Source of the DNA: Mumia sp. ZJ1417
GTDB lineage: Bacteria > Actinomycetota > Actinomycetes > Propionibacteriales > Nocardioidaceae
Length of the DNA: 64,000 nucleotides
Reading direction: 5' to 3'
Assembly (NCBI RefSeq): GCF_014127285.1
Contig: NZ_CP059901.1
Span: 2,294,001 to 2,358,000 of the forward strand
Positions 1 through 64,000 of the stretch are shown in pieces. The position numbers and the translations under genes are program-made. The first letter of the stretch is position 1, and every line of letters starts with the position of its first letter. The notes below the pieces were generated by a model. It was not told the origin of the DNA. It worked only from the letters and a program-made list of their open reading frames with translations, and did no database searches.

Positions 1-201
1 TGGGTGGGGCGTACGGTCAGCGCCCTCGAAGCGGCCACACGAGGGCGGGTGGCGAGCATCTCCCGCTACGGCACCGCCGAGATCCCCGATGCGCAGATGG
101 TGCTCCAGGACGGTGACGTGCTCCACCTCTTCTCGCTCATCAGCGACTCCGAGACCGTCTTCAGCACGCTGTCCGAAGGTCCCCGCGAGGAGGACGCATG
201 A
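1..201 (+). CDS. TrkA-family K+ uptake subunit, C-terminal end (partial)
   Basis: This is the last 66 codons of a gene that starts left of the window. The visible residues, including DGDVLHLFSLISD, look like the end of a TrkA-C (RCK-C) domain, the cytoplasmic ligand-sensing module of Trk/Ktr potassium uptake systems. Its stop overlaps the next gene's start by 4 bases (ATGA), so the two should be translationally coupled, as in the paired CeoB/CeoC arrangement of actinobacteria. The Rossmann (TrkA-N) half would lie outside the window. The family call rests on the neighbour and on the end of the fold only. Confidence 0.65.
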   Translation, partial: WVGRTVSALEAATRGRVASISRYGTAEIPDAQMVLQDGDVLHLFSLISDSETVFSTLSEGPREEDA

Positions 202-893
202 AGGTCGCCATCGCCGGTGCGGGCGCGGTCGGCCGCTCCATCGCCGCCGAGCTCCTGGAGAACGGCCACGGCGTGCTCCTCATCGACCGCAACCCGCGCG
301 CGATCCGCTCCGACACCGTGCCCGGCGCTGACTGGCTCCTCGCCGATGCGTGCGAGCTCTCCGCGCTCGACGTCGCGCGCCTCGAACTCTTCGACGTCGT
401 GATCGCCGCGACCGGCGACGACAAGGCCAACCTTGTCGTCTCGCTGCTGGCCAAGACCGAGTTCGGCGTCGGTCGTACGGTCGCCCGGGTGAACCACCCC
501 GACAACGAGTGGCTGTTCAGCGACGCGTGGGGCGTCGACGTCTCGGTGTCGACGCCACGCATCATGTCGGCACTGGTCGAGGAGGCGGTGACGGTCGGCG
601 ACCTCGTTCGCCTGTTCTCGCTGCGCGGCTCGCACGCCAACCTGGTCGAGCTCACGCTGCCGGCGGACTCACCCCTGGTGAGCGTCCGGGTCAGCGACGT
701 CCGGTGGCCGCGCGACGTGGTCCTCGTGGCGATCCTGCGCCACAACGGCATCCAGGTGCCCGAGCCCGACCGTTCCCTCGAGGCCGGCGACGAGCTGCTG
801 TTCGTGGCCCCGGAGGATTCCGAGGAGGCGCTCCAGCACCTGCTCGCGCCGGTCGAGCACCACGCTGACCCGGACTCGCCAGACGCTCTCTGA
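198..893 (+). CDS. TrkA-family potassium uptake regulatory subunit
   Basis: This 231-residue protein gates a Trk-type K+ transporter by binding NAD(H) or ATP on the cytoplasmic side. A Rossmann motif GAGAVG sits at residues 7-12 and an acidic residue that would hold the ribose (LLIDRN, about D30) ends the second strand. The first ~130 residues form the TrkA-N domain and the last ~90 the TrkA-C domain. The length matches the single-RCK type (about 220-230) and not the double-length E. coli TrkA. The ATG overlaps the stop of the upstream TrkA gene (ATGA). The membrane pore subunit is not in the window. In mycobacteria such pairs are named ceoB/ceoC. Confidence 0.88.
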   Translation: MKVAIAGAGAVGRSIAAELLENGHGVLLIDRNPRAIRSDTVPGADWLLADACELSALDVARLELFDVVIAATGDDKANLVVSLLAKTEFGVGRTVARVNHPDNEWLFSDAWGVDVSVSTPRIMSALVEEAVTVGDLVRLFSLRGSHANLVELTLPADSPLVSVRVSDVRWPRDVVLVAILRHNGIQVPEPDRSLEAGDELLFVAPEDSEEALQHLLAPVEHHADPDSPDAL

Positions 894-937
894 CGTCATC
901 CCGGACGAGGGCCCCGTACCTCCAGACGTATGACGTC
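892..937. terminator. inverted repeat between convergent genes
   Basis: GACGTCAT (892-899) and ATGACGTC (930-937) are perfect 8-base arms around a 30-base loop. They lie between the stop of the TrkA gene and the stop of the convergent DUF3159 gene. There is no U-run, so this is a possible shared terminator or simply a palindrome. Confidence 0.35.
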
Positions 938-940
938 CGC

Positions 941-1684
941 TCAGTCGCGCGGCTGCACCTTCGGCTGGATCTCAAGTGCCTCGCGCGAGAGCAGGCGGCC
1001 GGCGGCCTCCGGGTCGGAGACGGGCGTGTGGTTGCGACCGAGCAGGTACACCATGCCGGCGAGGGTCGCGATCTGCAGTGGCCACCCCATGACGACCTTT
1101 GCCGTGCCGAGCAGCCCGACCTCGTCCGCCGCCCACAGCGGGTACTGGACGAGGACACGCAGCACGCACGGCAGGGCGAGGATCAGCGTCAACCGCGAGC
1201 AGAGCCGTACGAGGGCCTTGTCGCGGTGCCACGCCGTGGGGTCGCCCGTGACGCTGCCGACGATGAAGCCGACGATCGGCCAGCCGATGAGCACCGTGAA
1301 CACGAGCAGCACGGCATAGCCGCCGTTGTAGATGAGGCCGGGCAGGAACGCGTCACGGGCCTCGCCCGAGCGCAGCGCGAAGACGGCGGCGATCGCGATC
1401 CCGAAGAGCGAGTTGAGGACGAACTGCGTCGTGCTGCGCTGGACGAGGCGGACGGCCAGCAGCGCGACGGCGAGGCTGCCGCTGATCCACAGCGCCAGCT
1501 TGAGGTCGCGCGTGACGATCCAGCTCACCGTGAAGCCGATCGTCGGGACCGCGGCCTCGAGCATCCCGCGGACGCCGCCGAGCGCCTTGGCGAGCTGGGA
1601 ACGGACGACCTGCTCGACGGTGACCGTCGTCGCGGGGCCCCCCTGCGGCGCGGGGTCTTGCGGGGAGGGGGTGCTCTCGCTCAT
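941..1684 (-). CDS. DUF3159 membrane protein
   Basis: This 247-residue integral membrane protein has a Pro-rich cytoplasmic N-terminus (about residues 1-25) followed by about five or six hydrophobic segments. Examples are the stretches around VPTIGFTVSWIV, LALWISGSLAVALLAV and YAVLLVFTVLIGWPIVGFIV. It belongs to the actinobacterial DUF3159 family, which is regularly found between trkA and an OB-fold gene near dut. No biochemical function is known. Its start overlaps the stop of the OB-fold gene by 4 bases, so it is the distal cistron of the DUF3710/OB-fold/DUF3159 run on the minus strand. Confidence 0.8.
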   Translation of the reverse strand: MSESTPSPQDPAPQGGPATTVTVEQVVRSQLAKALGGVRGMLEAAVPTIGFTVSWIVTRDLKLALWISGSLAVALLAVRLVQRSTTQFVLNSLFGIAIAAVFALRSGEARDAFLPGLIYNGGYAVLLVFTVLIGWPIVGFIVGSVTGDPTAWHRDKALVRLCSRLTLILALPCVLRVLVQYPLWAADEVGLLGTAKVVMGWPLQIATLAGMVYLLGRNHTPVSDPEAAGRLLSREALEIQPKVQPRD

Positions 1685-2058
1685 CGACTCAGCTCGTATC
1701 GGGGGTTGTAGATCACACGATCGCCGTCGCGAAGCCCGAGACGGCCCGTTGCGGTGAGGGCGCGGCCGGCCTCGATGCCGGCGATGCGGCTGCGCCCGAG
1801 CCAGATCAGCGTCAGCGCGCCGGTGCCGTCGTACAGCGTCGCCTCGAGCGCACGTGCGCCTGTCCGCGGGCGGAGGGTCACGGCGCGAAGCTCACCGTGC
1901 ACCGTGACGACGTCGCCGGCCCGCTGATCGCAGACCGGACGGCAGCCTGCCGTCAGCGCGCCACGCCGCAGCGCTTCGTCGTCCGCACGCTCGGTGAGGC
2001 CGGACATGCGGTCACGGGCACGACTCCACATCCGGGTCACCGCTCCCGCGCTCGTCAT
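1681..2058 (-). CDS. OB-fold nucleic-acid-binding domain protein
   Basis: This 125-residue protein is a single OB fold. Residues about 45-115 read as alternating strands (VVTVHGELRAVTLRP, ALEATLYDGTGALTLIWLG, RALTATGRLGL), the pattern of RecG/RecJ-type OB domains that bind single-stranded nucleic acid. The short basic N-terminus may add contacts. It is cytoplasmic, has no catalytic domain and is usually annotated only as a DNA-binding protein. It overlaps DUF3159 by 4 bases downstream and follows DUF3710, a gene order widely kept in actinobacteria. Its partner is unknown. Confidence 0.75.
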   Translation of the reverse strand: MTSAGAVTRMWSRARDRMSGLTERADDEALRRGALTAGCRPVCDQRAGDVVTVHGELRAVTLRPRTGARALEATLYDGTGALTLIWLGRSRIAGIEAGRALTATGRLGLRDGDRVIYNPRYELSR

Positions 2059-2114
2059 GAGGACTGCCTCGTCATGCGTCCAGCCTAGGCCGCCGGGACG
2101 TCACCAGCGGTAGA

Positions 2115-2813
2115 TCAGGCCTCAGTCGTCGGCTGCTCGGCGCGCACGGCACCGGCGGGCACGACGACGGGGATCTGCTCGCGCGGCGGCATCGGGGTCG
2201 AGCCACGGACGACGACGACGTCACGGACCGCCTGCTCGAGGACGCTGTCGGGGTCCGAGGACGAGCCGAGCTTGCCCATGAAGGTCGCGCGCAGCAGCCA
2301 CCGGGGCCCGTCGACGCCGATGATACGGCTCGCCTGGACGCCCTGACGACCGTCCGGGGCCTGGACCGGCACCTCGACGCGCAGCTCGCGTCCGAACGTC
2401 GAGTCGACCTCGTCGACCTTGCCGCCCACGCGCTCGACCTCGGCGATGATCTCGGGGCGGATCTCCGCCCACAGGCCGCCGCCACGCGGCGCGGCGAAGG
2501 CGCGCAGCTCGACCGCGCTCTCCTCGGCAAGCGCGACCACGGAGGTGGCGACCCCCGTCTCGGGGTCGGTGGGGATCTGCAGGTCGAGCCCGACGCGTCC
2601 GTGCACGATCAGGGCACCGACATCGACGAACGTCGGGTCGTCCTCGGGGATCTCACGCTCGGAGGCGTCCCACGGACCTTGGGACCGGTCGTACGGCGCC
2701 GCAGCGCTGCCCTGGTCCTCGCCCGCCTGCGGAGCATCCGCGGCCCCGGTCTCGGGCTCCGTGGCCTCCGCAGCCGTCTCGTCGTGGTCCTTCTTGCGAC
2801 GACCGAACATCAC
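2115..2813 (-). CDS. DUF3710 domain-containing protein
   Basis: This 232-residue soluble protein is conserved in actinobacteria directly downstream of dut. The first ~70 residues are charged and low in complexity (MFGRRKKDHDETA, then Glu/Ala/Pro-rich). Residues ~75-220 form the DUF3710 domain, with motifs such as GLDLQIPTDPETG, GGLWAEIRPEI and a WLLRATFMGK strand. There are no membrane segments or known catalytic motif. Function is unknown. The conserved linkage to dUTPase hints at a housekeeping role, but that is only inference. Confidence 0.8.
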   Translation of the reverse strand: MMFGRRKKDHDETAAEATEPETGAADAPQAGEDQGSAAAPYDRSQGPWDASEREIPEDDPTFVDVGALIVHGRVGLDLQIPTDPETGVATSVVALAEESAVELRAFAAPRGGGLWAEIRPEIIAEVERVGGKVDEVDSTFGRELRVEVPVQAPDGRQGVQASRIIGVDGPRWLLRATFMGKLGSSSDPDSVLEQAVRDVVVVRGSTPMPPREQIPVVVPAGAVRAEQPTTEA

Positions 2814-2865
2814 CGCGCTCCTCTCGTCCTCGTGTCCCGTGGCTCGACAGCGCCGTGCCTCTCGA

Positions 2866-3321
2866 TCAGGTGGCCTGCGTCACGGCGAAACCACCCGTCG
2901 AACCGTACCCCCCGTCGCCACGCACGGACGGCGGGAGGGCGTCGACGACGCGGAAGTCGGCGCGTTCGACTCGCTGAAGCACCAGCTGGGCGATCCGGTC
3001 GCCCCTCGAGAGGACGATCGGCTCCGTCCGGTCGAGGTTGATAAGGCACACCTTGATCTCGCCACGGTACCCCGCGTCGACGGTGCCGGGAGCGTTGACG
3101 ATCGAGAGCCCGCAGCGGGCTGCGAGACCCGAGCGCGGGTGCACGAGAGCGACGTAGCCCGACGGCAGCGCGACGGCGATCCCGGTCGGGACGAGCGCCC
3201 GCTCACCCGGCTGGAGCCTCACGTCGACCGTCGTGCAGAGATCCGCCCCCGCGTCGTCGGGATGGGCGTACGACGGGAGCGGGACACCGTCGTCCAGACG
3301 TGTGAGCATGACCTCGACCAT
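2866..3321 (-). CDS. dut: dUTP diphosphatase (dUTPase)
   Basis: This cytoplasmic trimeric enzyme hydrolyses dUTP to dUMP and pyrophosphate, keeping uracil out of DNA and supplying dUMP for thymidylate. All five family motifs are visible: DDAGADL (I), HPRSGLAAR (II), [11 protein letters not shown] (III, with the catalytic Asp), RGDRIAQLV (IV) and the C-terminal Gly-rich [11 protein letters not shown] (V). At 151 residues it matches the family length exactly. It heads the minus-strand run dut/DUF3710/OB/DUF3159 and is divergent from DUF3093, with 53 bases between the starts. Confidence 0.97.
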
Positions 3322-3374
3322 GTCGCACGACCCTACCGGTCAGGGCACCCTTACCCGCATGGCAACCTTGTCGC

Positions 3375-3845
3375 ATGACCCGTGACGCCGATGTGCCGTC
3401 GTACCGCGAGCACCTGAGCGTCCCAGCGTCGTGGTGGCTCGGCGCCGTCGGCCTCGCCTTCATGGTCTGGTGGATCTTCGCCCTCGCCACTCCCGCGTGG
3501 GTGGCGCTCGCTGCGGCGCTCCTCGCCGCGGTGGCCATCGGGTTTGGGCTCGTGCAGTACGGCAGCGCCGCGGTCGAGGTGTCCAACGTGCACCTGCGCG
3601 CCGGTTCGGCGCGCATCCCGCTCGTGCACTGCGGCGAGGTGACTGTCCTCGACGCCGCCCAGACCCGCGCGCTGCACGGCCCGCAGGCCGACGCACGCGC
3701 GTTCTTCCTGATCCGGCCGTACATCACCACGGCGGTCCGCATCGAGGTCGTCGATCCCCGCGACCCGACGCCCTACTGGCTCATCGGCACCCGTCACCCG
3801 CACGAGCTCGCCGATGCCCTCCTCGCGCGACGCGCCCGCGGCTAG
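3375..3845 (+). CDS. DUF3093 membrane protein
   Basis: This 156-residue actinobacterial membrane protein is typically encoded divergently from dut. Residues ~18-62 contain two adjacent membrane segments (WWLGAVGLAFMVWWIFALA, then VALAAALLAAVAIGFGLV). The remaining ~90 residues form a soluble strand-rich region with the conserved RPYITTAV and PTPYWLIGTRHP segments characteristic of DUF3093. Function is unknown. The ATG lies 53 bases from the dut start, so both share a short promoter region. Confidence 0.8.
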   Translation: MTRDADVPSYREHLSVPASWWLGAVGLAFMVWWIFALATPAWVALAAALLAAVAIGFGLVQYGSAAVEVSNVHLRAGSARIPLVHCGEVTVLDAAQTRALHGPQADARAFFLIRPYITTAVRIEVVDPRDPTPYWLIGTRHPHELADALLARRARG

Positions 3846-3852
3846 ATAACGA

Positions 3853-3896
3853 CCTGAGGGCGATTCTCGCCGAAGGCTGCGGAAAACCTTCTCAGG
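3853..3896 (+). other. compact nested hairpin after DUF3093
   Basis: Outer arms CCTGAG (3853-3858) and CTCAGG (3891-3896) enclose a GGCGA/TCGCC hairpin (3859-3871) and a second GAAGG/CCTTC hairpin (about 3872-3891), giving a three-way-junction-like fold followed by a run of C. It could terminate DUF3093 transcription or form the leader of the next gene. This is seen by eye only; no energy was calculated. Confidence 0.4.
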
Positions 3897-3958
3897 CCCC
3901 CCCACGGAGATTAGGTTGTGCGGACTGACACGACCGATCGTGGGACCGAGGAGCAGCC

Positions 3959-5479
3959 GTGGAGGGATTCGGAGGCGGACTGGTCCTCATGCAGCGCGAC
4001 GACTGGCCCGCGTTCGTCGATCGCATGTTCGCAGAGTCGAGGGACGAGGTCGACACCGTGGTGTCGCACACCCAGAACCAGTCGGTCGGGCTGCGCTCCG
4101 AGAGCTTGATGCGGGTCCACTTCGCCCAGTCCCAGCGCTGCCTCGTCCTCCCCTATCCGATCGGACGCAACGGCGACGGGCGCGAGATCCTCACCCTCTT
4201 CATCGGGTTGTCGCCGATGCGCGCGGGCGCGCTGGGGTCTGACGTCCTCTCGGCCGCGCGACTGCCGCGTGAGCGGCTGTCAGGCCAGTTCGGCCAACCG
4301 ATCGGGCCCACCTCGCAGGTCATCGACCTGCTCGGCCCCCCGATCGCGGTGCTCGAGAGATGGTGGTCCGTCGAGCTCCCGTCCGTCGTGATCTTCGTCA
4401 GCGCCGAGACGACCGAGGACACTGTCGTACGGCTCGTCGAGAAGGCCGTGCCCGCTGCGGCGCGCCCGGTCGTTCCGATCCTCGTCGTCCCCGAGCGCGT
4501 CCGTGACGCCGTCACCTGCGTCCTGGGCGCGTACGGGCTCGCCCTGCCGCGCGCTGGTGGGGCCGTGGTCGCCCGCACAGCCCACGAACACCGGGCACGC
4601 GAGATCGCCACCCATTTCCCCCTCCGAGAAGACCCTCGGCGGCTCGCCCGCGTGATCGCCTGCGCCGTGGTCGAGCTGGGCACCGAGGTCCAGATGGCGC
4701 TCGCCACCAATGCCGCCGACAAGCTCCGCAACCTGCTTGCGGACGAGGACGACCCCGAGGAGCTCGCGCTGCGACGCGAGATCGAGCGTCAGACCTCCCG
4801 AGCAGATCGCCTCGACAACGAGCTGCACACGGCCCGCCGCCGCATCCGCCAGCTCGAGACCCTCGTCGCCCGCACAGAGCAGCAGAAGGCGGCGCCAGCG
4901 GCCCAGGTGGGCCCTCCAGCGGCCGCCCCTGTCTCGCGAGAGCCGGAGGCGGCGCCGCGCGTCCCTCCTCCTCCTCCTCCTCCGGAGTTCGCGACGTTCG
5001 CCGACCTGCTGGCCGCCGCGCGCCGCACGCTGAAGCACGTTGACCTCGCCGACGACCTCGAGGTCCGCGCGGCGGCGATCGACGAGCACGCCAAATCACC
5101 ACGCTGGCGTCAGCGCTCGTGGGAGGCCCTCACGCTCCTCGAGGAGTACGCCGCCGCCAAGGCCGGCGGCACCGCGACAGCGCCCAGCCTTCGGGCGTAC
5201 GTCGAGGATCATCCGCGCCCGACGATCTCCCCCAAGCACGTGGCCGCGGGCGAGTCCCAGCTCATCAAGGACACCCCGCACTTCCGCGAACCCCGTACCT
5301 TCACGCTCCCCCGTGAGGTCGCGCCGTCCGGGAAGGCCTTCTTCGGCCCCCACATCCGCATCCAGCTCGGCGGCGGCAGGCCCACCCCCCGGCTCTACTT
5401 CTACGACGACACGTCCGGGCCGACCCGCAGGGTCTACGTCGGCCATCTCGGCGACCATCTCCGTACCCGCCGGACGTGA
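3959..5479 (+). CDS. large uncharacterised protein with coiled coil and conserved C-terminal module
   Basis: I do not recognise this 506-residue protein. Residues ~1-250 are an alpha/beta region without a known motif. Residues ~265-310 are a charged heptad-like coiled coil (ELALRREIERQ...). Residues ~315-345 are an Ala/Pro-rich linker ending in a run of seven prolines. The last ~70 residues (KAFFGPHIRIQLG, PRLYFYDDTSGPTRRVYVG, HLGDHL) look like a compact domain that I recall ending other uncharacterised actinobacterial proteins. There are no signal peptide or membrane segments. The GTG at 3959 has GAGGAG 5 bases upstream; an ATG at 3989 is an alternative. It sits between DUF3093 and DUF4235/DUF4193, genes often adjacent in relatives, so it looks like an insertion in a core block. 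Confidence 0.7.
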   Translation: MEGFGGGLVLMQRDDWPAFVDRMFAESRDEVDTVVSHTQNQSVGLRSESLMRVHFAQSQRCLVLPYPIGRNGDGREILTLFIGLSPMRAGALGSDVLSAARLPRERLSGQFGQPIGPTSQVIDLLGPPIAVLERWWSVELPSVVIFVSAETTEDTVVRLVEKAVPAAARPVVPILVVPERVRDAVTCVLGAYGLALPRAGGAVVARTAHEHRAREIATHFPLREDPRRLARVIACAVVELGTEVQMALATNAADKLRNLLADEDDPEELALRREIERQTSRADRLDNELHTARRRIRQLETLVARTEQQKAAPAAQVGPPAAAPVSREPEAAPRVPPPPPPPEFATFADLLAAARRTLKHVDLADDLEVRAAAIDEHAKSPRWRQRSWEALTLLEEYAAAKAGGTATAPSLRAYVEDHPRPTISPKHVAAGESQLIKDTPHFREPRTFTLPREVAPSGKAFFGPHIRIQLGGGRPTPRLYFYDDTSGPTRRVYVGHLGDHLRTRRT

Positions 5480-5561
5480 CCGCCCGCGCATCGGCTGCCG
5501 GAGGCGCTACCGTTTCGGCTGTGCGGGCCTCCGCACCTCGACGACGAAAGGACGGGTGAGC

Positions 5562-5912
5562 GTGGCGCGCAGCGCAAAGAAGCCGGCGGCGGGCACGACG
5601 GCGAAGAAGCCGAAGCAGAAGCGGCCCAGCAAGGCGGCGTGGCGACTGATCGACCGCACCTCGACGATCGCGGCCGGTGTCATCGCGACCCAGGCCGCCG
5701 CACTCGTCTGGAGGGCCGCCACAGGCCACCGGCCGCCCAGCGCCGACGCCTCGCGCGATCCGGGCATGGCGACCCGCGAGGCGGTGGCGTGGGCAGTGCT
5801 GGCTGGTGCGAGCGCCGGCCTGATCAAGGTGGTCCTCAACCGCCAGGCGGTCGCCTACTGGGTGAAGTCCACCGGCGACCTGCCTCCGGGGTTCAAGCAC
5901 CCCAAGACCTGA
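5562..5912 (+). CDS. DUF4235 domain-containing membrane protein
   Basis: This 116-residue protein has a Lys/Ala-rich N-terminus (residues 1-25, AKKPKQKRPSK). The DUF4235 core begins WRLIDRTSTIAAGVIATQAA and includes EAVAWAVLAGASAGLIKVV, so about two membrane helices and a short cytoplasmic tail. Function is unknown. The GTG at 5562 has GAAAGGA about 8 bases upstream; a GTG two codons earlier (5556) is too close to that site. A strong bidirectional hairpin follows the stop and separates it from the convergent DUF4193 gene. Confidence 0.75.
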   Translation: MARSAKKPAAGTTAKKPKQKRPSKAAWRLIDRTSTIAAGVIATQAAALVWRAATGHRPPSADASRDPGMATREAVAWAVLAGASAGLIKVVLNRQAVAYWVKSTGDLPPGFKHPKT

Positions 5913-5932
5913 CCGTCCGTCCCACCAGGACA

Positions 5933-5974
5933 CGACGACGCCCCCGACCGTCAGACGGTTCGGGGGCGTCGTCG
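5933..5974. terminator. bidirectional intrinsic-type terminator
   Basis: A long GC-rich stem (left arm CGACGACGCCCCCGA, right arm TCGGGGGCGTCGTCG) closes a short CCG/CGG-flanked loop between the convergent DUF4235 and DUF4193 genes. The position 20 bases after one stop and just after the other fits a shared terminator, though no clear U-run follows. Confidence 0.75.
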
Positions 5975-5984
5975 TTGAACCTGA

Positions 5985-6281
5985 TTAAGCGCAGTCCACG
6001 CAGATCAGCTGCTTGCCCTTCTCACGGGCGAGCTGACTGCGGTGATGCACCAGGAAGCACGACGTGCATGTGAACTCGTCCAGCTGCCTAGGAAGCACCT
6101 GGACCGAGAGTTCCTCGTGCGACAGATCGGCTCCGGGCAGCTCGAAAGACTCGGCCGCTTCGACCTCGTCCTCATCGACCTTGCCGGAGTTCTTCTCGTG
6201 CCGACGAGCCTTGAGCTCCTCGATGCTGTCTTCCGACTGCTCTTCTTCGGTCTTCCGAGGAGCGTCGTAGTCGGTCGCCAT
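5985..6281 (-). CDS. DUF4193 domain-containing protein (zinc-ribbon-like)
   Basis: This 98-residue, acidic actinobacterial protein begins MATDYDAPRKTEEEQSEDS, a highly conserved family opening. The C-terminal half carries two CxxC pairs (CTSC near residue 77 and CVDC at the very end), an arrangement that suggests one bound zinc. No enzymatic motif is present and its function is unknown. It is a near-universal neighbour of dut and sepH in this phylum, which supports vertical inheritance of the block. An upstream AGGAGG sits 6 bases before the ATG. Confidence 0.88.
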   Translation of the reverse strand: MATDYDAPRKTEEEQSEDSIEELKARRHEKNSGKVDEDEVEAAESFELPGADLSHEELSVQVLPRQLDEFTCTSCFLVHHRSQLAREKGKQLICVDCA

Positions 6282-6389
6282 GAACCCTCCTCTTGACGTC
6301 TCGCACCCGGCCCCCGAGGGGCGGGCTCATCCCATTTCCATAACCTTCAGGCGCGCAGATTGTGCCACACAGATCGGCACGACCCAACT

Positions 6390-7205
6390 TCAGAAGCCAC
6401 AAGCGCGTACGAGCCGCAAAAATTCCTCCGCAAACGCTTCCGGTGCGGCGACGACCAGTCGTTCGTCCGGGGGACCGTCGAGTCCGGTCACGATAACCCC
6501 GGCCTCCCTTGCGATCAGGCCCCCTGCGGCCAGGTCCCATGGTGCCAGACCCTGCTCGACGTACGCGTCGAGATGGCCCGCGGCAAGCGCGCAGAGGTCG
6601 AGCGCGGCCGATCCGGTGCGACGGATATCACGTACATCGAGCAGCATCCGCGCTACTGCCTGTGCTTGCCGTGCCCGCACCTCGGGCACGTAGTTGAACC
6701 CGGTCGCGACGAGGGCCTGAGAGGTCGCAGCAGGGGCGACCGACTGCAGCCTGACCGCCTCGCGCGACGGGCACTCCCGCCAGAACGAGCCGTTTCCTCG
6801 CACGGCGGTGAACTCGTGGCCCGCTGCAACGTCCACGACGCACCCTGCCTCGACGACACCGTCGACCTCGGCAGCGATGGCGACGGCGTACTGCGGGAGC
6901 CCGTAGATGAAGTTGACGGTGCCGTCGATCGGGTCGACGACCCACCGCACACCGGTGGAGCCCACGAGGCTCTCCCCGCCCTCCTCTCCCAGGAAGGCGT
7001 CGTCGGGCCGCTCGGCGAGGATCATCGACCGTACGAGCTGCTCGGTCGCGCGGTCGATCTCCGTGACGGGGTCGGTCGGACTCGACTTCGTGGCCGCGAC
7101 GTCGACTCTGCCGGCCGGTCGGCGCTCGCGTACGAACGCAGCGGCAGCTCGCGCGGTCCTCAGCGCCAGCGTCCCCAGCGCCTCTGGGTCGGGACGACCG
7201 GTCAC
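6390..7205 (-). CDS. inositol monophosphatase family protein
   Basis: This 271-residue Mg-dependent phosphatase of the IMPase superfamily hydrolyses inositol-1-phosphate or a related sugar phosphate in the cytoplasm. The metal-site motifs are visible: the acidic EEGGES loop, [15 protein letters not shown] (residues ~80-95) and the C-terminal [14 protein letters not shown]. In actinobacteria such enzymes feed inositol lipids and mycothiol; SuhB- or HisN-like roles are alternatives. I place the start at the GTG overlapping the ferrochelatase stop by 4 bases (GTGA). A longer reading from 7274 would run 24 codons into hemH and adds only a non-conserved, Pro/Gly-rich stretch. Confidence 0.88.
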
Positions 7206-8338
7206 GGGGTCTTCTCCCCCAGCAGCGCCGGCCGCTCGGGGTCCCGGAGGTTGGCACAGCACCCGGCGGGACACGCGTTCCAGCTCGGCGGGAGCTCGCC
7301 GACGACGGGCTGCACAGGCTCCTCGCCACGTGCGGCCGCAGCCCGCTCGACGACCAGCTCACGGATCGCGGCGACGAACCGCGGATCCACCCCGGGAGTC
7401 GGGACCCTCGCGAAGCCGAGTCCGAGCCGCTCCGCGGTCTCCTTCGCCTCCGTGTCGAGGTCGTAGATGACCTCCATGTGGTCCGACACGAAGCCGATCG
7501 GGATCAGGACCACCGACGCGACGCCCTCCGCGGTGAGCTGCTCGAGGTGGTCGTTGACGTCCGGCTCGAGCCACGGCACGTGCGGCGAGCCCGAGCGGGA
7601 GCAGTACACGAGGTCGTACGCCCGCTCGACGCCGGTGCGCTCGGCGACGGCGGAGGCGACCTGCGCGGCGACGTCGCGGTGCTCGCGCACGTAGGCGGCA
7701 CCACCGACGAGCGCCTCGCCGGTGGTGAAGCGCCCGCTCGCCTCGTTCATCGCGTCCGGGATCGAGTGGGTGACGAACACCAGCCGGGTGGCCGCAGCGT
7801 CGTAGCCCTCGTCGCCGAGCCGGTCGAGCGCCCCCACGGTGCCGTCGACGAACGGGGCGACGAACCCCGGGTGGTTGAAGTAGTGGCGGATCCGGTCGAG
7901 CCGCGGCGCGTCCTCGCCGACTGCGGCGGTCGCGTCGTACAGGTTCTCGCGATACTGGCGGCAGCCGGAGTACGACGTGTACGCGCTCGTGAACAGGCAC
8001 ACGGCCCGCTCCACGCCGTCGTCGCGCATCTGCGCGAGCGTGTCCGCGAGGTAGGGATCCCAGTTGCGGTTGCCCCAGTAGATCGGCAGGTCGATGCCGT
8101 GGGTGCGCAGCTCGAGCTGGAGGACGGCGAGCAGGTCGCGATTCTGGTCGTTGATCGGCGAACGTCCGCCGAACGAGAAGTAGTGCTCTCCCACCTCCAC
8201 GAGCCGCTCGCGCGGGATGCCGCGCCCGCGGGTGACGTTCTCGAGGAACGGGACGACGTCGTCAGGCTGCTCCGGCCCCCCGAAGGAGACCAGCAGGAAC
8301 GCGTCGTACGGACGGGTGTCGGGGACGGGTCGATCCAT
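7202..8338 (-). CDS. hemH: ferrochelatase (coproporphyrin III type)
   Basis: This 378-residue enzyme inserts Fe2+ into the porphyrin ring. In actinobacteria the substrate is coproporphyrin III, and heme is then made by ChdC. The N-terminal [17 protein letters not shown] loop and the THSIPDAM metal-ligand His are visible. The C-terminus has a Cys cluster (ACPAGCC), which with a further internal Cys would hold the [2Fe-2S] cluster seen in actinobacterial enzymes. I choose the ATG at 8338 because GGAAGG lies 9 bases upstream; the ATG at 8347 would have no spacer. It is coupled to the downstream inositol monophosphatase by a 4-base overlap. Confidence 0.95.
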
Positions 8339-8376
8339 GTCGGCCATCCTTCCAACCCTGGCGATACGCTGCAGGG

Positions 8377-9618
8377 GTGACCCCGTCGGGGCGCCCGGAG
8401 GAGTCTCCTCCGCCACATCCGTCGCCAGGAATGCCGTTGCTCGACACGTACCGCCGGATCCTCGTGATTCCGGGAGCGCCGGCCTTCAGCTCGGCAGCAC
8501 TCGTCGCCCGGCTCCCGATCTCGATGCTCGGCCTCGGCCTCGTGCTGCTCGTCTCCGAGCAGACCGGCTCGTACGGCGAGGCGGGCGCCATCTCCGCGGC
8601 CGCGCTGATCGCGAACGCCGTCGGGGCCCCGCTCCAGGGCCGGCTGACCGACCGCTTCGGCCAGCACCGGGTGCTTCCCGCAACGGCCGCGCTGTTCGGG
8701 CTGGGCCTGGCGCTCGGCCTCCTCGCGGTCGACCAGAACGCTCCGACTCCCGTCCCTCACCTGTGCGCGGCGCTCGCCGGACTGGCGCTCCCCCAGGCCG
8801 GGTCGATGGTCCGTGCCCGGTGGACGCACAACGCCGAGCCGTCGATGATCCCCACGGCGTTCGCCCTGGAGGCCGTGCTCGACGAGGTCGTCTTCATCGT
8901 CGGTCCCGTCGTGGTCACCTTCCTCGCGACCATGGTCAACCCGTACGTCGGCCTCATCGTCGCCGGCGTCGCGGGCATCAGCGGCTCGCTCGCCCTCGCC
9001 GTGCAGCGACGCACGGAACCGCCCTCTGGCCGTGCTCGCCAGCACGAGAGCCGGCGGGGCGCCATGCCCATCGCACTCCTCGCACCGCTGGTCGGCGCAG
9101 GCGTCGGCTTCGGGATCCTGTTCGGAGCCGCCGAGGTCGTGACGGTCGCGGTGGCCGAGGATGCCGGCCACAAGCAGCTCGCCGGAGTCCTGCTCGCGGT
9201 CTGGGCGGCAGGCAGCCTCATCGCCGGCTTCCTGGTGGGCGCGCGCCCGCCGGCCGTGACCCCGCTCCGCCAGCTGCGGATCACCGCCGCCGTGCTCACG
9301 CTCAGCATCGTCCCCCTCCTCCTGACGACCTCGCTCCCCCTGGTGGCCGCCGCGCTGTTCGTCTCCGGGTTCGCGATCGCACCGAGCATGGTGGCGGCGA
9401 CCAGGCTCGTCGAGCAGGGCGTCCCTAAGGAGCGACTCACCGAGGGCATCGCATGGTTCACGACCGGCCTGGCGACGGGCGTCGCACCCGGCGCCGCCGT
9501 GTCGGGGTGGGTCGTCGACAACGCCGCCCCCTCCTGGGGCTACGCCGTCTGCCTCGGAGCGGGCGTGCTGGCGATGGCCGGATCGTGGGTCATCCGTGGC
9601 TCGCGTGCAGTTCAGTAG
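8377..9618 (+). CDS. MFS transporter
   Basis: This 413-residue major facilitator has about 12 hydrophobic segments. The loop [16 protein letters not shown] (residues ~85-100) corresponds to the MFS signature between helices 2 and 3. The second half repeats the pattern ([21 protein letters not shown]). It resembles drug- or metabolite-efflux members with no close substrate clue. The start is uncertain: a GTG at 8377 has only GCAGGG near it, and an ATG at 8431 would remove a Pro-rich 18-residue extension. It diverges from hemH with a 38-base gap and its 3' end overlaps the convergent TRIC gene by 7 bases. Confidence 0.82.
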
Positions 9619-10235
9619 CCGTCCATGCCCGGCGGGAGCGGGGCGTGCCAGCCCCGGCGTAGGGCGATCATCCGGTAGCCGAAGGCCAGCAGCGCTCCAG
9701 GGACGAGGACCCACACGCCGGCCAGCTCCCACTCGATCGCGGCGACGGCCACCGAGGCGCCCAGCAGCGCCGGGAAGGCGTACAGCTCCTCACGCAGCAC
9801 CACGGGGACGCGTCCCGCGAGAAGGTCACGGATCACGCCGCCACCGATGGCCGTGACCATGCCCATCAGCGCGGCCGCAACCGGCTCGAGGCCGAACTCG
9901 AGCGCCTTGGCGGCGCCGGTCACGCAGAACAGCCCCATCCCGGCGGCGTCGAAGACCGCGATCTTCCGCTCGACCCGACCGAGCACGGGATGGAACCGGA
10001 ACGCGACCAGCCCGGCGAGCACCGGGACCATCAGATAGCGCCAGTCCATGAGCGCAGCCGGCGGCGTCGCGTCGATGAGGACGTCGCGCAGGAACCCGCC
10101 CCCCAGCCCGGTTGCACCCGCGAGCACGAGCACCCCGAAGATGTCGAGCGGCTTGCGGACCGCGACGAGAGCGCCGGACAGGGCGAACGCGGCGATGCCG
10201 ACGAGGTCGGCGGCGACGAGCGCATGGGAGAGCAC
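9612..10235 (-). CDS. trimeric intracellular cation channel (TRIC) family protein
   Basis: This 207-residue membrane protein of the bacterial TRIC family (formerly UPF0126) forms homotrimeric monovalent-cation channels. It shows the internal duplication of the family. The first half carries LDIFGVLVLAGATGLGGGFLRDVL and the second half LMGMVTAIGGGVIRDLLAG, each with the GG-kinked glycine motif followed by RD. About seven helices are expected. The last codons overlap the 3' end of the convergent MFS gene by 7 bases. There is no operon partner on this strand. Confidence 0.92.
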   Translation of the reverse strand: MLSHALVAADLVGIAAFALSGALVAVRKPLDIFGVLVLAGATGLGGGFLRDVLIDATPPAALMDWRYLMVPVLAGLVAFRFHPVLGRVERKIAVFDAAGMGLFCVTGAAKALEFGLEPVAAALMGMVTAIGGGVIRDLLAGRVPVVLREELYAFPALLGASVAVAAIEWELAGVWVLVPGALLAFGYRMIALRRGWHAPLPPGMDGY

Positions 10236-10358
10236 AGGACGAAACTAGCGCCGCGAGAGGGGTCCGAACGATCACCCTCTCGGCGCGCTTGCTTGGATTG
10301 AGGCCGACGGCACCCGAGACTGGGGCTGGTACGAGGCACGATGACGAAGGGGACGAGG

Positions 10359-11426
10359 ATGCGAGACCTCACCGTGGTGGGGCTGAGCGAGGACCAGAGG
10401 TACGTGGTCCTGCGAGGCCCGGTCGGTGAGCTGTTCCGCGTCCCGGCCGACGACCGTCTGCGCGCCACCCTCAGGAACGACCGGGCACGACTCGGCCAGT
10501 TGGAGATAGCGATGGACAGTGCACTGCGTCCGCGAGACATCCAGGCTCGGATCCGCCGTGGGGAGTCGCCGGAGGAGGTGGCAGAGGCAGCCAAGCTCCC
10601 GGTGGAACGCATCATGGGCTACGCCCACCCGGTGCTCGCCGAGCGCGAGCACATGGCTGAGCGTGCCCGCGGGGCGACCGTGCGCCGCAAGCACGCCCAG
10701 TCGAACGCCCTGACGTTGGGCGAGTCCGTCGACACCACGCTGCGCAGCCGCGGCGTCGATCCTCAGACCGCCGACTGGGACTCGTGGCGTCGTGACGACG
10801 CTCGGTGGACCGTCTGTGTCCGGGCCGGTGCGGTGTCTGCCGACTACGTGTTCGACCCCGCCGGACGCTACACGTTCGCCGCGGACGAGGCCGCACGCGA
10901 GCTGGTCGGCGACGTGCCGGATGCATCGGACTCCTCGGAGATGGCGATCGCCGACGCCGTGTCGCGGCCGGTCGACGTCGTCGAGCTCGACTCCGACCCG
11001 CGGGTCACCTCGCTGCGTCATGCGCGCGCACGACGCGCCGCCCAGGCGAGCGAACGCACCGAGGAGCAGCCCACCCTCAACGACCTGCCCAGCGTGACGG
11101 AGCCGGAGCCGACGCTCGAGCTGGACGAACCCGCCGAGGCCGCCACCATGTCCGCTCCCCCAGCGGCGCCGCCCGAGCCCGATGCCGCCCCGCGCGAGCG
11201 CGACGGCTCAGGTGATCCCCGCCCTGCCCGCCAGAGCGCGGCGGCATCCGACGAGACCGACCCGTCCGACGAGACCGACCCGTCCGACATGATCGACGCG
11301 TCCGAGGACGACGCCGACGCCGACGTCGACGGAGCCGACGAGCAGCCGCGCAAGCGCGCGCCACGGCGACGCGAGCGGCGTCGGGTCCCGTCGTGGGACG
11401 AGATCATGTTCGGCGACAAGGGCTGA
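10359..11426 (+). CDS. sepH: septation protein SepH
   Basis: This 355-residue cytoplasmic actinobacterial cell-division protein binds FtsZ and stimulates Z-ring assembly. The DUF3071 domain opens with MRDLTVVGLSEDQ, and residues ~50-105 form the conserved helix-turn-helix-like region (DIQARIRRGESPEEVAEAA). The C-terminal half is acidic and disordered with a tandem SDETDP-type repeat, ending in a basic RRRERRRVPSWDEIMFG tail that matches SepH C-termini. The ATG at 10359 is chosen over 10341 because it gives the family's usual first residues and has AAGGGG 7 bases upstream. A bidirectional terminator follows. Confidence 0.95.
   Translation: MRDLTVVGLSEDQRYVVLRGPVGELFRVPADDRLRATLRNDRARLGQLEIAMDSALRPRDIQARIRRGESPEEVAEAAKLPVERIMGYAHPVLAEREHMAERARGATVRRKHAQSNALTLGESVDTTLRSRGVDPQTADWDSWRRDDARWTVCVRAGAVSADYVFDPAGRYTFAADEAARELVGDVPDASDSSEMAIADAVSRPVDVVELDSDPRVTSLRHARARRAAQASERTEEQPTLNDLPSVTEPEPTLELDEPAEAATMSAPPAAPPEPDAAPRERDGSGDPRPARQSAAASDETDPSDETDPSDMIDASEDDADADVDGADEQPRKRAPRRRERRRVPSWDEIMFGDKG
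11247..11300 (+). repeat. 18-bp tandem repeat inside sepH
   Basis: Two exact 18-base units starting TCCGACGAGACC (11247-11264, 11265-11282) plus a degenerate third (11283-11300) encode the acidic SDETDP repeats in the disordered region of SepH. This may vary in copy number between strains. Confidence 0.8.
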
Positions 11427-11443
11427 CTGTCTGCCTCTGGACA

Positions 11444-11489
11444 TACGAAAGGAGCCCCGTACCGCAGTGCGGTTCGGGGCTCCTTCGTA
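11444..11489. terminator. bidirectional terminator after sepH
   Basis: Arms TACGAAAGGAGCCCCG (11444-11459) and CGGGGCTCCTTCGTA (11475-11489), extended inward by ACCGC/GCGGT, make a stem of about 20 base pairs with a minimal loop. It lies between the convergent sepH and lipoprotein genes. Confidence 0.85.
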
Positions 11490-11498
11490 CGGGCCGAC

Positions 11499-11852
11499 TC
11501 AGCCGGTGACGTCGATCGTCACGGAGCCTCGGCAGATCTGGACCACCGACATCTCCTGGCCCGCAGCGGGGATCGTGGTGCCGACCGTCACCGAGATCGA
11601 CCGCACCGCGCCCGGGGCGTCACCCTCGCTCAGCGTCACGATCGCCGACGCGGTGTCGACGTCGACGTCGATCGACCCGACGCCCGCGTTGACGTTCTCC
11701 GCGATCACCGTGCTGGCGCCCTGGACGACGACCGTGCCGCCGTCAGCGTCGCCGAGGCACCCCGACTGCTGGTCGTCCGCTCCGCCGCAGCCCGTGATCA
11801 GCCCCGCCGTGAACATCACCGCCAACGCCGCCGTCACCCGACGTGCCCTCAC
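11499..11852 (-). CDS. small secreted lipoprotein
   Basis: This 117-residue protein has an n-region VRARR, a hydrophobic core (VTAALAVMFTAGLI) and lipobox ITGC, so signal peptidase II would lipidate Cys23 or so. The mature ~95 residues are strand-rich with no recognised domain (GGTVVVQGASTVIAENVNAG..., possibly a DUF3060-like beta-repeat). I chose the GTG at 11852 because GAAGGAGG lies 6-7 bases upstream and the signal peptide starts there; an earlier ATG at 11993 would add a nonsensical Arg-rich stretch. Function is unknown; it is probably anchored outside the membrane. Confidence 0.75.
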   Translation of the reverse strand: MRARRVTAALAVMFTAGLITGCGGADDQQSGCLGDADGGTVVVQGASTVIAENVNAGVGSIDVDVDTASAIVTLSEGDAPGAVRSISVTVGTTIPAAGQEMSVVQICRGSVTIDVTG

Positions 11853-11890
11853 CTGCGCCCTCCTTCGATGCAACTCGGTCCCGTGTCTCT

Positions 11891-12505
11891 TCAGTCCTTG
11901 AGCGGACGCCCCTCGGCGTCCGTCTTCCATCCGTTGGCACCGACGAGGTAGAGGATCCCCTCGACGAATCCCCAGATCGCCCCGAGGCCGCACGTGAGGA
12001 TCGTCACGACGATCTGGACGACACCGATGGTGGTGTAGCCGAGATAGAAGCGGTGGATGCCGAATCCGCCGAGGAAGATGCCGAGAAGCCCGGCGACGAG
12101 CTTGCTCTTGGCCTGCGGATCGACGTAGCCGTAGCCCGGTGCACCGTACGCGCCGTAGGGCTGCTGGCCGTACGGGGGCTGCTGATCGTAGGGCTGCTGA
12201 CCGTACGGGGGCTGCTGGCCGTAGGCCGGCTGACCGTACGGCTGCTGCTGGCCGTAGCCGGGCTGCGGCGCGTACGGGTCCTGGCCGTACGGAGGCACCT
12301 GCGGCGGCTGCGGCGCATAGGGATCCTGGCCGTAGACCGGCTGGTCGGTGGGCGCCTGCGCGTCCGTACCGGGGTAGCCCCAGCTCGCGTCGGCGGGCTG
12401 CTGCGGCTGGTCGCTCTGCGGCTGGTCGCTCTGCGGCGCGCCTGCCTCCGGCTCACCCTCGGGGCGGTCGTCGTCCGGCCCTCCCGGGGCCGATGAGTCG
12501 CTCAC
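11891..12505 (-). CDS. TM2 domain protein with Pro/Gln/Tyr-rich repeats
   Basis: This 204-residue protein has a disordered N-terminal two thirds made of short repeats ([20 protein letters not shown] type, residues ~45-125). The TM2 domain follows: two membrane helices joined by [16 protein letters not shown] (residues ~140-195). The DRF-like turn HRFYLG is the TM2 signature. The function of bacterial TM2 proteins is unknown. The low-complexity tail could mediate self-association at the membrane, which is inference. It precedes the lipoprotein on the same strand with a 38-base gap, so the two may be co-transcribed. Confidence 0.88.
12150..12290 (-). repeat. imperfect tandem repeat encoding Tyr-Gly-Gln-Gln-Pro units
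   Basis: Short units containing GGCTGCTGGCCGTA-like sequence recur about every 15-33 bases in the TM2 gene. They encode the YGQQP(P)Y repeats of its disordered N-terminal arm. Confidence 0.7.
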
Positions 12506-12603
12506 TCGTCACTCCTTTGTCGTGGCTCCCCACACCCTAGCGGTCGCCTGGGCGGTGGCCCTCGGTCTACCGTGGACAGGGACCCGACAACCAGGAGATC
12601 CCT

Positions 12604-12852
12604 ATGACGACCGACCAGGACATCCTTACGACGATCTCCTCGCTGGTGGCGGAGGAGAAGTCCCTACGAGAGCGCAGAGAGCGCGGCGAGGCCGACCCAG
12701 AGGCCGAGCTCGCCCGGCTCCGGCAGGTCGAGACCAGCCTCGACCAGTGCTGGGACCTGCTGCGTCAGCGACGTGCCAAGGAAGAGTTCGGCGAGGATCC
12801 CGGCCACGCAGCCGTACGCCCCGCCGATGAGGTCGAGGGCTACTTGAGCTGA
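12604..12852 (+). CDS. DUF2630 family protein
   Basis: This 82-residue soluble, highly charged, helical protein is of a family common in actinobacteria. The family pattern is clear: ILTTISSLVAEEKSLRER near the start, LRQVETSLDQCWDLLRQRRA in the middle and the C-terminal PADEVEGYL. It is predicted to be a short coiled-coil hairpin. No function is known. AGGAGATCCCT directly precedes the ATG as ribosome-binding site. It is convergent with the amidohydrolase, whose stop lies 2 bases beyond. Confidence 0.88.
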   Translation: MTTDQDILTTISSLVAEEKSLRERRERGEADPEAELARLRQVETSLDQCWDLLRQRRAKEEFGEDPGHAAVRPADEVEGYLS

Positions 12853-12854
12853 CG

Positions 12855-13967
12855 TCAGTCGGTCTCGCCGAGCCCGAACGCCCGGACGGCGTTGTCGCGG
12901 CTCACGGCCCGGGTGAGGCGATCGGACGTGGCCCTGTCGATCTCGTCACGCACGACGAGGTCGTGCAGCACCGTTCCGAGCCCACGACGGAAGAGCACGG
13001 CCGCGAGGTAGTGGTGCTCGGCGAGGCCGTACCCGTCCGAGCTGTAGACGAGTCTCCCGAACGGCGCGGCCAGCAGCACCTCCGCGACGACGCGCGCTGA
13101 CAGGTCGCCGCCTGCACGCATCACCCGCCCGATGTCGAGATGGACGTGTGCGTACGACCGCGCGAGGACGGCGGCGATCTCGTGGTGCGGGTACGAGTTG
13201 ATGAGGATGACCGGGGCGCCGAGGGACTCGGTCGCCTCCAGGAAAGGGCGCAACGCCAGAGGGTCGCCGAAGATCGGTCGCCCCGGTGCCAGCACGTGTC
13301 CGAGTGGAACCTGGAGCGGCAGGCCCGCCTCCAGCGCCGCGAACGCGAGCCACGTGTGCCACCGCGGGTCGTCCGCCCGTTCCTCGGGTTCGGTGGTGCC
13401 GACGAGGTCGCCGAGCGAGGAGTCCGCCAGCGGGCGAGCGCCCAGCATGGGCCCGTTGGCGGCTCCCCCGACGGACGGAGAGCGGACGCCCGCGAGAGTG
13501 ACGGCGGCGACGGCGTCCGTACGAGACAGCTCGGACCGTACGGCATCGGCGAGAGCGGGAGGGTCGACCTGCGCCAGCAGACCGGCGGCGAGGTCCTCCA
13601 GGCGGACGACGCGGTGCCCCCGCGCGTCGGCGGCCGTGAGCGTCGCCTCAAGATCGGTGCCCTCCGGCTCGTCGAGCACGAGGTCGCCGACGCCCGCGCG
13701 CGACAGCAGCCTGCGGTTGACCTCGGCGGCACCGAGCTCGCGACGTCGGGCGAGATAGGCGTCCAGAGCGGCGTGCGCGTCGAGGTCCAGCACGGGCGCG
13801 CACCAACGGCGCAGCGCCACCGTGGACATGGACTCCAGAGCCTGACCGGCACCCATCAGTCCGGCGAACGCCTCGTCGGTGAGATCACCGGTCAGCACCG
13901 GATGGCAGTGGGCGTCGACGAGCCGGGGCCAGTCGTCGGGCACGGGGCTCCGCCAACGGTCGGGCAT
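12855..13967 (-). CDS. amidohydrolase family metal-dependent hydrolase
   Basis: This 370-residue TIM-barrel protein resembles the amidohydrolase-2 (PF04909) group. The N-terminal DAHCHPV provides the first HxH metal ligands (residues ~19-21). SYPHHEIAAVLARS with HVHLDIG (~265-285) matches strands 5-6, and SSDGYG (~320) supplies the late Asp. Actinobacterial relatives are often annotated next to glutamine-synthetase-like genes, but none is visible here, so the substrate is open. It is cytoplasmic. It stands alone on its strand, divergent from the NYN gene with a 103-base gap. Confidence 0.78.
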   Translation of the reverse strand: MPDRWRSPVPDDWPRLVDAHCHPVLTGDLTDEAFAGLMGAGQALESMSTVALRRWCAPVLDLDAHAALDAYLARRRELGAAEVNRRLLSRAGVGDLVLDEPEGTDLEATLTAADARGHRVVRLEDLAAGLLAQVDPPALADAVRSELSRTDAVAAVTLAGVRSPSVGGAANGPMLGARPLADSSLGDLVGTTEPEERADDPRWHTWLAFAALEAGLPLQVPLGHVLAPGRPIFGDPLALRPFLEATESLGAPVILINSYPHHEIAAVLARSYAHVHLDIGRVMRAGGDLSARVVAEVLLAAPFGRLVYSSDGYGLAEHHYLAAVLFRRGLGTVLHDLVVRDEIDRATSDRLTRAVSRDNAVRAFGLGETD

Positions 13968-14070
13968 CGAACCACCTCCCGGACGAGCCGCGGTGTGCCC
14001 GAGCGTACGCGCCGTCGCGGCTCATTGTCGCTGGACGGTGCACCTCAGGGTGCCGTACTAGCCTGGCCGG

Positions 14071-15114
14071 ATGAGCCGGCTCGCGCGGTCCGATCGTCAC
14101 GCCATCCTCGTGGACGCGGGATACCTGCTCGCGTCGTCCGCGCAGATCCTCGTCGGGACCTCCCTGCGCCGCGCCATCGCGGTGAGCTGGGAGCGCCTGG
14201 TCACCGGCATCAAGGTGTCCGCCGCCGACCACACCGACACCCGGCTTCTCCGTGTCTTCTGGTACGACGCCGCGAACGCGCTGGGCACCCGCACGCTCTC
14301 CGAGGAGCACAACCTCGTCTCGCTCCTGCCCGACGTGAAGCTGCGGCTGGGTCGCGTCAACAACGAGGGCGCCCAGAAGGGCGTCGACACCCGCATCGCC
14401 CTCGATCTCGTCAACCTCGCGCTCCAGGGTGCGGTCTCGGAGATCTTCCTGGTCTCTGGCGACGACGACCTGACCGAGGCCGTGGACATGGCGCAGGACT
14501 ACGGAGTACGGGTCACGCTGTTCAACGTGCCCAACGACGAGTCACGCATCGGCGTCCACGCGACGGCGATGAACCTCGCACGCGTCGCGGACGATCGTCT
14601 CCGGATCCCGCTCGAGACCATCCGCGCCGCGATCACACCGTCGCCGCGCCAGCGCGCTGAGCCCGTGCCGGTGCCGGACCCCGTCGCGGAGGTGGTCACT
14701 GAGGAGGAGGCTCCCGCTCCGCCGCGACTGAGGATCCCGACGCCCTCCGACGTCGCCCGCCTGCACCCCGCGCCGACCACCTCGGCTACGCCCTCCCCGC
14801 AGCCCGCGGTCTCGCTCGCGTGGAGCAGCTCGACCGCGCACTCCGGTGGCGGACCGGGAGCCGATCCCGACGCCGACCTCCGAGCGGTGATCCCCGAGGT
14901 GGTCCGCACGGTGGTGCGCAACTGGCTGGACTCCGCCACGCAGGCCGACGTCCGCGCACTCGTCGCGACCCGGCCGACGATCCCCGGCGACGTCGACTCG
15001 ACGCTCCTCAACGACCTGGTCGCCCACAGCGACGACCGCTACCGGGTGCTGCAGACCGAGACGCGGTGGCAGCTTCGTGAGGCGTTCTGGGCCGAGGTTG
15101 ACCAGCACGTGTGA
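14071..15114 (+). CDS. NYN (PIN-like) domain putative ribonuclease
   Basis: This 347-residue protein has an NYN domain in residues ~8-180, a PIN-like fold that cleaves RNA using clustered Asp residues. Visible acidic positions are the first-strand Asp in HAILVDAGYLL, the Asp in KGVDTRIALDLV and the SGDDDLTEAVD strand. Residues ~200-270 are a Pro-rich, poorly conserved linker, and the last ~60 form a helical region (DLRAVIPEVVRTVVRNWLD). It lacks a signal peptide and the substrate RNA is unknown. It is monocistronic between the amidohydrolase and a secreted protein. Confidence 0.83.
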   Translation: MSRLARSDRHAILVDAGYLLASSAQILVGTSLRRAIAVSWERLVTGIKVSAADHTDTRLLRVFWYDAANALGTRTLSEEHNLVSLLPDVKLRLGRVNNEGAQKGVDTRIALDLVNLALQGAVSEIFLVSGDDDLTEAVDMAQDYGVRVTLFNVPNDESRIGVHATAMNLARVADDRLRIPLETIRAAITPSPRQRAEPVPVPDPVAEVVTEEEAPAPPRLRIPTPSDVARLHPAPTTSATPSPQPAVSLAWSSSTAHSGGGPGADPDADLRAVIPEVVRTVVRNWLDSATQADVRALVATRPTIPGDVDSTLLNDLVAHSDDRYRVLQTETRWQLREAFWAEVDQHV

Positions 15115-15198
15115 GCGGCTCGGCGGCCGTCGGAGCGAGAATCACCCGCCGCGCGTCGAAACATCGGCGAAGGCCCTCCGCTCGCGTAGGGTCACAGG

Positions 15199-15930
15199 GT
15201 GGCCGTACGACGACTGCTGTTCGCCTCCGTGACGCTCCTCCTGACGGCGGGGCTGGTGATGACGGGGCTGTCCGCTCCCGCTCAGGCTGCCTCGGGTCAG
15301 GTCTCGTCGCGCAGCGCGACGCTCTTCAAGAACTGCTTCAGCCATCCGTTCCGGTACGCACTCAGCGGCGTCGGCACGGGGTGGACGCTGACGGTCGATC
15401 TCGTGACGGCCGGCGGCCGCCGCGTCGACCGCGCGGTGGTCCCGGCGAGCGCGGGCGCCTCGGGCACCGGCGCATTCCGGCTGTGCGCCGGGACAGTGCG
15501 ACCGGGCGCATACACCGTGCGCTCACGTGTGACGTGGCCAGCCGACGCCGCGCGTGCGCCGCTCGCGCTGCCGACCACCGGCTTGACGCTGATCCGGCCC
15601 CGGTCGACGACGGCACTGGGCCTCTCAACCCGCCGCCCCAAGCTCCGCAAGCACCTCAAGATCACCACGACCGTGCGGGTCGCGCGCCCGTACGGCCTCT
15701 TCACGGCGCAGGGCATCCGGGTCAAGGCGCAGGTCCGGCACAAGGGCCGCTGGCGCACGCTCGGCAAGGTGCGCGTCACGAACGCCGCGGGCATCGCGAG
15801 CTGGCGTGTCCGCTGGCGCTACGCGAAGCCCAAGAAGGTCCGCGTCGTCACGCGTCGCAGCATCTATCAGGCATCATCGACGTCGCGGGTCGTCCTGGTC
15901 CGCAGCAAGGCCCCGAAGCCGAAGCGCTGA
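15199..15930 (+). CDS. secreted hypothetical protein
   Basis: I do not recognise this 243-residue protein beyond its export signal. A Sec signal peptide (VRRLLFASVTLLLTAGLVM...) with likely cleavage after PAQA/A is evident. The mature part is strand-rich in two Ig-like halves: residues ~35-130 with paired Cys (KNCFS and RLCAG), and a basic second half with repeated KVRVTN/KVRVVTR strands that resembles bacterial beta-sandwich repeats. It ends in Lys/Pro. The GTG start at 15199 has AGGG close upstream. Its 3' end overlaps the reading frame of a decayed VOC gene on the other strand. Confidence 0.65.
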   Translation: MAVRRLLFASVTLLLTAGLVMTGLSAPAQAASGQVSSRSATLFKNCFSHPFRYALSGVGTGWTLTVDLVTAGGRRVDRAVVPASAGASGTGAFRLCAGTVRPGAYTVRSRVTWPADAARAPLALPTTGLTLIRPRSTTALGLSTRRPKLRKHLKITTTVRVARPYGLFTAQGIRVKAQVRHKGRWRTLGKVRVTNAAGIASWRVRWRYAKPKKVRVVTRRSIYQASSTSRVVLVRSKAPKPKR

Positions 15931-16251
15931 GCTACTGCGGCGAGGACGCCGTCGCGCGGCGTCAGGCTCGGACATCCACCGCACCAGCTGCCAGATCAAC
16001 CCGTTGTCGTCGGCGAACTGACAGAACCGCTCGCCCCACGGCTCGGTCTCCGGCGGTGTCACGACACGGGCGCCGAGCGCGGCGATCCGCGCGAACTCGG
16101 CGTCGAGGTCGTTCACGACGAACACCAGCAGCGTGCCCTGACCGGCGGCGCCGGCGATCGCCTCGGGCTTGAACGTGGCCAGGCCCGTGCGCAAGAACAC
16201 CAGGTTCAGACCCACATCAGGATGCTCGAGCGGCCGCCTTCGACCCCGCAC
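15874..16251 (-). pseudogene. VOC (glyoxalase/bleomycin-resistance fold) remnant
   Basis: The open stretch encodes the second half of a VOC-family protein: HPDVGLNLVFLR, LVFVVNDLDAEFARIAALG and FADDNGLIWQLVRW are recognisable. The first ~45 residues expected (the FYxDVLGF half with a metal ligand) are missing, with the homology starting abruptly near 16228. There is no native stop either, since the reading frame runs on after VRWM into Arg-rich nonsense that overlaps the secreted gene's 3' end. Across the break, the plus strand carries a tail reading GELARVLDGLASLSD then stop at 16305-16307, possibly the end of another lost gene. This is most likely a deletion scar. Confidence 0.65.
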
Positions 16252-16331
16252 CGCAGGCGGGCGAGCTCGCCCGCGTCCTCGACGGGCTCGCGAGCCTGTC
16301 GGACTGAGGCCGAAGCTGCCAGTCCTGCTGC

Positions 16332-16988
16332 TCAGACCTCGGCGCTGACCTTCGCCAGGACCTGCGCGAAGGTCGCCGGCTCCTGCGCTCCTGAGACCCC
16401 GTAGCGCCCCTCGATGACGAAGAACGGCACGCTGCTGATCCCGTACGCGCGTGCTTGAGCGAGGTCGGCGTCGACCGCAGCGGCGTACGTTCCTTCGTCG
16501 AGCGCGCGAAGCACCCCGTCACGGTCGAGCCCGACCTCGGCGGCGAGGTCGGCCAGCACGTCGTCGTGACCGAGGTGGGCGCCCTCCTCGAAGTACGCCG
16601 TGAACAGCCGCTCGACCAGGGCCATCTGGAGGTCCTCGGCCTTCGCGAGGTGGAGCACCTGGTGCGGCTTGAGCGTCCTGGTCTGCTGGATGGCGTCGAA
16701 GTCGTACGCGAGCCCCTCCTGCGTGCCGAGGTCCGTGATCCGACCGACCATCTGCCGGACCTGCGCCTCGCCCATGCCCTTGTGCTGCACGAGGAAGTCG
16801 ACTGTCGACCCCGCAAAGTCGACCGGCGTGTCGGGCGAGAGCTCGTACGAGTGGAACTCCAGCGTGACCTCGCGGTCGCCTCCCTCCGCGCGGTACTGCT
16901 TCACGCCCTCCTCGAGTCGGCGCTTCCCGAGGAAGCACCACGGACAGGCAAGGTCGGACCACACGTCGATCTTCAGGGGACGGCTCAT
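16332..16988 (-). CDS. DsbA family oxidoreductase (FrnE-like)
   Basis: This 218-residue cytoplasmic thioredoxin-fold protein has the CPWC redox motif at residues ~16-19 (WSDLACPWCFLGKRR), a helical insertion, and the cis-Pro strand SSVPFFVIEGRYGVSGAQ near the end. This matches FrnE-type DsbA proteins, which act as cytosolic disulfide isomerases or, in polyketide clusters, as tailoring enzymes. The absence of a signal peptide supports a cytosolic role. It is immediately downstream of the BCCT transporter on the same strand (38-base gap), so the two may be co-transcribed. Confidence 0.9.
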   Translation of the reverse strand: MSRPLKIDVWSDLACPWCFLGKRRLEEGVKQYRAEGGDREVTLEFHSYELSPDTPVDFAGSTVDFLVQHKGMGEAQVRQMVGRITDLGTQEGLAYDFDAIQQTRTLKPHQVLHLAKAEDLQMALVERLFTAYFEEGAHLGHDDVLADLAAEVGLDRDGVLRALDEGTYAAAVDADLAQARAYGISSVPFFVIEGRYGVSGAQEPATFAQVLAKVSAEV

Positions 16989-17026
16989 GCCGGGGGCAAC
17001 GGTTCCCACGGCACCGTGATTCCCGC

Positions 17027-18826
17027 TCAGGGGTTCGCTTCTGGCGGGTCCTCGTCGGGGTCGCGCTTGTCGGGCTCGCGCGTGTGGGGCTCGCGCTCGG
17101 CCGGCTCGGTCGAGATGACGAAGTCGGCCCCGTGCTGCTCGATCCCGGACTCGACAGCCTCCTGGACGAGCTCGGCGGCGATGTCGCCACGGACGGTGAG
17201 GGCATCGCTGCGCAGGTCGACCCACAGCGCGTACGTGATCAGCACCATGATGACGGCGAACGGCAACGAGGTGACGACCGTGATGCTCTGCAGACCGTCC
17301 AACGCGTTCCGGCCGCCGAGGATCAGCATGATCGCCGCGACCGAGCCGGTGGCGACACCCCAGAAGACGACGACCCCTCTGCCGGGCTCGACGGCCCCGT
17401 GCTGCGAGAGGCTGCCCATCACGATCGACGCGGCGTCCGCCCCGGACACGAAGAAGATCGCGACCAGGACCATGACAAGCACGGACGTGACCGTGGCCAG
17501 CGGGAACTGGTCGAGCAGCTGGAAGAGCGTGAAGTCGCTCTCGACGGCGCCATCGCTGTTGGTCAGGGCCCCGGTGACATCCTGCTCGTGGATGCCGGCC
17601 GCCCCGAAGATCGAGAACCAGACCAGGCTGATGAGCGTCGGGACCAGGAGGACGCCGGTGACGAACTGGCGGATCGTGCGCCCCTTGCTGATCCGGGCGA
17701 TGAAGAGCCCGACGAACGGCGTCCAGGAGATCCACCACGCCCAGTAAAAGATCGTCCACCTGGCCAGCCAGTCCTCCATCGCCACCCCGCCGGCGGCATC
17801 TGTCCGCGAGGCCATCTCAGCCATGTCGCCGAGGTAGGCACCGATCGTCTCGGGCACCACGTTGAGGATCAGGAGCGTCGGGCCGACGACGAACACGAAC
17901 ACCGCCAGCGACACGGCAAGCACCATGTTGGTGTTGGCCAGCCACTGGATGCCGCGCTCGATGCCGGAGACGGCCGACGCCACGAAGGCGACGGTGAGCA
18001 CGGCGATGATGCCGACCAGCACGGGCTCCCCCACCGGCCCCGTCCAGTCGAGGAACTCCATGCCCGCGCCGATCTGGAGCGCACCGAGCCCGAGCGAGAC
18101 GGCCGACCCGAAGAGTGTGGCAAAGATCGCGAGGATGTCGATGACCTTGCCTGCCGGGCCTTCCGAGCGGGCCCCGAGCAACGGGCGGAAGACCGAGGAC
18201 ACGAGCTGGGACCGCGAGCGCCGGAACGTGCTGTACGCGATCGCGAGGCCGACCACCGCATAGATCGCCCACGGATGCAGTCCCCAGTGGAACATCGTGG
18301 TCGCCATGGCGGTCCGCATCGCCTCGGCCGTCTCTGGGGTGGCGGTGCCCGGTGGCGGCGACACGTAGTGCGACAGCGGCTCGGCGACCCCGAAGAACAT
18401 CAGACCGATGCCCATACCGGCGCTGAACATCATCGCGATCCACGAGACCGTCTTGAACTCCGGCTGGGAGTCGTCGGCGCCGAGCGGGATGCGCCCGTAG
18501 CGCGACGCGGCGAGCCAGATGACGTACACGACGAAGTAGCTGGCAACGAGGACGTAGAACCAGCCGGTGTTGCGGATGACCCAGTTCTGCGACTCGTTGG
18601 CGACCGTGCTCAGCGAGTCCGTGCCGACCGCTCCCCACACCACGAAGGCGATCGCGATAACGGAGGTGACTCCGAAGACCACCCTGTCGACCGGCTTCTC
18701 CTGGCCGGTCCCGAGGGGCCTCGTACGGCGGCCGCGCAGGGCGTTGTCGGACCACGAGCTCAGCCGGGGTCGCCTCGTGCGGCGTCCTGCGCGACCCTCA
18801 CGTCGGCGCGGCTGTCGGCTGGTCAT
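17027..18826 (-). CDS. BCCT family betaine/carnitine/choline transporter
   Basis: This 599-residue secondary transporter imports compatible solutes such as glycine betaine with Na+ or H+. After a basic ~45-residue N-terminus come about 12 membrane helices. The BCCT signatures are visible: GMGIGLMFFGVAEPLSHY in helix 3, the Trp-rich helix 8 around FYWAWWISWTPFVGLFIARIS, and FVSGADAASIVMG. An acidic/basic C-terminal tail (EREPHTREPDKRDPDE) may be the osmosensing element. I choose the ATG at 18826 with GGACGGAG upstream; a GTG at 18871 would add 15 residues. Confidence 0.92.
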   Translation of the reverse strand: MTSRQPRRREGRAGRRTRRPRLSSWSDNALRGRRTRPLGTGQEKPVDRVVFGVTSVIAIAFVVWGAVGTDSLSTVANESQNWVIRNTGWFYVLVASYFVVYVIWLAASRYGRIPLGADDSQPEFKTVSWIAMMFSAGMGIGLMFFGVAEPLSHYVSPPPGTATPETAEAMRTAMATTMFHWGLHPWAIYAVVGLAIAYSTFRRSRSQLVSSVFRPLLGARSEGPAGKVIDILAIFATLFGSAVSLGLGALQIGAGMEFLDWTGPVGEPVLVGIIAVLTVAFVASAVSGIERGIQWLANTNMVLAVSLAVFVFVVGPTLLILNVVPETIGAYLGDMAEMASRTDAAGGVAMEDWLARWTIFYWAWWISWTPFVGLFIARISKGRTIRQFVTGVLLVPTLISLVWFSIFGAAGIHEQDVTGALTNSDGAVESDFTLFQLLDQFPLATVTSVLVMVLVAIFFVSGADAASIVMGSLSQHGAVEPGRGVVVFWGVATGSVAAIMLILGGRNALDGLQSITVVTSLPFAVIMVLITYALWVDLRSDALTVRGDIAAELVQEAVESGIEQHGADFVISTEPAEREPHTREPDKRDPDEDPPEANP

Positions 18827-19134
18827 GAGCACTCCGTCCCGCCGACCCTCACGAGGTTCGACTTCGCTCACCGATCATTCGCGCGGCGCTCGGTGGACGC
18901 CACTCGAACCAGCCCCGAACCGCGTGTCGCAGCTCGGCGCGAGCACCCACCGACCTGCTAGGGTTCTGGAAGAAGTTGTTCGGTTCAGCGCAGGTGAAAC
19001 TCCGCGCCTTCGGTTCGACCGTTGGCGCGTTTGTCTTACCTGCGTCGGGCACACCACCACGAACGTGTGGCGGTGGAACAACATGCACGGGGGTCGGCAA
19101 CGGCCGGCTCCACAGTTCGACGAAAGAGCAAGAA
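18827..19134. promoter_or_regulatory. intergenic region and 5' leader of the cold-shock gene
   Basis: This 308-base stretch contains no gene. It includes a nested inverted repeat: CGCAGGT (18989-18995) pairs with ACCTGCG (19038-19044), and inside it CGCGCC (19003-19008) pairs with GGCGCG (19024-19029). Csp genes are known for long structured leaders that act as RNA thermosensors, so this may be such an element or a terminator-like fold. The BCCT promoter must lie at the left end. Confidence 0.45.
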
Positions 19135-19338
19135 ATGTCGCAAGGCACCGTGAAGTGGTTCAACGACGAGAAGGGCTTCGGCTTCATCGCGCAAGACGGT
19201 GGCGGTGACGACGTGTTCGTCCACTACACCGCAATCACTGGGAACGGCTTCCGCACGCTGGCCGAGAACCAGCGCGTCGAGTTCGACGTCACCCAGGGCC
19301 AGAAGGGCCCGCAGGCGGAGAACGTTCGCGCCATCTGA
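19135..19338 (+). CDS. cold-shock protein (CspA family)
   Basis: This 67-residue single-stranded nucleic-acid chaperone consists of one cold-shock domain. RNP1 (KGFGFI, residues ~16-21) and RNP2 (DVFVHY, ~27-32) are intact, and the start [18 protein letters not shown] is typical. It melts mRNA structure in the cytoplasm and is often abundant at optimal temperature in actinobacteria. AAGAGCAAGAA precedes the ATG. A strong terminator follows 28 bases after the stop, so it is monocistronic. Confidence 0.97.
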
Positions 19339-19365
19339 GAAGTCGTCTCTCCACGAGACTTCTGA

Positions 19366-19401
19366 CGAGGGCCCCGACACCGGATGGTGTCGGGGCCCTC
19401 G
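19366..19401 (+). terminator. terminator of the cold-shock gene
   Basis: Perfect 16-base arms CGAGGGCCCCGACACC and GGTGTCGGGGCCCTCG flank a 4-base loop, 28 bases after the csp stop. Confidence 0.88.
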
Positions 19402-19690
19402 CTCGTGTCGACCTCTTGCGCGCTCCGTACCCCCGCAGCGGAGCGAGCAGGACGTCGACCAGATCACCCGAGAACTGGTCCCCGGGCCACGTCCGCGACC
19501 AGATGGTGCGGGACGTACAGCCATCCCAGCCACCCTCCGCGCGCGTGGCAAGGGTTGCAGCGGGGTTGCAACTGTTGTCGGCAGACCTTGCCCACGACAC
19601 GGACAAAGGTTGTGTCAAAGGCTGGGCTCTGCTTCCTCCAGGCCGTACGGTGGGGTCTGCGAGGAGGGCACGGCGACCCGGGGGGTGAGG
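19402..19690 (+). promoter_or_regulatory. upstream region of the GAF regulator with paired GGGTTGCA motifs
   Basis: I see no intact gene here. Two direct copies of GGGTTGCA lie one helical turn apart (19552-19559 and 19563-19570); the second extends into the palindrome GTTGCAAC (19565-19572). These may be an autoregulatory operator for the downstream GAF-domain regulator. This is inference from position and symmetry only. Confidence 0.35.
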
Positions 19691-21013
19691 ATGACCGCTC
19701 CGCGTACTGAGGCTTCGACGTCGGGTATCGATCTTCGCAGCCTCTACCGCATCCGCTCTGACGTCCTCGCCGGACGCTCGCCCGAGCACGAGCCGCGCGC
19801 CCTCGTTCGTGCCTCATGGGACCGCACCAGGACGCTCGGGCTCACCCCGGACGGCACACCGCCGGAGCCGCCGGTCGCTGCCGCCGAGGTCGAGGCCGAA
19901 CGCGCGGCCAGCGCGCTGCGCCCGATGGTCGACCAGCTCAGCGACCTCTTGCGCGGCGCGGTCAACTCCGCAGGCATGCTGCTCGCGATCACCTCTGCCG
20001 ACGCCCGCATCCTGTGGCGGGCCGGCTCCGGGCCCCTGCGCCGCCACGCCGACGAGCTCGGGATGGTCCCCGGTGCGACCTGGGCCGAGGGCAACGTGGG
20101 GACCAACGCGATCGGGACCGCGCTCGTCGAGGGTGTTCCGGTCGGCATCCATGCTGCCGAGCACTACGCCGAGGACCACCTCCCGTGGTCGTGCGCGGCC
20201 GCGCCTGTGCGCGACCCCCTGACCGGCGACCAGATCGGCGTGGTCGACCTCAGCTATCGCAACCCCAGCGTCAACCCGCTCGCACTCCCCCACGTCGTGA
20301 TGGCCGCACAGCTCGCCGAGGCTCAGCTGCGCCAGCGCTACCACGACAACGCCGACCGGCTCCGCACCTACGCCGCACCGATGCTCGCACGGCTCGGAGG
20401 CCCCGCGCTGGCCGTGACCCGCGACGGGATCTGCGCCGCCGCCGTCGGCACCGAGCCACCGCCACGGGTGGACCTCCCTCGCGAGATCGAGCCTGGGTCG
20501 CTCTGGCTGCCGACCCTCGGCAACGTCATCGCCGAGCCCGTGCCGGACGGGTGGCTCCTGCGGCTCGCCCACGACGGCTCCGACCACGAGCCGACGACCC
20601 GTGTCCGTCTCGACCTCACCCGCACCCCGGCGATCGTCGAGGTGACGGGGCCGAGCGGCTCCTGGAGCCATGCCCTCTCCCCCCGGCACTCCGAGATCCT
20701 TCTGTCGCTGGTGCGCAACCCCGACGGCCGCTCGGCGTCCGAGCTCGCCAACGATCTCTTCGGCAACGCCGCCCGTACAGTGACCGTACGGGCCGAGATG
20801 TCGAGGCTGCGGCGGACCCTGGGCGGTGTCCTCGGGGCGATGCCATACCGGGTCAGCGAAGCCGTCGACATCGAGGTCGAGCTGCCGGACGACCCTGCGG
20901 CGCTCATCCCGGGCTCTGCGGCCCCGATCGTGGTGAGCACCCGTGACGACCTCGCGGCCGAGCTCCGCGAGCGTGCCGAGTCGCCGCCCGCCGGCCGCCA
21001 CCGCGCCTACTGA
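19691..21013 (+). CDS. GAF domain-containing transcriptional regulator
   Basis: This 440-residue cytoplasmic regulator has an N-terminal ~60-residue helical region with the conserved opening ...LYRIRSDVLAGR. A GAF sensor domain follows (residues ~75-220) containing the EGNVGTNAIGTALVEG and AEHYAEDHLPWSCAAAPVRDP motifs typical of AcoR-type activators that sense small metabolites. Unlike AcoR, it lacks an AAA+ sigma-54 domain. The C-terminus (~345-410, HSEILLSLVRNPDGRSASELA, RAEMSRLRRTLGG) looks like a winged helix-turn-helix. The ATG at 19691 is preferred; a GTG at 19685 is possible. It is convergent with the PLP lyase gene, 12 bases away. Confidence 0.83.
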   Translation: MTAPRTEASTSGIDLRSLYRIRSDVLAGRSPEHEPRALVRASWDRTRTLGLTPDGTPPEPPVAAAEVEAERAASALRPMVDQLSDLLRGAVNSAGMLLAITSADARILWRAGSGPLRRHADELGMVPGATWAEGNVGTNAIGTALVEGVPVGIHAAEHYAEDHLPWSCAAAPVRDPLTGDQIGVVDLSYRNPSVNPLALPHVVMAAQLAEAQLRQRYHDNADRLRTYAAPMLARLGGPALAVTRDGICAAAVGTEPPPRVDLPREIEPGSLWLPTLGNVIAEPVPDGWLLRLAHDGSDHEPTTRVRLDLTRTPAIVEVTGPSGSWSHALSPRHSEILLSLVRNPDGRSASELANDLFGNAARTVTVRAEMSRLRRTLGGVLGAMPYRVSEAVDIEVELPDDPAALIPGSAAPIVVSTRDDLAAELRERAESPPAGRHRAY

Positions 21014-21025
21014 CGCTCCTGGCCT

Positions 21026-22465
21026 TCAGCGCGTCAGCCGGTCGAGGAACGCGACCATCAGTGCCTCGCGCAGCGCAGGGGGCGCCACATCGAGGAGTGC
21101 GTTGACCGGGGCCATCCGTGCGGGCACGCCGACCGCACCGTCGTCGCCAGCCAGCCCCGCCAACGCCAGCAGGCCGTCGAACGCGGCGTCGTCCAGCGTC
21201 GCGGGATCGAGAGCCTGTGCCGCCGCCCGCAGCTGAGGGTCGATGACGACAGGACCGGTGGCCACGGCTTCGGTCACGGCATCACGCAGCGTGTTGAGGA
21301 ACTCCGGGACAAGGTCGGCCGTCGCTGCCGAGACGGTCAGGTGCAAGGTCGGCGGGAGCTCGCCGTACGCCATCTGCGGCTGCACGAACCACCCGCGGTC
21401 GAGCATCGCGTCGCTGAGCGTGAAGACGTCGCACGCCTCGTCGGTGCTCACGGCCACGAGAGTCGTGTCAGGTGCTGACGCCAACCGCAGGTGGGCGATC
21501 TCGGCGACACCCGCAGCGAGCGCGCGCGTGCCGTCGTAGGCGCGTCGGGCGAGGACGTGGTAGCCCTCGTCGCCCAGGTAGGAGACGACCGCCCACGCCG
21601 CGGCGAGCGGGCCGCCGGACTTCGTCGACTGCATCGTCGCGTTGAGCATGGTGTAGCCGGGCCAGTCGGCGCTGGCGAAGAACTGGGGGCGCCGGAGCTG
21701 TGGGGTGCGGTGCAGCAGCAGCGAGACTCCCTTGGGCGTGTAGGCGTACTTGTGGAGGTCCGCGGAGATGCTCGTGACGCCCTCGACCGCGAAGTCCCAC
21801 GGGGTCGCGACCAGACCGTCGCGCTCGAGCCACGGCAGGACCCAGCCCCCGATGCAGGCGTCGACGTGGAAGCGGACGCCTCGCGCCGCCGCAGCAGACG
21901 CGATCTGAGGGATAGGGTCGACGACCCCGTGGGCGTACGAGGGCGCGCTCGCTGCGACGAGGACGACACGGTCGGCGTACGTCTCGAGTGCGGCGACCAT
22001 CGATGCGGGGTCGGCCCGGAAGGTCTGCGGATCGACAGGGACGCTCACCCGCTCGACACCGAAGTAGTGCGCAGCCTTGTGGAACGCCGCGTGGATCGTC
22101 GTCGGGACCACCATCACCGGGCGTGCGACGTCGGGGTGTGCGTCGCGGGCGGTCTGCACGGCGAGGAGGATCGACTCCGTACCGCCCGACGTCACCGTGC
22201 CGACTGCGGTCGGCGGGGCGTGGAAGAGCGGTCGCGCGAAGGCGACGAGGTCGCGCTCCATCGCGAGCAGGCTCGGGAACGCGGTCGGGTCGAGACCGTT
22301 CGTCGCCCCGTAGGCCGCGAGCGCCTCTCTGCCGAGCGTGTCGGCCTCGGCGATGCCGGAGTCGTACACGTAGGCGAGCGTGCGTCCGCCATGGGTCGGG
22401 AGGTCGTCGGCACGCAGCGCGAGGAGGCGGCTCAGGACGTCGTCGACGGTGCGGTCAGTGGTCAT
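21026..22465 (-). CDS. PLP-dependent lyase, sphingosine-1-phosphate lyase-like
   Basis: This 479-residue group II PLP-dependent decarboxylase-fold enzyme has a PLP Lys in DLHKYAYTPKG (residues ~240), which matches the THKYGxxPKG motif of sphingosine-1-phosphate lyases better than the glutamate or aromatic decarboxylase versions. The cofactor Asp lies in FHVDACIGGWVLPW and the phosphate loop in GTVTSGGTESILLA. Such enzymes split long-chain-base phosphates into an aldehyde and phosphoethanolamine; other amino-acid-derived substrates are possible. There is no membrane anchor. Its ATG overlaps the stop of the upstream symporter gene (ATGA), so the two are translationally coupled. Confidence 0.82.
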   Translation of the reverse strand: MTTDRTVDDVLSRLLALRADDLPTHGGRTLAYVYDSGIAEADTLGREALAAYGATNGLDPTAFPSLLAMERDLVAFARPLFHAPPTAVGTVTSGGTESILLAVQTARDAHPDVARPVMVVPTTIHAAFHKAAHYFGVERVSVPVDPQTFRADPASMVAALETYADRVVLVAASAPSYAHGVVDPIPQIASAAAARGVRFHVDACIGGWVLPWLERDGLVATPWDFAVEGVTSISADLHKYAYTPKGVSLLLHRTPQLRRPQFFASADWPGYTMLNATMQSTKSGGPLAAAWAVVSYLGDEGYHVLARRAYDGTRALAAGVAEIAHLRLASAPDTTLVAVSTDEACDVFTLSDAMLDRGWFVQPQMAYGELPPTLHLTVSAATADLVPEFLNTLRDAVTEAVATGPVVIDPQLRAAAQALDPATLDDAAFDGLLALAGLAGDDGAVGVPARMAPVNALLDVAPPALREALMVAFLDRLTR

Positions 22466-23865
22466 GGGGTCGGCTCCTCGGGCGGGTGGTCTGGGGTGAT
22501 GGCAGCGGTGGCGACCGTGTGGACACGGTCGTCGAGGGTGTAGCGGCGCAGCCACAGGAGGCTCAGTGCCACGAGGACAGCGGGCACGACGGAGAAGCCA
22601 ATCGCGATGGCGGTCAGCGCCGAGTCGGGCTGCGCGACATCCTCACCGCCGCGCGAGGACACATAGCCGCCGAGGGACAGCACGAGGGCGTACAGGCCCG
22701 GCCCGAGCGCGAGGCCCAACGTCTCGCCCGCGGTCCAGACGCCGGTGAAGACGCCGATGCGGTTCTCGCCCGTGCGTGCGGCGTGCTCGGCCGCGACGTC
22801 GGGAACCATCGCCATCGGGAAGACCTGCGCACCGGCATAGCCGATCCCGACGAACGCGGCCGCGATGTACGCCGCCCACGCCGTCCCCGTCACGGCGACG
22901 AGCAGGCCGATCGACCCCACCACGAGGAATCCGGTCGCGAGGACGTAGCCGTGACGCTTGCCGCGGCGCGCGGCGACACGCTCCCAGAGCGGGGTGACGA
23001 CGAGCGCGGGTCCGACGAACGCCACGAAGAGGAAGGTCGACGCCCCGCCACCGTCGAGCAGGTGAGAGGCGACGTAGGCGACGCCCGCGAGCATCGCCCC
23101 GACGCCGAGCGCCTGGAGGACGAACGTGATGAGGAGGTTGCGGAAATCCGTCGACTGTCCGACCAGGCGCAACTGCTCACGGAGACTGCCGGACGGGCTC
23201 GCCACCCCGTGATCGGGCGCACGACGGGTGCCGAGGTAGGCGCCGAGCACCCCCACGACGAGGATCAGCCCGATGTAGACACCCATCACGCGGTAGCCGG
23301 TGGCCTCGGAGGTCGCCTCGCCCACCGCGTCGACGACCATGGGAGCCGTCGCCCCCGACAACAAGATGGCGAGCGCCAGAACGATGACCCGCCACGTCAT
23401 CAGTCTCGTGCGCTCGTCGTAGTCGAGGGTCATCTCGGCGGGCATCGCGACGTACGGCACCTGGAAGAACGCGTAGGCGCTCGCGCACGCCAGGAACATC
23501 ACGACCACCCAGGCGCCGGCGAGCCAGGTCGGCTCCGACGGCCCGGCGAAGATGAGCGCGAAGGTCACCGCGAGCAGGAGACCGGCACGCAGCAGGAACG
23601 GCCTGCGCCGCCCGCGCGGATTCGTCGACCTGTCGCTGATCCGGCCCGCCACCGGGTTGAGGAAGACGTCCCAGGCCTTCGGCGCGAAGACCATGACGCC
23701 GGCGATCCCGGCTGCCACGCCCAGGGTGTCGGTGAGGTAGGGAAGGAGCAGCAGGCCGGGGACGGTGCCGAACGTGCCGGTCGCGACGGAGCCGAGCGCG
23801 TAGCCACGCCGGACCGACGGAGCGAGAGGCTCGGCCGCGGCGCCCGGCGGAGGTATCGAGAGCAT
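22462..23865 (-). CDS. GPH/MFS_2 family cation symporter
   Basis: This 467-residue, 12-helix transporter of the glycoside-pentoside-hexuronide:cation symporter family (MelB fold) has the cation-site and loop signature VFAPKAWDVFLNPVAGRISDRS followed by NPRGRRRPFLL, which is the family hallmark. The eukaryotic MFSD2A lysophospholipid importer belongs to the same superfamily branch. Substrate cannot be read from sequence. Coupling by ATGA overlap to an S1P-lyase-like enzyme suggests import of that enzyme's substrate or of a phospholipid-like precursor. The upstream gene on the same strand starts 50 bases away. Confidence 0.85.
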   Translation of the reverse strand: MLSIPPPGAAAEPLAPSVRRGYALGSVATGTFGTVPGLLLLPYLTDTLGVAAGIAGVMVFAPKAWDVFLNPVAGRISDRSTNPRGRRRPFLLRAGLLLAVTFALIFAGPSEPTWLAGAWVVVMFLACASAYAFFQVPYVAMPAEMTLDYDERTRLMTWRVIVLALAILLSGATAPMVVDAVGEATSEATGYRVMGVYIGLILVVGVLGAYLGTRRAPDHGVASPSGSLREQLRLVGQSTDFRNLLITFVLQALGVGAMLAGVAYVASHLLDGGGASTFLFVAFVGPALVVTPLWERVAARRGKRHGYVLATGFLVVGSIGLLVAVTGTAWAAYIAAAFVGIGYAGAQVFPMAMVPDVAAEHAARTGENRIGVFTGVWTAGETLGLALGPGLYALVLSLGGYVSSRGGEDVAQPDSALTAIAIGFSVVPAVLVALSLLWLRRYTLDDRVHTVATAAITPDHPPEEPTP

Positions 23866-23918
23866 GCGACGTTTCTACCGCACGATCCAGGGCACGTGTC
23901 CAGGATCACGCACACCGC

Positions 23919-24395
23919 TCACGGTGCGAGGCCGACGCCCCACGCGCGCAGGTCGTCCGTCCGTGCGACCGCCCACCCGTTGCGCTCGATGCGGAGCCCG
24001 TCCGGCCGTGGCACTCCCACCCACGCGACCGGTGACGGCCGCCATCCGAGCACGACCCCCGACTCGACGGCGCTCGCACGCAGGTAGTCGGAGGCCTCGA
24101 CGTCCTCGGGACGCTCACCCGACCAGGCGGAGACGGCGTCGACAGCCTCGAGCCGGCTCGCCACCTGCACGCGGAGCACGTCGCGTGCCTCGACCATCCA
24201 GGTGAGTCGGGAGCCGCTGGACCACGACTCGAGCAGGAGCACCGGGGACCCGTCATCGAGCAGCGCCCACGGGAAATGTCGCTGACCCCACAGGCTCCAG
24301 TAGGCCGACCCGCGTAGCCCTTCGGCCGTGTCTGGACCGTCTGCGACGTCGGCGCGACGACGGTGACGGCGGTGCTGGACAAGGACTGCGGACAT
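23919..24395 (-). CDS. hypothetical protein
   Basis: This 158-residue soluble protein is unrecognised. It starts with an Arg/His-rich segment (VLVQHRRHRRRAD) and continues as a strand-rich domain with several Trp (YWSLWGQRHFPWALLDDGS, SWSSGSRLTWMVEARD, LGWRPSPVAWVGVPRP). The ATG at 24395 has GAAGGAG 6 bases upstream, a strong reason for this start. There are no signal peptide or membrane segments. It may be co-transcribed with the downstream symporter and lyase (53-base gap), but shares no obvious chemistry with them. Confidence 0.62.
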   Translation of the reverse strand: MSAVLVQHRRHRRRADVADGPDTAEGLRGSAYWSLWGQRHFPWALLDDGSPVLLLESWSSGSRLTWMVEARDVLRVQVASRLEAVDAVSAWSGERPEDVEASDYLRASAVESGVVLGWRPSPVAWVGVPRPDGLRIERNGWAVARTDDLRAWGVGLAP

Positions 24396-24604
24396 GGTGG
24401 TCTCCTTCGGTCGACGACGAGACCTCGACGGTAGGGGCGTGGCGCCGGCGTGACGGGCGTCCTCCACAGGACGAGGTGGCGGCCACGACTTTCCCCAGGT
24501 CGCGCGACCGCGCGAGTCCTCCCTCGGCGGATCAGCCATTCCTGCCCTTGCTCTTCACCGCACGGTTTACGATCCAGGTGCACCCTCACCCCACAGGAGT
24601 ACGG

Positions 24605-25213
24605 ATGAGCGACGACGCGACCGCCCGTCCGCAACGGCGATCCTCGGCCCTGCTGAAGCGACGCCTCGTCGAGGATCAGCGTCGACAGCTCGACGCGATG
24701 CTCGACTGGGCGTTGACCGATCCCGGCGTCGAAGAGATGGCCGCGCAGATCGTCGGAGCGCGCCGGCGCTTCATCATCGGCGCCACGAAGTCGTTCGCGT
24801 ACGCCTCGCTCCTCGCACTCGACCTCAGCGCGAGCCTCGCCAACGTCCACCTCGTCGACGGCACGATCATCCGGCCGATCGACGTGCTGAGCGACGTGCG
24901 CAGCTCCGACGTCATGGTCGCGTTCTCGATCCAGCGCTATCGCAAGTACACGATCGACATCGCCACCGCGTTCCAGGAGGCCGGCGGCCGGCTCCTCGTC
25001 ATCACCGACGCACCCGACGCACCGCTGGCCGACGTCGGCGCGGACGTCGTGCTCGTCCCGCCGGCCGGGGTCTCGTACGACAGCTCCCCGCCGAGCCTGA
25101 GCCTGCTCATCGGCGTCATCGCGGCGCTGACCGCGGCGAGCGCCAAGGGTGCCGGCCGCCGCAGCGCGCAGCGCGACCACCTCGGCGAGATCCTCGATCT
25201 CTACGTCGACTGA
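24605..25213 (+). CDS. SIS domain protein (RpiR/MurR-like, no HTH)
   Basis: This 202-residue protein is dominated by a SIS sugar-phosphate-binding domain (residues ~45-185: FIIGATKSFAYASLLALDL, SDVMVAFSIQRYRKYTIDI, GGRLLVITDAPDAPLADVGADVVLVPP). The last of these is the typical ending of MurR/RpiR regulators. The usual N-terminal ~75-residue helix-turn-helix is reduced to ~45 residues rich in Arg and Gln, so DNA binding is doubtful; it may be a sugar-phosphate isomerase-like or sensor protein. TACGG at 24600 and CAGGAG 5 bases before the ATG act as ribosome-binding site. It is monocistronic. Confidence 0.78.
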   Translation: MSDDATARPQRRSSALLKRRLVEDQRRQLDAMLDWALTDPGVEEMAAQIVGARRRFIIGATKSFAYASLLALDLSASLANVHLVDGTIIRPIDVLSDVRSSDVMVAFSIQRYRKYTIDIATAFQEAGGRLLVITDAPDAPLADVGADVVLVPPAGVSYDSSPPSLSLLIGVIAALTAASAKGAGRRSAQRDHLGEILDLYVD

Positions 25214-25229
25214 CGCCGTTCTTGGACGA

Positions 25230-25243
25230 GTGACCTAGATCAC
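25230..25243. promoter_or_regulatory. GlxR/Crp-like operator
   Basis: GTGA-CCTAGA-TCAC is a perfect palindromic core with the central TA of the actinobacterial GlxR/Crp consensus (TGTGANNTANNTCACA). It lies 17 bases after the SIS gene and about 290 bases before the NfeD start. It may control the NfeD-SPFH operon. Confidence 0.5.
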
Positions 25244-25288
25244 CACCTGAACCACGTCATAACGGACACGCCCCCTCGTCTCACATGT

Positions 25289-25434
25289 GTCACGGGGTCG
25301 GGATCAACGTGCCCCCCGCCGTAACCCCGACCCGATCCCGTGACCTCCAAGCGTCACGGGCCCAGGCTCCCCCTCCCGGGTCCGTGACACCCCTTGAGCC
25401 GCTCGCGCGCATCCCTCGGGCGCGAGCGGCTCAA
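25289..25434. other. three tandem inverted repeats in a 320-base gap
   Basis: The gap between the SIS and NfeD genes has no gene but holds three stems. First, GTCACGGGGTCGGG (25289-25302) pairs with CCCGACC plus CCCGTGAC (to 25344). Second, GTCACGGGCCC (25353-25363) pairs with GGGTCCGTGAC (25378-25388) with one wobble. Third, TTGAGCCGCTCGCG (25394-25407) pairs perfectly with CGCGAGCGGCTCAA (25421-25434). The first two share GTCACGGG arms, so alternative pairings are possible. The third alone could be a terminator. Confidence 0.6.
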
Positions 25435-25533
25435 CCATGCCGGCGGGTCGCTCGCGCCTGGGAAACGTGGGAGTCCACACGCGCGCGGAGTACAGTCGAG
25501 TGCACCCCCGGCAGGACGGGGAGGTGTGCGCAC

Positions 25534-25965
25534 ATGCCGTGGTTCGTGTGGCTGACCGTGGCCATCGGCCTGGCCGTCGCCGAATTCTTCACCCTGACCT
25601 TCGCCCTCGGCCTGCTCGCCGTCGCGGCGCTCGTCGCGGCCATCGTCGCGGGAGTGGACGGACCCCTGTCCATGCAGCTCCTCGCCTTCACCGTGACCGC
25701 AGCAGCCACCCTCCTGGTCGTACGCCCGGTCGCCCGGCGCCACCTGACTCAGCCGCCGCTGCTGCGCGACGGGAGCGAGGCGCTGGTCGGACGCACCGGC
25801 ATCGTGACCCAGGAGGTCACCGCCTTGCACGGGCTGGTCCGTCTCTCGGGCGAGGAGTGGTCGGCGCGCGCGTACGACTCGAGCGCCGTGATCCCCGCAG
25901 GGGAACGGGTGGACGTGATCGAGATCGACGGTGCGACCGCGATCGTGCACAGGTGGGAGACGTGA
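25534..25965 (+). CDS. NfeD family membrane protein
   Basis: This 143-residue short-form NfeD has two or three N-terminal membrane helices (residues ~1-70: FVWLTVAIGLAVAEFF, LGLLAVAALVAAIVAG, LLAFTVTAAATLLVV). A C-terminal OB-like beta barrel follows, with the family motif LVGRTGIVTQEV and the ending AYDSSAVIPAGERVDVIEIDGA. NfeD proteins partner with SPFH/stomatin proteins in membrane microdomains. This fits the next gene, whose ATG overlaps this stop by one base (TGATG). GGGGAGG precedes the ATG. Confidence 0.92.
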   Translation: MPWFVWLTVAIGLAVAEFFTLTFALGLLAVAALVAAIVAGVDGPLSMQLLAFTVTAAATLLVVRPVARRHLTQPPLLRDGSEALVGRTGIVTQEVTALHGLVRLSGEEWSARAYDSSAVIPAGERVDVIEIDGATAIVHRWET

Positions 25966-26990
25966 TGGAGCTGGCGGTCCCGATCATCGTGGCGGCGGTC
26001 GTCGTCGCCTTCGCCGTGCTTTCGACCGTGCGCGTGGTGCCGCAAGCACGTCGCTTCAACGTCGAGCGCTTCGGGCGCTACCGGACCACGCTGCAGCCGG
26101 GCCTGAACTTCATCATCCCGGTCGCGGACCGGATCAACACCAAGCTCGACGTACGCGAGCAGGTGCTCTCGTCGCGGCCGCAGCCGGTGATCACCGAGGA
26201 CAACCTCGTGGTCAACATCGACACCGTCCTCTATTACCAGATCACCGATCCCCGGGCAGCCGCGTACGAGGTGGCGAACTACCTCCAGGCGATCGACCAG
26301 CTCACGGTGACCACCTTGCGCAACGTCATCGGGTCGATGGACCTCGAGCGGACGCTCACGTCACGCGAGGAGATCAACACGCGGCTCCGCAACGTCCTCG
26401 ACGACGCGACAGGCAAGTGGGGAATCCGCGTCAACCGGGTCGAGATCAAGGCGATCGACCCGCCGTCGACGATCAAGGAGGCGATGGAGAAGCAGATGCG
26501 TGCCGAGCGTGACAAGCGGGCACTGATCCTCCATGCCGAGGGCGAGCGGCAGGCCAAGATCCTCACGGCAGAGGGCACACGTCAGCAGGAGATCCTCGTC
26601 GCGCAGGGCGACCGGCAGGCCGCGATCCTGCGCGCCGACGGCGAAGCGACAGCGCTTGAGCGCGTCTTCCAGGCCGTGCACCAGAACGACGCCGATCCGA
26701 AGGTGCTGGCGTACAAGTACCTCGAGATGCTTCCGCAGCTCGCCGGCGGCGAGCACAACACGTTCTGGGTGATTCCCGGTGAGCTCACCCAGGCCGTACG
26801 GGCGGTGACGGAGGCGTTCGGCGGGACACCGCACGAGGAAGAGGCGGTCGCGGCGGTCGACGGCCGTCCGACACCAGGGCCGACGTCGACAGACCCGGCG
26901 GCGGCAGTAGAGCAGGCCGCGCGCCAGGCGCAGGACGCGGTGGCCGATGCACGCGCCGAGGTCGCCGCGGCCGAGAGGGGCGCCGAGTAG
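25965..26990 (+). CDS. SPFH domain (stomatin/prohibitin, QmcA-like) protein
   Basis: This 341-residue membrane-anchored scaffold protein has one N-terminal helix (ELAVPIIVAAVVVAFAVLSTV). The SPFH/band-7 domain covers residues ~25-190 (RRFNVERFGRYRTTLQPG, VITEDNLVVNIDTVLYYQI). A long Glu/Ala/Arg coiled coil (~190-250, ILHAEGERQAKILTAEG) drives oligomerisation. The Ala/Glu-rich tail is disordered. It is thought to organise membrane microdomains or modulate FtsH-type proteases. It is co-transcribed with NfeD by one-base overlap and abuts the convergent MarR gene directly. Confidence 0.93.
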   Translation: MELAVPIIVAAVVVAFAVLSTVRVVPQARRFNVERFGRYRTTLQPGLNFIIPVADRINTKLDVREQVLSSRPQPVITEDNLVVNIDTVLYYQITDPRAAAYEVANYLQAIDQLTVTTLRNVIGSMDLERTLTSREEINTRLRNVLDDATGKWGIRVNRVEIKAIDPPSTIKEAMEKQMRAERDKRALILHAEGERQAKILTAEGTRQQEILVAQGDRQAAILRADGEATALERVFQAVHQNDADPKVLAYKYLEMLPQLAGGEHNTFWVIPGELTQAVRAVTEAFGGTPHEEEAVAAVDGRPTPGPTSTDPAAAVEQAARQAQDAVADARAEVAAAERGAE

Positions 26991-27428
26991 TCAGCAGACG
27001 CGCTCGCCGGCGACCTTCTCGAGGAGCCGGACGAGATCGCGCTGCTCGTCTGCGGACAGGTGCTGCAGGAGTCCGCCAGCTCCGCTTGCGCGCAGCCGGC
27101 CGAGCCGCTCGAGGGTGGCGCGACCTGCCGGCGTGAGCGTGACGAGCGTCGCACGCCGGTCACGCGGGTCGGGACTGCGCACGACGTCGCCGGCACGCTC
27201 GGCCGCGTCGACCTTCGATGTCACGGACCGCGGGCTCACGCCGAGCGCCTCGGCCAGCTCGCCGGGACGCGCCTCGCCCCCCGCGCGCGCAAGTGCACGC
27301 AGCATGCGCATCTGGCCGGGCGCCACCGCCTGCTCGCCCATCTGGGCGTCGGCCTCGCATCGGACCGCACGCATCGCCGCGTGCAGCACAGAGAGGAACT
27401 CAGCCCCCGTCGGGCCTTCGGTCGCCAT
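26991..27428 (-). CDS. MarR family transcriptional regulator
   Basis: This 145-residue winged-helix repressor has a recognition region LAEALGVSPRSVTSKVDAAERAG (residues ~60-82) followed by the wing DPRDRRATLVTLTPAGRA with the conserved DxRxxxxxLT pattern. It binds DNA as a dimer and releases on ligand or oxidant binding. It is divergent from the ABC exporter with 97 bases between starts, the usual arrangement for a MarR gene controlling an efflux pump. The substrate signal is unknown. Confidence 0.9.
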   Translation of the reverse strand: MATEGPTGAEFLSVLHAAMRAVRCEADAQMGEQAVAPGQMRMLRALARAGGEARPGELAEALGVSPRSVTSKVDAAERAGDVVRSPDPRDRRATLVTLTPAGRATLERLGRLRASGAGGLLQHLSADEQRDLVRLLEKVAGERVC

Positions 27429-27450
27429 GGCCCCATCCTACCGTGAGCCT

Positions 27451-27525
27451 TAATGACTTTGTGTCTCCCAGATAGTGAACTAGACTCACCTCTGGTAGAG
27501 ACCCGTACGGAACAGGAGGTCTCCC
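27451..27525 (+). promoter_or_regulatory. promoter and possible MarR operator of the ABC exporter
   Basis: TTGTGT (27459-27464) and TAGACT (27481-27486) sit 16 bases apart as plausible -35/-10 elements. TAGTGAACTA (27473-27482), with TAGT/ACTA arms, overlaps the -10 and would suit a MarR dimer. AGGAGGT lies 6 bases before the ATG at 27526. Confidence 0.45.
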
Positions 27526-29454
27526 ATGGAACTCGGTTCTCCCTCCGGAGCCCGCGGCGGTGGCCGCCGCTCCTTCACCCAAGACTCCTCGGTCGCGAAG
27601 CACACACTCCACCGAGACACGATGCGCCGCGTCCTCGCCTTCGCCAAACCCCAACGCGGCCAGCTCGCGATCTTCCTCGTCATCATCGCCATCGCCGCCG
27701 CCGCAGGCGCACTGACCCCGCTGCTCGTCCGCGACCTCATCGACGACGGCATCACCGGCGGCGACCGCGGACTGGTGGTCACCCTCGCTCTCGTCATCGC
27801 CGCCCTCGCCCTCGTCGGCGCCGTCCTCACGGTCCTCCAGACCTGGGTGTCCGCACGCATCGGAGAGCGTCTGATCTTCGACCTGCGGACCGCCGTCTTC
27901 GACCACGTCCAGCAGATGCCGCTCGCGTTCTTCTCTCGTGCCCGCACCGGCGCGCTGGTCCAGCGGCTCAACGGCGACGTCCTGGGTGCTCAGCAAGCCT
28001 TCACCTCGACACTCTCGAATGTCGTCAGCAACTCGCTCACGATCGTCTTCACGCTCGCGGCGATGATCACGATGTCGTGGCAGCTCACCCTCGTCTCTCT
28101 CGTCCTCCTGCCTGCCTTTGTCCTGCCCGCGCGCTGGGTCGGCCGCAAGCTCGCCGGGATCACCCGCGAGCGCTATGCGCTCAACGCCGACGTCGCGCAG
28201 ATGATGAACGAGCGCTTCAATGTGGCGGGGGCGCACCTGGTCAAGGTGTACGGCCACCCGGCGGCCGAGTCCGCGGACTTCGCCGGCAAGGCCGGGCGCG
28301 TCCGCGACATCGGTGTCCGTGCTGCGGTGCTCGGCACGTACTTCCGGGCCGGGCTCACGGCCGTGGCCGCCGTCGGCACCGCGATCGTCTACGGCGCCGG
28401 CGGCCTGATGGCGATCGGAGGGTCCCTGACGGTCGGCATGGTCGTCGCACTCACGGCGTACCTCGGCCGCCTGTACGGCCCGATCACCGCGATGTCCAAC
28501 GTCCAGGTCGACGTGATGACCGCCTTGGTCAGCTTCGAGCGCGTCCTCGAGGTGCTCGACCTCGAACCGATGGTCGCTGACGCCCCGGATGCGCACGACC
28601 TCGCCGACGACCTGGCGCGCAACGGCGCGACGCTCGAGCTCGACGGTGTCGCCTTCCGCTATCCCGCCGCGTCGGAGGTCTCGCTCGCGTCGCTCGAGGA
28701 CGTGGCGACGCTGGGCAACGACCCGGTCACCGACACCCTGCACGACGTGAGCTTTGCCGTGCCCGCCGGTGCCACCGTCGCGCTCGTCGGTCACTCCGGT
28801 GCCGGCAAGACCACGATCTCTCAGCTCGCGACACGCATGTACGACCCCACGGCGGGTGCTGTCCGGATCGCGGGTGCCGACCTCCGCAACGTGACCCAGC
28901 GGTCGCTGCACGACGCGGTCGGTGTCGTGACCCAGGAGGCGCACCTCTTCCACGACACGATCGCGGCGAACCTCCGCTACGCCAAGCCGGACGCCACCGA
29001 TGCCGAGCTCGAGACGGCGCTGCGCCGGGCCCACGTGTGGGAGCTCGTAGCGTCGCTCCCGAGCGGCCTCGAGACGGTCGTCGGCGACCGCGGCTACCGA
29101 CTGTCCGGCGGGGAGCGTCAACGTCTCGCGATCGCCAGGATGCTGCTCAAGGAGCCCGCGTTCGTCGTCCTCGACGAGGCCACGGCCCACCTCGACTCCG
29201 AGTCGGAGGCGGCCGTCCAGGCTGCGCTCGACGAGGCGTTATCGCGCTGCACCTCGCTCGTCATCGCGCACCGCCTCTCGACGATCCGGAATGCCGACCT
29301 GATCCTCGTCCTCGATGGCGGACGAGTCGTCGAGAGCGGGACGCACGCCGAGCTTCTCGCGGGCGGTGGCACCTACGCCGACCTCTATCGGACCCAGTTC
29401 GCGAGCAGTGCCGACCGCACGGACGAGCCCTCGGCCGACCGCGCGATGGCGTGA
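27526..29454 (+). CDS. ABC transporter ATP-binding/permease (exporter)
   Basis: This 642-residue half-transporter probably works as a homodimer. Residues ~40-340 hold six membrane helices (for example LAIFLVIIAIAAAAGALTPL). Residues ~365-610 are the nucleotide-binding domain with Walker A GHSGAGKTT, Q-loop VTQEAHLFHD, signature LSGGERQRLAIARML, Walker B FVVLDEAT and the H-loop AHRLS. It is an MDR/lipid-exporter type. It is under likely control of the divergent MarR gene, so drug or stress efflux is a reasonable role. The substrate is not readable. Confidence 0.94.
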   Translation: MELGSPSGARGGGRRSFTQDSSVAKHTLHRDTMRRVLAFAKPQRGQLAIFLVIIAIAAAAGALTPLLVRDLIDDGITGGDRGLVVTLALVIAALALVGAVLTVLQTWVSARIGERLIFDLRTAVFDHVQQMPLAFFSRARTGALVQRLNGDVLGAQQAFTSTLSNVVSNSLTIVFTLAAMITMSWQLTLVSLVLLPAFVLPARWVGRKLAGITRERYALNADVAQMMNERFNVAGAHLVKVYGHPAAESADFAGKAGRVRDIGVRAAVLGTYFRAGLTAVAAVGTAIVYGAGGLMAIGGSLTVGMVVALTAYLGRLYGPITAMSNVQVDVMTALVSFERVLEVLDLEPMVADAPDAHDLADDLARNGATLELDGVAFRYPAASEVSLASLEDVATLGNDPVTDTLHDVSFAVPAGATVALVGHSGAGKTTISQLATRMYDPTAGAVRIAGADLRNVTQRSLHDAVGVVTQEAHLFHDTIAANLRYAKPDATDAELETALRRAHVWELVASLPSGLETVVGDRGYRLSGGERQRLAIARMLLKEPAFVVLDEATAHLDSESEAAVQAALDEALSRCTSLVIAHRLSTIRNADLILVLDGGRVVESGTHAELLAGGGTYADLYRTQFASSADRTDEPSADRAMA

Positions 29455-29588
29455 CGCACAAGGGCTGCGTTCCCCCTGGTGCCGCCGGACACCACGCGTC
29501 CTGATCAATTCCGTCGCACCCCACTTGCCCTCGACGCGCTGCGGGAGTGTGATCGACCCTAGAGAAACGACGGACGAGGTCGAGCGGG

Positions 29589-31730
29589 GTGGCGTCAATG
29601 GGCGCGAGGGGGACCGATGAGGGTCGCAGACGCGGCAGCGGTGCACCACCGCTGACGACGACCGACCCGAGTGACATCCGCAACATCGCCGTCGTCGGAC
29701 CTTCGGGCTCGGGCAAGACGACGCTCGTCGAGGCACTGCTGGCAGCGTCCGGCACGATCTCTCGCGCAGGGTCCGTCGATGCGGGGACGAGCGTCGGCGA
29801 CCACGACCCCGCGGCCGTGCGCCAGCACCGTACGGTCGGGCTCTCGGTCGCGCCGCTCGCGCACGAGGCGACGAAGGTCAACCTCGTCGACACGCCCGGG
29901 TACGCCGACTTCGTCGGTGAGCTGCGCGCGGGGATGCGCGCGGCCGACTCCGCGCTCTTCGTCGTCTCGGCGACCGAGGAAGTCGACGTCGCGACGCGCG
30001 CGGTGTGGGACGAGTGCGCGGCGGCCGGCATGCCTCGCGCGCTGGTCATCGCTCGGATCGATCACCAGCGCGCAGCCGTCGATGCGGCGCTGGCGAGCCT
30101 ACGAGGGGACCTCGGCGAGGGCGTGCACCCGGTCTACGAGCTGGACCCTGACGGCCTGATCGGGCTCATCAGCCTCCGCCGTTCGGTCTACGCCGACGGG
30201 AAACGGACACTCGTCACGCCCGACGAGGCCGACCTCGACCGTGTACGACCCGACCGCGACTCGCTCATCGAGGCGGTGATCGCCGAGAGCGAGGACGAGG
30301 CGCTCATGGAGCGCTACCTCGCGGGCGAACCTGTCGAGGCCGACGTGCTCATCCGCGACCTCGAGACGGCCGTCACCCGCGGGACCCTCTTCCCGGTCTT
30401 CCTCGTCTCGTCGCTGACGGGGGTGGGCATCGCCGACCTCCTCGACGCGCTCCCCCGGGCGTTCCCGTCACCACGCGAGCGCCCGCTCCCGGTCGCCACC
30501 GACCCGCGCGGCCGCAACCACGCCCCGCTTGCGCCCGACCCGAGCGGGCCGTTCGCCGCGGAGGTCATCCATACAGAGGTCGACGCGTACGTCGGCCGCG
30601 TCTCGCTGCTGAGGGTGTTCTCCGGGACGCTCCGGCCGGACGACACCGTGCACGTCTCCGGCCACGGCATGGCAGACCGCGGGCACGAGGACCATGACGA
30701 CGACGAACGCGTCGCGCACGTCTACTCACCGCTCGGGGGCACGCTCACCGAGGTGCCGTACGCGGTCGCCGGCGACATCTGCGCGATCACCAAGGCGGGC
30801 TCGGCAGAGACCGGGGACACGCTCTCCTCCCCCGACGACCCGCTGCTCATCCATCCGTGGCCGATGCCCGAGCCGATGCTGCCGATCGCGGTCGTCGCCA
30901 AGACCCGGCGGGACGAGGACACCCTGTCGCGCAACCTCGCCCGCCTCGTCGCCGCCGACCCGACGCTGCGCCTCGAGCGCAATGCGGAGACCGGCCAGCT
31001 CGTCCTGTGGTGCATGGGCGAGTCCCATGCAGACGTCGTGCTGTCGCGGCTGCGCGAGGGCGGTGCAGACGTCGAGACCGAGCCCGTACGGGTGGCGCTG
31101 CGCGAGACGTTCGCCGGACCTGCAAAGGGGCACGGACGGCATGTGAAGCAGTCCGGCGGGCACGGGCAGTACGCGGTCTGCGAGATCGAGGTGGAGCCGC
31201 TCCCCCGAGGGGGCGGCTTCTCGTTCGTCGACAAGGTGGTCGGCGGCGCCGTGCCGCGGCAGTTCATCCCCAGCGTCGAGAAGGGCGTACGCACACAGCT
31301 GGAGCGCGGCCTCGCCGAAGGGTGCCCCGTCGTCGACGTGCGCGTCACCCTCACCGGCGGCAAGTCGCACAGCGTGGACTCCTCGGACGCTGCCTTCCAG
31401 GCCGCAGGCGCGATGGCGCTCAAGGATGCCGCTGCGAGCGCGCGGGTGATCTTGCTGGAGCCGGTGGACGAGGTCGCCGTGGACGTCCCGGACCAGCACC
31501 TCGGCGCCATCCTCGAGGACCTCTCGTCACGCCGCGGACGTGTGCAGGCGACCGATGCCGGGTCGGAGAGTGGACGGAGCATCGTCCGGGCAGCGGTGCC
31601 TGCGACGGAGCTGCTCACGTACTCGGTCGACCTCCGGTCGCTCGCCTCCGGGGCGGCGTCGTTCACGCGGACGTTCGCGCAGTATGAGGTGCTGCCGGAG
31701 GGCGCACGGTCAGGAACGCGCCTACGCTGA
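29589..31730 (+). CDS. elongation factor G-like protein (EF-G2)
   Basis: This 713-residue translational GTPase has EF-G domain order. The P-loop is GPSGSGKTT (residues ~38-46) and G3 is DTPGYADFVGE. G4, normally NKxD, reads ARID, as in the mycobacterial FusA2/EF-G2 group whose ribosomal role is uncertain. Domains II-V follow, including the domain IV region KQSGGHGQYAVCEIEVEPL. It is not the canonical fusA, since no rpsL/rpsG or tuf is nearby. The start is uncertain: GTG 29589 or ATG 29598. A Lys/Ala-rich protein gene begins 31 bases after the stop. Confidence 0.88.
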   Translation: MASMGARGTDEGRRRGSGAPPLTTTDPSDIRNIAVVGPSGSGKTTLVEALLAASGTISRAGSVDAGTSVGDHDPAAVRQHRTVGLSVAPLAHEATKVNLVDTPGYADFVGELRAGMRAADSALFVVSATEEVDVATRAVWDECAAAGMPRALVIARIDHQRAAVDAALASLRGDLGEGVHPVYELDPDGLIGLISLRRSVYADGKRTLVTPDEADLDRVRPDRDSLIEAVIAESEDEALMERYLAGEPVEADVLIRDLETAVTRGTLFPVFLVSSLTGVGIADLLDALPRAFPSPRERPLPVATDPRGRNHAPLAPDPSGPFAAEVIHTEVDAYVGRVSLLRVFSGTLRPDDTVHVSGHGMADRGHEDHDDDERVAHVYSPLGGTLTEVPYAVAGDICAITKAGSAETGDTLSSPDDPLLIHPWPMPEPMLPIAVVAKTRRDEDTLSRNLARLVAADPTLRLERNAETGQLVLWCMGESHADVVLSRLREGGADVETEPVRVALRETFAGPAKGHGRHVKQSGGHGQYAVCEIEVEPLPRGGGFSFVDKVVGGAVPRQFIPSVEKGVRTQLERGLAEGCPVVDVRVTLTGGKSHSVDSSDAAFQAAGAMALKDAAASARVILLEPVDEVAVDVPDQHLGAILEDLSSRRGRVQATDAGSESGRSIVRAAVPATELLTYSVDLRSLASGAASFTRTFAQYEVLPEGARSGTRLR

Positions 31731-31761
31731 CGGTGCCCCGACGTCTCATCGAGGAGGAACC

Positions 31762-32334
31762 GTGGCGAAGAACACGAAGCCCAGCAAGGTCGAGGTCCAG
31801 GTGCGCAAGCGCGTCGCCGATCTGGAGAAGGCGCTCGACGACGCGACGAGTCGGCTCAAGAAGGCACGCAAGGATGCCGACAAGGCGCGGGTCGATGCCA
31901 AGAAGACGATCCGCAAGGCGACGAAGTCCGCTCAGCGTCAGATCGCCGAGAGCGCCGACGCAGCACGCGACGAGATCGAGCGCCTGCACACGTCGGTCCG
32001 TCGGGACTCCGCGGCCGGCACTGCGCCGGCAGCGAAGAGGTCGACCGCCAAGAGGTCGACCGCGAAGAGGTCGACGGCGAAGAGGTCGGCTGCCAAGAAG
32101 GCACCAGCCAAGAAGGCACCAGCCAAGAGGGCGACCGCCAAGAAGGCACCAGCCAAGAGGGCGACGGCCAAGAAGGCACCAGCCAAGGCGACCGCGAAGA
32201 CGACCGTCGCCGCGAGCGACGGCTCGTACACCTCCATGACCGTTGCCCAGCTCCGCAAGGCGGCGCAGACCAGAGGGGTGAAGGGCTACTCCCGCATGTC
32301 GAAGTCCGACCTCATCTCGCGACTCGGCGGATAG
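31762..32334 (+). CDS. Lys/Ala-rich histone H1-like protein with Rho_N-type C-terminus
   Basis: This 190-residue basic protein has three parts. Residues ~1-90 form a charged coiled coil ([20 protein letters not shown]...). Residues ~95-155 are tandem KRSTA, KKAPA and KRATA repeats like the tails of eukaryotic H1 and actinobacterial HupS/HU. The last ~35 ([29 protein letters not shown]) resemble the Rho N-terminal/SAP-like helical module. It likely binds DNA or RNA non-specifically and may compact the nucleoid; this is inference. The GTG start has a perfect GAGGAGG 5 bases upstream. Confidence 0.8.
32033..32190 (+). repeat. 15-base tandem codon repeats in the Lys/Ala-rich tail
   Basis: Units such as AAGAGGTCGACCGCC and AAGAAGGCACCAGCC alternate about ten times. 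They encode [15 protein letters not shown] pentads. The near-identity of units at DNA level suggests recent expansion. Confidence 0.85.
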
Positions 32335-32457
32335 ACCTCGAGCTCTGCCAGCTGGAGCCGGTGGTAGCCAGCGCCTGACTCGTCCGGCGACGGGTGCGGC
32401 GCCCCACAAGCGCCACGGGATCGACGGGACGGGGACCGCTTCCGGCCACCCGCCTCC

Positions 32458-32527
32458 GTCCCCGATGTGGGCATTTCGCTACCGAATCGGATGCCGCACT
32501 CGGTGGTTGAACGCCCAAATCGGGGAC
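32458..32527. repeat. 70-base inverted repeat with 15-base arms
   Basis: GTCCCCGATGTGGGC (32458-32472) and GCCCAAATCGGGGAC (32513-32527) match at 14 of 15 paired positions around a 40-base interior that itself contains an ACCGA...TCGGT pair. It sits between the 3' ends of the Lys/Ala-rich gene and the S15 peptidase gene. It could be a shared terminator or a small non-autonomous element; no target duplication is obvious. Confidence 0.6.
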
Positions 32528-32534
32528 GGGACGG

Positions 32535-34466
32535 TCAGTCGTCGAGGAGGGCGGGGAGAGCGCGCTCGCCGGACGGTGCGAGGTCGCTGCGCTTCGGCAG
32601 CCAGTCCCAGCCCGCCGGCCACGTCGGCTGCGGCAGCGCCAGACCCGGCAGAGCGAAGCTCGACTTCGTCAGATCCAGCGAGTACGTCGACGCGGTCGTG
32701 TCGATGTTCCGTACGCGGCCGTTCGCCGCGCCCACGACGACGACGCCGAGGCGGTGCCCCTTCTTGACGACCGCGTCGTCCGGATCGAGCGTCACCGTCA
32801 CGTCGTGCGTGCCCGCACCGTCGAGACGCGCCCACCCGCGGCCGAGGATCTGCAGCGGTGTCGTGCCGACGTTGCGCGCCATCGTGAAATAGCACCCGTC
32901 GTCGGCCGGCGTCGACTCACCCGTGCATGTCTCGGTGGTCGTCGTGGACGCGCCGTCGCCAGTCGTGAGGACGCGCTCGGCCTCGCCGTAGTCGACGAGC
33001 ATGACGCCCACCTGACCCGTCGGCACCTCGGACGTCACCCTCAGCTTCGCGACCAACGAACCGCTCATCCGGGCGTCGGCGAGCAGCGGGTTGGTGGCGT
33101 ACAGGAGGCGGTTGGCGTTGGCGCCTTCGGCGACCGCAGCGTTCTCACGCTGGCTCGCGGAGTTGACCCACGTCTGCGAGCCCTTCGCCGGCAGCAGACG
33201 CAGCCCACCGTCGGCCTGCGGGCGCAGCGTCGTGGTCGTGAGTCGCGCCGGCCACGTGTGCGAGTCGACCCAGTGGTTCGGCTTCGTCTCCACCGACACC
33301 CGCGGCTCACGCAGGATCGTGTTCTTGATCCCCATCAGCTCGTGGTCGAACCAGCGGTGTAGCGTGCTGACCCACTCGTCGCGGTCGATGTCGAACGGGT
33401 CTACGTGCCCGACGCGGCTCAGCCACATCTTGCGGATGACCCCCGCATTGCCGAGCTCCTCCCACCAGGTCGAGAAGTGCCGCGTCTTGACGTTGGTGTC
33501 CTGCAGCCCGTGGTAGATGAAGACGCTCGCCTTCACCTTCTCGGCGTTCAGCGCACCTGCGTCGCGGTAGTTGCGCTCGTCCCAGAAGGCGTTGTGCTCG
33601 CCGGTCTCGTCGGCGTCCTCGTCGTTCATCCGCTGCAGCGTCGCCGAGCAGTCCTGGGGCTGCGTGCGGTTCGTCGCGACCCGGGCGGCGAGTCCGCTCG
33701 AGTAGTTCCAGCTGTACGGGAGCCCCTGCGAGCGGCTGTAGTCGTACCAGGAGCTGATCGCGCTGATCGGCACGATCGTCTCCAGGCCCTTCACGCCGGT
33801 GGCCGCGACGCCGTTGGCGATCGTGCCGTCGTACGACTTCCCGATCATGCCGGTCTTGCCGTTGGACCAGTCGGCCTCGACCGGGTTGCCGGCGGCGTCG
33901 ACGGCCTCGGCGTTGCCGTTGAGCCACTCGACGACGGCCTTGATCGAACCGATGTCGGACTTCCCGCCGGTGTCGACGCAGCCGTTCGAGCGCGACGTGC
34001 CGGCGACGTCGGCAGCGACGTACGCGTAGCCGCGCGGCACGAAGTAGTTGTCGTAGAAGAGCGGGAACTTCTCGAGGTTGCCCTCGGCGTCGAAGGTCTT
34101 GCACTCCGACTCGTTGCCGCGGCACAGGCTCGTGTAGTACGGGCTCGCGTCCATGACGATCGGGACGTCCACGCCCCTGGTGTCGAGCTCACGCGGCCGC
34201 ACGATGTCGGCAGCGATCTTGTCCTTCTCGCCATCGCCGTCGAAGTCGGGCGCGATCACCCAGACGGTCTCGCGAATCGCGTCCGCGTAGTCGTAGACAG
34301 GGGCGGAGACGCCGCCCTGGAGGACGTACGGCTTGGCCGCCGGAGCAGCGAACGCCGTGGTCGCGGTCCCGGCGACCAGCGCCGTACCGGTGAGCGTGAG
34401 GGTGAGGAGGAGGCCGATGCCCGTCCGTGAGGTGCGCGCGCGCCGCGCCACGTTCGCCTGGTGCAT
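32535..34466 (-). CDS. secreted Xaa-Pro dipeptidyl-peptidase/CocE-type hydrolase
   Basis: This 643-residue exported alpha/beta-hydrolase of the S15/CocE group has a signal peptide in residues ~1-42 (GIGLLLTLTLTGTALVAG, cleavage near AFA/A). The catalytic Ser lies in GMIGKSYDGTIA, and late Asp/His candidates occur in the HGLQDTNVKTRH and RVGHVDPF regions. The C-terminal ~200 residues form the jelly-roll domain (PAPC-like). The likely reaction is release of Xaa-Pro dipeptides from peptides outside the cell, and acyl ester hydrolysis is an alternative. The ATG at 34466 is chosen as the start of the signal peptide. It is monocistronic. Confidence 0.88.
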   Translation of the reverse strand: MHQANVARRARTSRTGIGLLLTLTLTGTALVAGTATTAFAAPAAKPYVLQGGVSAPVYDYADAIRETVWVIAPDFDGDGEKDKIAADIVRPRELDTRGVDVPIVMDASPYYTSLCRGNESECKTFDAEGNLEKFPLFYDNYFVPRGYAYVAADVAGTSRSNGCVDTGGKSDIGSIKAVVEWLNGNAEAVDAAGNPVEADWSNGKTGMIGKSYDGTIANGVAATGVKGLETIVPISAISSWYDYSRSQGLPYSWNYSSGLAARVATNRTQPQDCSATLQRMNDEDADETGEHNAFWDERNYRDAGALNAEKVKASVFIYHGLQDTNVKTRHFSTWWEELGNAGVIRKMWLSRVGHVDPFDIDRDEWVSTLHRWFDHELMGIKNTILREPRVSVETKPNHWVDSHTWPARLTTTTLRPQADGGLRLLPAKGSQTWVNSASQRENAAVAEGANANRLLYATNPLLADARMSGSLVAKLRVTSEVPTGQVGVMLVDYGEAERVLTTGDGASTTTTETCTGESTPADDGCYFTMARNVGTTPLQILGRGWARLDGAGTHDVTVTLDPDDAVVKKGHRLGVVVVGAANGRVRNIDTTASTYSLDLTKSSFALPGLALPQPTWPAGWDWLPKRSDLAPSGERALPALLDD

Positions 34467-34519
34467 GTGCCGCAGTCTGGCGGGCGCCGGCGCGGAGCGC
34501 ACCCCCTGAAATCAGCCCG

Positions 34520-35026
34520 TCACGCGCGGACAGCCGAGTCGGCGAGCGCGAGGACCGACGGCGCCCATCGTGCGACGTACGTGTCGAACGCCGACGGGTC
34601 GTCGTACCGGCTCTCCTGGAGATAGGTCCCCGGCGCCACGACGGTGGCGCCCAGCTCCACCAGGACCGGCCGCAGGAGCAGCTCGGGCGCGAGCGCGTGG
34701 GCGGGTCCGGCGCCCAGCATGAGGGGCACCGCCACCACGCCGGCCAGCCCCGACCCGGTGGCGAACTGGTCGAGGAAGACCTTCAAGATCCCGCTGTACG
34801 TCGCCTTGAACGTCGGGCTCGCGACGACGACCAGGTCGCTCGACGCCACCGTGTCGACGGCCACCTCGACGGCCGGGTCACCCCAGCCGAGGAGCCCCGG
34901 CCCGAGCGTCGCGACGTCCACGACGTGGTCCGGTGCTCGCCCGGCCAGCCTGCTCGCGAGCACGATCGCCGCGTCGAGCGTGCGCGATCCGACCTTCGGG
35001 TTTCCGGTGACCACAGCGACCTGCAC
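34520..35026 (-). CDS. NADPH-dependent FMN reductase
   Basis: This 168-residue flavodoxin-like protein has the FMN phosphate loop GNPKVGSRT at residues ~8-16, and VVVASPTFKATYSGILKVFLDQF (residues ~67-90) is the conserved second loop of the SsuE/MsuE family. It reduces FMN with NAD(P)H to supply flavin-dependent monooxygenases or acts as a quinone or azo reductase. No monooxygenase partner is next to it. GAAGGAGG 8 bases upstream supports the ATG. A short palindrome (CCTTA/TAAGG) lies about 50 bases upstream. Confidence 0.9.
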   Translation of the reverse strand: MQVAVVTGNPKVGSRTLDAAIVLASRLAGRAPDHVVDVATLGPGLLGWGDPAVEVAVDTVASSDLVVVASPTFKATYSGILKVFLDQFATGSGLAGVVAVPLMLGAGPAHALAPELLLRPVLVELGATVVAPGTYLQESRYDDPSAFDTYVARWAPSVLALADSAVRA

Positions 35027-35074
35027 GGACGTGCCTCCTTCTTGGGGACGTTCAGGCCAACCAAACTAGAGCGT

Positions 35075-35089
35075 CCTTATGGTGTAAGG
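35075..35089. promoter_or_regulatory. small palindrome upstream of the FMN reductase
   Basis: CCTTA-TGGTG-TAAGG lies 49 bases before the FMN reductase start. It is a candidate repressor operator, supported by symmetry only. Confidence 0.3.
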
Positions 35090-35109
35090 CCACTGCCTCG
35101 CGCTGCTCC

Positions 35110-35265
35110 TCAGGCCTCGAGCGTGACCTCGCCGTACGGCAGCAGGCGCACCGGACCGACCAGCCCCGTCCGTACGCGGCCGGCCGCGCCGAAGACGTCG
35201 GGCTGCGCCGTGCGCATCCGGTTGAACAGCGTGGTCGCGACCTCGACCTCGACGTAGTTCACCCC
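35110..35265 (-). pseudogene. C-terminal remnant of a glycoside-hydrolase-like gene
   Basis: The minus strand reads a coherent protein tail (GVNYVEVEVATTLFNRM, then GLVGPVRLLPYGEVTLEA and a TGA at 35110-35112) with no start or upstream part. It resembles, from memory, the terminal beta-sandwich of alpha-L-rhamnosidase or GH2-like enzymes, where a VEVATTLxNRL strand is followed by YGLLGPVRL. Upstream the frame becomes a meaningless Arg-rich reading. This looks like a truncated gene left after deletion. The rest of the 406-base gap holds only the palindrome at 35393. Confidence 0.45.
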
Positions 35266-35392
35266 GGCATTACCGGCTCGCCGGGTCGACGAAGGTCTGC
35301 TCGACGCCTGGCCAGCCGATCCGGCGGCTGAGAGAGGACTGGCTGGGTCGGTCTGGCACGTCGGCTGCTGTAATCCCGAATGAAATCCAGCC

Positions 35393-35412
35393 AGTGGCCG
35401 GAACCGGCCACT
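35393..35412. promoter_or_regulatory. 20-base perfect palindrome
   Basis: AGTGGCCGG-AA-CCGGCCACT lies 20 bases before the start of the small membrane protein gene. The tight spacer suits a dimeric repressor operator more than a hairpin. Confidence 0.45.
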
Positions 35413-35432
35413 CCCATGACATCGTGGCCCGC

Positions 35433-35795
35433 ATGACCTCGGAGCCGTCGACCTCGCCCGCGATCCGCGCAGCCGACCTCACGGCGACAGCAGTGCTTCT
35501 CGTCGGCTTCTCGGCGCTGGTCGTGGTGCTCGGCGGAATCGCCGCGTGGCTCGGCCTCGGGTCGAGCCCGTGCCTCGGCGACACGTCCGGCCGCTGCGCC
35601 CACGCCCCGGTCGGGCCACGGTTCGTCGCCTGGACGTTGGTGGGTGCGCTGACGATTCTGTGGGCCGTCGCGGTGTGGCGCATCGTGGCGCGCATCCGCG
35701 GCGGGCTCACCGCGTGGACGGTGCCGATCCTCGCTGCCGGCGTGGCTGTCTTCCTCATGGCCGTCGGCGCAGTCCTCATGGCGGTCGTCGCCTGA
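35433..35795 (+). CDS. small membrane protein
   Basis: This unrecognised 120-residue protein has three hydrophobic segments: ATAVLLVGFSALVVVLGGIAAWL, FVAWTLVGALTILWAVAVW and TVPILAAGVAVFLMAVGAVL. Between the first two lies a short Cys-containing loop (SSPCLGDTSGRC) predicted to face outside. I choose the ATG at 35433, which follows a palindromic operator-like site; an upstream in-frame GTG at 35394 lies inside that palindrome. The deaminase gene starts 26 bases after its stop, so they may be co-transcribed. Confidence 0.62.
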   Translation: MTSEPSTSPAIRAADLTATAVLLVGFSALVVVLGGIAAWLGLGSSPCLGDTSGRCAHAPVGPRFVAWTLVGALTILWAVAVWRIVARIRGGLTAWTVPILAAGVAVFLMAVGAVLMAVVA

Positions 35796-35821
35796 ACCCG
35801 ACGACGGGTGAGACTAGGGCG

Positions 35822-36307
35822 ATGAGCGCACTCTCCGACGACGACCTCCAGCACCTGCGACGCTGTGTCGAGCTCGCCGCGACCGGCCTTGCCGAGGGCA
35901 ACGAACCGTTCGGCTCGGTCCTCGTCGACGCGAGCGGCCACGTCCTCTTCGAGGACCACAACCGCGAGAAGGACGGCGACCACACGCGCCACCCTGAGCT
36001 GGCGATCGCCCAGCGGGCCGCCGCGCAGCTCTCACCGGAGACACGTGCGGGCTGCACGGTCTACACCTCCGGCGAGCACTGCGCGATGTGCGCGGGCGCC
36101 CACGCATGGGCGGGGCTCCAACGGATCGTGTTCGTCGTCGCGGGCACCCGGCTGGCCGAGCTCCTCGCGAGCTGGGGTGTCCCGCCCTCACCGGTCGCGC
36201 CGCTGCCGATCACCACGGTCGCTCCCGAGCTCCCGGTCGAAGGCCCGGTGCCCGAGCTCGCCGGCGAGGTCGAGGCACTGTACGAGCGGTGCTTTCGGCG
36301 CACCTGA
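35822..36307 (+). CDS. nucleoside/cytidine-type deaminase
   Basis: This 161-residue zinc enzyme of the CDA/guanine-deaminase fold has the catalytic HPELAIAQ (HxE) near residue 60 and the second zinc motif HCAMCAGAH near residue 92, a CxxC with the usual PCxMC Pro replaced by His. The N-terminus EGNEPFGSVLVDASGHVL is typical. It deaminates a purine or pyrimidine base or nucleoside, and guanine or a modified base is plausible. It is cytoplasmic. It is convergent with the FetB-like permease, with stops 6 bases apart. Confidence 0.88.
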   Translation: MSALSDDDLQHLRRCVELAATGLAEGNEPFGSVLVDASGHVLFEDHNREKDGDHTRHPELAIAQRAAAQLSPETRAGCTVYTSGEHCAMCAGAHAWAGLQRIVFVVAGTRLAELLASWGVPPSPVAPLPITTVAPELPVEGPVPELAGEVEALYERCFRRT

Positions 36308-36313
36308 ACGGGC

Positions 36314-37060
36314 TCAGGCAGTGGCAACCTCCGGGCGTCGTTCCCCGAGCCGGCCGGACAAGCCCAGCACGGTGGTCGCGGCCGAGATGCTCTGAGCGGC
36401 GAGCAGGCCGACAAGGACCAGGGTCTGCACGAGCGCGGCCTCGTACGGAGTGGCGCCGCCGAGCAGCAGGCCGACGTAGGCACCCGGCAACGTGACCAGG
36501 CCGGCCGCCCGGGTCTGGTCGAGGCCCGGCGTCAGCGCCCGCGCGACCGCGCGAGGCCCGAACTCCGACACCGACTGTCGCGGGGTCAGCCCGATCGCGA
36601 GACCGGCCTCGACCTCGCCCCAGCGGTCGGTGACGTCGTCGCGCAGCCGCTGGCCGGACAGCGATGCGGCAACCATCGCGCCACCGATCACCTGCGCGGC
36701 GAAGGGCACCACCATCTCGGCGCCGCCCGGGAGGATGTCGAGCGCCATCACCGGAGCCACCGTCACGGTCGCGCCGCAGGCGATCGCGCCCAACGCCGTC
36801 GGATAGACCCCGTACCCGAGCCCGATCCGTCGCGTCGACGTCAACGCCGCTGCGGCCAGCATGACGACCAGCAGCGCCGCGGCGGCCGTGGGGTGACGGA
36901 ACGCCCACGCGATCACGAGCGAGATCAGGCTGAGCTGGACGAGCCCGCGGACCGTCGCAACGACCGCGTCGGTGCGCAGCCGCACTCCGGCCCACGTCAT
37001 CACGACGAGCGTGACGGCGGTCAGCAGCACGAGGACGACGCCGTACCGGACAAGATCCAC
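36314..37060 (-). CDS. ABC transporter permease, FetB (UPF0014) family
   Basis: This 248-residue membrane protein has about seven helices. The family motifs are TRRIGLGYGVYPTALGA, AMALDILPGG-like (MALDILPGGAEMVVPF), RDDVTDRWGEVEAGLAIGLTPRQSV and the conserved LPGAYVGLLLGGATPYEAA. In E. coli FetB works with the ATPase FetA in iron homeostasis and peroxide resistance. No FetA-type ATPase is adjacent in this window, so the partner must be elsewhere or lost. The region upstream of it is degenerate. Confidence 0.85.
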   Translation of the reverse strand: MDLVRYGVVLVLLTAVTLVVMTWAGVRLRTDAVVATVRGLVQLSLISLVIAWAFRHPTAAAALLVVMLAAAALTSTRRIGLGYGVYPTALGAIACGATVTVAPVMALDILPGGAEMVVPFAAQVIGGAMVAASLSGQRLRDDVTDRWGEVEAGLAIGLTPRQSVSEFGPRAVARALTPGLDQTRAAGLVTLPGAYVGLLLGGATPYEAALVQTLVLVGLLAAQSISAATTVLGLSGRLGERRPEVATA

Positions 37061-37804
37061 GACGCCACGCTAGACCTGCGGACCGCTTCAGGCGTCGAAG
37101 CGCACGGACGCCTCCAGGAGGTCGCTGACGTCGGCGCCCGGCGCGAGCTCGTCGGCGGGCACCCTCGCGCCGCCGGAGCCGGGCTCACGACCGTGCCGTC
37201 GGGCAGCGCGAGCCGCTCGGTTGTCCGGAAGTACGGGTTCTTCTCGGGGTCGGGGAACGGGATCGGCGCGGAGGGGGTCAGCGGGTCGTTCTCGCCGTCA
37301 GGCCCGACCATGAGGACCGCTGGGCGACCCCCTCGGACGCCACAATGACTTCACCGGCATCTCGGGGCCGGCATCCGACCGCGTCCGTCGAGGAGTCCCC
37401 ATGCGTGCACGTACCGCCGTCGTCGGCGAAGAAGAAAGGCCCGCCGTACGGACACCGGCGCCGCCTAGTGTGTGACGTTCCACACCCCACTCCTCCAGGA
37501 CCGGCTCGTGTCCGATCGCAATGAGAAACGGCGTCGCGGCTGTCGCCCACAACCCCGATCGCCAGACCGCGCGGATCTCGTGCGACACCGGCGAGCTCGT
37601 CGTGTGGCGCTTCGGTGCAGGTCAGCCCGGGGTTGCGAATGATGCGGGGTTCCAGTTCCTTGTACCCTGACATACCCATTCGACCGGTATGACCAGATTC
37701 ACACTCCCGACCCGCGTCATGCCGACTCCGACCGGACGTTGTAGAAGTGAAGGAGCAGCACCCGGTCCGACGGGTGCCGTGGTCGACAGCGAAGGAGCAC
37801 GAGC
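37061..37804. other. gene-poor degenerate region
   Basis: This 744-base stretch has no convincing intact gene. On the minus strand, 37086-37311 reads as a protein tail in two frames. One ends ERLALPDGTVVSP, and a one-base shift gives GARVPADELAPGADVSDLL to a stop at 37087-37089, so a frameshifted remnant is likely. On the plus strand, a 49-codon reading (37521-37670) ends CDTGELVVWRFGAG without family identity. No strong promoter or terminator is seen. Confidence 0.5.
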
Positions 37805-38155
37805 GTGTACGGCATCGACCTCAGCGTGGCCGGGTCAATGGTGCGCCGCACCGTCGACGGACGGCGCCCCAGCCCCAACCACGTGTTCGTGGTGGCGGAC
37901 GTCGAGGTGACCAACCGCGACGACATCCCGGTCGCCATGTCACGGGTGCCGGCCGTGTTCCTTGCCGCAGACGGCAGCCAGCACGAGCCCGCCGTCCCCG
38001 CCCTGTGGCCGGACGAGGAGGTCGTCGTCGGCCCGCACGCGACCGAGACCGTCAAGGTGCTCTTCGACGTTGCCCGCACGAAGGCCGCCGGAGGCGCCGT
38101 GCGTATCGTTCGAGGCAACGGACCGACCGGCCGTCGCCTGCACCTCGCGTCCTGA
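37805..38155 (+). CDS. hypothetical protein, Ig-like fold
   Basis: This 116-residue protein has no signal peptide. Its strands (HVFVVADVEVTNRDDIPVA, PAVFLAADGSQHEPA, EVVVGPHATETVKVLFDV) follow the DUF4352-like beta-sandwich pattern of small extracytoplasmic modules, but here without lipobox or helix. The GTG start has GAAGGAG 8 bases upstream. Function is unknown. It lies 47 bases before the reductase gene on the same strand. It could be the trimmed end of a larger secreted protein given the degenerate DNA upstream. Confidence 0.55.
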   Translation: MYGIDLSVAGSMVRRTVDGRRPSPNHVFVVADVEVTNRDDIPVAMSRVPAVFLAADGSQHEPAVPALWPDEEVVVGPHATETVKVLFDVARTKAAGGAVRIVRGNGPTGRRLHLAS

Positions 38156-38202
38156 CACGCAGCGCCGGAATACGGCGCCCGGAACGCGAGTTGCCCGCTC
38201 TC

Positions 38203-38850
38203 ATGACCACCATCGGACTCATCGGTTCAGGCCACATCGGCAGCCAGGTCGCGCGCGCGGCGATCGCGCAGGGCTACGACGTCGTCCTCAGCAACTCGCG
38301 CGGCCCCGAGACGCTCAAGGAGCTGGTCGACGAGCTCGGGCCCCAGGCGCGCGCCGGCACGCCCCAGGACGCGGCAGAGGCTGCGGACCTGGCCGTCGTC
38401 GCGACCCCGCTCTCCGCAATCGCGACCATCCCCGTCGAACCGTTGGCCGGCAAGGTCGTCATCGACACCAACAACTACTACCCCCAGCGCGACGGCCAGT
38501 TCGCTGCACTCGACGACGAGTCGACGACCGTCTCCGAGCTCCTCCAGCAGCACCTGCCGGAGTCGAAGGTCGTCAAGGCGTTCAACCACATCGCGTGGAT
38601 GCACATCAGCGAGCACGCCAAGCCGTCCGGCACCGAGGGCCGCCGCGCCCTGGCGATCGCCGGGGACGATGCCGAGGCCAAGGCGACCGTCGCGGCGTTC
38701 ATCGACCGTACGGGATTCGACGTCGTCGACCTTGGCCCGTTGTCGGAGGGCTGGCGCACGCAGCGCGACACTCCCGCGTACGTCGCGCCGTTCACCGCTG
38801 ACGAGCTGAAGGCCAAGATCGCCGAGGCCAAGCGCTACCGCGACATGTGA
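38203..38850 (+). CDS. NAD(P)-binding reductase (F420-dependent NADP reductase-like)
   Basis: This 215-residue Rossmann protein opens TTIGLIGSGHIGSQVARAA, with the dinucleotide loop GSGHIG at residues ~8-13. NSRGPETL at the end of strand 2 (Ser/Arg) favours NADPH. VVIDTNNYYPQRDG and KVVKAFNHIAW match the YrpG/F420-NADP oxidoreductase group, often annotated NADPH-dependent F420 reductase. Residues for F420 binding cannot be verified by eye, so a general NADP oxidoreductase is an alternative. It is cytoplasmic. The sulfite-oxidase-like gene follows after 77 bases. Confidence 0.83.
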   Translation: MTTIGLIGSGHIGSQVARAAIAQGYDVVLSNSRGPETLKELVDELGPQARAGTPQDAAEAADLAVVATPLSAIATIPVEPLAGKVVIDTNNYYPQRDGQFAALDDESTTVSELLQQHLPESKVVKAFNHIAWMHISEHAKPSGTEGRRALAIAGDDAEAKATVAAFIDRTGFDVVDLGPLSEGWRTQRDTPAYVAPFTADELKAKIAEAKRYRDM

Positions 38851-38927
38851 CCGCCGGCGCATTGAAGGTGCATCGGCGTGGACGGCGGACGCACGTCGGT
38901 GGTACGACGGCGGGAAGGGGGCCCGCC

Positions 38928-40052
38928 ATGACCAGCATCGACGCCCGCACGAGTCCACCCGCCCGTCTCGCGGAGGACGACGCCATCTCGCTCGACGAGC
39001 TCCGGCTCGCGACCCGCAACCACGGCATGCCGCTCGAGATGCTCGACCTCGACGTGACCCCGCCGGGGCTTCACTACGTGCTGGTGCACTACGACATCCC
39101 GTTGATCGACCCGACGACCTGGCGGCTCGAGGTCGACGGCCACGTCGCGCACCCCCTGAGCCTCGACCTCGAAGGCCTCACTCGGCTCGTACCGAGCAGC
39201 CCGGTACGACGCCGTGTCACCCTCGAGTGCGCCGGCAACGGGCGCGCCCGGACGTCACCGCGGCCAATCAGCCAGCCGTGGCTCGACGAGGCGGTCGGCA
39301 CCGCGCGCTGGTCGGGGGTCGCGCTCGACGCCGTGCTCGATCTGGCTGGGCTCCTTCCCGGCGCCGCGTCGGTCGTCTTCACCGGTGCGGACCACGGCGT
39401 CGAGCGCGGTGTCGAGCAGGACTACCAGCGGGCGCTGACGGTCGAGGAGGTCGCACACGGCGAGGCGTTCGTCGCGACGACGATGAACGGCGCGCCCCTG
39501 CCGCCGCAGCACGGCGCACCCGCCCGCCTCGTTGTCCCGGGCTGGTACGGGATGGCCCAGGTGAAGTGGCTCGTACGGATCACCGTGCTCGACCACGCGT
39601 TCGAGGGGTTCCAGAACGCGACCGCATACCGGATCAAGCAGACGGCCGACGACCTTGGCGATCCGGTGACGCGGATCGAGCCGCGCGCCCTCGTACGACC
39701 ACCGGGGTTCCCCGACTTCCAGACCCGGACGCGGGTCGTCGACGCGGGCACGCACGAACTCAGCGGGCGCGCGTGGTCCGGCTTCGCACCGGTGACGCGT
39801 GTCGAGGTCAGCACGGACGGCGGCGCAACCTGGCGCGATGCCGAGGTCGACCCGCCCACGGAGCCGTATGCGTGGCAGCGCTGGTCGGCGCTCTGGCACG
39901 CGACACCGGGGTACGTCGAGCTGTGCGTGCGCGCGACCGACGCGGACGGCCGTACGCAGCCGCTCGCGCAGCGCTGGAACCGCCAGGGCATGGCGAACAC
40001 CCACGTCCAGCGCGTGCCGGTCGTGGTCAGGGTCCCTCCGGAGGTCTCCTGA
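38928..40052 (+). CDS. sulfite oxidase-like molybdopterin oxidoreductase
   Basis: This 374-residue Mo-cofactor enzyme has the invariant Mo-ligand Cys in VTLECAGNGRA (residue ~105). Further cofactor contacts lie in the segment PARLVVPGWYGMAQVKWLVRI, and a C-terminal Mo-co dimerisation Ig-like domain is visible (GRAWSGFAPVTRVEVSTDGG, residues ~285-370). It lacks a heme domain and signal peptide, so it would be cytoplasmic and need a separate electron acceptor. The substrate may be sulfite or an S/N-oxide. The ATG at 38928 has GGGAAGGGG upstream. Confidence 0.9.
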   Translation: MTSIDARTSPPARLAEDDAISLDELRLATRNHGMPLEMLDLDVTPPGLHYVLVHYDIPLIDPTTWRLEVDGHVAHPLSLDLEGLTRLVPSSPVRRRVTLECAGNGRARTSPRPISQPWLDEAVGTARWSGVALDAVLDLAGLLPGAASVVFTGADHGVERGVEQDYQRALTVEEVAHGEAFVATTMNGAPLPPQHGAPARLVVPGWYGMAQVKWLVRITVLDHAFEGFQNATAYRIKQTADDLGDPVTRIEPRALVRPPGFPDFQTRTRVVDAGTHELSGRAWSGFAPVTRVEVSTDGGATWRDAEVDPPTEPYAWQRWSALWHATPGYVELCVRATDADGRTQPLAQRWNRQGMANTHVQRVPVVVRVPPEVS

Positions 40053-40067
40053 CGTCAGGGCGATGAC

Positions 40068-40615
40068 TCAGTGGTGGTGGGAGTGCGCGTGCTTCTTGCC
40101 CGGGAGCTGCGCACGGATCTCACCGTTCGGGTAGCCGTCCGAGTGCACGTTGACGTACGCGGTGCCGGCGCGGATCGCCGCGATCAGCTCGGCGAGCTCA
40201 CCGGCGCGATCCCTTGCGAGGCAGGACCGACGACGTCGGCAGCGACGATCGTGCCGGTGACCGTGCCCTCCTGCGGACAGGTCTGCGTGCCTGCCGGCCC
40301 GTTGCCGAGGTTGGTGCACAAGAACACCGAGATCCCGCCGTTGATCGCCTTCTGCCCGAAGTGGATGTGCGCCTGCGCGACGGGACTGGTGAGGCCACCG
40401 TAGGTGAGGCGGTAGTGCAGGGTGCTGCCGTCCTTCGAGATCGTGGAGCGGAACGTGCCGCCCGCACTCGTCGAGAGTGCCGGGACCTCCTCCTACCCGG
40501 TGAGTGTCGTCCGCTTGCCGGAGGGTCCTGAGTCCCCCTTCGCCATCGTCATGCCCGCAGCGCCGGAGACGAGGATGACGGCTGCGGCCGCGACCGGTCC
40601 AGCTTTGCTGACCAT
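40068..40615 (-). pseudogene. CHRD domain protein, disrupted by a nonsense codon and a frameshift
   Basis: The frame begins at an ATG (40615) with a signal peptide (AGPVAAAAVILVSGAAGMT) and reads to ...KRTTLTG, where a TAG (40493-40495) interrupts. The same frame continues EEVPALSTSAGGTFRST, HYRLTYGGL and AHIHFGQKAINGG, the body of a CHRD domain, whose LTGxEEVP motif should be uninterrupted. Near 40200-40206 one base is missing and the frame shifts to LAELIAAIRAGTAYVNVHSD, GEIRAQLPG and a His-rich end at 40068. Intact CHRD proteins are secreted or envelope proteins of unclear function. Both lesions should be checked against reads. Confidence 0.85.
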
Positions 40616-40629
40616 CGGCCTTCCCTTCG

Positions 40630-40785
40630 TCAGTCGAGCGCCTGGAACTCCTCGAACACCATGAATGCCGGCCAGAACAGGCCCTGGACGATCGCCCAGC
40701 AGTACTCCCAGAATCCGTCGGCCTGCTGCCAGAACCACACCCACGCTCCGAAGATCCCGAGCGGATAGCTGACGCTGCTCGCACC
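40630..40785 (-). pseudogene. 5'-truncated small membrane protein
   Basis: A clean 51-residue reading, rich in Trp and aromatics (VSYPLGIFGAWVWFWQQADG, FWEYCWAIVQGLFWPAFMVF), ends at a TGA 14 bases before the CHRD remnant. No start codon exists before GCG-TGG-GTG, and upstream the frame is composition-biased and ends at the GH4 stop. It resembles short actinobacterial membrane proteins with a YPLGIxGAWVWFWQ core, so the first part was probably lost. Together with CHRD it marks a decayed junction. Confidence 0.6.
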
Positions 40786-40848
40786 CGTCGCGGTCCCGCA
40801 AGGTGAAGCACCTGCCGCCGTCGGTGCCGTTCTCGACCTGGACGCGAC

Positions 40849-42186
40849 TCAGGGGTTGATCAGCACGCGGCTGAGCTCGGGCAGCGCCGCGAGCTCGCGG
40901 TCGAGGATCTGACGAGCATGGGTCACGGAGTCCACGAGCGGGTGCAGCGCGAGCGCTTTCAGGGCGGCCGAACGCGAACCGGAGGTCGCGGCCTCGATCG
41001 TCGTCCGTTCCACGTCCTTCACGGTCGAGACGAGTCCACGCTCGTGCGGGAGCAGCTGTGACACCGCGACGGGACGCGGACCGTCGGCACCGACGGTGCA
41101 CGGCACCTCGACGATCGCGTCCGCGTCGACCGCGTCGAGGGTCCCGTCATTGGGGACGTTGAGCACGAGGTCGGCCCCCTCGTCGGCCGCGATCGCCGCC
41201 ATGAGCGCCAGCGCCACCCGGTCGTACCCACCGCCGTCGAGGTCCTCGTCGTCGCGGGCGCCGGCGTCGGTGCTCGCGCGTCCTTCGGCCATGTAGGTCT
41301 CCTCGCGGTCGAGCCGCGTGCGCTCCCAGTGCGCGAAGGCGTCCCCCTCCCCGGCATAGAAGCGCTCCTGCTGCTCCAGCAGATACTCGCCGCGCGTCAC
41401 ACCGGCCCTCTCGATCGACGCGACGGCGTCGGCGGTGTAGTACCAGTACCAGAGGTATTCGTTGGGGACCGTGCCCAACGACGCCAGCCACTGCGGGCCG
41501 AAGAGCCGGCCCTCCTCGATCTGCGTCAACCGGCTGGGGTCGGCGAGCAGCCCCGGCAGCAGGTCGACGCCGTCGACGACCGCACGGTGCAGCCACCCGA
41601 GGTGGTTCAGCCCTGCATAGTCGAACGTGATCTGCTCCCGCGGGATCTCCAGGAGGCGTGCCACCCGCTTGAAGAGACCGACCGGCGAGTCGCAGATCCC
41701 GATCACCCGGCGCCCGAGCACCGCGGACATCGCCTCGGTGACCATGCCGGCGGGGTTGGTGAAGTTGATGACGTACGCCTCCGGCGCCGCGCGGCGCACC
41801 GTCTCTGCGAGCGCCAGCGCGACGGGGATGGTCCGAAGGCCGTAGCAGACGCCCCCGGCACCGGTCGTCTCCTGACCGAGGACGCCGACATCGAGAGCGG
41901 AGCGCTCGTCGCAGACGCGCCCCGCCAGGCCGCCGACTCGCATCGCCGAGAACACGAAGTCCGCACCCGACACCGCGTCGGCCAGGTCCGTCGTGAGGCG
42001 CACCCGCGGCGGACGGGCGTACTCGCCCGCGATCTCCGACAGCACCGCCGCGACGCGCTGCAGCCGGACACCGTCGGTGTCGTGGAGGACGAGCTCGTCG
42101 ACACGCGAGGTGTGCTCGTCCGAGGCCAGCGCGCGATAGACGAGCGGCACCCGGAACCCTCCGCCACCGACGATGGTGAGCCTCAC
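40849..42186 (-). CDS. GH4 family glycosidase (6-phospho-beta-glucosidase-like)
   Basis: This 445-residue NAD- and Mn-dependent glycosidase works by oxidation-elimination on phosphorylated disaccharides. The N-terminal Rossmann VRLTIVGGGGFRVPLVYRAL binds NAD. The Mn-site Cys lies in GICDSPVGLF, and NFTNPAG and NHLGW are GH4 hallmarks. The GTG start overlaps the DeoR stop by 4 bases (GTGA), so they are coupled. With the divergent PfkB kinase and amino-sugar genes, the substrate may be a phosphorylated GlcN or GlcNAc glycoside instead of cellobiose phosphate. That is inference. Confidence 0.92.
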   Translation of the reverse strand: MRLTIVGGGGFRVPLVYRALASDEHTSRVDELVLHDTDGVRLQRVAAVLSEIAGEYARPPRVRLTTDLADAVSGADFVFSAMRVGGLAGRVCDERSALDVGVLGQETTGAGGVCYGLRTIPVALALAETVRRAAPEAYVINFTNPAGMVTEAMSAVLGRRVIGICDSPVGLFKRVARLLEIPREQITFDYAGLNHLGWLHRAVVDGVDLLPGLLADPSRLTQIEEGRLFGPQWLASLGTVPNEYLWYWYYTADAVASIERAGVTRGEYLLEQQERFYAGEGDAFAHWERTRLDREETYMAEGRASTDAGARDDEDLDGGGYDRVALALMAAIAADEGADLVLNVPNDGTLDAVDADAIVEVPCTVGADGPRPVAVSQLLPHERGLVSTVKDVERTTIEAATSGSRSAALKALALHPLVDSVTHARQILDRELAALPELSRVLINP

Positions 42187-42962
42187 GAGTCCTCCTGGGT
42201 GTCGTACGGGCGGGCGACGTGGACGTCGACGGCGGCATCTTTCATCACCCGTGCGGTCTCGTCGTCGACGGGGCGGTCCGTCACCAGCACGTCGTACTGG
42301 TCGGGCCCGCACACCCGGGCGTATCCACCCCCGGGGAGCTTGGTGTGGTCGGCGAGGAGCACGACCCGGTCGGCGACCTGGAGCATCGCCTTCTTGACAG
42401 GGACCTCGACGGCCGTGGTGTCGAAGACCGACCCGTCGCGCCGGACCCCGCTCGTGCCGAGGAAGAGGACATCGGCCTGGACCTGGGCGATCGCCTGCTC
42501 GGTGAGGAACCCGACCATCGAGTGGTAGTTCGTACGGACCAGACCACCGAGCAGCATGAGGTCGACGACGGGGTCGTCGCGCAGCTCGTCGTACACGGCG
42601 AGGCTGGACGTGATCACGGTGACCCGGCGTCCACGCAGCAGCCGGGCGACCAGGCTCGTCGTCGTGCCGATGTCCAAGACCACGACCGCGTCGTCGGGGA
42701 CCAGGGTCACCGCGTGCTCGGCGATGGCCCGCTTCTCGAGTGGGTTCTGCGTCGCGACGCGCTCGAAGGGTGCCTCGCGGTCGAGCGTGGGAGCGGCCCC
42801 GCCACGGAGGCGACGGAGCTGGCCGGCGTGCGCCAGCGCGGACAGGTCCCGGCGGATGGTCGCGTCGCTGACGTCGAGCACGCGCGCGAGCGTGGCGACG
42901 TCGACGGGACCGCTGGTCTCGAGGAGATCGAGGAGCCGCTCGTGTCGGAGATTTGCACGCAC
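42183..42962 (-). CDS. DeoR/GlpR family sugar regulator
   Basis: This 259-residue repressor has an N-terminal helix-turn-helix (VATLARVLDVSDATIRRDLSAL, residues ~17-40). The DeoR C-terminal sensor follows, with VVLDIGTTTSLVARLL and FLGTSGVRRDGSVFDTT, which bind a sugar phosphate. The GTG at 42962 gives the usual VRxxxRHERLLDLL opening; a GTG at 42992 would place a likely operator inside the gene. It is coupled to the GH4 gene and divergent from the PfkB/ABC operon, so it probably controls both. Confidence 0.9.
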   Translation of the reverse strand: MRANLRHERLLDLLETSGPVDVATLARVLDVSDATIRRDLSALAHAGQLRRLRGGAAPTLDREAPFERVATQNPLEKRAIAEHAVTLVPDDAVVVLDIGTTTSLVARLLRGRRVTVITSSLAVYDELRDDPVVDLMLLGGLVRTNYHSMVGFLTEQAIAQVQADVLFLGTSGVRRDGSVFDTTAVEVPVKKAMLQVADRVVLLADHTKLPGGGYARVCGPDQYDVLVTDRPVDDETARVMKDAAVDVHVARPYDTQEDS

Positions 42963-42982
42963 ACGGTGACCATAACAGGCAG

Positions 42983-43032
42983 ATCCGCGCACGGATACGC
43001 ATCCACGCTCACCTCTTGCGCGATCCTGCGCA
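42983..43032. promoter_or_regulatory. two palindromes in the divergent DeoR-PfkB promoter
   Basis: ATCCG-CGCA-CGGAT (42983-42996) and TGCGC-GATCCT-GCGCA (43017-43032) lie between the divergent starts (42962 and 43052). They are candidate DeoR operators, and the second would overlap the PfkB promoter. Confidence 0.5.
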
Positions 43033-43051
43033 TTTGAGCGACACTCACGGA

Positions 43052-44170
43052 ATGGCCCACGACAGCCCTGAGACCGACGACCTGGCGTGTGACTTCTTCG
43101 TGACCGGCCCGGTGTTCCTCGACATCATCTTCACCGGTCTGCAGGAAGCGCCAGTCGGAGGACGGGAGGTCATGACCTCGGGGATGGGCTCGAGCCCGGG
43201 CGGCGTCGCGACGCTCGCCGTCGCCGCCTCTCGCCTCGGGCTGCGAACCTCGCTGGCCGCGGCGTTCGGTGACGACATGTACGGCGACTACCTGTGGGGC
43301 ACGCTCGAGGACGACGAGGCGATCGACCTGTCCGCGTCGCACCGGTGGCCCCACTGGCACTCGCCGGTCACGGTCTCGCTCGCCTATGACAAGGACCGCG
43401 CGATGATCACCCATGCGCACAAGCCCCCGCGGGCCGACCTCGCGGTCCCCCACGTCCTGCCGACGGCGCGTGCCGCGTTCGCTGACGTGGGCGATGAGCG
43501 GCCTGACTGGCTCGACGCCTCCGCCCAGCGCGGCACGCGCATCTTCGCCGACGTGGGCTGGGACCCGACCGGCCTCTGGGACGCGACGTCGCTGCGCGAA
43601 CGGCTCGACGGGTGCTATGCCTTCGTCCCCAACGCCGTCGAGGCGATGACCTACACCGGCACCGACTCCCCCGGCGCCGCGCTCGAGCGGATCCGTGACT
43701 GGGTCCCGCTTGCCGTCGTGACCGCGGGCAGCTCGGGCTCGTACGCTGCCGACGCCACCACCGGCGAGACCGCGTGGGCGCCGGCGCTCACCGTGCCCGC
43801 GCTCGACCCGACCGGGGCCGGCGACGTCTTCCTCGCAGGGCTCGTCGCCGCCACCCTCCGCGAGTGGCCGTTGCTGCAGCGCCTGCGCTTCGCCAACCTC
43901 TGCGCCGCACTGTCGGTACGCGACTTCGGTGGTGCGCTGGCCGCGCCAGGCTGGGGCGCCATCTGTGAGTGGTGGGAAGCCCTCGAGCCCGGCTCCTGGC
44001 TGGCGCGCGACTACGCCTTCCTCGACGACGTGCTGACGACCGTCGAGCACCGCACGTACGGCCGAGCCGTCGCCACCATCGGCTTCGTCGGGGACACCCA
44101 TGACCACCCGAGCCACACCCCGACCGAGCCTCGGACCCGAGATTTCCGCACCGCCCCCCGGGGCGAATGA
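43052..44170 (+). CDS. PfkB family carbohydrate kinase
   Basis: This 372-residue ribokinase-fold enzyme phosphorylates a sugar with ATP in the cytoplasm. The substrate-side GG motif (MGSSPGGVATLAVAASRLG, residues ~45-65) and the catalytic DPTGAGDVFLAGLV (residues ~250) are intact. The unusually long C-terminal extension (about 50 residues, ending in Arg/Pro-rich sequence) is outside the family fold. It is first gene of the plus-strand sugar operon; the binding protein starts 15 bases after its stop. It could make the sugar-6-phosphate that GH4 and NagB need. Confidence 0.9.
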   Translation: MAHDSPETDDLACDFFVTGPVFLDIIFTGLQEAPVGGREVMTSGMGSSPGGVATLAVAASRLGLRTSLAAAFGDDMYGDYLWGTLEDDEAIDLSASHRWPHWHSPVTVSLAYDKDRAMITHAHKPPRADLAVPHVLPTARAAFADVGDERPDWLDASAQRGTRIFADVGWDPTGLWDATSLRERLDGCYAFVPNAVEAMTYTGTDSPGAALERIRDWVPLAVVTAGSSGSYAADATTGETAWAPALTVPALDPTGAGDVFLAGLVAATLREWPLLQRLRFANLCAALSVRDFGGALAAPGWGAICEWWEALEPGSWLARDYAFLDDVLTTVEHRTYGRAVATIGFVGDTHDHPSHTPTEPRTRDFRTAPRGE

Positions 44171-44185
44171 CACCCAGGAGCCGCC

Positions 44186-45559
44186 ATGACCGTCCGTGCC
44201 GTCAAGAAGTCGGTGCTCACCGCCGCCGTCGCGGCCGCGAGCGCCGTGCTCGCCCTGTCTGCATGCACGCCCGGCGGCGGAGGCGGTGACGACGAGGGCA
44301 AGGAGGCCAAGCCCGACGACATCTCGACCGACGTCGCCGCGATGGGCGACCTCACCCTGGACGTCTGGGACCAGGAGGTGCGCGGTGGGCAGGCGAAGCA
44401 GATCGAGACCCTCAACGCGGCGTTCGAGAAGAAGTACCCGAACGTCACGATCAAGCGCACCTCGAAGTCCTTCGACGACCTCCAGAAGACCGTCCGCCTC
44501 GCGATCACCAACGACGACCCGCCAGATGTCGTCCAGGTCAACAACGGCCGCGCCGACATGGGACAGTTCGTCTCCGCTGGGCTGCTGCAGTCGCTCGACG
44601 GGTACGCCGAGGTCTACGGCTGGGACGAGCGCTTCCCCGAGTCGGTGCGCAGCACGGCCTCGTACAGCAAGGACGGCAAGACCTTCGGTGAGGGTTCGCT
44701 CTTCGGGATGGCGCAGGTCGGCGAAATGGTCGGCCTGTGGGTCAACAAGCAGAAGCTCGGCGACCTCGGCATCGAGGCCCCGAAGACGCTCGACGAGCTC
44801 GAGGCCGCGATGAAGGCCGCAAAGGCCGCCGGCGAGCTGCCGGTCCAGCTCGGCAACGCCGAGGCGTGGCCGGCGATCCACGACTACGCCGTCGCGATGA
44901 ACCAGTACGTGCCGCGCGACGACACCCGTGCGCTCGGGTACGGCCGCGAGGGAGCCTCGTGGACCACAGAGGAGAACGTCGACGGCGCCGACCTGTTCAA
45001 GTCCTGGGTCGACGCGGGCTACCTGACGCCCGACTTCAACGCCGTGCCCAACGACACCGCGTGGCGCAACTTCGCCAAGGGCCAGGGCGTGTTCATGATC
45101 GGCGGCACCTGGTACCAAGCAGACCTCGAGGCTGCGATGGGCGACAATCTCGGCTTCGCGCTGCCGCCGGTCGGCCCGGTCGGCGAGCTGGCCGTGACCG
45201 GCGGCACGGGCCTCCCGTTCGCAATCACCGAGGCCAGCGAGCACGCCGACGCGGCCGCGGCATACCTCGACTTCCTCACCAACGCCGACGCGATGAAGGT
45301 GATCCAGGAGAACGGCGGGCTCCCGGTCATCGACGGCGACGCAGCCAGCGCGACCGGTGTCGGCAAGGAGGTCGTGGAGGCCTGGAACCAGGTGACCGCA
45401 GAGGACTCCCTCGTGCCGTACCTGGACTGGGCGACGCCGGACATGAGCGACCTGCTCGGCCAGGAGCTCCAGAAGCTCAGCGCCGGCTCGACGGACACCG
45501 CCGCGTTCCTCGACGCCCTCGAGAAGAACTACACGGACTTCACGGACCAGAACGAGTGA
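44186..45559 (+). CDS. ABC transporter sugar-binding lipoprotein
   Basis: This 457-residue family 1 extracellular solute-binding protein has signal peptide residues ~1-28 and lipobox LSAC, which anchor it to the outer membrane leaflet. The Gly/Asp-rich linker (PGGGGGDDEGK) follows. The two-lobed domain includes QVNNGRADMGQFVSAG, GKTFGEGSLFGMAQVGEMVGLWVN and FAKGQGVFMIGGTWYQ. It delivers an oligosaccharide or amino sugar to the permeases encoded next. Its stop overlaps the first permease start by 3 bases. No ATPase gene is present, so a shared MsiK-type ATPase is likely. Confidence 0.93.
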   Translation: MTVRAVKKSVLTAAVAAASAVLALSACTPGGGGGDDEGKEAKPDDISTDVAAMGDLTLDVWDQEVRGGQAKQIETLNAAFEKKYPNVTIKRTSKSFDDLQKTVRLAITNDDPPDVVQVNNGRADMGQFVSAGLLQSLDGYAEVYGWDERFPESVRSTASYSKDGKTFGEGSLFGMAQVGEMVGLWVNKQKLGDLGIEAPKTLDELEAAMKAAKAAGELPVQLGNAEAWPAIHDYAVAMNQYVPRDDTRALGYGREGASWTTEENVDGADLFKSWVDAGYLTPDFNAVPNDTAWRNFAKGQGVFMIGGTWYQADLEAAMGDNLGFALPPVGPVGELAVTGGTGLPFAITEASEHADAAAAYLDFLTNADAMKVIQENGGLPVIDGDAASATGVGKEVVEAWNQVTAEDSLVPYLDWATPDMSDLLGQELQKLSAGSTDTAAFLDALEKNYTDFTDQNE

Positions 45560-46458
45560 CGAGCCAGGGCGCGCGACGGCGCCACGGACCCCCAGGAGAG
45601 CCGCGCAACGTCGCCTATCTCTATCTCCTGCCGGGGTTCGTGGTGCTCGCGCTCTTCCTGCTGGCGCCGCTCGCCTACGCGGTGTGGCTGTCGTTCTTCG
45701 CGTGGGACGGGCTCTCCTCCGGCACCTGGGTGGGGCTGCAGAACTACGTCGACGTGCTCACCGACCCGGCGCTGCGCACGCCGTTCGGGCACGCGCTCGT
45801 GCTGCTTGTGTTCTTCTCGGTGATCCCGGTGACGTTGGGACTCCTGGCGGCCTCGTTGCTCGTCCGGTCGACAGTGCGCGGGCGCGGGATCTTCCAGGCC
45901 GTCGTGTTCGTCCCGCAGGTGATCGCGCTGACCGTCGTCGCCGTCGCGTGGAAGCGGATTCTCGCGCCGGACGGCCCGCTCAACGAAGCGCTGCGCGCGG
46001 TGGGTCTCGACGGGCTCGCACGCGGCTGGCTCGGCGACCCGAGCACCGCGCTGATCGCGATCGGGCTCGTCGGCACGTGGCTCGGCACCGGCCTGTGCAC
46101 CGTGCTCTTCCTCGCAGGGCTGTCACGGATGGACCGCGCGGTCTACGACGCCGCCCGCCTCGACGGCGCCGGCTTCTTCCGCGAGACCTTCGCCATCAGC
46201 CTGCCGTCCCTGCGCAACGAGCTCGCCGTCGCCCTGACGCTGACGATGGTCGCCGCGCTGCGGACGTTCGACCTCGTCTATCTGATGACCTCCGGCGGAC
46301 CGGGCGGCGCGACCGCCGTCCCGGCGTACGAGGTCTACATGAAGTCGATGCGGCAGGGCGACGTCGGCACCGGTGTGACGATCGCGCTGCTGCTGGCGGC
46401 GTTCATCATGCTGCTCACCGTCCTCGTGAACCGGATCCCGGAGCGTGAGAACCGATGA
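45556..46458 (+). CDS. sugar ABC transporter permease 1 (MalF/UgpA type)
   Basis: This 300-residue inner-membrane subunit has six helices after a short basic N-terminus (VAYLYLLPGFVVLALFLLAP first). The EAA loop YDAARLDGAGFFRETFAISLPSL (residues ~195-218) docks the ATPase. The GTG start overlaps the binding-protein stop (GTGA), and the stop overlaps the second permease (ATGA). Like other MalF-type CUT1 permeases it pairs with the MalG-type partner. Confidence 0.94.
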   Translation: MTSQGARRRHGPPGEPRNVAYLYLLPGFVVLALFLLAPLAYAVWLSFFAWDGLSSGTWVGLQNYVDVLTDPALRTPFGHALVLLVFFSVIPVTLGLLAASLLVRSTVRGRGIFQAVVFVPQVIALTVVAVAWKRILAPDGPLNEALRAVGLDGLARGWLGDPSTALIAIGLVGTWLGTGLCTVLFLAGLSRMDRAVYDAARLDGAGFFRETFAISLPSLRNELAVALTLTMVAALRTFDLVYLMTSGGPGGATAVPAYEVYMKSMRQGDVGTGVTIALLLAAFIMLLTVLVNRIPERENR

Positions 46459-47264
46459 AGACCTCGCGGCTCGAGCGCAGCGTCACGATCGTCGTCCTGG
46501 CGCTCGGCTCAGTCGTCGCCCTCTTCCCGATCGCGATGATCGTCGCGTCGGCGTTCGTCTCCGACAACCCCAACGAGTCCGGCATCGTCTGGAGCAACCT
46601 CGCCACCGCGTGGGACGAGGGGCACTTCTCGACGTACATGCGCTCGAGCGTGATCGTCACGGTGTGCGTGGTCGTGCTCGCGACGGCGCTGTCGTGCATG
46701 CTCGGCTACGCCTTCGGGACGATGCGCTTTCGCGGCTCGTCCGTCCTGTTCTACGTGCTGCTCCTCGGCCTGATGGTGCCGAACGAGGCGATCGTCGTCC
46801 CGCTCTACTACCAGCTGCGCGACCTGGACCAGATCAACACGTACCAGGCGCTGATCTTTCCGCAGGTCGCGCAGTCGCTCGCGTTCGGCACCTTCTGGAT
46901 GCGGGCGTACTTCCGAGGGACATCGCGTGACCTGGTCGAGGCGGCGCGGCTCGACGGCGCCGGGCACTTCCGGACGTTCTGGTCGGTGCTCCTGCCGATG
47001 GGGCGTCCCGCGGTCGTGACGATGGTCGTGCTGTTCTCGATGTGGACCTGGAACGAGTTCTTGCTCCCGCTGGTGATGATCCCCAGCAACGAGGACCTCC
47101 GGACCGCGCCGCTCGGGCTGACCTTCTTCAGCGGGCAATACACCGGATCGCCGTCGCTCCTCGCAGCAGCCGCACTGATCGTCGCCCTGCCGATGCTCGT
47201 GCTCTTCCTGATCGCCCAGCGTCACTTCATCCGCGGCATGACCGAGGGGGCGGTGAAGGGCTGA
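46455..47264 (+). CDS. sugar ABC transporter permease 2 (MalG/UgpE type)
   Basis: This 269-residue CUT1 permease has six helices, the first being VTIVVLALGSVVALFPIAMI. The EAA loop is VEAARLDGAGHFRTFWSVLLPM (residues ~155-176). The motif TWNEFLLPLVMI and the ending QRHFIRGMTEGAVKG are characteristic of the family. It overlaps permease 1 by 4 bases. The PIG-L gene starts 45 bases after its stop and is likely in the same transcript. Confidence 0.95.
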   Translation: MKTSRLERSVTIVVLALGSVVALFPIAMIVASAFVSDNPNESGIVWSNLATAWDEGHFSTYMRSSVIVTVCVVVLATALSCMLGYAFGTMRFRGSSVLFYVLLLGLMVPNEAIVVPLYYQLRDLDQINTYQALIFPQVAQSLAFGTFWMRAYFRGTSRDLVEAARLDGAGHFRTFWSVLLPMGRPAVVTMVVLFSMWTWNEFLLPLVMIPSNEDLRTAPLGLTFFSGQYTGSPSLLAAAALIVALPMLVLFLIAQRHFIRGMTEGAVKG

Positions 47265-47309
47265 ACCACGTGGTTGACCGTCGATCGATCCGAGAACCAA
47301 GGGGGACTC

Positions 47310-50123
47310 ATGGTCCAGCGCACGCAGCAGACGTCCAACTCCACCGGTGCCGCTCCACCACCACGATGGCGAAGGCTCGCCACGACCTCGGCAGCAGCCG
47401 CGCTCCTCGGTGCCGGCCTCGTCACCGGGCCGGCAGCAGCAGCGCCGTCCCCCGAGACGACGGCCACGAAGGCCACCGACCTCGACGTGCTCTTCGTCGG
47501 CGCGCACCCTGACGACGAGTCGGGGCGGCTGTCGACGTTCGGCGAGTGGGGCGAGCGGTACGGCAGCCGCGTCGGCGTCGTGACGATCACCCGCGGCGAG
47601 GGCGGCGGCAATGCCGTCGGCCCCGAGGAGGGCCCGGCCCTCGGCCTCATCCGTGAGCGCGAGGAGCGCGCCGCCGTCGGTACGGCCGGCGTCCGCGACG
47701 TGTTCAACCTCGACAAGGTCGACTTCTACTACTCCGTCAGCGCTCCCCTGCACCAGCAGGCGTGGGACGCGGAGGACTCCCTCGAACGGCTCGTCCGGAT
47801 CGTCCGCGAGACCCGGCCCGAGGTCGTCGTGACGATGACCCCTGCCCCGACCCCCGGCAACCACGGCGGTCACCAAGAGGCCGCGCGGCTCGCCGCGGAG
47901 GCGTACGCCGTGGCCGGCGACCCGTCGCGCTTCCGCTCGCAGATCACCAAGGAGGGACTGCGCCCGTACGCTCCGGCGAAGCTCTTCTTGAACTCCGCCC
48001 GCGGCAGCGGCCAGGTCGGTTCCTCGTGCCCGCGCGCGTTCACCCCGACCGATCCCACCGACGACGTGTACGGGGTCTGGGCCGGGGAGCGCGCGGCCAG
48101 CGGCAAGACGTGGGCGCTCGTCGAGCGCGAGGCGCAGCGCAAGTACGCCTCGCAGGGCTGGGCCGGGTTCCCCGATCCCAGCACCGACCCCGAGGCGATC
48201 GGGTGCGACTACTTCACCCAGGTGGCCTCGCGCGTGCCGTTCACGCGCGGCGACCAGTCGGCCGCCGCAGCCTCCCCCGCGACGATGCTGCAGGGTGCGA
48301 CGCGCCAGGCTCGCGGCGGACTTCCGCTCGGGACCGGCCTCGAGCTCACCGGCGAGGACGTCGACGTCGTGCCCGGCCAGTCGGTGACGCTCGAGGCGCG
48401 GCTCACCGCGCCGAAGCGCACACGGCTCGTCCGTGCCGCCGGTGCGGTGACGCTGCCGCAGGGGTGGAGCGGGACGACCTCGGTGTCGTTCGGCACGGTT
48501 CCTCGTGGGACGACGGTCACCCGCACGATCACGGTGACCGCACCGAGCGGGGTCACGGCGAACACCCGGGCACTGGTCGGGCTCGACGTGCGCTCAGGCG
48601 CGGGCGCCGGCTCTACCAACCAGAAGCTCTCGGTGACGCCGAGCGTGTCCGGGACCCAGCAGCTCCTGCCGCAGGTCGCCGAGTTCGAGGAGTGGGCTCC
48701 TACGGTCGGGCTTCCGCAGCTGCGCGGGCTCGTCACGCCGGTGCTGACGCTGCCCAGCGGCGGCACACGTACGCTCGGCATCGACGTCACGAACCACAGC
48801 GACGCCGCTGAGTCCGGAACGGTCACGGTGGACCTGCCGGACGGCTTCGCGGCGGCCGACGACACGATCTCGTACGAGGGACTCGCGCCAGGTGCGACAC
48901 AGCGCCTCGACCTCGAGGTCACCAACACCGACGACACGCTGCCCACGTCGAACGAGGGCGGCGTCGGCGGTGACTACGGTTACACGATCACGACGACGAG
49001 CAGCTCCGGGTCGTCGACCACGACGGCGGCGCTCGAGCTGGTCCCGACGACGCAGGTCGGCGAGACGGCGGCGCCGACGCTGGACGGCACCGTCGGCGCC
49101 GGTGAGTATGCGGCCACGATCGACCTCTCGCGGCGCTGGGAGGGGGAGGCGTGCACGTCTCCGGCGGACTGCAGCGCGACCGGCTACGTCACGCGGTCGG
49201 GCGACGACCTCTACGTCGCCGCCGAGGTGACCGACGACGTCAAGAGCGCCGTGCTCGCGGCGTCGGACTGCAAGCGCCACTGGCGCGTCGACTCGCTCGA
49301 GGTCGCCATCGATCCCGACGGGTCGTCGGAGAACACCTCCACCACCTTCAAGATCGGGGCACTCCCGTTCACCGCCGAGGGCCAGTCGTGCGCCGCGCGC
49401 GATGCCGACCACACCCAGGGCCCGATCGGCGCCTTCCCGATGTCCGGCGAGGGCGGCTCCGACGAGACGACGCTCGATCCGGGCAACGTCGCGCCCGGGT
49501 TCGAGATGGCCTCGGCGGTCGGCGCGCCGTACACGGGCTACGTCATCGAGATGAAGATCCCGCTCGCCGCGCTGCCGGCGACGGTCGATCCCGACCGGAT
49601 GGGCTTCAACATGTTCGTCTACGACTCCGACACCCAGGACAAGGCCGGCCAGACCCGCGTCGGGTGGTCGACGTGGGGCGGGGTCCAGGGCGACCCGTAC
49701 CGATGGGGTCGTGTCGAGCTCGGGGGTGGCGCGCCGCCGGAGGTGGAGAGCGTGCCGCCGAAGCTGGACTTCCCGGGGCTCGACAGCCTCGACTCGCCGC
49801 AGTCGATCGAGCAGGCCGTACGCTCCGGCGTCGGGCTGTCGGGGCTCCCGACGCTCGCCCCGCGGTCGACCGCGCGCGTGCGTCGGGCGACGCAGCGCGG
49901 TGACGCGGTCGTGGTGACCGTCGACGTCGACAAGCGCGGCACCGCGCACCTGTTCGCGGTCACCGGTGACGACACGCAGCTGGCCGGTTCCGTCGAGGTC
50001 GCCCTGCGACCAGGTCGGCGTCAGATCCGGATCCCGGTGACGGAGACACCGTCGTCCGTGCTGCTCGGGTTCGACCCCGACCGCCGTACGGGGACCGCGA
50101 GCTCGTCAGTGCGGGTGCGGTGA
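47310..50123 (+). CDS. large secreted PIG-L family deacetylase with C-terminal sugar-binding-type domains
   Basis: This 937-residue exported protein has a signal peptide (residues ~19-45, RRLATTSAAAALLGAGL, cleavage at AAA/A). The PIG-L/LmbE zinc deacetylase domain spans ~55-330; metal ligands HPDDE (66-70) and the GNHGGHQEAA His pair are visible. Residues ~350-580 are tandem Ig-like NEW3-type domains (QSVTLEARLTAP, GGTRTLGIDVTN). ~590-830 forms a CBM9/DOMON-like domain (APTLDGTVGAGEY, WRVDSLEVAIDPDG). It likely removes N-acetyl groups from GlcNAc-containing glycans outside the cell. GGGGGA precedes the ATG, and nagB overlaps its stop by 4 bases. Confidence 0.88.
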   Translation: MVQRTQQTSNSTGAAPPPRWRRLATTSAAAALLGAGLVTGPAAAAPSPETTATKATDLDVLFVGAHPDDESGRLSTFGEWGERYGSRVGVVTITRGEGGGNAVGPEEGPALGLIREREERAAVGTAGVRDVFNLDKVDFYYSVSAPLHQQAWDAEDSLERLVRIVRETRPEVVVTMTPAPTPGNHGGHQEAARLAAEAYAVAGDPSRFRSQITKEGLRPYAPAKLFLNSARGSGQVGSSCPRAFTPTDPTDDVYGVWAGERAASGKTWALVEREAQRKYASQGWAGFPDPSTDPEAIGCDYFTQVASRVPFTRGDQSAAAASPATMLQGATRQARGGLPLGTGLELTGEDVDVVPGQSVTLEARLTAPKRTRLVRAAGAVTLPQGWSGTTSVSFGTVPRGTTVTRTITVTAPSGVTANTRALVGLDVRSGAGAGSTNQKLSVTPSVSGTQQLLPQVAEFEEWAPTVGLPQLRGLVTPVLTLPSGGTRTLGIDVTNHSDAAESGTVTVDLPDGFAAADDTISYEGLAPGATQRLDLEVTNTDDTLPTSNEGGVGGDYGYTITTTSSSGSSTTTAALELVPTTQVGETAAPTLDGTVGAGEYAATIDLSRRWEGEACTSPADCSATGYVTRSGDDLYVAAEVTDDVKSAVLAASDCKRHWRVDSLEVAIDPDGSSENTSTTFKIGALPFTAEGQSCAARDADHTQGPIGAFPMSGEGGSDETTLDPGNVAPGFEMASAVGAPYTGYVIEMKIPLAALPATVDPDRMGFNMFVYDSDTQDKAGQTRVGWSTWGGVQGDPYRWGRVELGGGAPPEVESVPPKLDFPGLDSLDSPQSIEQAVRSGVGLSGLPTLAPRSTARVRRATQRGDAVVVTVDVDKRGTAHLFAVTGDDTQLAGSVEVALRPGRRQIRIPVTETPSSVLLGFDPDRRTGTASSSVRVR

Positions 50124-50857
50124 CGACACCACCCGGATCGACCGTCCGCCACCTGGTCCGCGACGACGCGGGCCAGGTGGCGGACACGGCCGCAGACCTC
50201 ATCCTCGACGTGCTCGAGACCGACAGCGCCGTCGGTCTCGCGACCGGCTCGTCACCCCTCGGCGCGTACCAGGAGATCGTCCGCCGGGTACGTTTAGGCG
50301 CGACGGCCTCCCCGGTCGCGCGGCGCGGCTTCCTGCTCGACGAGTACCTCGGCCTCCCCGCCGGCGACCCGAACACGTACGCCTCGGTGATCAGACGCGA
50401 GGTCGCCGACGCGCTCGGGCTCGACGTCCGGGGTCCGGACGGCCAGGCGGCCGATCCGGAGCAGGAGGCCGAGCGGTACGGGCGCGAGGTCGTGGCGGCG
50501 TCCGTCGCGGTGCAGGTCCTCGGGATCGGCCGCAACGGTCACCTCGGGTTCAACGAACCGGGCTCGTCGCTGGACTCGCAGACCCGCGTCGTGCGGCTGA
50601 CCGAGTCGACACGACGGGACAACGCGCGGTTCTTCGACTCCCCCGCCGACGTCCCAACCCACGCGATCACCCAGGGGCTCGCGACCCTCATGCAGGCGCG
50701 GCGTCTGGTGCTGATCGTGCTCGGCGAACGCAAGGCGGAGGCTGTCCACGCCGCGCTGCACGGTCCGGTGGATCCCGCATGTCCCGCTTCGGTGCTGCAG
50801 CGACACCCCGACGCGTACGTCGTCACCGATCGCGAGGCCGCCGCAGCCGTACGCTGA
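50120..50857 (+). CDS. nagB: glucosamine-6-phosphate deaminase
   Basis: This 245-residue cytoplasmic enzyme converts glucosamine-6-phosphate to fructose-6-phosphate and ammonia, feeding glycolysis. GLATGSSPLGAYQEIV (phosphate loop), FLLDEYLG (catalytic Asp), and GIGRNGHLGFNEPGSS are the invariant NagB motifs, and ALMQARRLVLIVLGERKAEA is typical of the C-terminus. It is a little shorter than E. coli NagB (266). The GTG overlaps the PIG-L stop (GTGA). No nagA deacetylase is in the window; the secreted PIG-L enzyme could fill that role. The membrane acyltransferase-like gene begins 4 bases after its stop. Confidence 0.95.
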   Translation: MTTPPGSTVRHLVRDDAGQVADTAADLILDVLETDSAVGLATGSSPLGAYQEIVRRVRLGATASPVARRGFLLDEYLGLPAGDPNTYASVIRREVADALGLDVRGPDGQAADPEQEAERYGREVVAASVAVQVLGIGRNGHLGFNEPGSSLDSQTRVVRLTESTRRDNARFFDSPADVPTHAITQGLATLMQARRLVLIVLGERKAEAVHAALHGPVDPACPASVLQRHPDAYVVTDREAAAAVR

Positions 50858-50861
50858 ACGC

Positions 50862-52043
50862 GTGCCCGAGCGGTCGACGATCCTCTCGCGGCGACGGCTG
50901 CTGGGCGTCGACGCCGCCCGGGCCGTCGCGCTGATCGGGATGATCTCGACCCACGTCGAACCGCACATCGGATCCGACGGTCAGACGTCTCTCGCGCACG
51001 TCCTCGCCGCAGGACGCGCCTCGGCGCTCTTCGCGGTGCTGGCCGGTGTGAGCATCGCGCTCGCCAGCGGCGGCACATCGCCACCCCACGGTCGTGGGTG
51101 GGCGACCGCGGCGGCCGCGACCACCGCGCGGGCCGCAGTGATCTTCGTCGTGGGGCTGGTCCTCGGGGCGTTCGACTCCGGTCTCGCGGTGATCCTCTGC
51201 TACTACGGGGTGCTCTTCGTCGTCGCACTGCCGTTCCTCCGGTTGAGGGCCGGGTGGCTGATCGGTCTCGGCCTGACCTGGGCGTTCGTCGGGCCCGTGC
51301 TCAGCCAGTGGCTCCGCCTCGGCATCGAGACGCCTCTGGACTCCGGGGTTCCGAACGTCGGGACGCTGCTCACCGATCCGGTCGGCACCGCGTCGAGCCT
51401 GCTGCTCACCGGCTATTACCCGGTGCTGACCTGGACCGCCTACCTGCTGGTCGGCATGGGTGTCGGCCGGCTGCCCCTGCGGCGGGTGGGTGTCGCGGTG
51501 TGGCTCGCTGTCGGCGGTACGGCCCTGGCCGTGCTCTCGTACGCGGGCTCGGCGTGGTGGCTCGCAGGCGGCGGGCTCGCCGAGCTCGAGGCGGCCGGCA
51601 CGGGTCGGCACTTCACGACGGGCCCGATCGATGACGACATCCTTCACGTCGGCTTCTTCGGGACGACCCCGACGACCTCGTGGGAGTGGCTCGGGATCGC
51701 TTCACCGCACTCGGGTGCGCCCCCTGACCTCCTGCACACGCTCGGGTGCGCTCTCGCCGTGCTCGGGCTCATGCTGCTGCTCGAGCACGCGGTCGGACGC
51801 GCCCTGTGGCCGGTCGCCGCCATCGGCAGCATGACGTTCACGCTGTATTCGCTGCACGTCGTCCTCGTCGCGACCGTCCTGCCGGAGACGATCGACGACG
51901 CGTTCCTCGTCCACACGGCGATCGCGGCCGCGATCGCGATCCCGTGGCGCCGGTACGTCGGGCGCGGGCCGCTGGAGGCGGTGGCCGCCGTCGCCGCGAA
52001 CGGCGCCCGACGAAGGGTCCGCGAGCATGCCACGCAAAGGTGA
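50862..52043 (+). CDS. DUF1624/DUF418-type membrane protein, HGSNAT-like
   Basis: This 393-residue membrane protein has about 10 helices and opens RRLLGVDAARAVALIGMISTHVEP, the signature of heparan-alpha-glucosaminide N-acetyltransferase-like (DUF1624) and DUF418 proteins, including the His that receives acetyl in HGSNAT. GRASALFAVLAGVSIALASGG and AIGSMTFTLYSLHVVLVATV are further landmarks. It may move acetyl groups across the membrane onto glucosamine residues, but a DUF418 protein of unknown function is equally possible. It sits directly after nagB, apparently in the same operon. Confidence 0.72.
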   Translation: MPERSTILSRRRLLGVDAARAVALIGMISTHVEPHIGSDGQTSLAHVLAAGRASALFAVLAGVSIALASGGTSPPHGRGWATAAAATTARAAVIFVVGLVLGAFDSGLAVILCYYGVLFVVALPFLRLRAGWLIGLGLTWAFVGPVLSQWLRLGIETPLDSGVPNVGTLLTDPVGTASSLLLTGYYPVLTWTAYLLVGMGVGRLPLRRVGVAVWLAVGGTALAVLSYAGSAWWLAGGGLAELEAAGTGRHFTTGPIDDDILHVGFFGTTPTTSWEWLGIASPHSGAPPDLLHTLGCALAVLGLMLLLEHAVGRALWPVAAIGSMTFTLYSLHVVLVATVLPETIDDAFLVHTAIAAAIAIPWRRYVGRGPLEAVAAVAANGARRRVREHATQR

Positions 52044-52096
52044 CCCGGCGGGTCCCGACGCGCAGAACGTCCAGACCCGCCCCGTACGATCCCTTC

Positions 52097-52660
52097 GTGA
52101 CTGACACCTTCCGTATCGGCGATGGACAGCCGGTCGCCCACGAGACCGCCAAGCACCTCTGGACCAAGAGCGCCCGCGAGATCCTGGTGGAGAAGGCACG
52201 CGAGTACGGCGGCGACATCAGCGACCAAGAGCTTGCCGTCGAGGTGCAGCACCGGACCGGGGTGAAGACCCGCGCGCTCTCCGAGACCTGGCTCGGTCCG
52301 GTCCTCGAAGACGTGGCGACCGCCTCTCACGCGCAAGGAGAGCCGATCCTCGCAGCACTGTGCGTACGCGAGGACGGGCGAGCGGTCGACGGCTACCGGC
52401 TGATGGTCGCGCGAGTGAGCGGCGCCCCGGTCGCCGACGCCGATCGGCACGCAGCCGAGCAGCGGTTCGCCTGCTACCAGCGGTTCGGAGCGGCGCTCCC
52501 CGCCGACGGTGGGCGGCCGACGCGGTCGCCGCGGGTCGCGCTGGCGTCGCGGACCGTGCGGCGCGGGCCGGCGGTCCGCAAGGTCGAGCGGCCCGTCGTC
52601 GTCTGCCCGCGGTGCTTCATGGCGGTCCCGGCGACGGGCATCTGCGACTCCTGCGGCTGA
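52097..52660 (+). CDS. hypothetical protein with C-terminal zinc ribbon
   Basis: This 187-residue soluble protein has a body (residues ~1-135) of helical and strand segments (HLWTKSAREILVEKAREYGG, WLGPVLEDVATASHAQGEP, REDGRAVDGYRLMVARV). A basic linker (~140-165) and a CPRCFMAVPATGICDSCG zinc ribbon close the protein. It does not match a family I recognise; a role with nucleic acid is possible from the ribbon. The GTG start lies in CCCTTCGTGACT with a weak ribosome site. Its stop abuts the convergent hypothetical gene without a gap. Confidence 0.6.
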   Translation: MTDTFRIGDGQPVAHETAKHLWTKSAREILVEKAREYGGDISDQELAVEVQHRTGVKTRALSETWLGPVLEDVATASHAQGEPILAALCVREDGRAVDGYRLMVARVSGAPVADADRHAAEQRFACYQRFGAALPADGGRPTRSPRVALASRTVRRGPAVRKVERPVVVCPRCFMAVPATGICDSCG

Positions 52661-53431
52661 CTACACGAGCGGTCTGTTGGCGCGCACCTCGTAGAGCCGG
52701 AGGAAGGCCTCGAGAAGCTGAACCGCCGCGAGGTACGGGAACAGGACACTGCTGGGCATGCTCGTCGCACCGGCGTCGAGCAGGTCCGGTCGCGCACTGC
52801 CCGACGTCTCGAGCGCCGACGCCCCGACAGGCGCCCACGGCCGTCCGTGGGCGAAACCCGAGCTGAGCTGCCAGGGACGCCGAACCCCGAGGGTGGGCTG
52901 CGGAAGGTTCTCGTCCGCGTACGCGATGGCTTCGGTGCCGGTGTAGCCGCGGCGGACGCGCTCGGGTGCGAGAAGGCGACGGTGCGCGACCGCGTCGAGC
53001 TCGCCCAGGCGGGCGTCGACTGACGCCATGCTCGGGACGTCAAGGTGTCGTGTGGCGTCGTCCGAGTCGATGACGTCCTGGGCGTGCCACTGCAGGGTGC
53101 GCTCGATCCGGTCGTCACGGCGGTCGGGCCTGAGGATCCAGAAGGCGGTGGCCAGGTTCTCCAGGGCGCCGCGCGCGAGCGACCACGTCGCTGCCGTGTG
53201 CGGGACCTTCTGGTCCACGACGAGCACCTTCGCGGCATGGAGGTGGTCGATCCCCGCGGTCAGCGACATCCGCAGAACGCGGCTCGTGGGATAGGGATTG
53301 CTCGCGATGTCGTCGGCGGCCAGCGACGATCCACGTTCGACCGGGAAGTCGTCCTGAGTGTGGCACCGCTTCACCATGCGCTCGATCAGGACGGGGCTCG
53401 ACATGGTGACAGCGGCGTGGGTCTTGGGCAT
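52661..53431 (-). CDS. hypothetical protein
   Basis: I do not recognise this 256-residue soluble, mostly helical protein. A helix-rich region (residues ~50-110, SLTAGIDHLHAAKVLVVDQ, ATWSLARGALENLATAFWIL) resembles cytoplasmic DUF5677-like helical proteins, where a His/Asn-rich bundle recurs, but the match is vague. Later residues (GYTGTEAIAYADENLPQP, WQLSSGFAHGRPWAP) continue the same pattern. AAGGAACC precedes the ATG at 53431. It is divergent from the toxin-antitoxin pair, sharing the region with TGTACA repeats. Confidence 0.55.
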   Translation of the reverse strand: MPKTHAAVTMSSPVLIERMVKRCHTQDDFPVERGSSLAADDIASNPYPTSRVLRMSLTAGIDHLHAAKVLVVDQKVPHTAATWSLARGALENLATAFWILRPDRRDDRIERTLQWHAQDVIDSDDATRHLDVPSMASVDARLGELDAVAHRRLLAPERVRRGYTGTEAIAYADENLPQPTLGVRRPWQLSSGFAHGRPWAPVGASALETSGSARPDLLDAGATSMPSSVLFPYLAAVQLLEAFLRLYEVRANRPLV

Positions 53432-53520
53432 GCAGAGGTTCCTTGGGTGAGGGGGTTGTCGAATACTGCCAGGCCCGGATCGCCGCGTGCCAACCGCGTA
53501 GTTCACGAGGCTCCGACATG

Positions 53521-53540
53521 TCTGTACATCTCTGTACACT
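53521..53540 (+). promoter_or_regulatory. TCTGTACA direct repeats (likely antitoxin operator)
   Basis: TCTGTACATC and TCTGTACACT are two copies 10 bases apart, each containing the palindrome TGTACA. They end 8 bases before the antitoxin ATG at 53548. One-turn spacing suits cooperative binding of Phd-type dimers. Confidence 0.55.
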
Positions 53541-53547
53541 GACGCCC

Positions 53548-53832
53548 ATGACGACGATGTCCATGAGCGAGGCCCGCGCGCAGCTCGCTGCGCTCCTCGA
53601 CCGGGTCGAGGCGGGCGAGGAGATCACGATCACCCGTCACGGGCGGGCTGTCGCACGGCTCGCCCCGCCCCACGAGTCACGGACCGCGCGCGTCGACCAC
53701 CTCTTCGCCGCGGCCGATGCCATCGCCGTCGAGCTCGATGCCTCGAGGCACGCGCCACTCCCCGATCCGACCGGCGAGGCGGACGCTGATGCGCTCGTAC
53801 GCGCGATGCGCGAGGACCGAGACGCGTGGTGA
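53548..53832 (+). CDS. Phd/YefM-type antitoxin
   Basis: This 94-residue antitoxin has an N-terminal Phd/YefM DNA-binding fold MTTMSMSEARAQLAALLDRV followed by EEITITRHGRAVARLAP, the family's classic motif. The C-terminal ~40 residues (DHLFAAADAIAVELDASRH) would wrap the toxin. It represses its own operon through the TGTACA repeats just upstream. The toxin start overlaps its stop by 4 bases (GTGA), as expected for a toxin-antitoxin pair. Confidence 0.92.
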   Translation: MTTMSMSEARAQLAALLDRVEAGEEITITRHGRAVARLAPPHESRTARVDHLFAAADAIAVELDASRHAPLPDPTGEADADALVRAMREDRDAW

Positions 53833-54218
53833 CCGCGGCCTTCGACGCCGACATCGTGATCTACGCGGCGGCCGGCGACGACCGCGGAGACCTACTGCTC
53901 GACGCGATCCACGACGCGGCCGCCGACTCACCTGCGGGGGTGGGCTCGACCCTTCTCCTCACGGAGACCCTGACGTTGGCCGGCGACCGTCTCGCCGAGC
54001 GCCCCAGGCTGCTGGCGATCCTCGGTCGCCTGGCGCTGCTTCCCGTGACCCACGACGTCGCCGTGATGGCTGCCGCGCTCCGCGTCCGGCACCGCCTGAA
54101 GACTCCGGACGCCCTCCACCTCGCGACCGCGATCTCCGCGGGGGCAGACCGCTTCGTCACGAACAACCGACACGACTTCGCCCGCGGCATCACCGAGATC
54201 GACGTCGTCCACCCCTGA
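53829..54218 (+). CDS. PIN domain toxin (VapC-like)
   Basis: This 129-residue RNase toxin has four acidic PIN positions: Asp in AAFDADIVIYAA, Glu in LLLTETLTLAG, Asp in RLKTPDALHLATA and Asp in VTNNRHDFAR. The chain fits VapC length (about 130). VapC toxins usually cut tRNA or rRNA loops. It is translated from a GTG overlapping the antitoxin stop; a GTG one codon earlier is possible. A VapB-type antitoxin would be more common, so the Phd-type pairing is a mild variation seen in other actinobacteria. Confidence 0.92.
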   Translation: MTAAFDADIVIYAAAGDDRGDLLLDAIHDAAADSPAGVGSTLLLTETLTLAGDRLAERPRLLAILGRLALLPVTHDVAVMAAALRVRHRLKTPDALHLATAISAGADRFVTNNRHDFARGITEIDVVHP

Positions 54219-54221
54219 GCG

Positions 54222-56702
54222 TCACCAGCGGCGGGGCTTGCCCTGGTCTCCCTTGCGGAAGTCGCAGACACCACCGGGGAAGACCTGCGCGAGTCGCGCC
54301 CGCTCCGCAGCGGTCGGCCGCCACGCCCCGTACAGGCCCTTGGCGATCGCCGCCCCCACCGGCTGCAGCGCGCACTTCCAGATGCCGCCCTCGTACGGCC
54401 CGCCGGCGACACGCCGTGACGAGGAGTAGATCGGGAACTTCTGCGTGCAGTCCCCCGCCGCCCGCGTGTCGAGCACGCCGTCCCACACCCGCCGCCCGGA
54501 CGCGATCAACGAGCCGTCCGTCGCGAAGCACGAGTCGACCGCCTGCGCCGGCTTGTTGCCCGCGACGCCGCGCTTGGGGTGCGCGTCGATGTTGCGCATC
54601 CACTGGTCCATCACCGCGAACGCCATCGGCGTCTGGTCGAACTGCTGGCTCGGCCGCGCGTCGGTGAACCACACGACCTGGTTGGACGCGTCGCCGTCCG
54701 CGTTCAGCATCCGCTGCCGAGCGGCGAACGACTGCTGCGTGTTGTGCATGTCGAGGTCGTCCTCAAGGTATGGACGCCAGTCGATCACCGGGATGTCGAT
54801 GTCACCCTCGAACTGCATGCCGGACGTGTACGCCGCGCGCATCGCGTCACGGTCACCCGCCCGACGTGGCGCCGGAGTCACGCCGCCGTCCGGACTGAGC
54901 TGCATGTTGCGCGCGCTCCACGGGTCGAAGTTCTGAGGACTGAACGACCCGACGAACGGGAACCCCTCCTCGACCATGTCGGCCGAGTCCTTCCAGCTGC
55001 CGACCTTTGCGTTGAGGTCAAGGAACTCCGCAGGGGTGATCACGCCGTCGGTCAGCGCCTTGAGGCCGTACTGCACGCCGACGTTGTCCCACGGGACCCG
55101 CGCGAAGCCCTCGTCGTCGGTGCCGTAGATGTTCACCAGGTCGCCCCAGTGCGTCCACTCGACGCCGTCGGCGCCCTGCGCGAGCTTGTCGAGGTCCTCG
55201 ACGTCGGTGAATGTCGGGTTCATCGCGAGCGGCGTGAGCCCGAACCAGCCCGGCTTGCACTCCATCAGTGCCGGCGCGGGCGAGGCCGGGTCACGCGTCA
55301 TGACCTGGTAGCCGAGCGCCTGGTAGGCGGCGTACAGCTGGTTCCACTGCGCGGTCTCGCCCGCCGAGAGGTTCTTCGGAAAGCTGGTGCCGTTGAGCCC
55401 GATGATCGCCTGCCGGACCTCAGGGTCCTTCCACTTGGGGTTCGCCCGGTCGGTCGCGTCGAAGTAGTGCTCGAGCAGCTCGCAGTCCCCGACATGGATG
55501 ACCTGCGTGACCATGTCGGGATACGAGTACTGCGCGATCGCGGCATCGATGAGTCCCGGGTGGTTCTGCGCGTAGACGTACTGCTGGATCGCGCCACCGG
55601 AGCCGCCGACCGCGACCGTGTAGTCGGGGACGCCGTGGGTCTCGACCGTGTGCTCCTTGAGCATCAGCGCGGTCTCGCCGCCGACCTGCAGGTTGTAGTG
55701 CGTGCTCGTGCGCGTGCCGCTGGACCACATCACGCCATAACCGAGCTTGAGCAGATCGGCTGGCAGCATCGCGCCTTCGCTGGTCGTGCCCTGCGTGTGC
55801 CCGATGGCGACGCCGCCCTGGAAGCTGAAGACGAGGCGCTTGTTCCACAGCGAGTCGTCGGGCTGCGTCGGATCGGCCTCACCGACAGGCGCGAGCATCG
55901 CGACGCTATAGACGAACCGGTTGATCGTGCCGCGTTCCCAGCGCACGATGAACGGCACCGTCTTGCCGTCCATGGTGGTGGTCGTCGCCGTGTCGGCCGG
56001 CGGGCTCGCCGGATCGTCGAGCCAGTGGAAGCGGTTGTCGGTCGTCGAGCGGTAGACGTAGCCGTAGCGGGTCTCGGCCGCGCAGTCACCGCTCCATCCC
56101 ACGATGTCCGCGTCCGCCGTCGGATAGCCGCGGCCGTCCTGCGGATAGCTGCCGTCCTCGCCCTCAGCGGCCACCGGGATGCCTAACTGGTCCTGGTTGT
56201 CGACGATCGGCTGACCCAGGATCATCCGCCCGTCGAACTGGCCACGCGCGGTCGTGCAGACGAACGGCTGCTGCTGGGGACCGGAGAAGATCGGGCCGCT
56301 GGTCGGGTGGTTGACGAGCGTGAGCGTCCCGCTGGTTGAGCCCTTCCCGCTGGTTGAGCCTGTCGAAACCCTCACCCGGTTCTTCCCCAGCTCCAACCCC
56401 TCCACCAGCCCGACGAGCGTGCCGTCGGCCGAGGCGTCGAAGGCGGAGGTCACGTCGTCGCCGTTGAGCGTCACGCGCACGTCACGCGGTCGCACCCTCT
56501 TCGGCAGGGTGACCTCGAGCAGCGCATCGCCTCCGGTCACCTGGTCCGGCTCTCCCGAGAGCACCGTGATCGTGAGGCGGTCACCATGCCTCTTGCCATG
56601 CCCACCGTCCGCGTTCGCAGTCTGCGCAGCGACCAGACCCAGCGCGGCCACGGCCAGCGTGGTGGCGGCCGCGACCACGCGGCGTACGACGAAGCTCGAC
56701 AT
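54222..56702 (-). CDS. DUF6351 secreted alpha/beta-hydrolase-like protein
   Basis: This 826-residue exported protein has a signal peptide in residues ~1-32 (RRVVAAATTLAVAALGLVAA, cleavage ANA/D). Residues ~45-105 are an Ig-like domain. Residues ~115-800 are the DUF6351 body with a GGSGGAIQQYVYAQ nucleophile-elbow-like motif (Ser in GGSGG), consistent with a tannase/PHB-depolymerase-type alpha/beta hydrolase. The substrate is unknown. A 43-base in-frame segment (56328-56370) encoding GSTSGKGSTSG interrupts the linker after residue ~110. A perfect GlxR-type site lies 52 bases upstream of the ATG, so carbon-source control is likely. Confidence 0.82.
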   Translation of the reverse strand: MSSFVVRRVVAAATTLAVAALGLVAAQTANADGGHGKRHGDRLTITVLSGEPDQVTGGDALLEVTLPKRVRPRDVRVTLNGDDVTSAFDASADGTLVGLVEGLELGKNRVRVSTGSTSGKGSTSGTLTLVNHPTSGPIFSGPQQQPFVCTTARGQFDGRMILGQPIVDNQDQLGIPVAAEGEDGSYPQDGRGYPTADADIVGWSGDCAAETRYGYVYRSTTDNRFHWLDDPASPPADTATTTTMDGKTVPFIVRWERGTINRFVYSVAMLAPVGEADPTQPDDSLWNKRLVFSFQGGVAIGHTQGTTSEGAMLPADLLKLGYGVMWSSGTRTSTHYNLQVGGETALMLKEHTVETHGVPDYTVAVGGSGGAIQQYVYAQNHPGLIDAAIAQYSYPDMVTQVIHVGDCELLEHYFDATDRANPKWKDPEVRQAIIGLNGTSFPKNLSAGETAQWNQLYAAYQALGYQVMTRDPASPAPALMECKPGWFGLTPLAMNPTFTDVEDLDKLAQGADGVEWTHWGDLVNIYGTDDEGFARVPWDNVGVQYGLKALTDGVITPAEFLDLNAKVGSWKDSADMVEEGFPFVGSFSPQNFDPWSARNMQLSPDGGVTPAPRRAGDRDAMRAAYTSGMQFEGDIDIPVIDWRPYLEDDLDMHNTQQSFAARQRMLNADGDASNQVVWFTDARPSQQFDQTPMAFAVMDQWMRNIDAHPKRGVAGNKPAQAVDSCFATDGSLIASGRRVWDGVLDTRAAGDCTQKFPIYSSSRRVAGGPYEGGIWKCALQPVGAAIAKGLYGAWRPTAAERARLAQVFPGGVCDFRKGDQGKPRRW
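56328..56370 (-). repeat. duplicated CCGCTGGTTGAGCC element within the DUF6351 gene
   Basis: Two copies of CCCGCTGGTTGAGCC (56328-56342, 56346-56360) occur, the second continuing TGTCGAAACC. The longer form resembles a dispersed repeat (GGTTTCGACAGGCTCAACC on the other strand) that I recall from actinobacterial genomes. The insertion stays in frame. Confidence 0.6.
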
Positions 56703-56753
56703 CTCTGCCCCTCCTCCGGCGACGCCGTCGTCGCCCGCTGGCGGTCACAGTAG

Positions 56754-56769
56754 TGTGACCTACCTCACA
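56754..56769. promoter_or_regulatory. GlxR/Crp-type operator upstream of DUF6351
   Basis: TGTGA-CCTACC-TCACA matches the consensus TGTGANNTANNTCACA at every fixed position. It sits 52 bases upstream of the DUF6351 start and beyond the stop of no gene on the plus strand, so DUF6351 is the only obvious target. Confidence 0.75.
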
Positions 56770-56801
56770 TTGGCGAGCGCCATGCAGATCCTCGTCAGCG
56801 C

Positions 56802-57995
56802 TCAGCGCAGGTCGGAGAAGAAGGCGCGAACGTCCTCGACGAACGCCACCGGCTCCTCCCACGCCGCGAAGTGACCGCCGCGGTCCACGTCGACCCATCG
56901 GGTGATCGCGTGCTCCTTCTCGGCGAATCGACGGATCCCGACATCGCCGGCGAAGACGATCACGCCCGTGGGCACTCCGGTCGCCGGGAGCGCCTCGCCC
57001 CAGCTCTGCGCGCTCACGTAGCCGACGTACGCCGACGACGCCGCCGTGTCGGTGAGCCAGTAGAGCATCACGTTGGTGAGGAGCCGGTCCGTGCCGAGGA
57101 TCTCGTCCGGCAGCACCTCGCGGGGGTACGTCCACTCGCGGAGCTTGTCGACGATCCACGCGAGCTGCCCCACGGGCGAGTCCGCCAGGCCCGCGGCGAG
57201 TGCCGTCGGCCGCGTCGACTGGATGGCGATGTAGCCGAAATGCTCCTGCATGAACTCCCCGGTGCGACGGACGCGATCGCGCTCGAGGTCGGTCAGGCTC
57301 GCGAGCTCGTCCTCACCGAGCTCGTACGTCGGCGCACCGATGTTGCCGTTGAGGTGCACGCCGACGACCGTGCTGCCGGGCGTGCCGTCGCTGCCGGTCT
57401 CGCGCGCCACCGCAGGCGCGACGCCCGCACCGATGTCTCCGCCCTGCACGCCGTACCGGTCGTAGTCGAGGCGTCGCATCAGCTCGGCCCACACGCGCGC
57501 GATCCGCGCCTCGTTCCAGCCCTCGTCGTGTACAGGGCCGGAGAAGGCGAAGCCGGGCAGGCTCGGGATCACGACGTCGAACGCCTGCGCGGCGTCACCC
57601 CCGTACGCGACAGGGTCGGTCAGAGGCCCGACGACGTCGAGGAACTCGACCACCGAGCCCGGCCAGCCGTGGGTGAGCAGGAGCGGGAGCGCGTCCGCCT
57701 CGCGTGAGCGCACGTGCAGGAAGTGGATGCGCTGGCCCTCGATGTCGGTGAGGAACTGCGGGTACGCGTTGAGCGCGGACTCCTGCGCACGCCAGTCGTA
57801 GTCGTCGCGCCAGGTCGCGACGAGGTCGCGCAGGTATGAGGTGGGGACACCGGTCGCCCAGCTGTCGCCAGGGAGCGGTGTCGTGAACCGCGTCCGCGCG
57901 AGGCGTTGCGCGAGGTCGTCGAGCTGTGCCTGCGGAATGTCGATCGTGAAAGGGATCAGTGCTGCCGACCCCGAGGTGTCTGTTGTGGTCGTCAT
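56802..57995 (-). CDS. epoxide hydrolase (EHN-type alpha/beta hydrolase)
   Basis: This 397-residue enzyme opens epoxides by a covalent ester mechanism. The N-terminal EHN domain ([23 protein letters not shown], residues ~18-40, with [14 protein letters not shown]) is followed by the alpha/beta core. It has the oxyanion motif HGWPGS, nucleophile Asp in [13 protein letters not shown] and the catalytic His in [10 protein letters not shown]. Cytoplasmic, no signal peptide. Substrate may be a juvenile-hormone-like or aromatic epoxide; the family is broad. The start at 57995 is preferred over 58016. Monocistronic. Confidence 0.92.
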
Positions 57996-58040
57996 CGTTC
58001 GACCGTACGGCCTCATCGGCCGCTGAGCCGGACCGAGAAG

Positions 58041-58260
58041 TCAGCTCGAGCTGGTGTCCCTCGGCAGCTTCGGGATCGGCCAGCCGAGGAACGCGTCCTG
58101 GCTCCGGGTCTGCAGGTAGACGCGCCCGGGACCGGTCAGGTCCAGCAGCGTCGACTTCCAGCCCCCCAGCCGACGAGGTGGCCCGTGTCGACGACGTACT
58201 GCTCCGATCGCGCCGTAGCTGTAGCCCGGGCGGCTGGTGATCTCGACGTAAAGAGGGTCA
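58041..58260 (-). pseudogene. AIM24 family protein remnant
   Basis: The minus strand keeps the end of an AIM24 protein in broken frames. EQYVVDTGHLVGW is readable in one frame. After a run of six G's (complement of 58162-58167) a one-base shift gives KSTLLDLTGPGRVYLQTRSQ, AFLGWPIPKLP and a stop at 58041-58043. Nothing N-terminal is left, and GYSYGAIG upstream sits in yet another frame. AIM24 proteins are soluble tryptophan-RNA-binding-attenuator-like folds of unclear function. This is a decayed gene between the epoxide hydrolase and the ribosome-protection gene. Confidence 0.65.
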
Positions 58261-58271
58261 GCGTGACATCT

Positions 58272-60236
58272 CTACCGTCGTACGTCGCGAAACCATCCCT
58301 CTCGGTCGCGAGGGTCCGGTCCGGTACGCCGCCGCGTCGGCGCCGCCGTCCCGGCGGGAACGACGGCGTGGTGAGCCAGCTCCGCACTCAGGGCCGCCTC
58401 CCCGCCACTCAGATCGGGAAGGCGCTGCGCGAGCGCCGGCACCGCCGCGGACGGGAGGTGACCGGTGAGCACGGTGAAGCCGTCCTTCGGCGTCGACCCG
58501 GTCGTCTTCCCGCCGAGCCGGCCGATCAGCGACAGGACCGCGCCGAGCGTGTCGTCCGGCAGGTCGATCTCGTACCGGTCGATCGGGCGGCACACGTGCG
58601 TCCCGGCACGCTCGAGCGCCGCCATGAGCACCACCGGCGCGAGACTGCGAAAGTCTGCGCCGACGCTCGACATCGCCTTGTTGAACGCCTCGTGCGCGTG
58701 GCTCTGACGTGGGGAGTAGCCCGACCGCGTCATCGTGACCACGCAGTCCGTCACCTCCCACCCGGCGAGCCCCTGGCGGAGTGCGGCGCGCACGCCCTCC
58801 TCGGTCGCGGCGATGAACGCCGGCGGCAGATTGCCGCGCTCGACACCCGGTGAGAACACCACGCCACTCCCCCGTGTGCCCGGCTCGACCCGTAGACCGA
58901 TCGTCGCCAGGTAGGGGTTGGCGTCCACCCCGATCACGTCCAGCGCCTCCCCTGTCCCGACCACGCGCTCGAGGCACACCACCGAGGTCTCCGAGAAGCG
59001 GACCAGCACCCCGTACCGCTCCTCGAGGAGCGCGGCGACGACCTCCTTCTGCACCTCGCCGTGAAGGCGGACGACCGCCTCTCCCTCTTCGCCGTCGATA
59101 CGCAGGCCGATGAGCGGGTCCTCGTCCGCGAGCTCGGCGAGCCCTTGGAACATCGCGATCCGCTGCGTCGGGTCGTACGGTTCCACGACGGTCTGCAGGG
59201 TCGGCGGCGCGAACGCGTACGACGCCCGTCCCGCCGCGCTCCCCAGCACGTCGCCGATCCGGACGTCGAGACCTCGTACGGCGGCGATCTCGCCCGCCTC
59301 CACCGCGTCGGAGATCCGCAGTCCCCCAGGTCGACTCACCGCGATCTCAGTGACGGACGCGGGACGCCGCCCGTCCGGAGCGACCTTTTCGCGGAGGCGG
59401 AGTGCACCGGACCACCACCGCACCCAGGCACGCCGTCCCCGTTCGTCGCGGTCGATCGCGAACACGGTGCCGGAACTCGGGCCGTCCGGCGCCGCCGCCG
59501 ACGGGAGCAGCCGGGTGATCGCGTGACGCAGCGGTTCGATGCCGGCACCGGTGAGCGCCGAGCCGGCGAGCACGGGCGTCAGAGCGCCTCGTCGTACGCC
59601 CTCGCGCAGCGCGCGTGCGACGTCGCCAAGGGCGGGGGTCGCGCCGTCGACCCACGTCGCGAGGACGCCGTCGTCGACCGACGCTGCCGCCTCGACGACC
59701 TGTGCGTCCCCCGCCGGCACCGCCTCGACCTCGACCTCACGCAGCCCTGTCCCCCGCACGCGAGACAGGACGACGACCTCCGGCGTCAGCCGACGGCGTA
59801 CCTGCGAGACCGCGCGGTCGAGATCCGCCCCGGACCGGTCGACCTTGTTGACGAACAGGAGTGTCGGCACTTCCAGCCGCCGCAACGCCCGCCAGAGGAC
59901 GACGGTCTGCGGCTGCACCCCCTCGACGGCGGAGACGACGAGCACTGCGGCATCGAGCACCGCCAGCGACCGCTCGACCTCGGCGACGAAGTCAGGGTGT
60001 CCTGGCGTGTCCACGATCGTGACGACGAGGTCACCGAACGCGAGGGTCGCGACCGAGGCGCGGATCGTGATCCCGCGCCGGCGCTCCAGGTCCGAGGCGT
60101 CGGTGCGCGTGGTGCCGGCGTCGACGCTGCCGAGGGCAGCAACGGCACCGGCGTCGTACAGGAGTCGCTCGGTCAGGCTGGTCTTGCCGGCATCAACATG
60201 CGCGACGACTCCGAGGGTGAGTGAGGACGAGGTCAA
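58272..60236 (-). CDS. TetM/Otr(A)-like ribosomal protection protein
   Basis: This 654-residue translational GTPase of the tetracycline ribosomal-protection group has P-loop AHVDAGKTS (residues ~12-20), G3 DTPGHPDFVAE and G4 FVNKVD, all intact. Domains II-V follow with the domain IV segments YSPRQSHAHEAFNKAMSS and CRPIDRYEIDLPDDTLG. It dislodges tetracycline from the ribosome; intrinsic actinobacterial members may protect against other compounds or be stress factors. GC content matches neighbours, so it looks long resident. The start is a TTG with GGAG upstream, and a leader region with short ORFs precedes it. Confidence 0.88.
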   Translation of the reverse strand: MTSSSLTLGVVAHVDAGKTSLTERLLYDAGAVAALGSVDAGTTRTDASDLERRRGITIRASVATLAFGDLVVTIVDTPGHPDFVAEVERSLAVLDAAVLVVSAVEGVQPQTVVLWRALRRLEVPTLLFVNKVDRSGADLDRAVSQVRRRLTPEVVVLSRVRGTGLREVEVEAVPAGDAQVVEAAASVDDGVLATWVDGATPALGDVARALREGVRRGALTPVLAGSALTGAGIEPLRHAITRLLPSAAAPDGPSSGTVFAIDRDERGRRAWVRWWSGALRLREKVAPDGRRPASVTEIAVSRPGGLRISDAVEAGEIAAVRGLDVRIGDVLGSAAGRASYAFAPPTLQTVVEPYDPTQRIAMFQGLAELADEDPLIGLRIDGEEGEAVVRLHGEVQKEVVAALLEERYGVLVRFSETSVVCLERVVGTGEALDVIGVDANPYLATIGLRVEPGTRGSGVVFSPGVERGNLPPAFIAATEEGVRAALRQGLAGWEVTDCVVTMTRSGYSPRQSHAHEAFNKAMSSVGADFRSLAPVVLMAALERAGTHVCRPIDRYEIDLPDDTLGAVLSLIGRLGGKTTGSTPKDGFTVLTGHLPSAAVPALAQRLPDLSGGEAALSAELAHHAVVPAGTAAPTRRRTGPDPRDREGWFRDVRR

Positions 60237-60400
60237 GGGTCAGCTCCACGGTGGGACGGAAAAGGGTCCGGGGCGTGGTCGCTGCAGGCATGCTCGTGGT
60301 TCCTCTCACTGGTCGTCGTACGGGTTCGGTCTCACCGTCGCACGCGCAACATGCCGGGGTCGAACGGTTTCTCTGTCGCCGGGGTCGACCCCTAAGGAAG
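60193..60400 (-). promoter_or_regulatory. possible attenuator/leader region of the ribosomal protection gene
   Basis: The minus-strand leader holds three elements. The first is a six-codon reading, MLRVRR (60352-60332). The second is a 32-codon reading with AGAGGAA 8 bases before its ATG (60291-60193) that overlaps the main start by 44 bases. The third is two copies of TCGACCCCGGC (complement of 60353-60363 and 60378-60388), one within the palindrome GGGGTCGACCCC (60381-60392). Such leader peptides regulate tetM-type genes; the role here is inference. Confidence 0.45.
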
Positions 60401-60465
60401 TGTGGTCGGAGGAATCCGGATCTCCCCCGATGCGGGGCAGACCGCCGGCGGCGGAGAGTGAACCC

Positions 60466-61005
60466 ATGCCGAGCACCCCCGCCCTCCGCGTCGCGGCGAT
60501 CGCCGCTCCAGTCCTGCTCTTCCTGTACGGCGTGCTGCGCCTGATCGACGGCGCGGACGGCGACCACGGCCCCGGCCTCGCCTGGGACGTCGGCCACCTC
60601 CTCTTCCTGGCAAGCTTCGCGTTCTTCGGGGTCCTCGTCGTGGCGCTGCGGGGCGAGGTCACTCGTCTCGGCGGCTCACGCGTGGTGGCGAACGCGGCAG
60701 CCACCGCAGGCCTCCTCGGCGTGGCCTGCTTCGCGTGGGTGATCGTCGGCGACCTCCTGCCCTCCTTCAAGGACGCCGCGCCGCTGCCGGATCCGCTTCA
60801 GGCGGCCGGCCCTCTCCTCTTCCCGCTCGGCCTGATCACGCTGGTGGCGATGGCCGTACGCCCACTGCGGGGGGTGTCGATCGTCTCGCCTCTGCTGACG
60901 CTCGGCGGGTTCCTGCTCCTCGGTTTCGACCTCGACCTCCTTTCCGTGGGCGCGGCGCTCGTCCTCGCCGGCCTCACCCCGCTCGCGATCAGATCCCGCA
61001 GGTAG
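60466..61005 (+). CDS. membrane protein (about five helices)
   Basis: This 179-residue integral membrane protein of no recognised family has hydrophobic stretches ALRVAAIAAPVLLFLYGVL, LLFLASFAFFGVLVVAL, AAATAGLLGVACFAWVIVG, LLFPLGLITLVAMAV and LLTLGGFLLLGFDLDLL, separated by short loops; the DGADGDHGPG loop is the most polar. No charged residues sit inside helices. Its 3' end overlaps the convergent M15 peptidase gene by 17 bases. A neighbouring ribosome-protection gene lies divergent. Confidence 0.65.
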   Translation: MPSTPALRVAAIAAPVLLFLYGVLRLIDGADGDHGPGLAWDVGHLLFLASFAFFGVLVVALRGEVTRLGGSRVVANAAATAGLLGVACFAWVIVGDLLPSFKDAAPLPDPLQAAGPLLFPLGLITLVAMAVRPLRGVSIVSPLLTLGGFLLLGFDLDLLSVGAALVLAGLTPLAIRSRR

Positions 61006-61726
61006 GGGCCGACCAGAACCGCGAGGCCGGGCTGGCGACGTGGATGTGGTCGTTGTGATCGGGGTAGCCGGGACCGAGGATCTGGTTGAACCCGTGGTAG
61101 CGCGCCTGCCGCGCGATCGTGCAGAAGCCCTGCGATCCCGCCGCGAGGTCGGCAGCGTCGCCGTACAGGTGGCGGCTGTTCGAGGCGCCTCCGACGGCGC
61201 TGTTGCACGAGGTGCTCCGGAAACCGCTGTTGACGCCGAGCGCGCGGTCGCCGAGCGCGTGCCGGAGCGCCTGGAGCTTCCACATCGTGACGAGCGCGTT
61301 CGCCTTCGCCGTAGCGGCAGACACCGCGCCGCCGGCCCAGGTGCTGTTGCAGCGGTTGAGCTCGCCGTAGGTGAAGTTGACAGGCGTGCAGTCGTCGTCC
61401 TGCAGGGCGTACAGCTTCGCGTACGTCTGCGGGCCGGCGTTGCCGTCAGCGGTGAGGCCGTACGCCTGCTGGAAGCGGGTGACCGCCGCCGACGTCGCGG
61501 GGCCATAGCTGCCGTCGAGGGAGAGCACGGCGCCATAACCGGGATAGCCGGAGACGCGGATCTGGAGCTGGCGGACGTCTTCGCCGGTCGCGCCCTGGGA
61601 CAGCGCGCGGGACCAGGTGTAGCAAGCGTCGGCGGCGGCCGGCGACGCCGTGCCCACCACCCCGAGGACGCTGGTAGCGATGAGCAGGGAGAGTGCCGCG
61701 ATGACGCGACGGATCTTTCGGTTCAC
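60989..61726 (-). CDS. secreted M15 (VanY/D-Ala-D-Ala-type) peptidase with peptidoglycan-binding domain
   Basis: This 245-residue exported protein has a signal peptide in residues ~1-33 (KIRRVIAALSLLIATSVLGV, cleavage AAA/D). The peptidoglycan-binding domain (PF01471-like) covers ~45-115: GATGEDVRQLQIRVSGYPGYG and DGSYGPATSAAVTRFQQAYG. An M15A-type domain ends the protein; zinc ligands are SRHLYGDAADL (His and Asp) and NDHIHV (His). It trims cell-wall peptide stems. The GTG at 61726 has GGAGG 7 bases upstream; an ATG at 61783 would add 19 polar residues. The 3' end overlaps the membrane protein gene. Confidence 0.88.
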   Translation of the reverse strand: MNRKIRRVIAALSLLIATSVLGVVGTASPAAADACYTWSRALSQGATGEDVRQLQIRVSGYPGYGAVLSLDGSYGPATSAAVTRFQQAYGLTADGNAGPQTYAKLYALQDDDCTPVNFTYGELNRCNSTWAGGAVSAATAKANALVTMWKLQALRHALGDRALGVNSGFRSTSCNSAVGGASNSRHLYGDAADLAAGSQGFCTIARQARYHGFNQILGPGYPDHNDHIHVASPASRFWSAPTCGI

Positions 61727-62102
61727 GAGGTGCCTCCGGGGGTCGGTCGACGTGTGATTCCGGAGATCATGCCGAGAGTTCACCGCGTCGGCAACCCGAG
61801 ATCCGTGGCGTAACTCGCTGGGTCACGGGCCGAAGGGCTGCGACCTCCCCGGTCTGAGCCGTGCTCTCCAACCGTTGATCGACGAGGCCGCGGCCGACGA
61901 CATCCGGGTCTCGGTCGGGCTCGGCGATCTGCGGCGCGGGAGCACGGACGTGGTCAGGTCGACGGCCTCGTACAACCTGGCGAGTACGATCAGCTCGCCC
62001 AGGAGGTCGCCACGGAGTTCGGTGTCGAGACGCAGCGGCTCGGCAACCCCGTCGTGCAGCAGATCGGGCTCGCGGCCATGCGAGGACCTGACCGCAGAGG
62101 TG
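61727..62102. other. intergenic region with a decayed coding signal
   Basis: No intact gene is seen in these 376 bases. The plus strand shows coding-like stretches in two frames: PLIDEAAADDIRVSVGLGDL (frame of 61875) and then PGEYDQLAQEVATEFGVETQ (next frame). The change of frame near 61950 and the lack of a start suggest a frameshifted remnant of unknown family. The left end carries the peptidase promoter. Confidence 0.4.
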
Positions 62103-62146
62103 TAGCGGAGCGCGGGTGCGTCGGGGGTACCCCCGACGCCCCGCTA
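62103..62146 (-). terminator. terminator after the aldehyde dehydrogenase
   Basis: A 22-base perfect palindrome GCGTCGGGGG-TA-CCCCCGACGC (62118-62139) is embedded in outer TAGCGG/CCGCTA arms (62103-62108 and 62141-62146), and the gene's TAG stop lies within the outer arm. Confidence 0.8.
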
Positions 62147-63619
62147 GGCCGGACGGAACGAGTCGTGCGCCTCGACGACCGCGTGCTTGACCATCACGTG
62201 CTGCGTGACCGTGTACTCGAGGACGGCCTCGTGGCTCATGTCCTTGCCGAACCCGCTGCCCTTGACTCCACCGTGCGGCGCCTCCGACGCGATCGGGAGG
62301 TGGTCGTTCACCCAGGTCACGCCCGCCTCGAGGGAGTGCGTGACGCGCAGCGCGCGGGCGACGTCCGCGGTCCACACCGACGAGGCGAGCCCGTACGCGC
62401 TGTCGTTCGCGAGCGCGATCGCGTCCTCCTCGGTGTCGAACGGCAGCGCGACCAGGACCGGCCCGAAGACCTCGTCCTGGACGATCTCGGAGCTCTGGTC
62501 GGCGCCGGTGACGAGCGTCGGCGGGTAGTACGCACCAGGACCGTCGGGCACGACTCCCCCGCACGCCACCTTGGCGCCCGCCTCGACGGCACGCTCCACG
62601 AACCCGTGCACGCGGTCGCGGTGCTCGCGCGAGACCAGCGGGCCGATGTCGGTGGCGCCGTCACGCGGGTCGCCGACGCGGATCGCGCCCATCCGCTGGG
62701 CGACGGCCTCGACGACGGCGTCGTACGCGGGCCGCTGGACGTAGAGGCGCGTCGCGGCAGTGCAGTCCTGGCCCGAGTTGTACGTCGCCGCCATCGCGAG
62801 GCCCTGCGCGACGGCGTCGACGTCCGCATCGGCAAAGACGAGCGCGGGCGCCTTGCCGCCGAGCTCGAGGTGGACGCGCTTCGTCTGCGGGGCCGCCGCG
62901 CCCATCACGGCGCGACCGGCGCGGCTCGATCCGGTGATCGAGACCATCGCGACGTCGGGGTGCGCGACGAGCGCCTCTCCGATGTCAGCCCCGCCCGTCA
63001 CGACGTTGAGCACGCCGGCGGGCAGGCCGGCGTCGGCCGCGAGCTGCGCGAGCAGGAGCGTGCTGCGGGGCGTGGTCGGCGCAGGCTTGAGGACCATCGT
63101 GTTGCCGGCCGCGAGCGCGGGACCGAGCTTCCAGATCGCCATCACGAGCGGGAAGTTCCACGGGGCGACGGCGCCCACGACGCCGACCGGCCGGCGGATC
63201 AGCATCGACGTGTAGCCCTCGCTCAGCACGCCGGCACCGCTGCCCTCGAGCGACCGCGCCGACCCCGCGAAGAAGCGCAGGTTGTCGGCCGCGAACGGGA
63301 GCTCACCGTCTGCGAAGACGGCGGTCGGCTTGCCGGAGTCGGCGACCTCGAGTGCGGTGAGCGCGTCGGCGTTCGCCTCCAGGAGGTCGGCGAGCCGGAG
63401 CAGAACCCGCGCGCGATCCCCCGCCGTACGGCGCGACCAGGCGCCGAAGGCCGCGGATGCCGCGGCGACCGCCGCCTCGACATCGGCGAGCGACGCCTGC
63501 GCGAACCGTAGGGTCTCCTCGCCCGTCGCCGGGTCGACGAGCACGACCTCGTCTCCGGTCGAGGCACGGGCGACCCCGTCGACGAACGCTCCGGACACTG
63601 GCTCCATCGTCTCCTCCAT
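62144..63619 (-). CDS. aldehyde dehydrogenase (aminobutyraldehyde-type)
   Basis: This 491-residue NAD(P)-dependent aldehyde dehydrogenase has the PWNFPLVMAIWKLGPALAAG NAD-site, the general base Glu in HLELGGKAPAL and the nucleophile Cys in YNSGQDCTAATR (residues ~280). The VFGPVLVALPFDTEEDAI and NDHLPIASEAPHGGVKGSG motifs resemble gamma-aminobutyraldehyde dehydrogenases of putrescine catabolism. The upstream gene on the same strand encodes an FAD oxidoreductase of the PuuB-like type, which fits that pathway. The ATG overlaps its neighbour's stop by one base; a second ATG four codons later is possible. Confidence 0.93.
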   Translation of the reverse strand: MEETMEPVSGAFVDGVARASTGDEVVLVDPATGEETLRFAQASLADVEAAVAAASAAFGAWSRRTAGDRARVLLRLADLLEANADALTALEVADSGKPTAVFADGELPFAADNLRFFAGSARSLEGSGAGVLSEGYTSMLIRRPVGVVGAVAPWNFPLVMAIWKLGPALAAGNTMVLKPAPTTPRSTLLLAQLAADAGLPAGVLNVVTGGADIGEALVAHPDVAMVSITGSSRAGRAVMGAAAPQTKRVHLELGGKAPALVFADADVDAVAQGLAMAATYNSGQDCTAATRLYVQRPAYDAVVEAVAQRMGAIRVGDPRDGATDIGPLVSREHRDRVHGFVERAVEAGAKVACGGVVPDGPGAYYPPTLVTGADQSSEIVQDEVFGPVLVALPFDTEEDAIALANDSAYGLASSVWTADVARALRVTHSLEAGVTWVNDHLPIASEAPHGGVKGSGFGKDMSHEAVLEYTVTQHVMVKHAVVEAHDSFRPA

Positions 63620-64000
63620 CAGCTGTTGAACCCCACTCCGAACTTGTCGAGCACACGCAGCATCGCGGGACGCTTGCCGGTCGTGTCCTCGCGGGCGAGC
63701 TGGTGCCGCATGACCTGGACGATCGGGTAGCGCAGCGGCTCGGGCGGGAACGGGATCGGCCGACCGGTGATCGCGGCGAGCCGGGTGCGCTCCGTACGGC
63801 GGCGTGCGAGCAGGTCGAGCGCGACCTGCGCCCCGAACCGCGACGAGGCGACGCCGAGCCCGGTGTAGCCCACTGCGTAGGCCAGCCGGCCGGCGTACGC
63901 CGTGCCGAAGACCGGCGTGAAGCGGGTGGACGTGTCGATGATCCCTGCCCAGCGGTGCGTGACCCCGAGACCGTCGAGCATCGGGAACGTGTCGTACAGG
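63619..64000 (-). CDS. FAD-dependent oxidoreductase, C-terminal part (partial)
   Basis: This is the last ~126 residues of a gene that continues right of the window. THRWAGIIDTSTRFTPVFG, then YAVGYTGLGVASSRFGAQVA, is the C-terminal FAD-contacting region of DAO-type oxidases such as gamma-glutamylputrescine oxidase. Its neighbour, an aminobutyraldehyde dehydrogenase coupled by a one-base overlap, suggests oxidation of a polyamine derivative to an aldehyde and then to an acid. The N-terminal Rossmann half is outside the window, so substrate class is inferred from context. Confidence 0.85.
   Translation of the reverse strand, partial: LYDTFPMLDGLGVTHRWAGIIDTSTRFTPVFGTAYAGRLAYAVGYTGLGVASSRFGAQVALDLLARRRTERTRLAAITGRPIPFPPEPLRYPIVQVMRHQLAREDTTGKRPAMLRVLDKFGVGFNS

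What the first reader, a model, noticed from the sequence alone, without database searches (positions are those of the whole stretch)
40849..52043. Amino-sugar locus pairing a secreted PIG-L deacetylase with NagB and an HGSNAT-like membrane acyltransferase
In the sequence, DeoR/GH4 diverge from PfkB, a sugar ABC importer lacking its ATPase, a 937-residue secreted PIG-L enzyme, nagB and a DUF1624-like protein, with 1-4 base overlaps. NagB needs glucosamine-6-phosphate, and no NagA is present; deacetylation outside the cell by PIG-L could replace it. An HGSNAT-like protein next to a deacetylase suggests deacetylation outside and possible re-acetylation across the membrane. PIG-L with CBM9/NEW3-like domains in an uptake operon is unusual. 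The acetyl cycle is inference.
Basis: partly seen in the sequence, partly recalled or inferred. Interest (0 to 1): 0.62.

Follow-up and report, generated by a model that had tools for sequence, protein, structure and literature searches.

The report
Secreted deacylase with inositol-glycoside uptake operon
A soil bacterium carries a widely conserved but unnamed gene set that seems to strip an acyl group from an amino-sugar compound outside the cell, import the rest and split it, and neighbouring genes in distant relatives suggest that one half of that compound is inositol.

Summary
The genes are as described, in a complete 4.19 Mb genome of (by inference) Mumia. NagB is optional. The HGSNAT-like gene was seen only in Mumia, so the acetyl cycle is not supported. 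A nagA lies elsewhere in the genome.

New lead: the cassette adjoins myo-inositol catabolism genes in Actinomadura, Conexibacter and Paenibacillus. In Nocardioidaceae, iolD occurs in 21 of 22 genomes with the GH4 marker against 48 of 223 without (p 4e-12, not corrected for phylogeny); 16 of those 22 have PIG-L. The GH4 has the signature of 6-phospho-alpha-glucosidases. Best reading: deacylation, uptake, phosphorylation and cleavage of an N-acyl-glucosaminyl-inositol such as mycothiol or its precursor; substrate unproven. Against it: most cassette genomes lack nagB, the nearest solved binding proteins include chitin-oligosaccharide ones, and fold comparison ties MshB with chitobiose deacetylase. 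Closest known system: csnREFGHK. New variant of a known kind.

The parts
40849..42186 (-). GH4 NAD-dependent glycosidase of the 6-phospho type; GICDSP and GLNHLGW signatures
   Evidence: PF02056/PF11975; nearest solved relatives are 6-phospho-glucosidases; GTG start overlaps the DeoR stop by 4 nt
42183..42992 (-). DeoR-family regulator (ORF as listed; the true start is probably about 42962, by inspection)
   Evidence: PF00455/PF08220
42972..42991 (+). putative DeoR operator ATAACAGGCAGATCCGCGCA
   Evidence: similar element near the DeoR start in most of the 44 DeoR/PfkB regions extracted (judged by eye; a few loci are in the set twice); one exact site in the whole genome and one 3-mismatch site, against 2 matches for the backwards control pattern
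43052..44170 (+). PfkB/ribokinase-family sugar kinase
   Evidence: PF00294; nearest solved fructokinase, pseudouridine kinase, ribokinase
44186..45559 (+). sugar-binding protein (SBP) of an ABC importer
   Evidence: PF01547; nearest solved 9xf5, then chitin-oligosaccharide-binding NagB2/NagB1
45556..46458 (+). ABC permease 1
   Evidence: PF00528
46455..47264 (+). ABC permease 2
   Evidence: PF00528
47310..50123 (+). secreted PIG-L/LmbE zinc amidase with NEW3 and CBM9-like domains; H66, D68, D69, R115, H185, H188 invariant
   Evidence: PF02585, PF10633, PF06452; alignments A1 (12 sequences) and A3 (34 sequences); model m263f6694c91d matches MshB and diacetylchitobiose deacetylase; secretion inferred from the N-terminus by inspection
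50120..50857 (+). NagB-like glucosamine-6-phosphate deaminase; optional part
   Evidence: PF01182; below the TIGR00502 cut-off
50862..52043 (+). HGSNAT_cat membrane protein; seen only in Mumia, not part of the conserved unit
   Evidence: PF07786 38.1 bits, cut-off 22; distribution

Best explanation
The core is a catabolic cassette for an N-acylated alpha-glucosaminyl-inositol, of the mycothiol / GlcNAc-Ins type. (1) The secreted PIG-L enzyme removes the N-acyl group outside the cell. (2) The SBP/permease pair, with a shared ATPase encoded elsewhere, imports the free-amine pseudodisaccharide GlcN-Ins. (3) PfkB phosphorylates the glucosamine at C6. (4) GH4 splits the 6-phospho-alpha-glucosaminide to GlcN-6-P and inositol. 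(5) GlcN-6-P goes to NagB or to cell-wall synthesis; inositol goes to the iol pathway. DeoR is a local repressor. Shown by sequence: gene content, conserved order, intact PIG-L and GH4 signatures, physical and genomic association with iol genes. Inferred: substrate, order of steps, phosphorylation site, regulation.
For: Gene order: six partner genes with PIG-L in 45 of 80 named loci, partial in 12 plus 4. Direct iol adjacency: iolD in 8 and iolD or iolG in 13 of 80 loci, all 13 among the 61 with a whole or partial cassette and none among the 19 without. NCBIfam equivalog cut-offs reached by iolD, E, C, G, B in Paenibacillus L072, by iolD, C, B in Actinomadura L076 and by iolD, C, B in Conexibacter L120. 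Chance expectation 0.16 iolD in the loci of 49 genomes, observed 7, from three lineages. Co-occurrence in 245 Nocardioidaceae genomes: iolD in 21 of 22 with the GH4 marker against 48 of 223, all 12 genera represented; restricted to the 16 with PIG-L, 15 of 16 against 54 of 229, p 2e-8. iolD over cut-off in 54 of 59 genomes with a whole or partial cassette. PIG-L chemistry: a review states that all LmbE-like enzymes identified to its date act on N-acetyl- or N-acyl-glucosamine cores, among them GlcNAc-Ins (MshB) and mycothiol conjugates (Mca) (PMC4101496, passages). GH4: CDSP and LNHLGW resemble the solved 6-phospho-alpha enzymes 6dux and 1u8x (CDMP, LNHFGW), not 1s6y and 5c3m (CNVP, LNHMVF). 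NagB beside PIG-L in 5 of 15 Nocardioidaceae PIG-L cassettes.
Against: Most cassette genomes lack nagB: 13 of 22 in Nocardioidaceae and 39 of 49 elsewhere. In overall score the GH4 is nearest to solved 6-phospho-beta-glucosidases, and NCBIfam's best sub-cut-off hit is an alpha-galactosidase subfamily (180 bits, cut-off 486). The SBP is nearest to solved proteins that include chitin-oligosaccharide binders, and its weak best NCBIfam hit is NgcE. Structure does not choose: Dac Z 21.8, LnmX 21.7, MshB 21.3, tied. MshB Tyr142 and Asp146 are not matched in the phmmer alignment (my reading). The iolD association belongs to the importer/kinase/GH4 module: the 6 marker genomes without PIG-L (4) or undecided (2) also have iolD. 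In most lineages, Mumia included, iol genes are not next to the cassette, and no operator match falls at the Mumia iolD. A member of the Paenibacillus family (G655) has PIG-L without iol, GH4 or PfkB nearby. Co-occurrence was not corrected for phylogeny; the xylA control was uninformative (2 of 245).
Confidence: 0.42

Rival explanations
1. Chito-oligosaccharide route: PIG-L deacetylates chitobiose or longer chitooligomers outside, the importer takes up GlcN-containing oligomers, PfkB and GH4 cleave them, NagB uses GlcN-6-P.
For: csnREFGHK in Streptomyces has the same plan for chitosan oligomers (PMC6097792, passages). SBP resembles solved chitin-oligosaccharide binders. Dac-type PIG-L structures tie for best. 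NagB in 5 of 15 Nocardioidaceae PIG-L cassettes.
Against: csn-like GH4s (L139, L141; taken as csnH from an SBP/permease pair beside them, repressor and kinase not checked) form a separate clade with CNVA, while the cassette GH4 has the alpha-type CD[ST]P. Recurrent iol adjacency is unexplained. nagB is absent from most cassette genomes. GH18 co-occurrence was not tested.
Confidence: 0.25
2. A larger glycan: mannosylated glucosaminyl-inositol from GPI anchors or fungal glycosyl-inositol lipids, or an N-glycan fragment, of which the cassette handles the core.
For: In three Streptomyces-like loci the same DeoR-GH4 pair is followed by a GH38 alpha-mannosidase, in one also by a GH29 fucosidase. PIG-L carries NEW3 and CBM9-like domains, which one would not expect on an enzyme of a small molecule.
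Against: Those loci lack PIG-L in the 20 kb fetched; no GH38 gene was recognised beside the PIG-L cassettes whose neighbours I printed (both outputs partly cut, neighbours read by eye).
Confidence: 0.15
3. The inositol link is incidental: carbohydrate-rich genomes keep both systems, and the cassette handles some other N-acyl-amino-sugar glycoside.
For: Association not corrected for phylogeny; three linked lineages only; the cassette is usually not beside iol genes.
Against: Observed adjacency far above chance, 7 against 0.16 expected; nagB associates much more weakly in the same genomes (9 of 22 against 44 of 223, p 0.03).
Confidence: 0.12
4. Acetyl cycle: external deacetylation by PIG-L and re-acetylation across the membrane by the HGSNAT-like protein.
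For: PF07786 match over cut-off in four Mumia sequences; the gene follows NagB directly in G000 and G004.
Against: HGSNAT-like gene not detected in any non-Mumia stretch fetched; displaced within Mumia; catalytic His untestable here.
Confidence: 0.03

Closest known systems
csnREFGHK chitosan-oligosaccharide operon of Streptomyces (PMC6097792 and PMC5635096, passages read)
   Same: Repressor + ABC transporter + GH4 glycosidase + putative saccharide kinase; handles glucosamine oligosaccharides
   Different: ROK not DeoR repressor; csn-like GH4 of another clade (CNVA); no secreted PIG-L in the published description; linked to secreted chitosanases
MshB / Mca (mycothiol synthesis and conjugate amidase; PMC4101496 and PMC4267739, passages)
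   Same: LmbE/PIG-L fold and metal motif; N-acyl-glucosaminyl-inositol substrates
   Different: Short and cytoplasmic (recalled); this one is secreted, 937 aa with NEW3 + CBM9-like domains, far below both NCBIfam cut-offs
Archaeal diacetylchitobiose deacetylase (Dac)
   Same: PIG-L fold, Z 21.8 over 214 residues; catabolic deacetylation of an amino-sugar disaccharide (recalled)
   Different: 23% identity over the aligned residues; other partner genes (recalled)
GH4 6-phospho-glucosidases (solved 1s6y, 5c3m, 6dux, 1u8x, 1up6)
   Same: 6-phospho-glycosidase family and signature
   Different: Substrate probably phosphorylated by a PfkB kinase after ABC import, not by a PTS as in the classical cases (recalled)

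Membership tests
LmbE/PIG-L superfamily | HxDD + distal H metal/base motif | tested here: met
   A65-H66-P67-D68-D69 and H185-G-x-H188; H66, D68, D69, H185 and H188 invariant in A1 (12) and A3 (34)
LmbE/PIG-L superfamily | PIG-L fold | tested here: met
   AF2 pLDDT 87; MshB, LnmX and Dac Z about 21-22
MshB equivalog | NCBIfam TIGR03445 cut-off 224 bits | tested here: not met
   37-40 bits
MshB equivalog | Arg68 and His144 substrate contacts; Tyr142, Asp146 | tested here: inconclusive
   R115 and H185 align with Arg68 and His144; no match at Tyr142 or Asp146, by my reading of the phmmer alignment against residues named in PMC4101496
Mca equivalog | NCBIfam TIGR03446 cut-off 277 bits | tested here: not met
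   41-45 bits
Diacetylchitobiose deacetylase (Dac) | Deacetylation of GlcNAc2 | not testable with these tools
   Fold match only
GH4 6-phospho-alpha-glucosidase type | CDxP motif and LNHxGW as in solved alpha enzymes | tested here: met
   CDSP and LNHLGW in the window protein; CD[ST]P in 62 of the 70 GH4 sequences from PIG-L loci (4 CDQ[WN], 2 CDAP, 2 without a motif match; a few loci counted twice), out of 85 GH4 sequences in the script (recount)
GH4 6-phospho-alpha-glucosidase type | Alpha-linked 6-phospho-glycoside cleavage | not testable with these tools
   needs enzyme assay; overall score is higher to 6-phospho-beta enzymes
csnREFGHK operon | ROK repressor CsnR | tested here: not met
   DeoR family
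csnREFGHK operon | CsnH-type GH4 | tested here: inconclusive
   separate clade from L139/L141 in the FastTree; but those two are taken as csnH-like only from an SBP/permease pair beside them, no authentic CsnH sequence was compared
csnREFGHK operon | SBP + 2 permeases + kinase + GH4, no own ATPase in the locus | tested here: met
NagB equivalog | TIGR00502 cut-off 236.9 bits | tested here: not met
   183.4 bits; PF01182 over its cut-off
HGSNAT / transmembrane acyltransferase | PF07786 over cut-off | tested here: met
   38.1 bits against 22
HGSNAT / transmembrane acyltransferase | Acetyl-accepting catalytic His | tested here: inconclusive
   no PDB relative to align; model too poor to search; H31 and H46 conserved in 4 Mumia sequences
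myo-inositol catabolism partner | neighbouring genes reach iol equivalog cut-offs | tested here: met
   L072 iolD, E, C, G, B; L076 iolD, C, B; L120 iolD, C, B; L136 iolC. Below cut-off: L076 iolG (298 against 355) and iolE (147 against 290), L120 iolE (156 against 290)

The most novel reading that the evidence does not exclude
A dedicated scavenging pathway for extracellular mycothiol or its glucosaminyl-inositol core: a secreted mycothiol-amidase-like enzyme, an importer for GlcN-Ins and a kinase/GH4 pair that breaks it to GlcN-6-P and inositol. Bacteria, including presumed non-producers such as Paenibacillus, would eat the redox thiol of actinobacteria.
Probability: 0.27. Interest if true: 0.82.

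Novelty: new variant of a known kind. Interest (0 to 1): 0.6.

Why it matters
If true, it gives a function to a large family of secreted multidomain PIG-L proteins, names a substrate class for a GH4/PfkB module seen widely in Actinobacteria, and predicts a catabolic route for glucosaminyl-inositols. A search for mycothiol catabolism, degradation, scavenging, uptake or GlcN-Ins found 31 papers; the 25 shown held GlcN-Ins only and none of the other four phrases. Even if the substrate is wrong, the cassette is a conserved system that I did not see described in the listings, and it is directly testable.

Tried and rejected
Acetyl cycle with HGSNAT: rejected because the gene was detected only in Mumia stretches. 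HGSNAT catalytic His: not decidable. Direct membership in csnREFGHK: rejected on the repressor; the GH4 clade speaks against it too but without an authentic CsnH. Choice of substrate by PIG-L fold: failed, MshB, LnmX and Dac tie. Shared operator between cassette and iol genes in the own genome: none found. xylA as a negative control: uninformative, 2 of 245. nagB as general partner: not supported. Test in the family of Paenibacillus MSJ-34: 2 of 265 genomes have the PIG-L, one of them without iol, GH4 or PfkB nearby. A GH18 co-occurrence test and a phylogeny-corrected test were not run. Paper searches on PIG-L + CBM9 (0 papers), PIG-L + chitobiose, glycosylinositol and GH4 motifs gave nothing on this cassette in the listings.
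Full report
Anatomy. The locus is real and lies at 2,294,001-2,358,000 of a complete 4.19 Mb genome. The genus is inferred to be Mumia: the same-genus genome G002 has a contig of 116,173 bases that equals the Mumia sp. zg.B17 contig of L058 in length and match. Pfam and NCBIfam give GH4, DeoR, PfkB, a sugar SBP, two permeases, PIG-L + NEW3 + CBM9_1, a NagB-like protein and HGSNAT_cat. PIG-L has an N-terminal signal-like stretch (by inspection), an intact HPDD motif and an HGGH motif.

What is conserved. A search of 58 genomes (own included) found a match to the PIG-L protein in 24, a few of them fragments. In Nocardioidaceae the order GH4-DeoR // PfkB-SBP-permease-permease-PIG-L recurs in G004, G005, G010, G013, G027 and G035, is split at a contig end in G002, is rearranged in G008, and in G038 (another family of the order) carries a split PfkB hit. 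Of these 80, 45 hold all six partner genes, 12 hold PfkB with some others, 4 hold permeases but not the full set (L058, L069, L136 at contig ends or on short contigs, and L073 without a PfkB hit), and 19 hold none by these criteria. The carriers include Nonomuraea, Actinomadura, Phycicoccus, Brachybacterium, Jiangella, Amycolatopsis, Kibdelosporangium, Conexibacter, two Paenibacillus (partial by these queries) and a Thermomicrobiales MAG (partial). PIG-L homologues in the Micromonospora and Saccharopolyspora loci of that list, and those of family f4 and most of f3 of the order, stand without the cassette in the stretches fetched. Two genomes of another family (L143, L144) carry the full cassette; their GH4s group with Jiangella.

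What is not conserved. NagB sits beside PIG-L in G000, G002, G004, G027 and G107, 5 of 15 Nocardioidaceae PIG-L cassettes with enough sequence beyond PIG-L. nagB at E <= 1e-40 occurs in 9 of 22 GH4-marker genomes against 44 of 223 others (p 0.03), and in 10 of 49 other cassette genomes. The HGSNAT-like gene was detected only in the four Mumia cassette genomes, with intervening DNA in G005 and G002. This removes the acetyl cycle as an explanation of the unit. PIG-L itself is sometimes missing: among the 22 Nocardioidaceae genomes with the GH4 marker, 16 have PIG-L, 4 do not (G012, G032, G127, and G034 with a remnant) and 2 contigs end too soon (G020, G133) (G015 was seen only in pieces).

The inositol link. 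In the two Paenibacillus loci a complete iolD-E-C-A-G-B operon ends about 2 kb upstream of PIG-L, and the permeases, SBP, PfkB and GH4 follow on the other side (in L072 iolD, E, C, G, B reach their equivalog cut-offs and iolA the methylmalonate-semialdehyde dehydrogenase subfamily). In Actinomadura, iolG-E-C-B-D or part of it follows PIG-L in ten loci (L074, L076, L077, L085, L090, L093, L104, L112, L134, L136); in Conexibacter iolB-C-E-D precedes it. Thus iolD or iolG lies in 13 of 80 loci, all with a whole or partial cassette (13 of 61 against 0 of 19, two-sided p 0.03). Under random placement 0.16 iolD would be expected in the loci of the 49 genomes searched, and 7 were seen; collapsed to three lineages the Poisson tail is about 1e-5 to 5e-5 under assumed numbers of 14-22 lineages. 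Across 245 Nocardioidaceae genomes the GH4 marker (E <= 1e-90) marks 22 and iolD (E <= 1e-150) 69; the overlap is 21, the exception G142 being 81% complete; odds ratio 77, p 4e-12; all 12 genera include such a genome. Counting only the 16 with PIG-L, 15 have iolD against 54 of the other 229, p 2e-8. The 6 marker genomes without PIG-L or undecided all have iolD, so the association belongs to the import/kinase/GH4 module as a whole. None of this is corrected for shared ancestry. At class level the same GH4 is also common outside PIG-L cassettes (PIG-L seen in 6 of the 20 stretches then fetched, two of the other 14 being csn-like), so I did not use it there.

Chemistry. A review says that all LmbE-like enzymes identified to its date recognise N-acetyl- or N-acyl-glucosamine cores (PMC4101496, passages only). 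The model of the catalytic domain (pLDDT 87) has MshB as first Foldseek hit, while the second aligner ties Dac (Z 21.8, 3.6 A, 214 residues), LnmX (Z 21.7, 2.8 A, 208 residues) and MshB (Z 21.3, 3.5 A, 241 residues). The genome has its own MshB and an Mca-like protein besides, so the secreted protein is not the biosynthetic one. The GH4 carries GICDSP and LNHLGW. In the alignments the solved 6-phospho-alpha-glucosidases 6dux and 1u8x read CDMP/LNHFGW and the 6-phospho-beta ones 1s6y and 5c3m read CNVP/LNHMVF; the two csn-like GH4s read CNVA and fall in another clade. A CD motif therefore points to an alpha-linked 6-phospho-glycoside, as GlcN-alpha-inositol would be and chitobiose would not. 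Its overall score, though, is higher to the beta enzymes. Three GH4 lineages appear in PIG-L cassettes (the main clade; Paenibacillus with L086 and L125; L080, L081, L082 and L090), as if the function were kept while the gene was exchanged.

Wider module. In three loci of a large-genome genus that I take to be Streptomyces (f22 g51) the DeoR-GH4 pair is followed by a GH38 alpha-mannosidase (Pfam), with PfkB nearby in two of the three and no PIG-L. One genome (L153) has DeoR-GH4//PfkB with another transporter and NagB. So DeoR + GH4 + PfkB may be the older core, and PIG-L plus its importer one way of feeding it. The mannosidase leaves room for larger glucosaminyl-inositol glycans.

Regulation. 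The DeoR/PfkB intergenic region holds a conserved element, in Mumia ATAACAGGCAGATCCGCGCA; it occurs once in the genome, with one further site at 3 mismatches and two matches for the control pattern. Neither site is at nagA or iolD, so the regulator is probably local.

Assessment. That this is a deacylate-import-phosphorylate-cleave cassette for a glucosaminide rests on conserved synteny and family chemistry, and I hold it at about 0.65. That the aglycone is inositol rests on the neighbour and co-occurrence data and the GH4 signature, at about 0.42. That the natural substrate is mycothiol or its core is a guess among glucosaminyl-inositols, at about 0.27.

Noticed in passing
L054 (G034) about 8,684-8,960, minus strand: Same operon, but PIG-L is reduced to a short remnant sharing only part of the CBM9-like region: the enzyme has been lost while importer, kinase and GH4 remain. 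G012, of the same genus, also lacks PIG-L.
   Followed up: partly
L138, L140, L142 (Streptomyces-like genomes, name inferred): DeoR-GH4 followed by a GH38 alpha-mannosidase (and GH29 in L138), without PIG-L.
   Followed up: partly
L080, L081, L082, L090: The cassette GH4 is replaced by a distant GH4 with CDQ[WN] motif placed between PfkB and SBP.
   Followed up: no
L087, L088, L119: Cassettes without a GH4 hit; a protein of one cluster (alanine-racemase-N type, scanned in L119) lies just upstream of PfkB.
   Followed up: no
L153 11,829-18,447: PfkB followed by a 522-aa protein without a Pfam match at E 1e-5, another SBP/permease set and a NagB.
   Followed up: no
L160/L161 (G655): Secreted PIG-L with an AraC-type regulator beside it, no iol, GH4 or PfkB within the 13-14 kb fetched on each side.
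   Followed up: partly
window 53443-54218: Overlapping Phd/YefM-type antitoxin and PIN-domain genes, a likely type II toxin-antitoxin pair.
   Followed up: partly
L121, L126, L127, L128 (Brachybacterium): A GH29-like fucosidase gene lies upstream of the cassette in four of five Brachybacterium loci (cluster 40; Pfam in L126).
   Followed up: no
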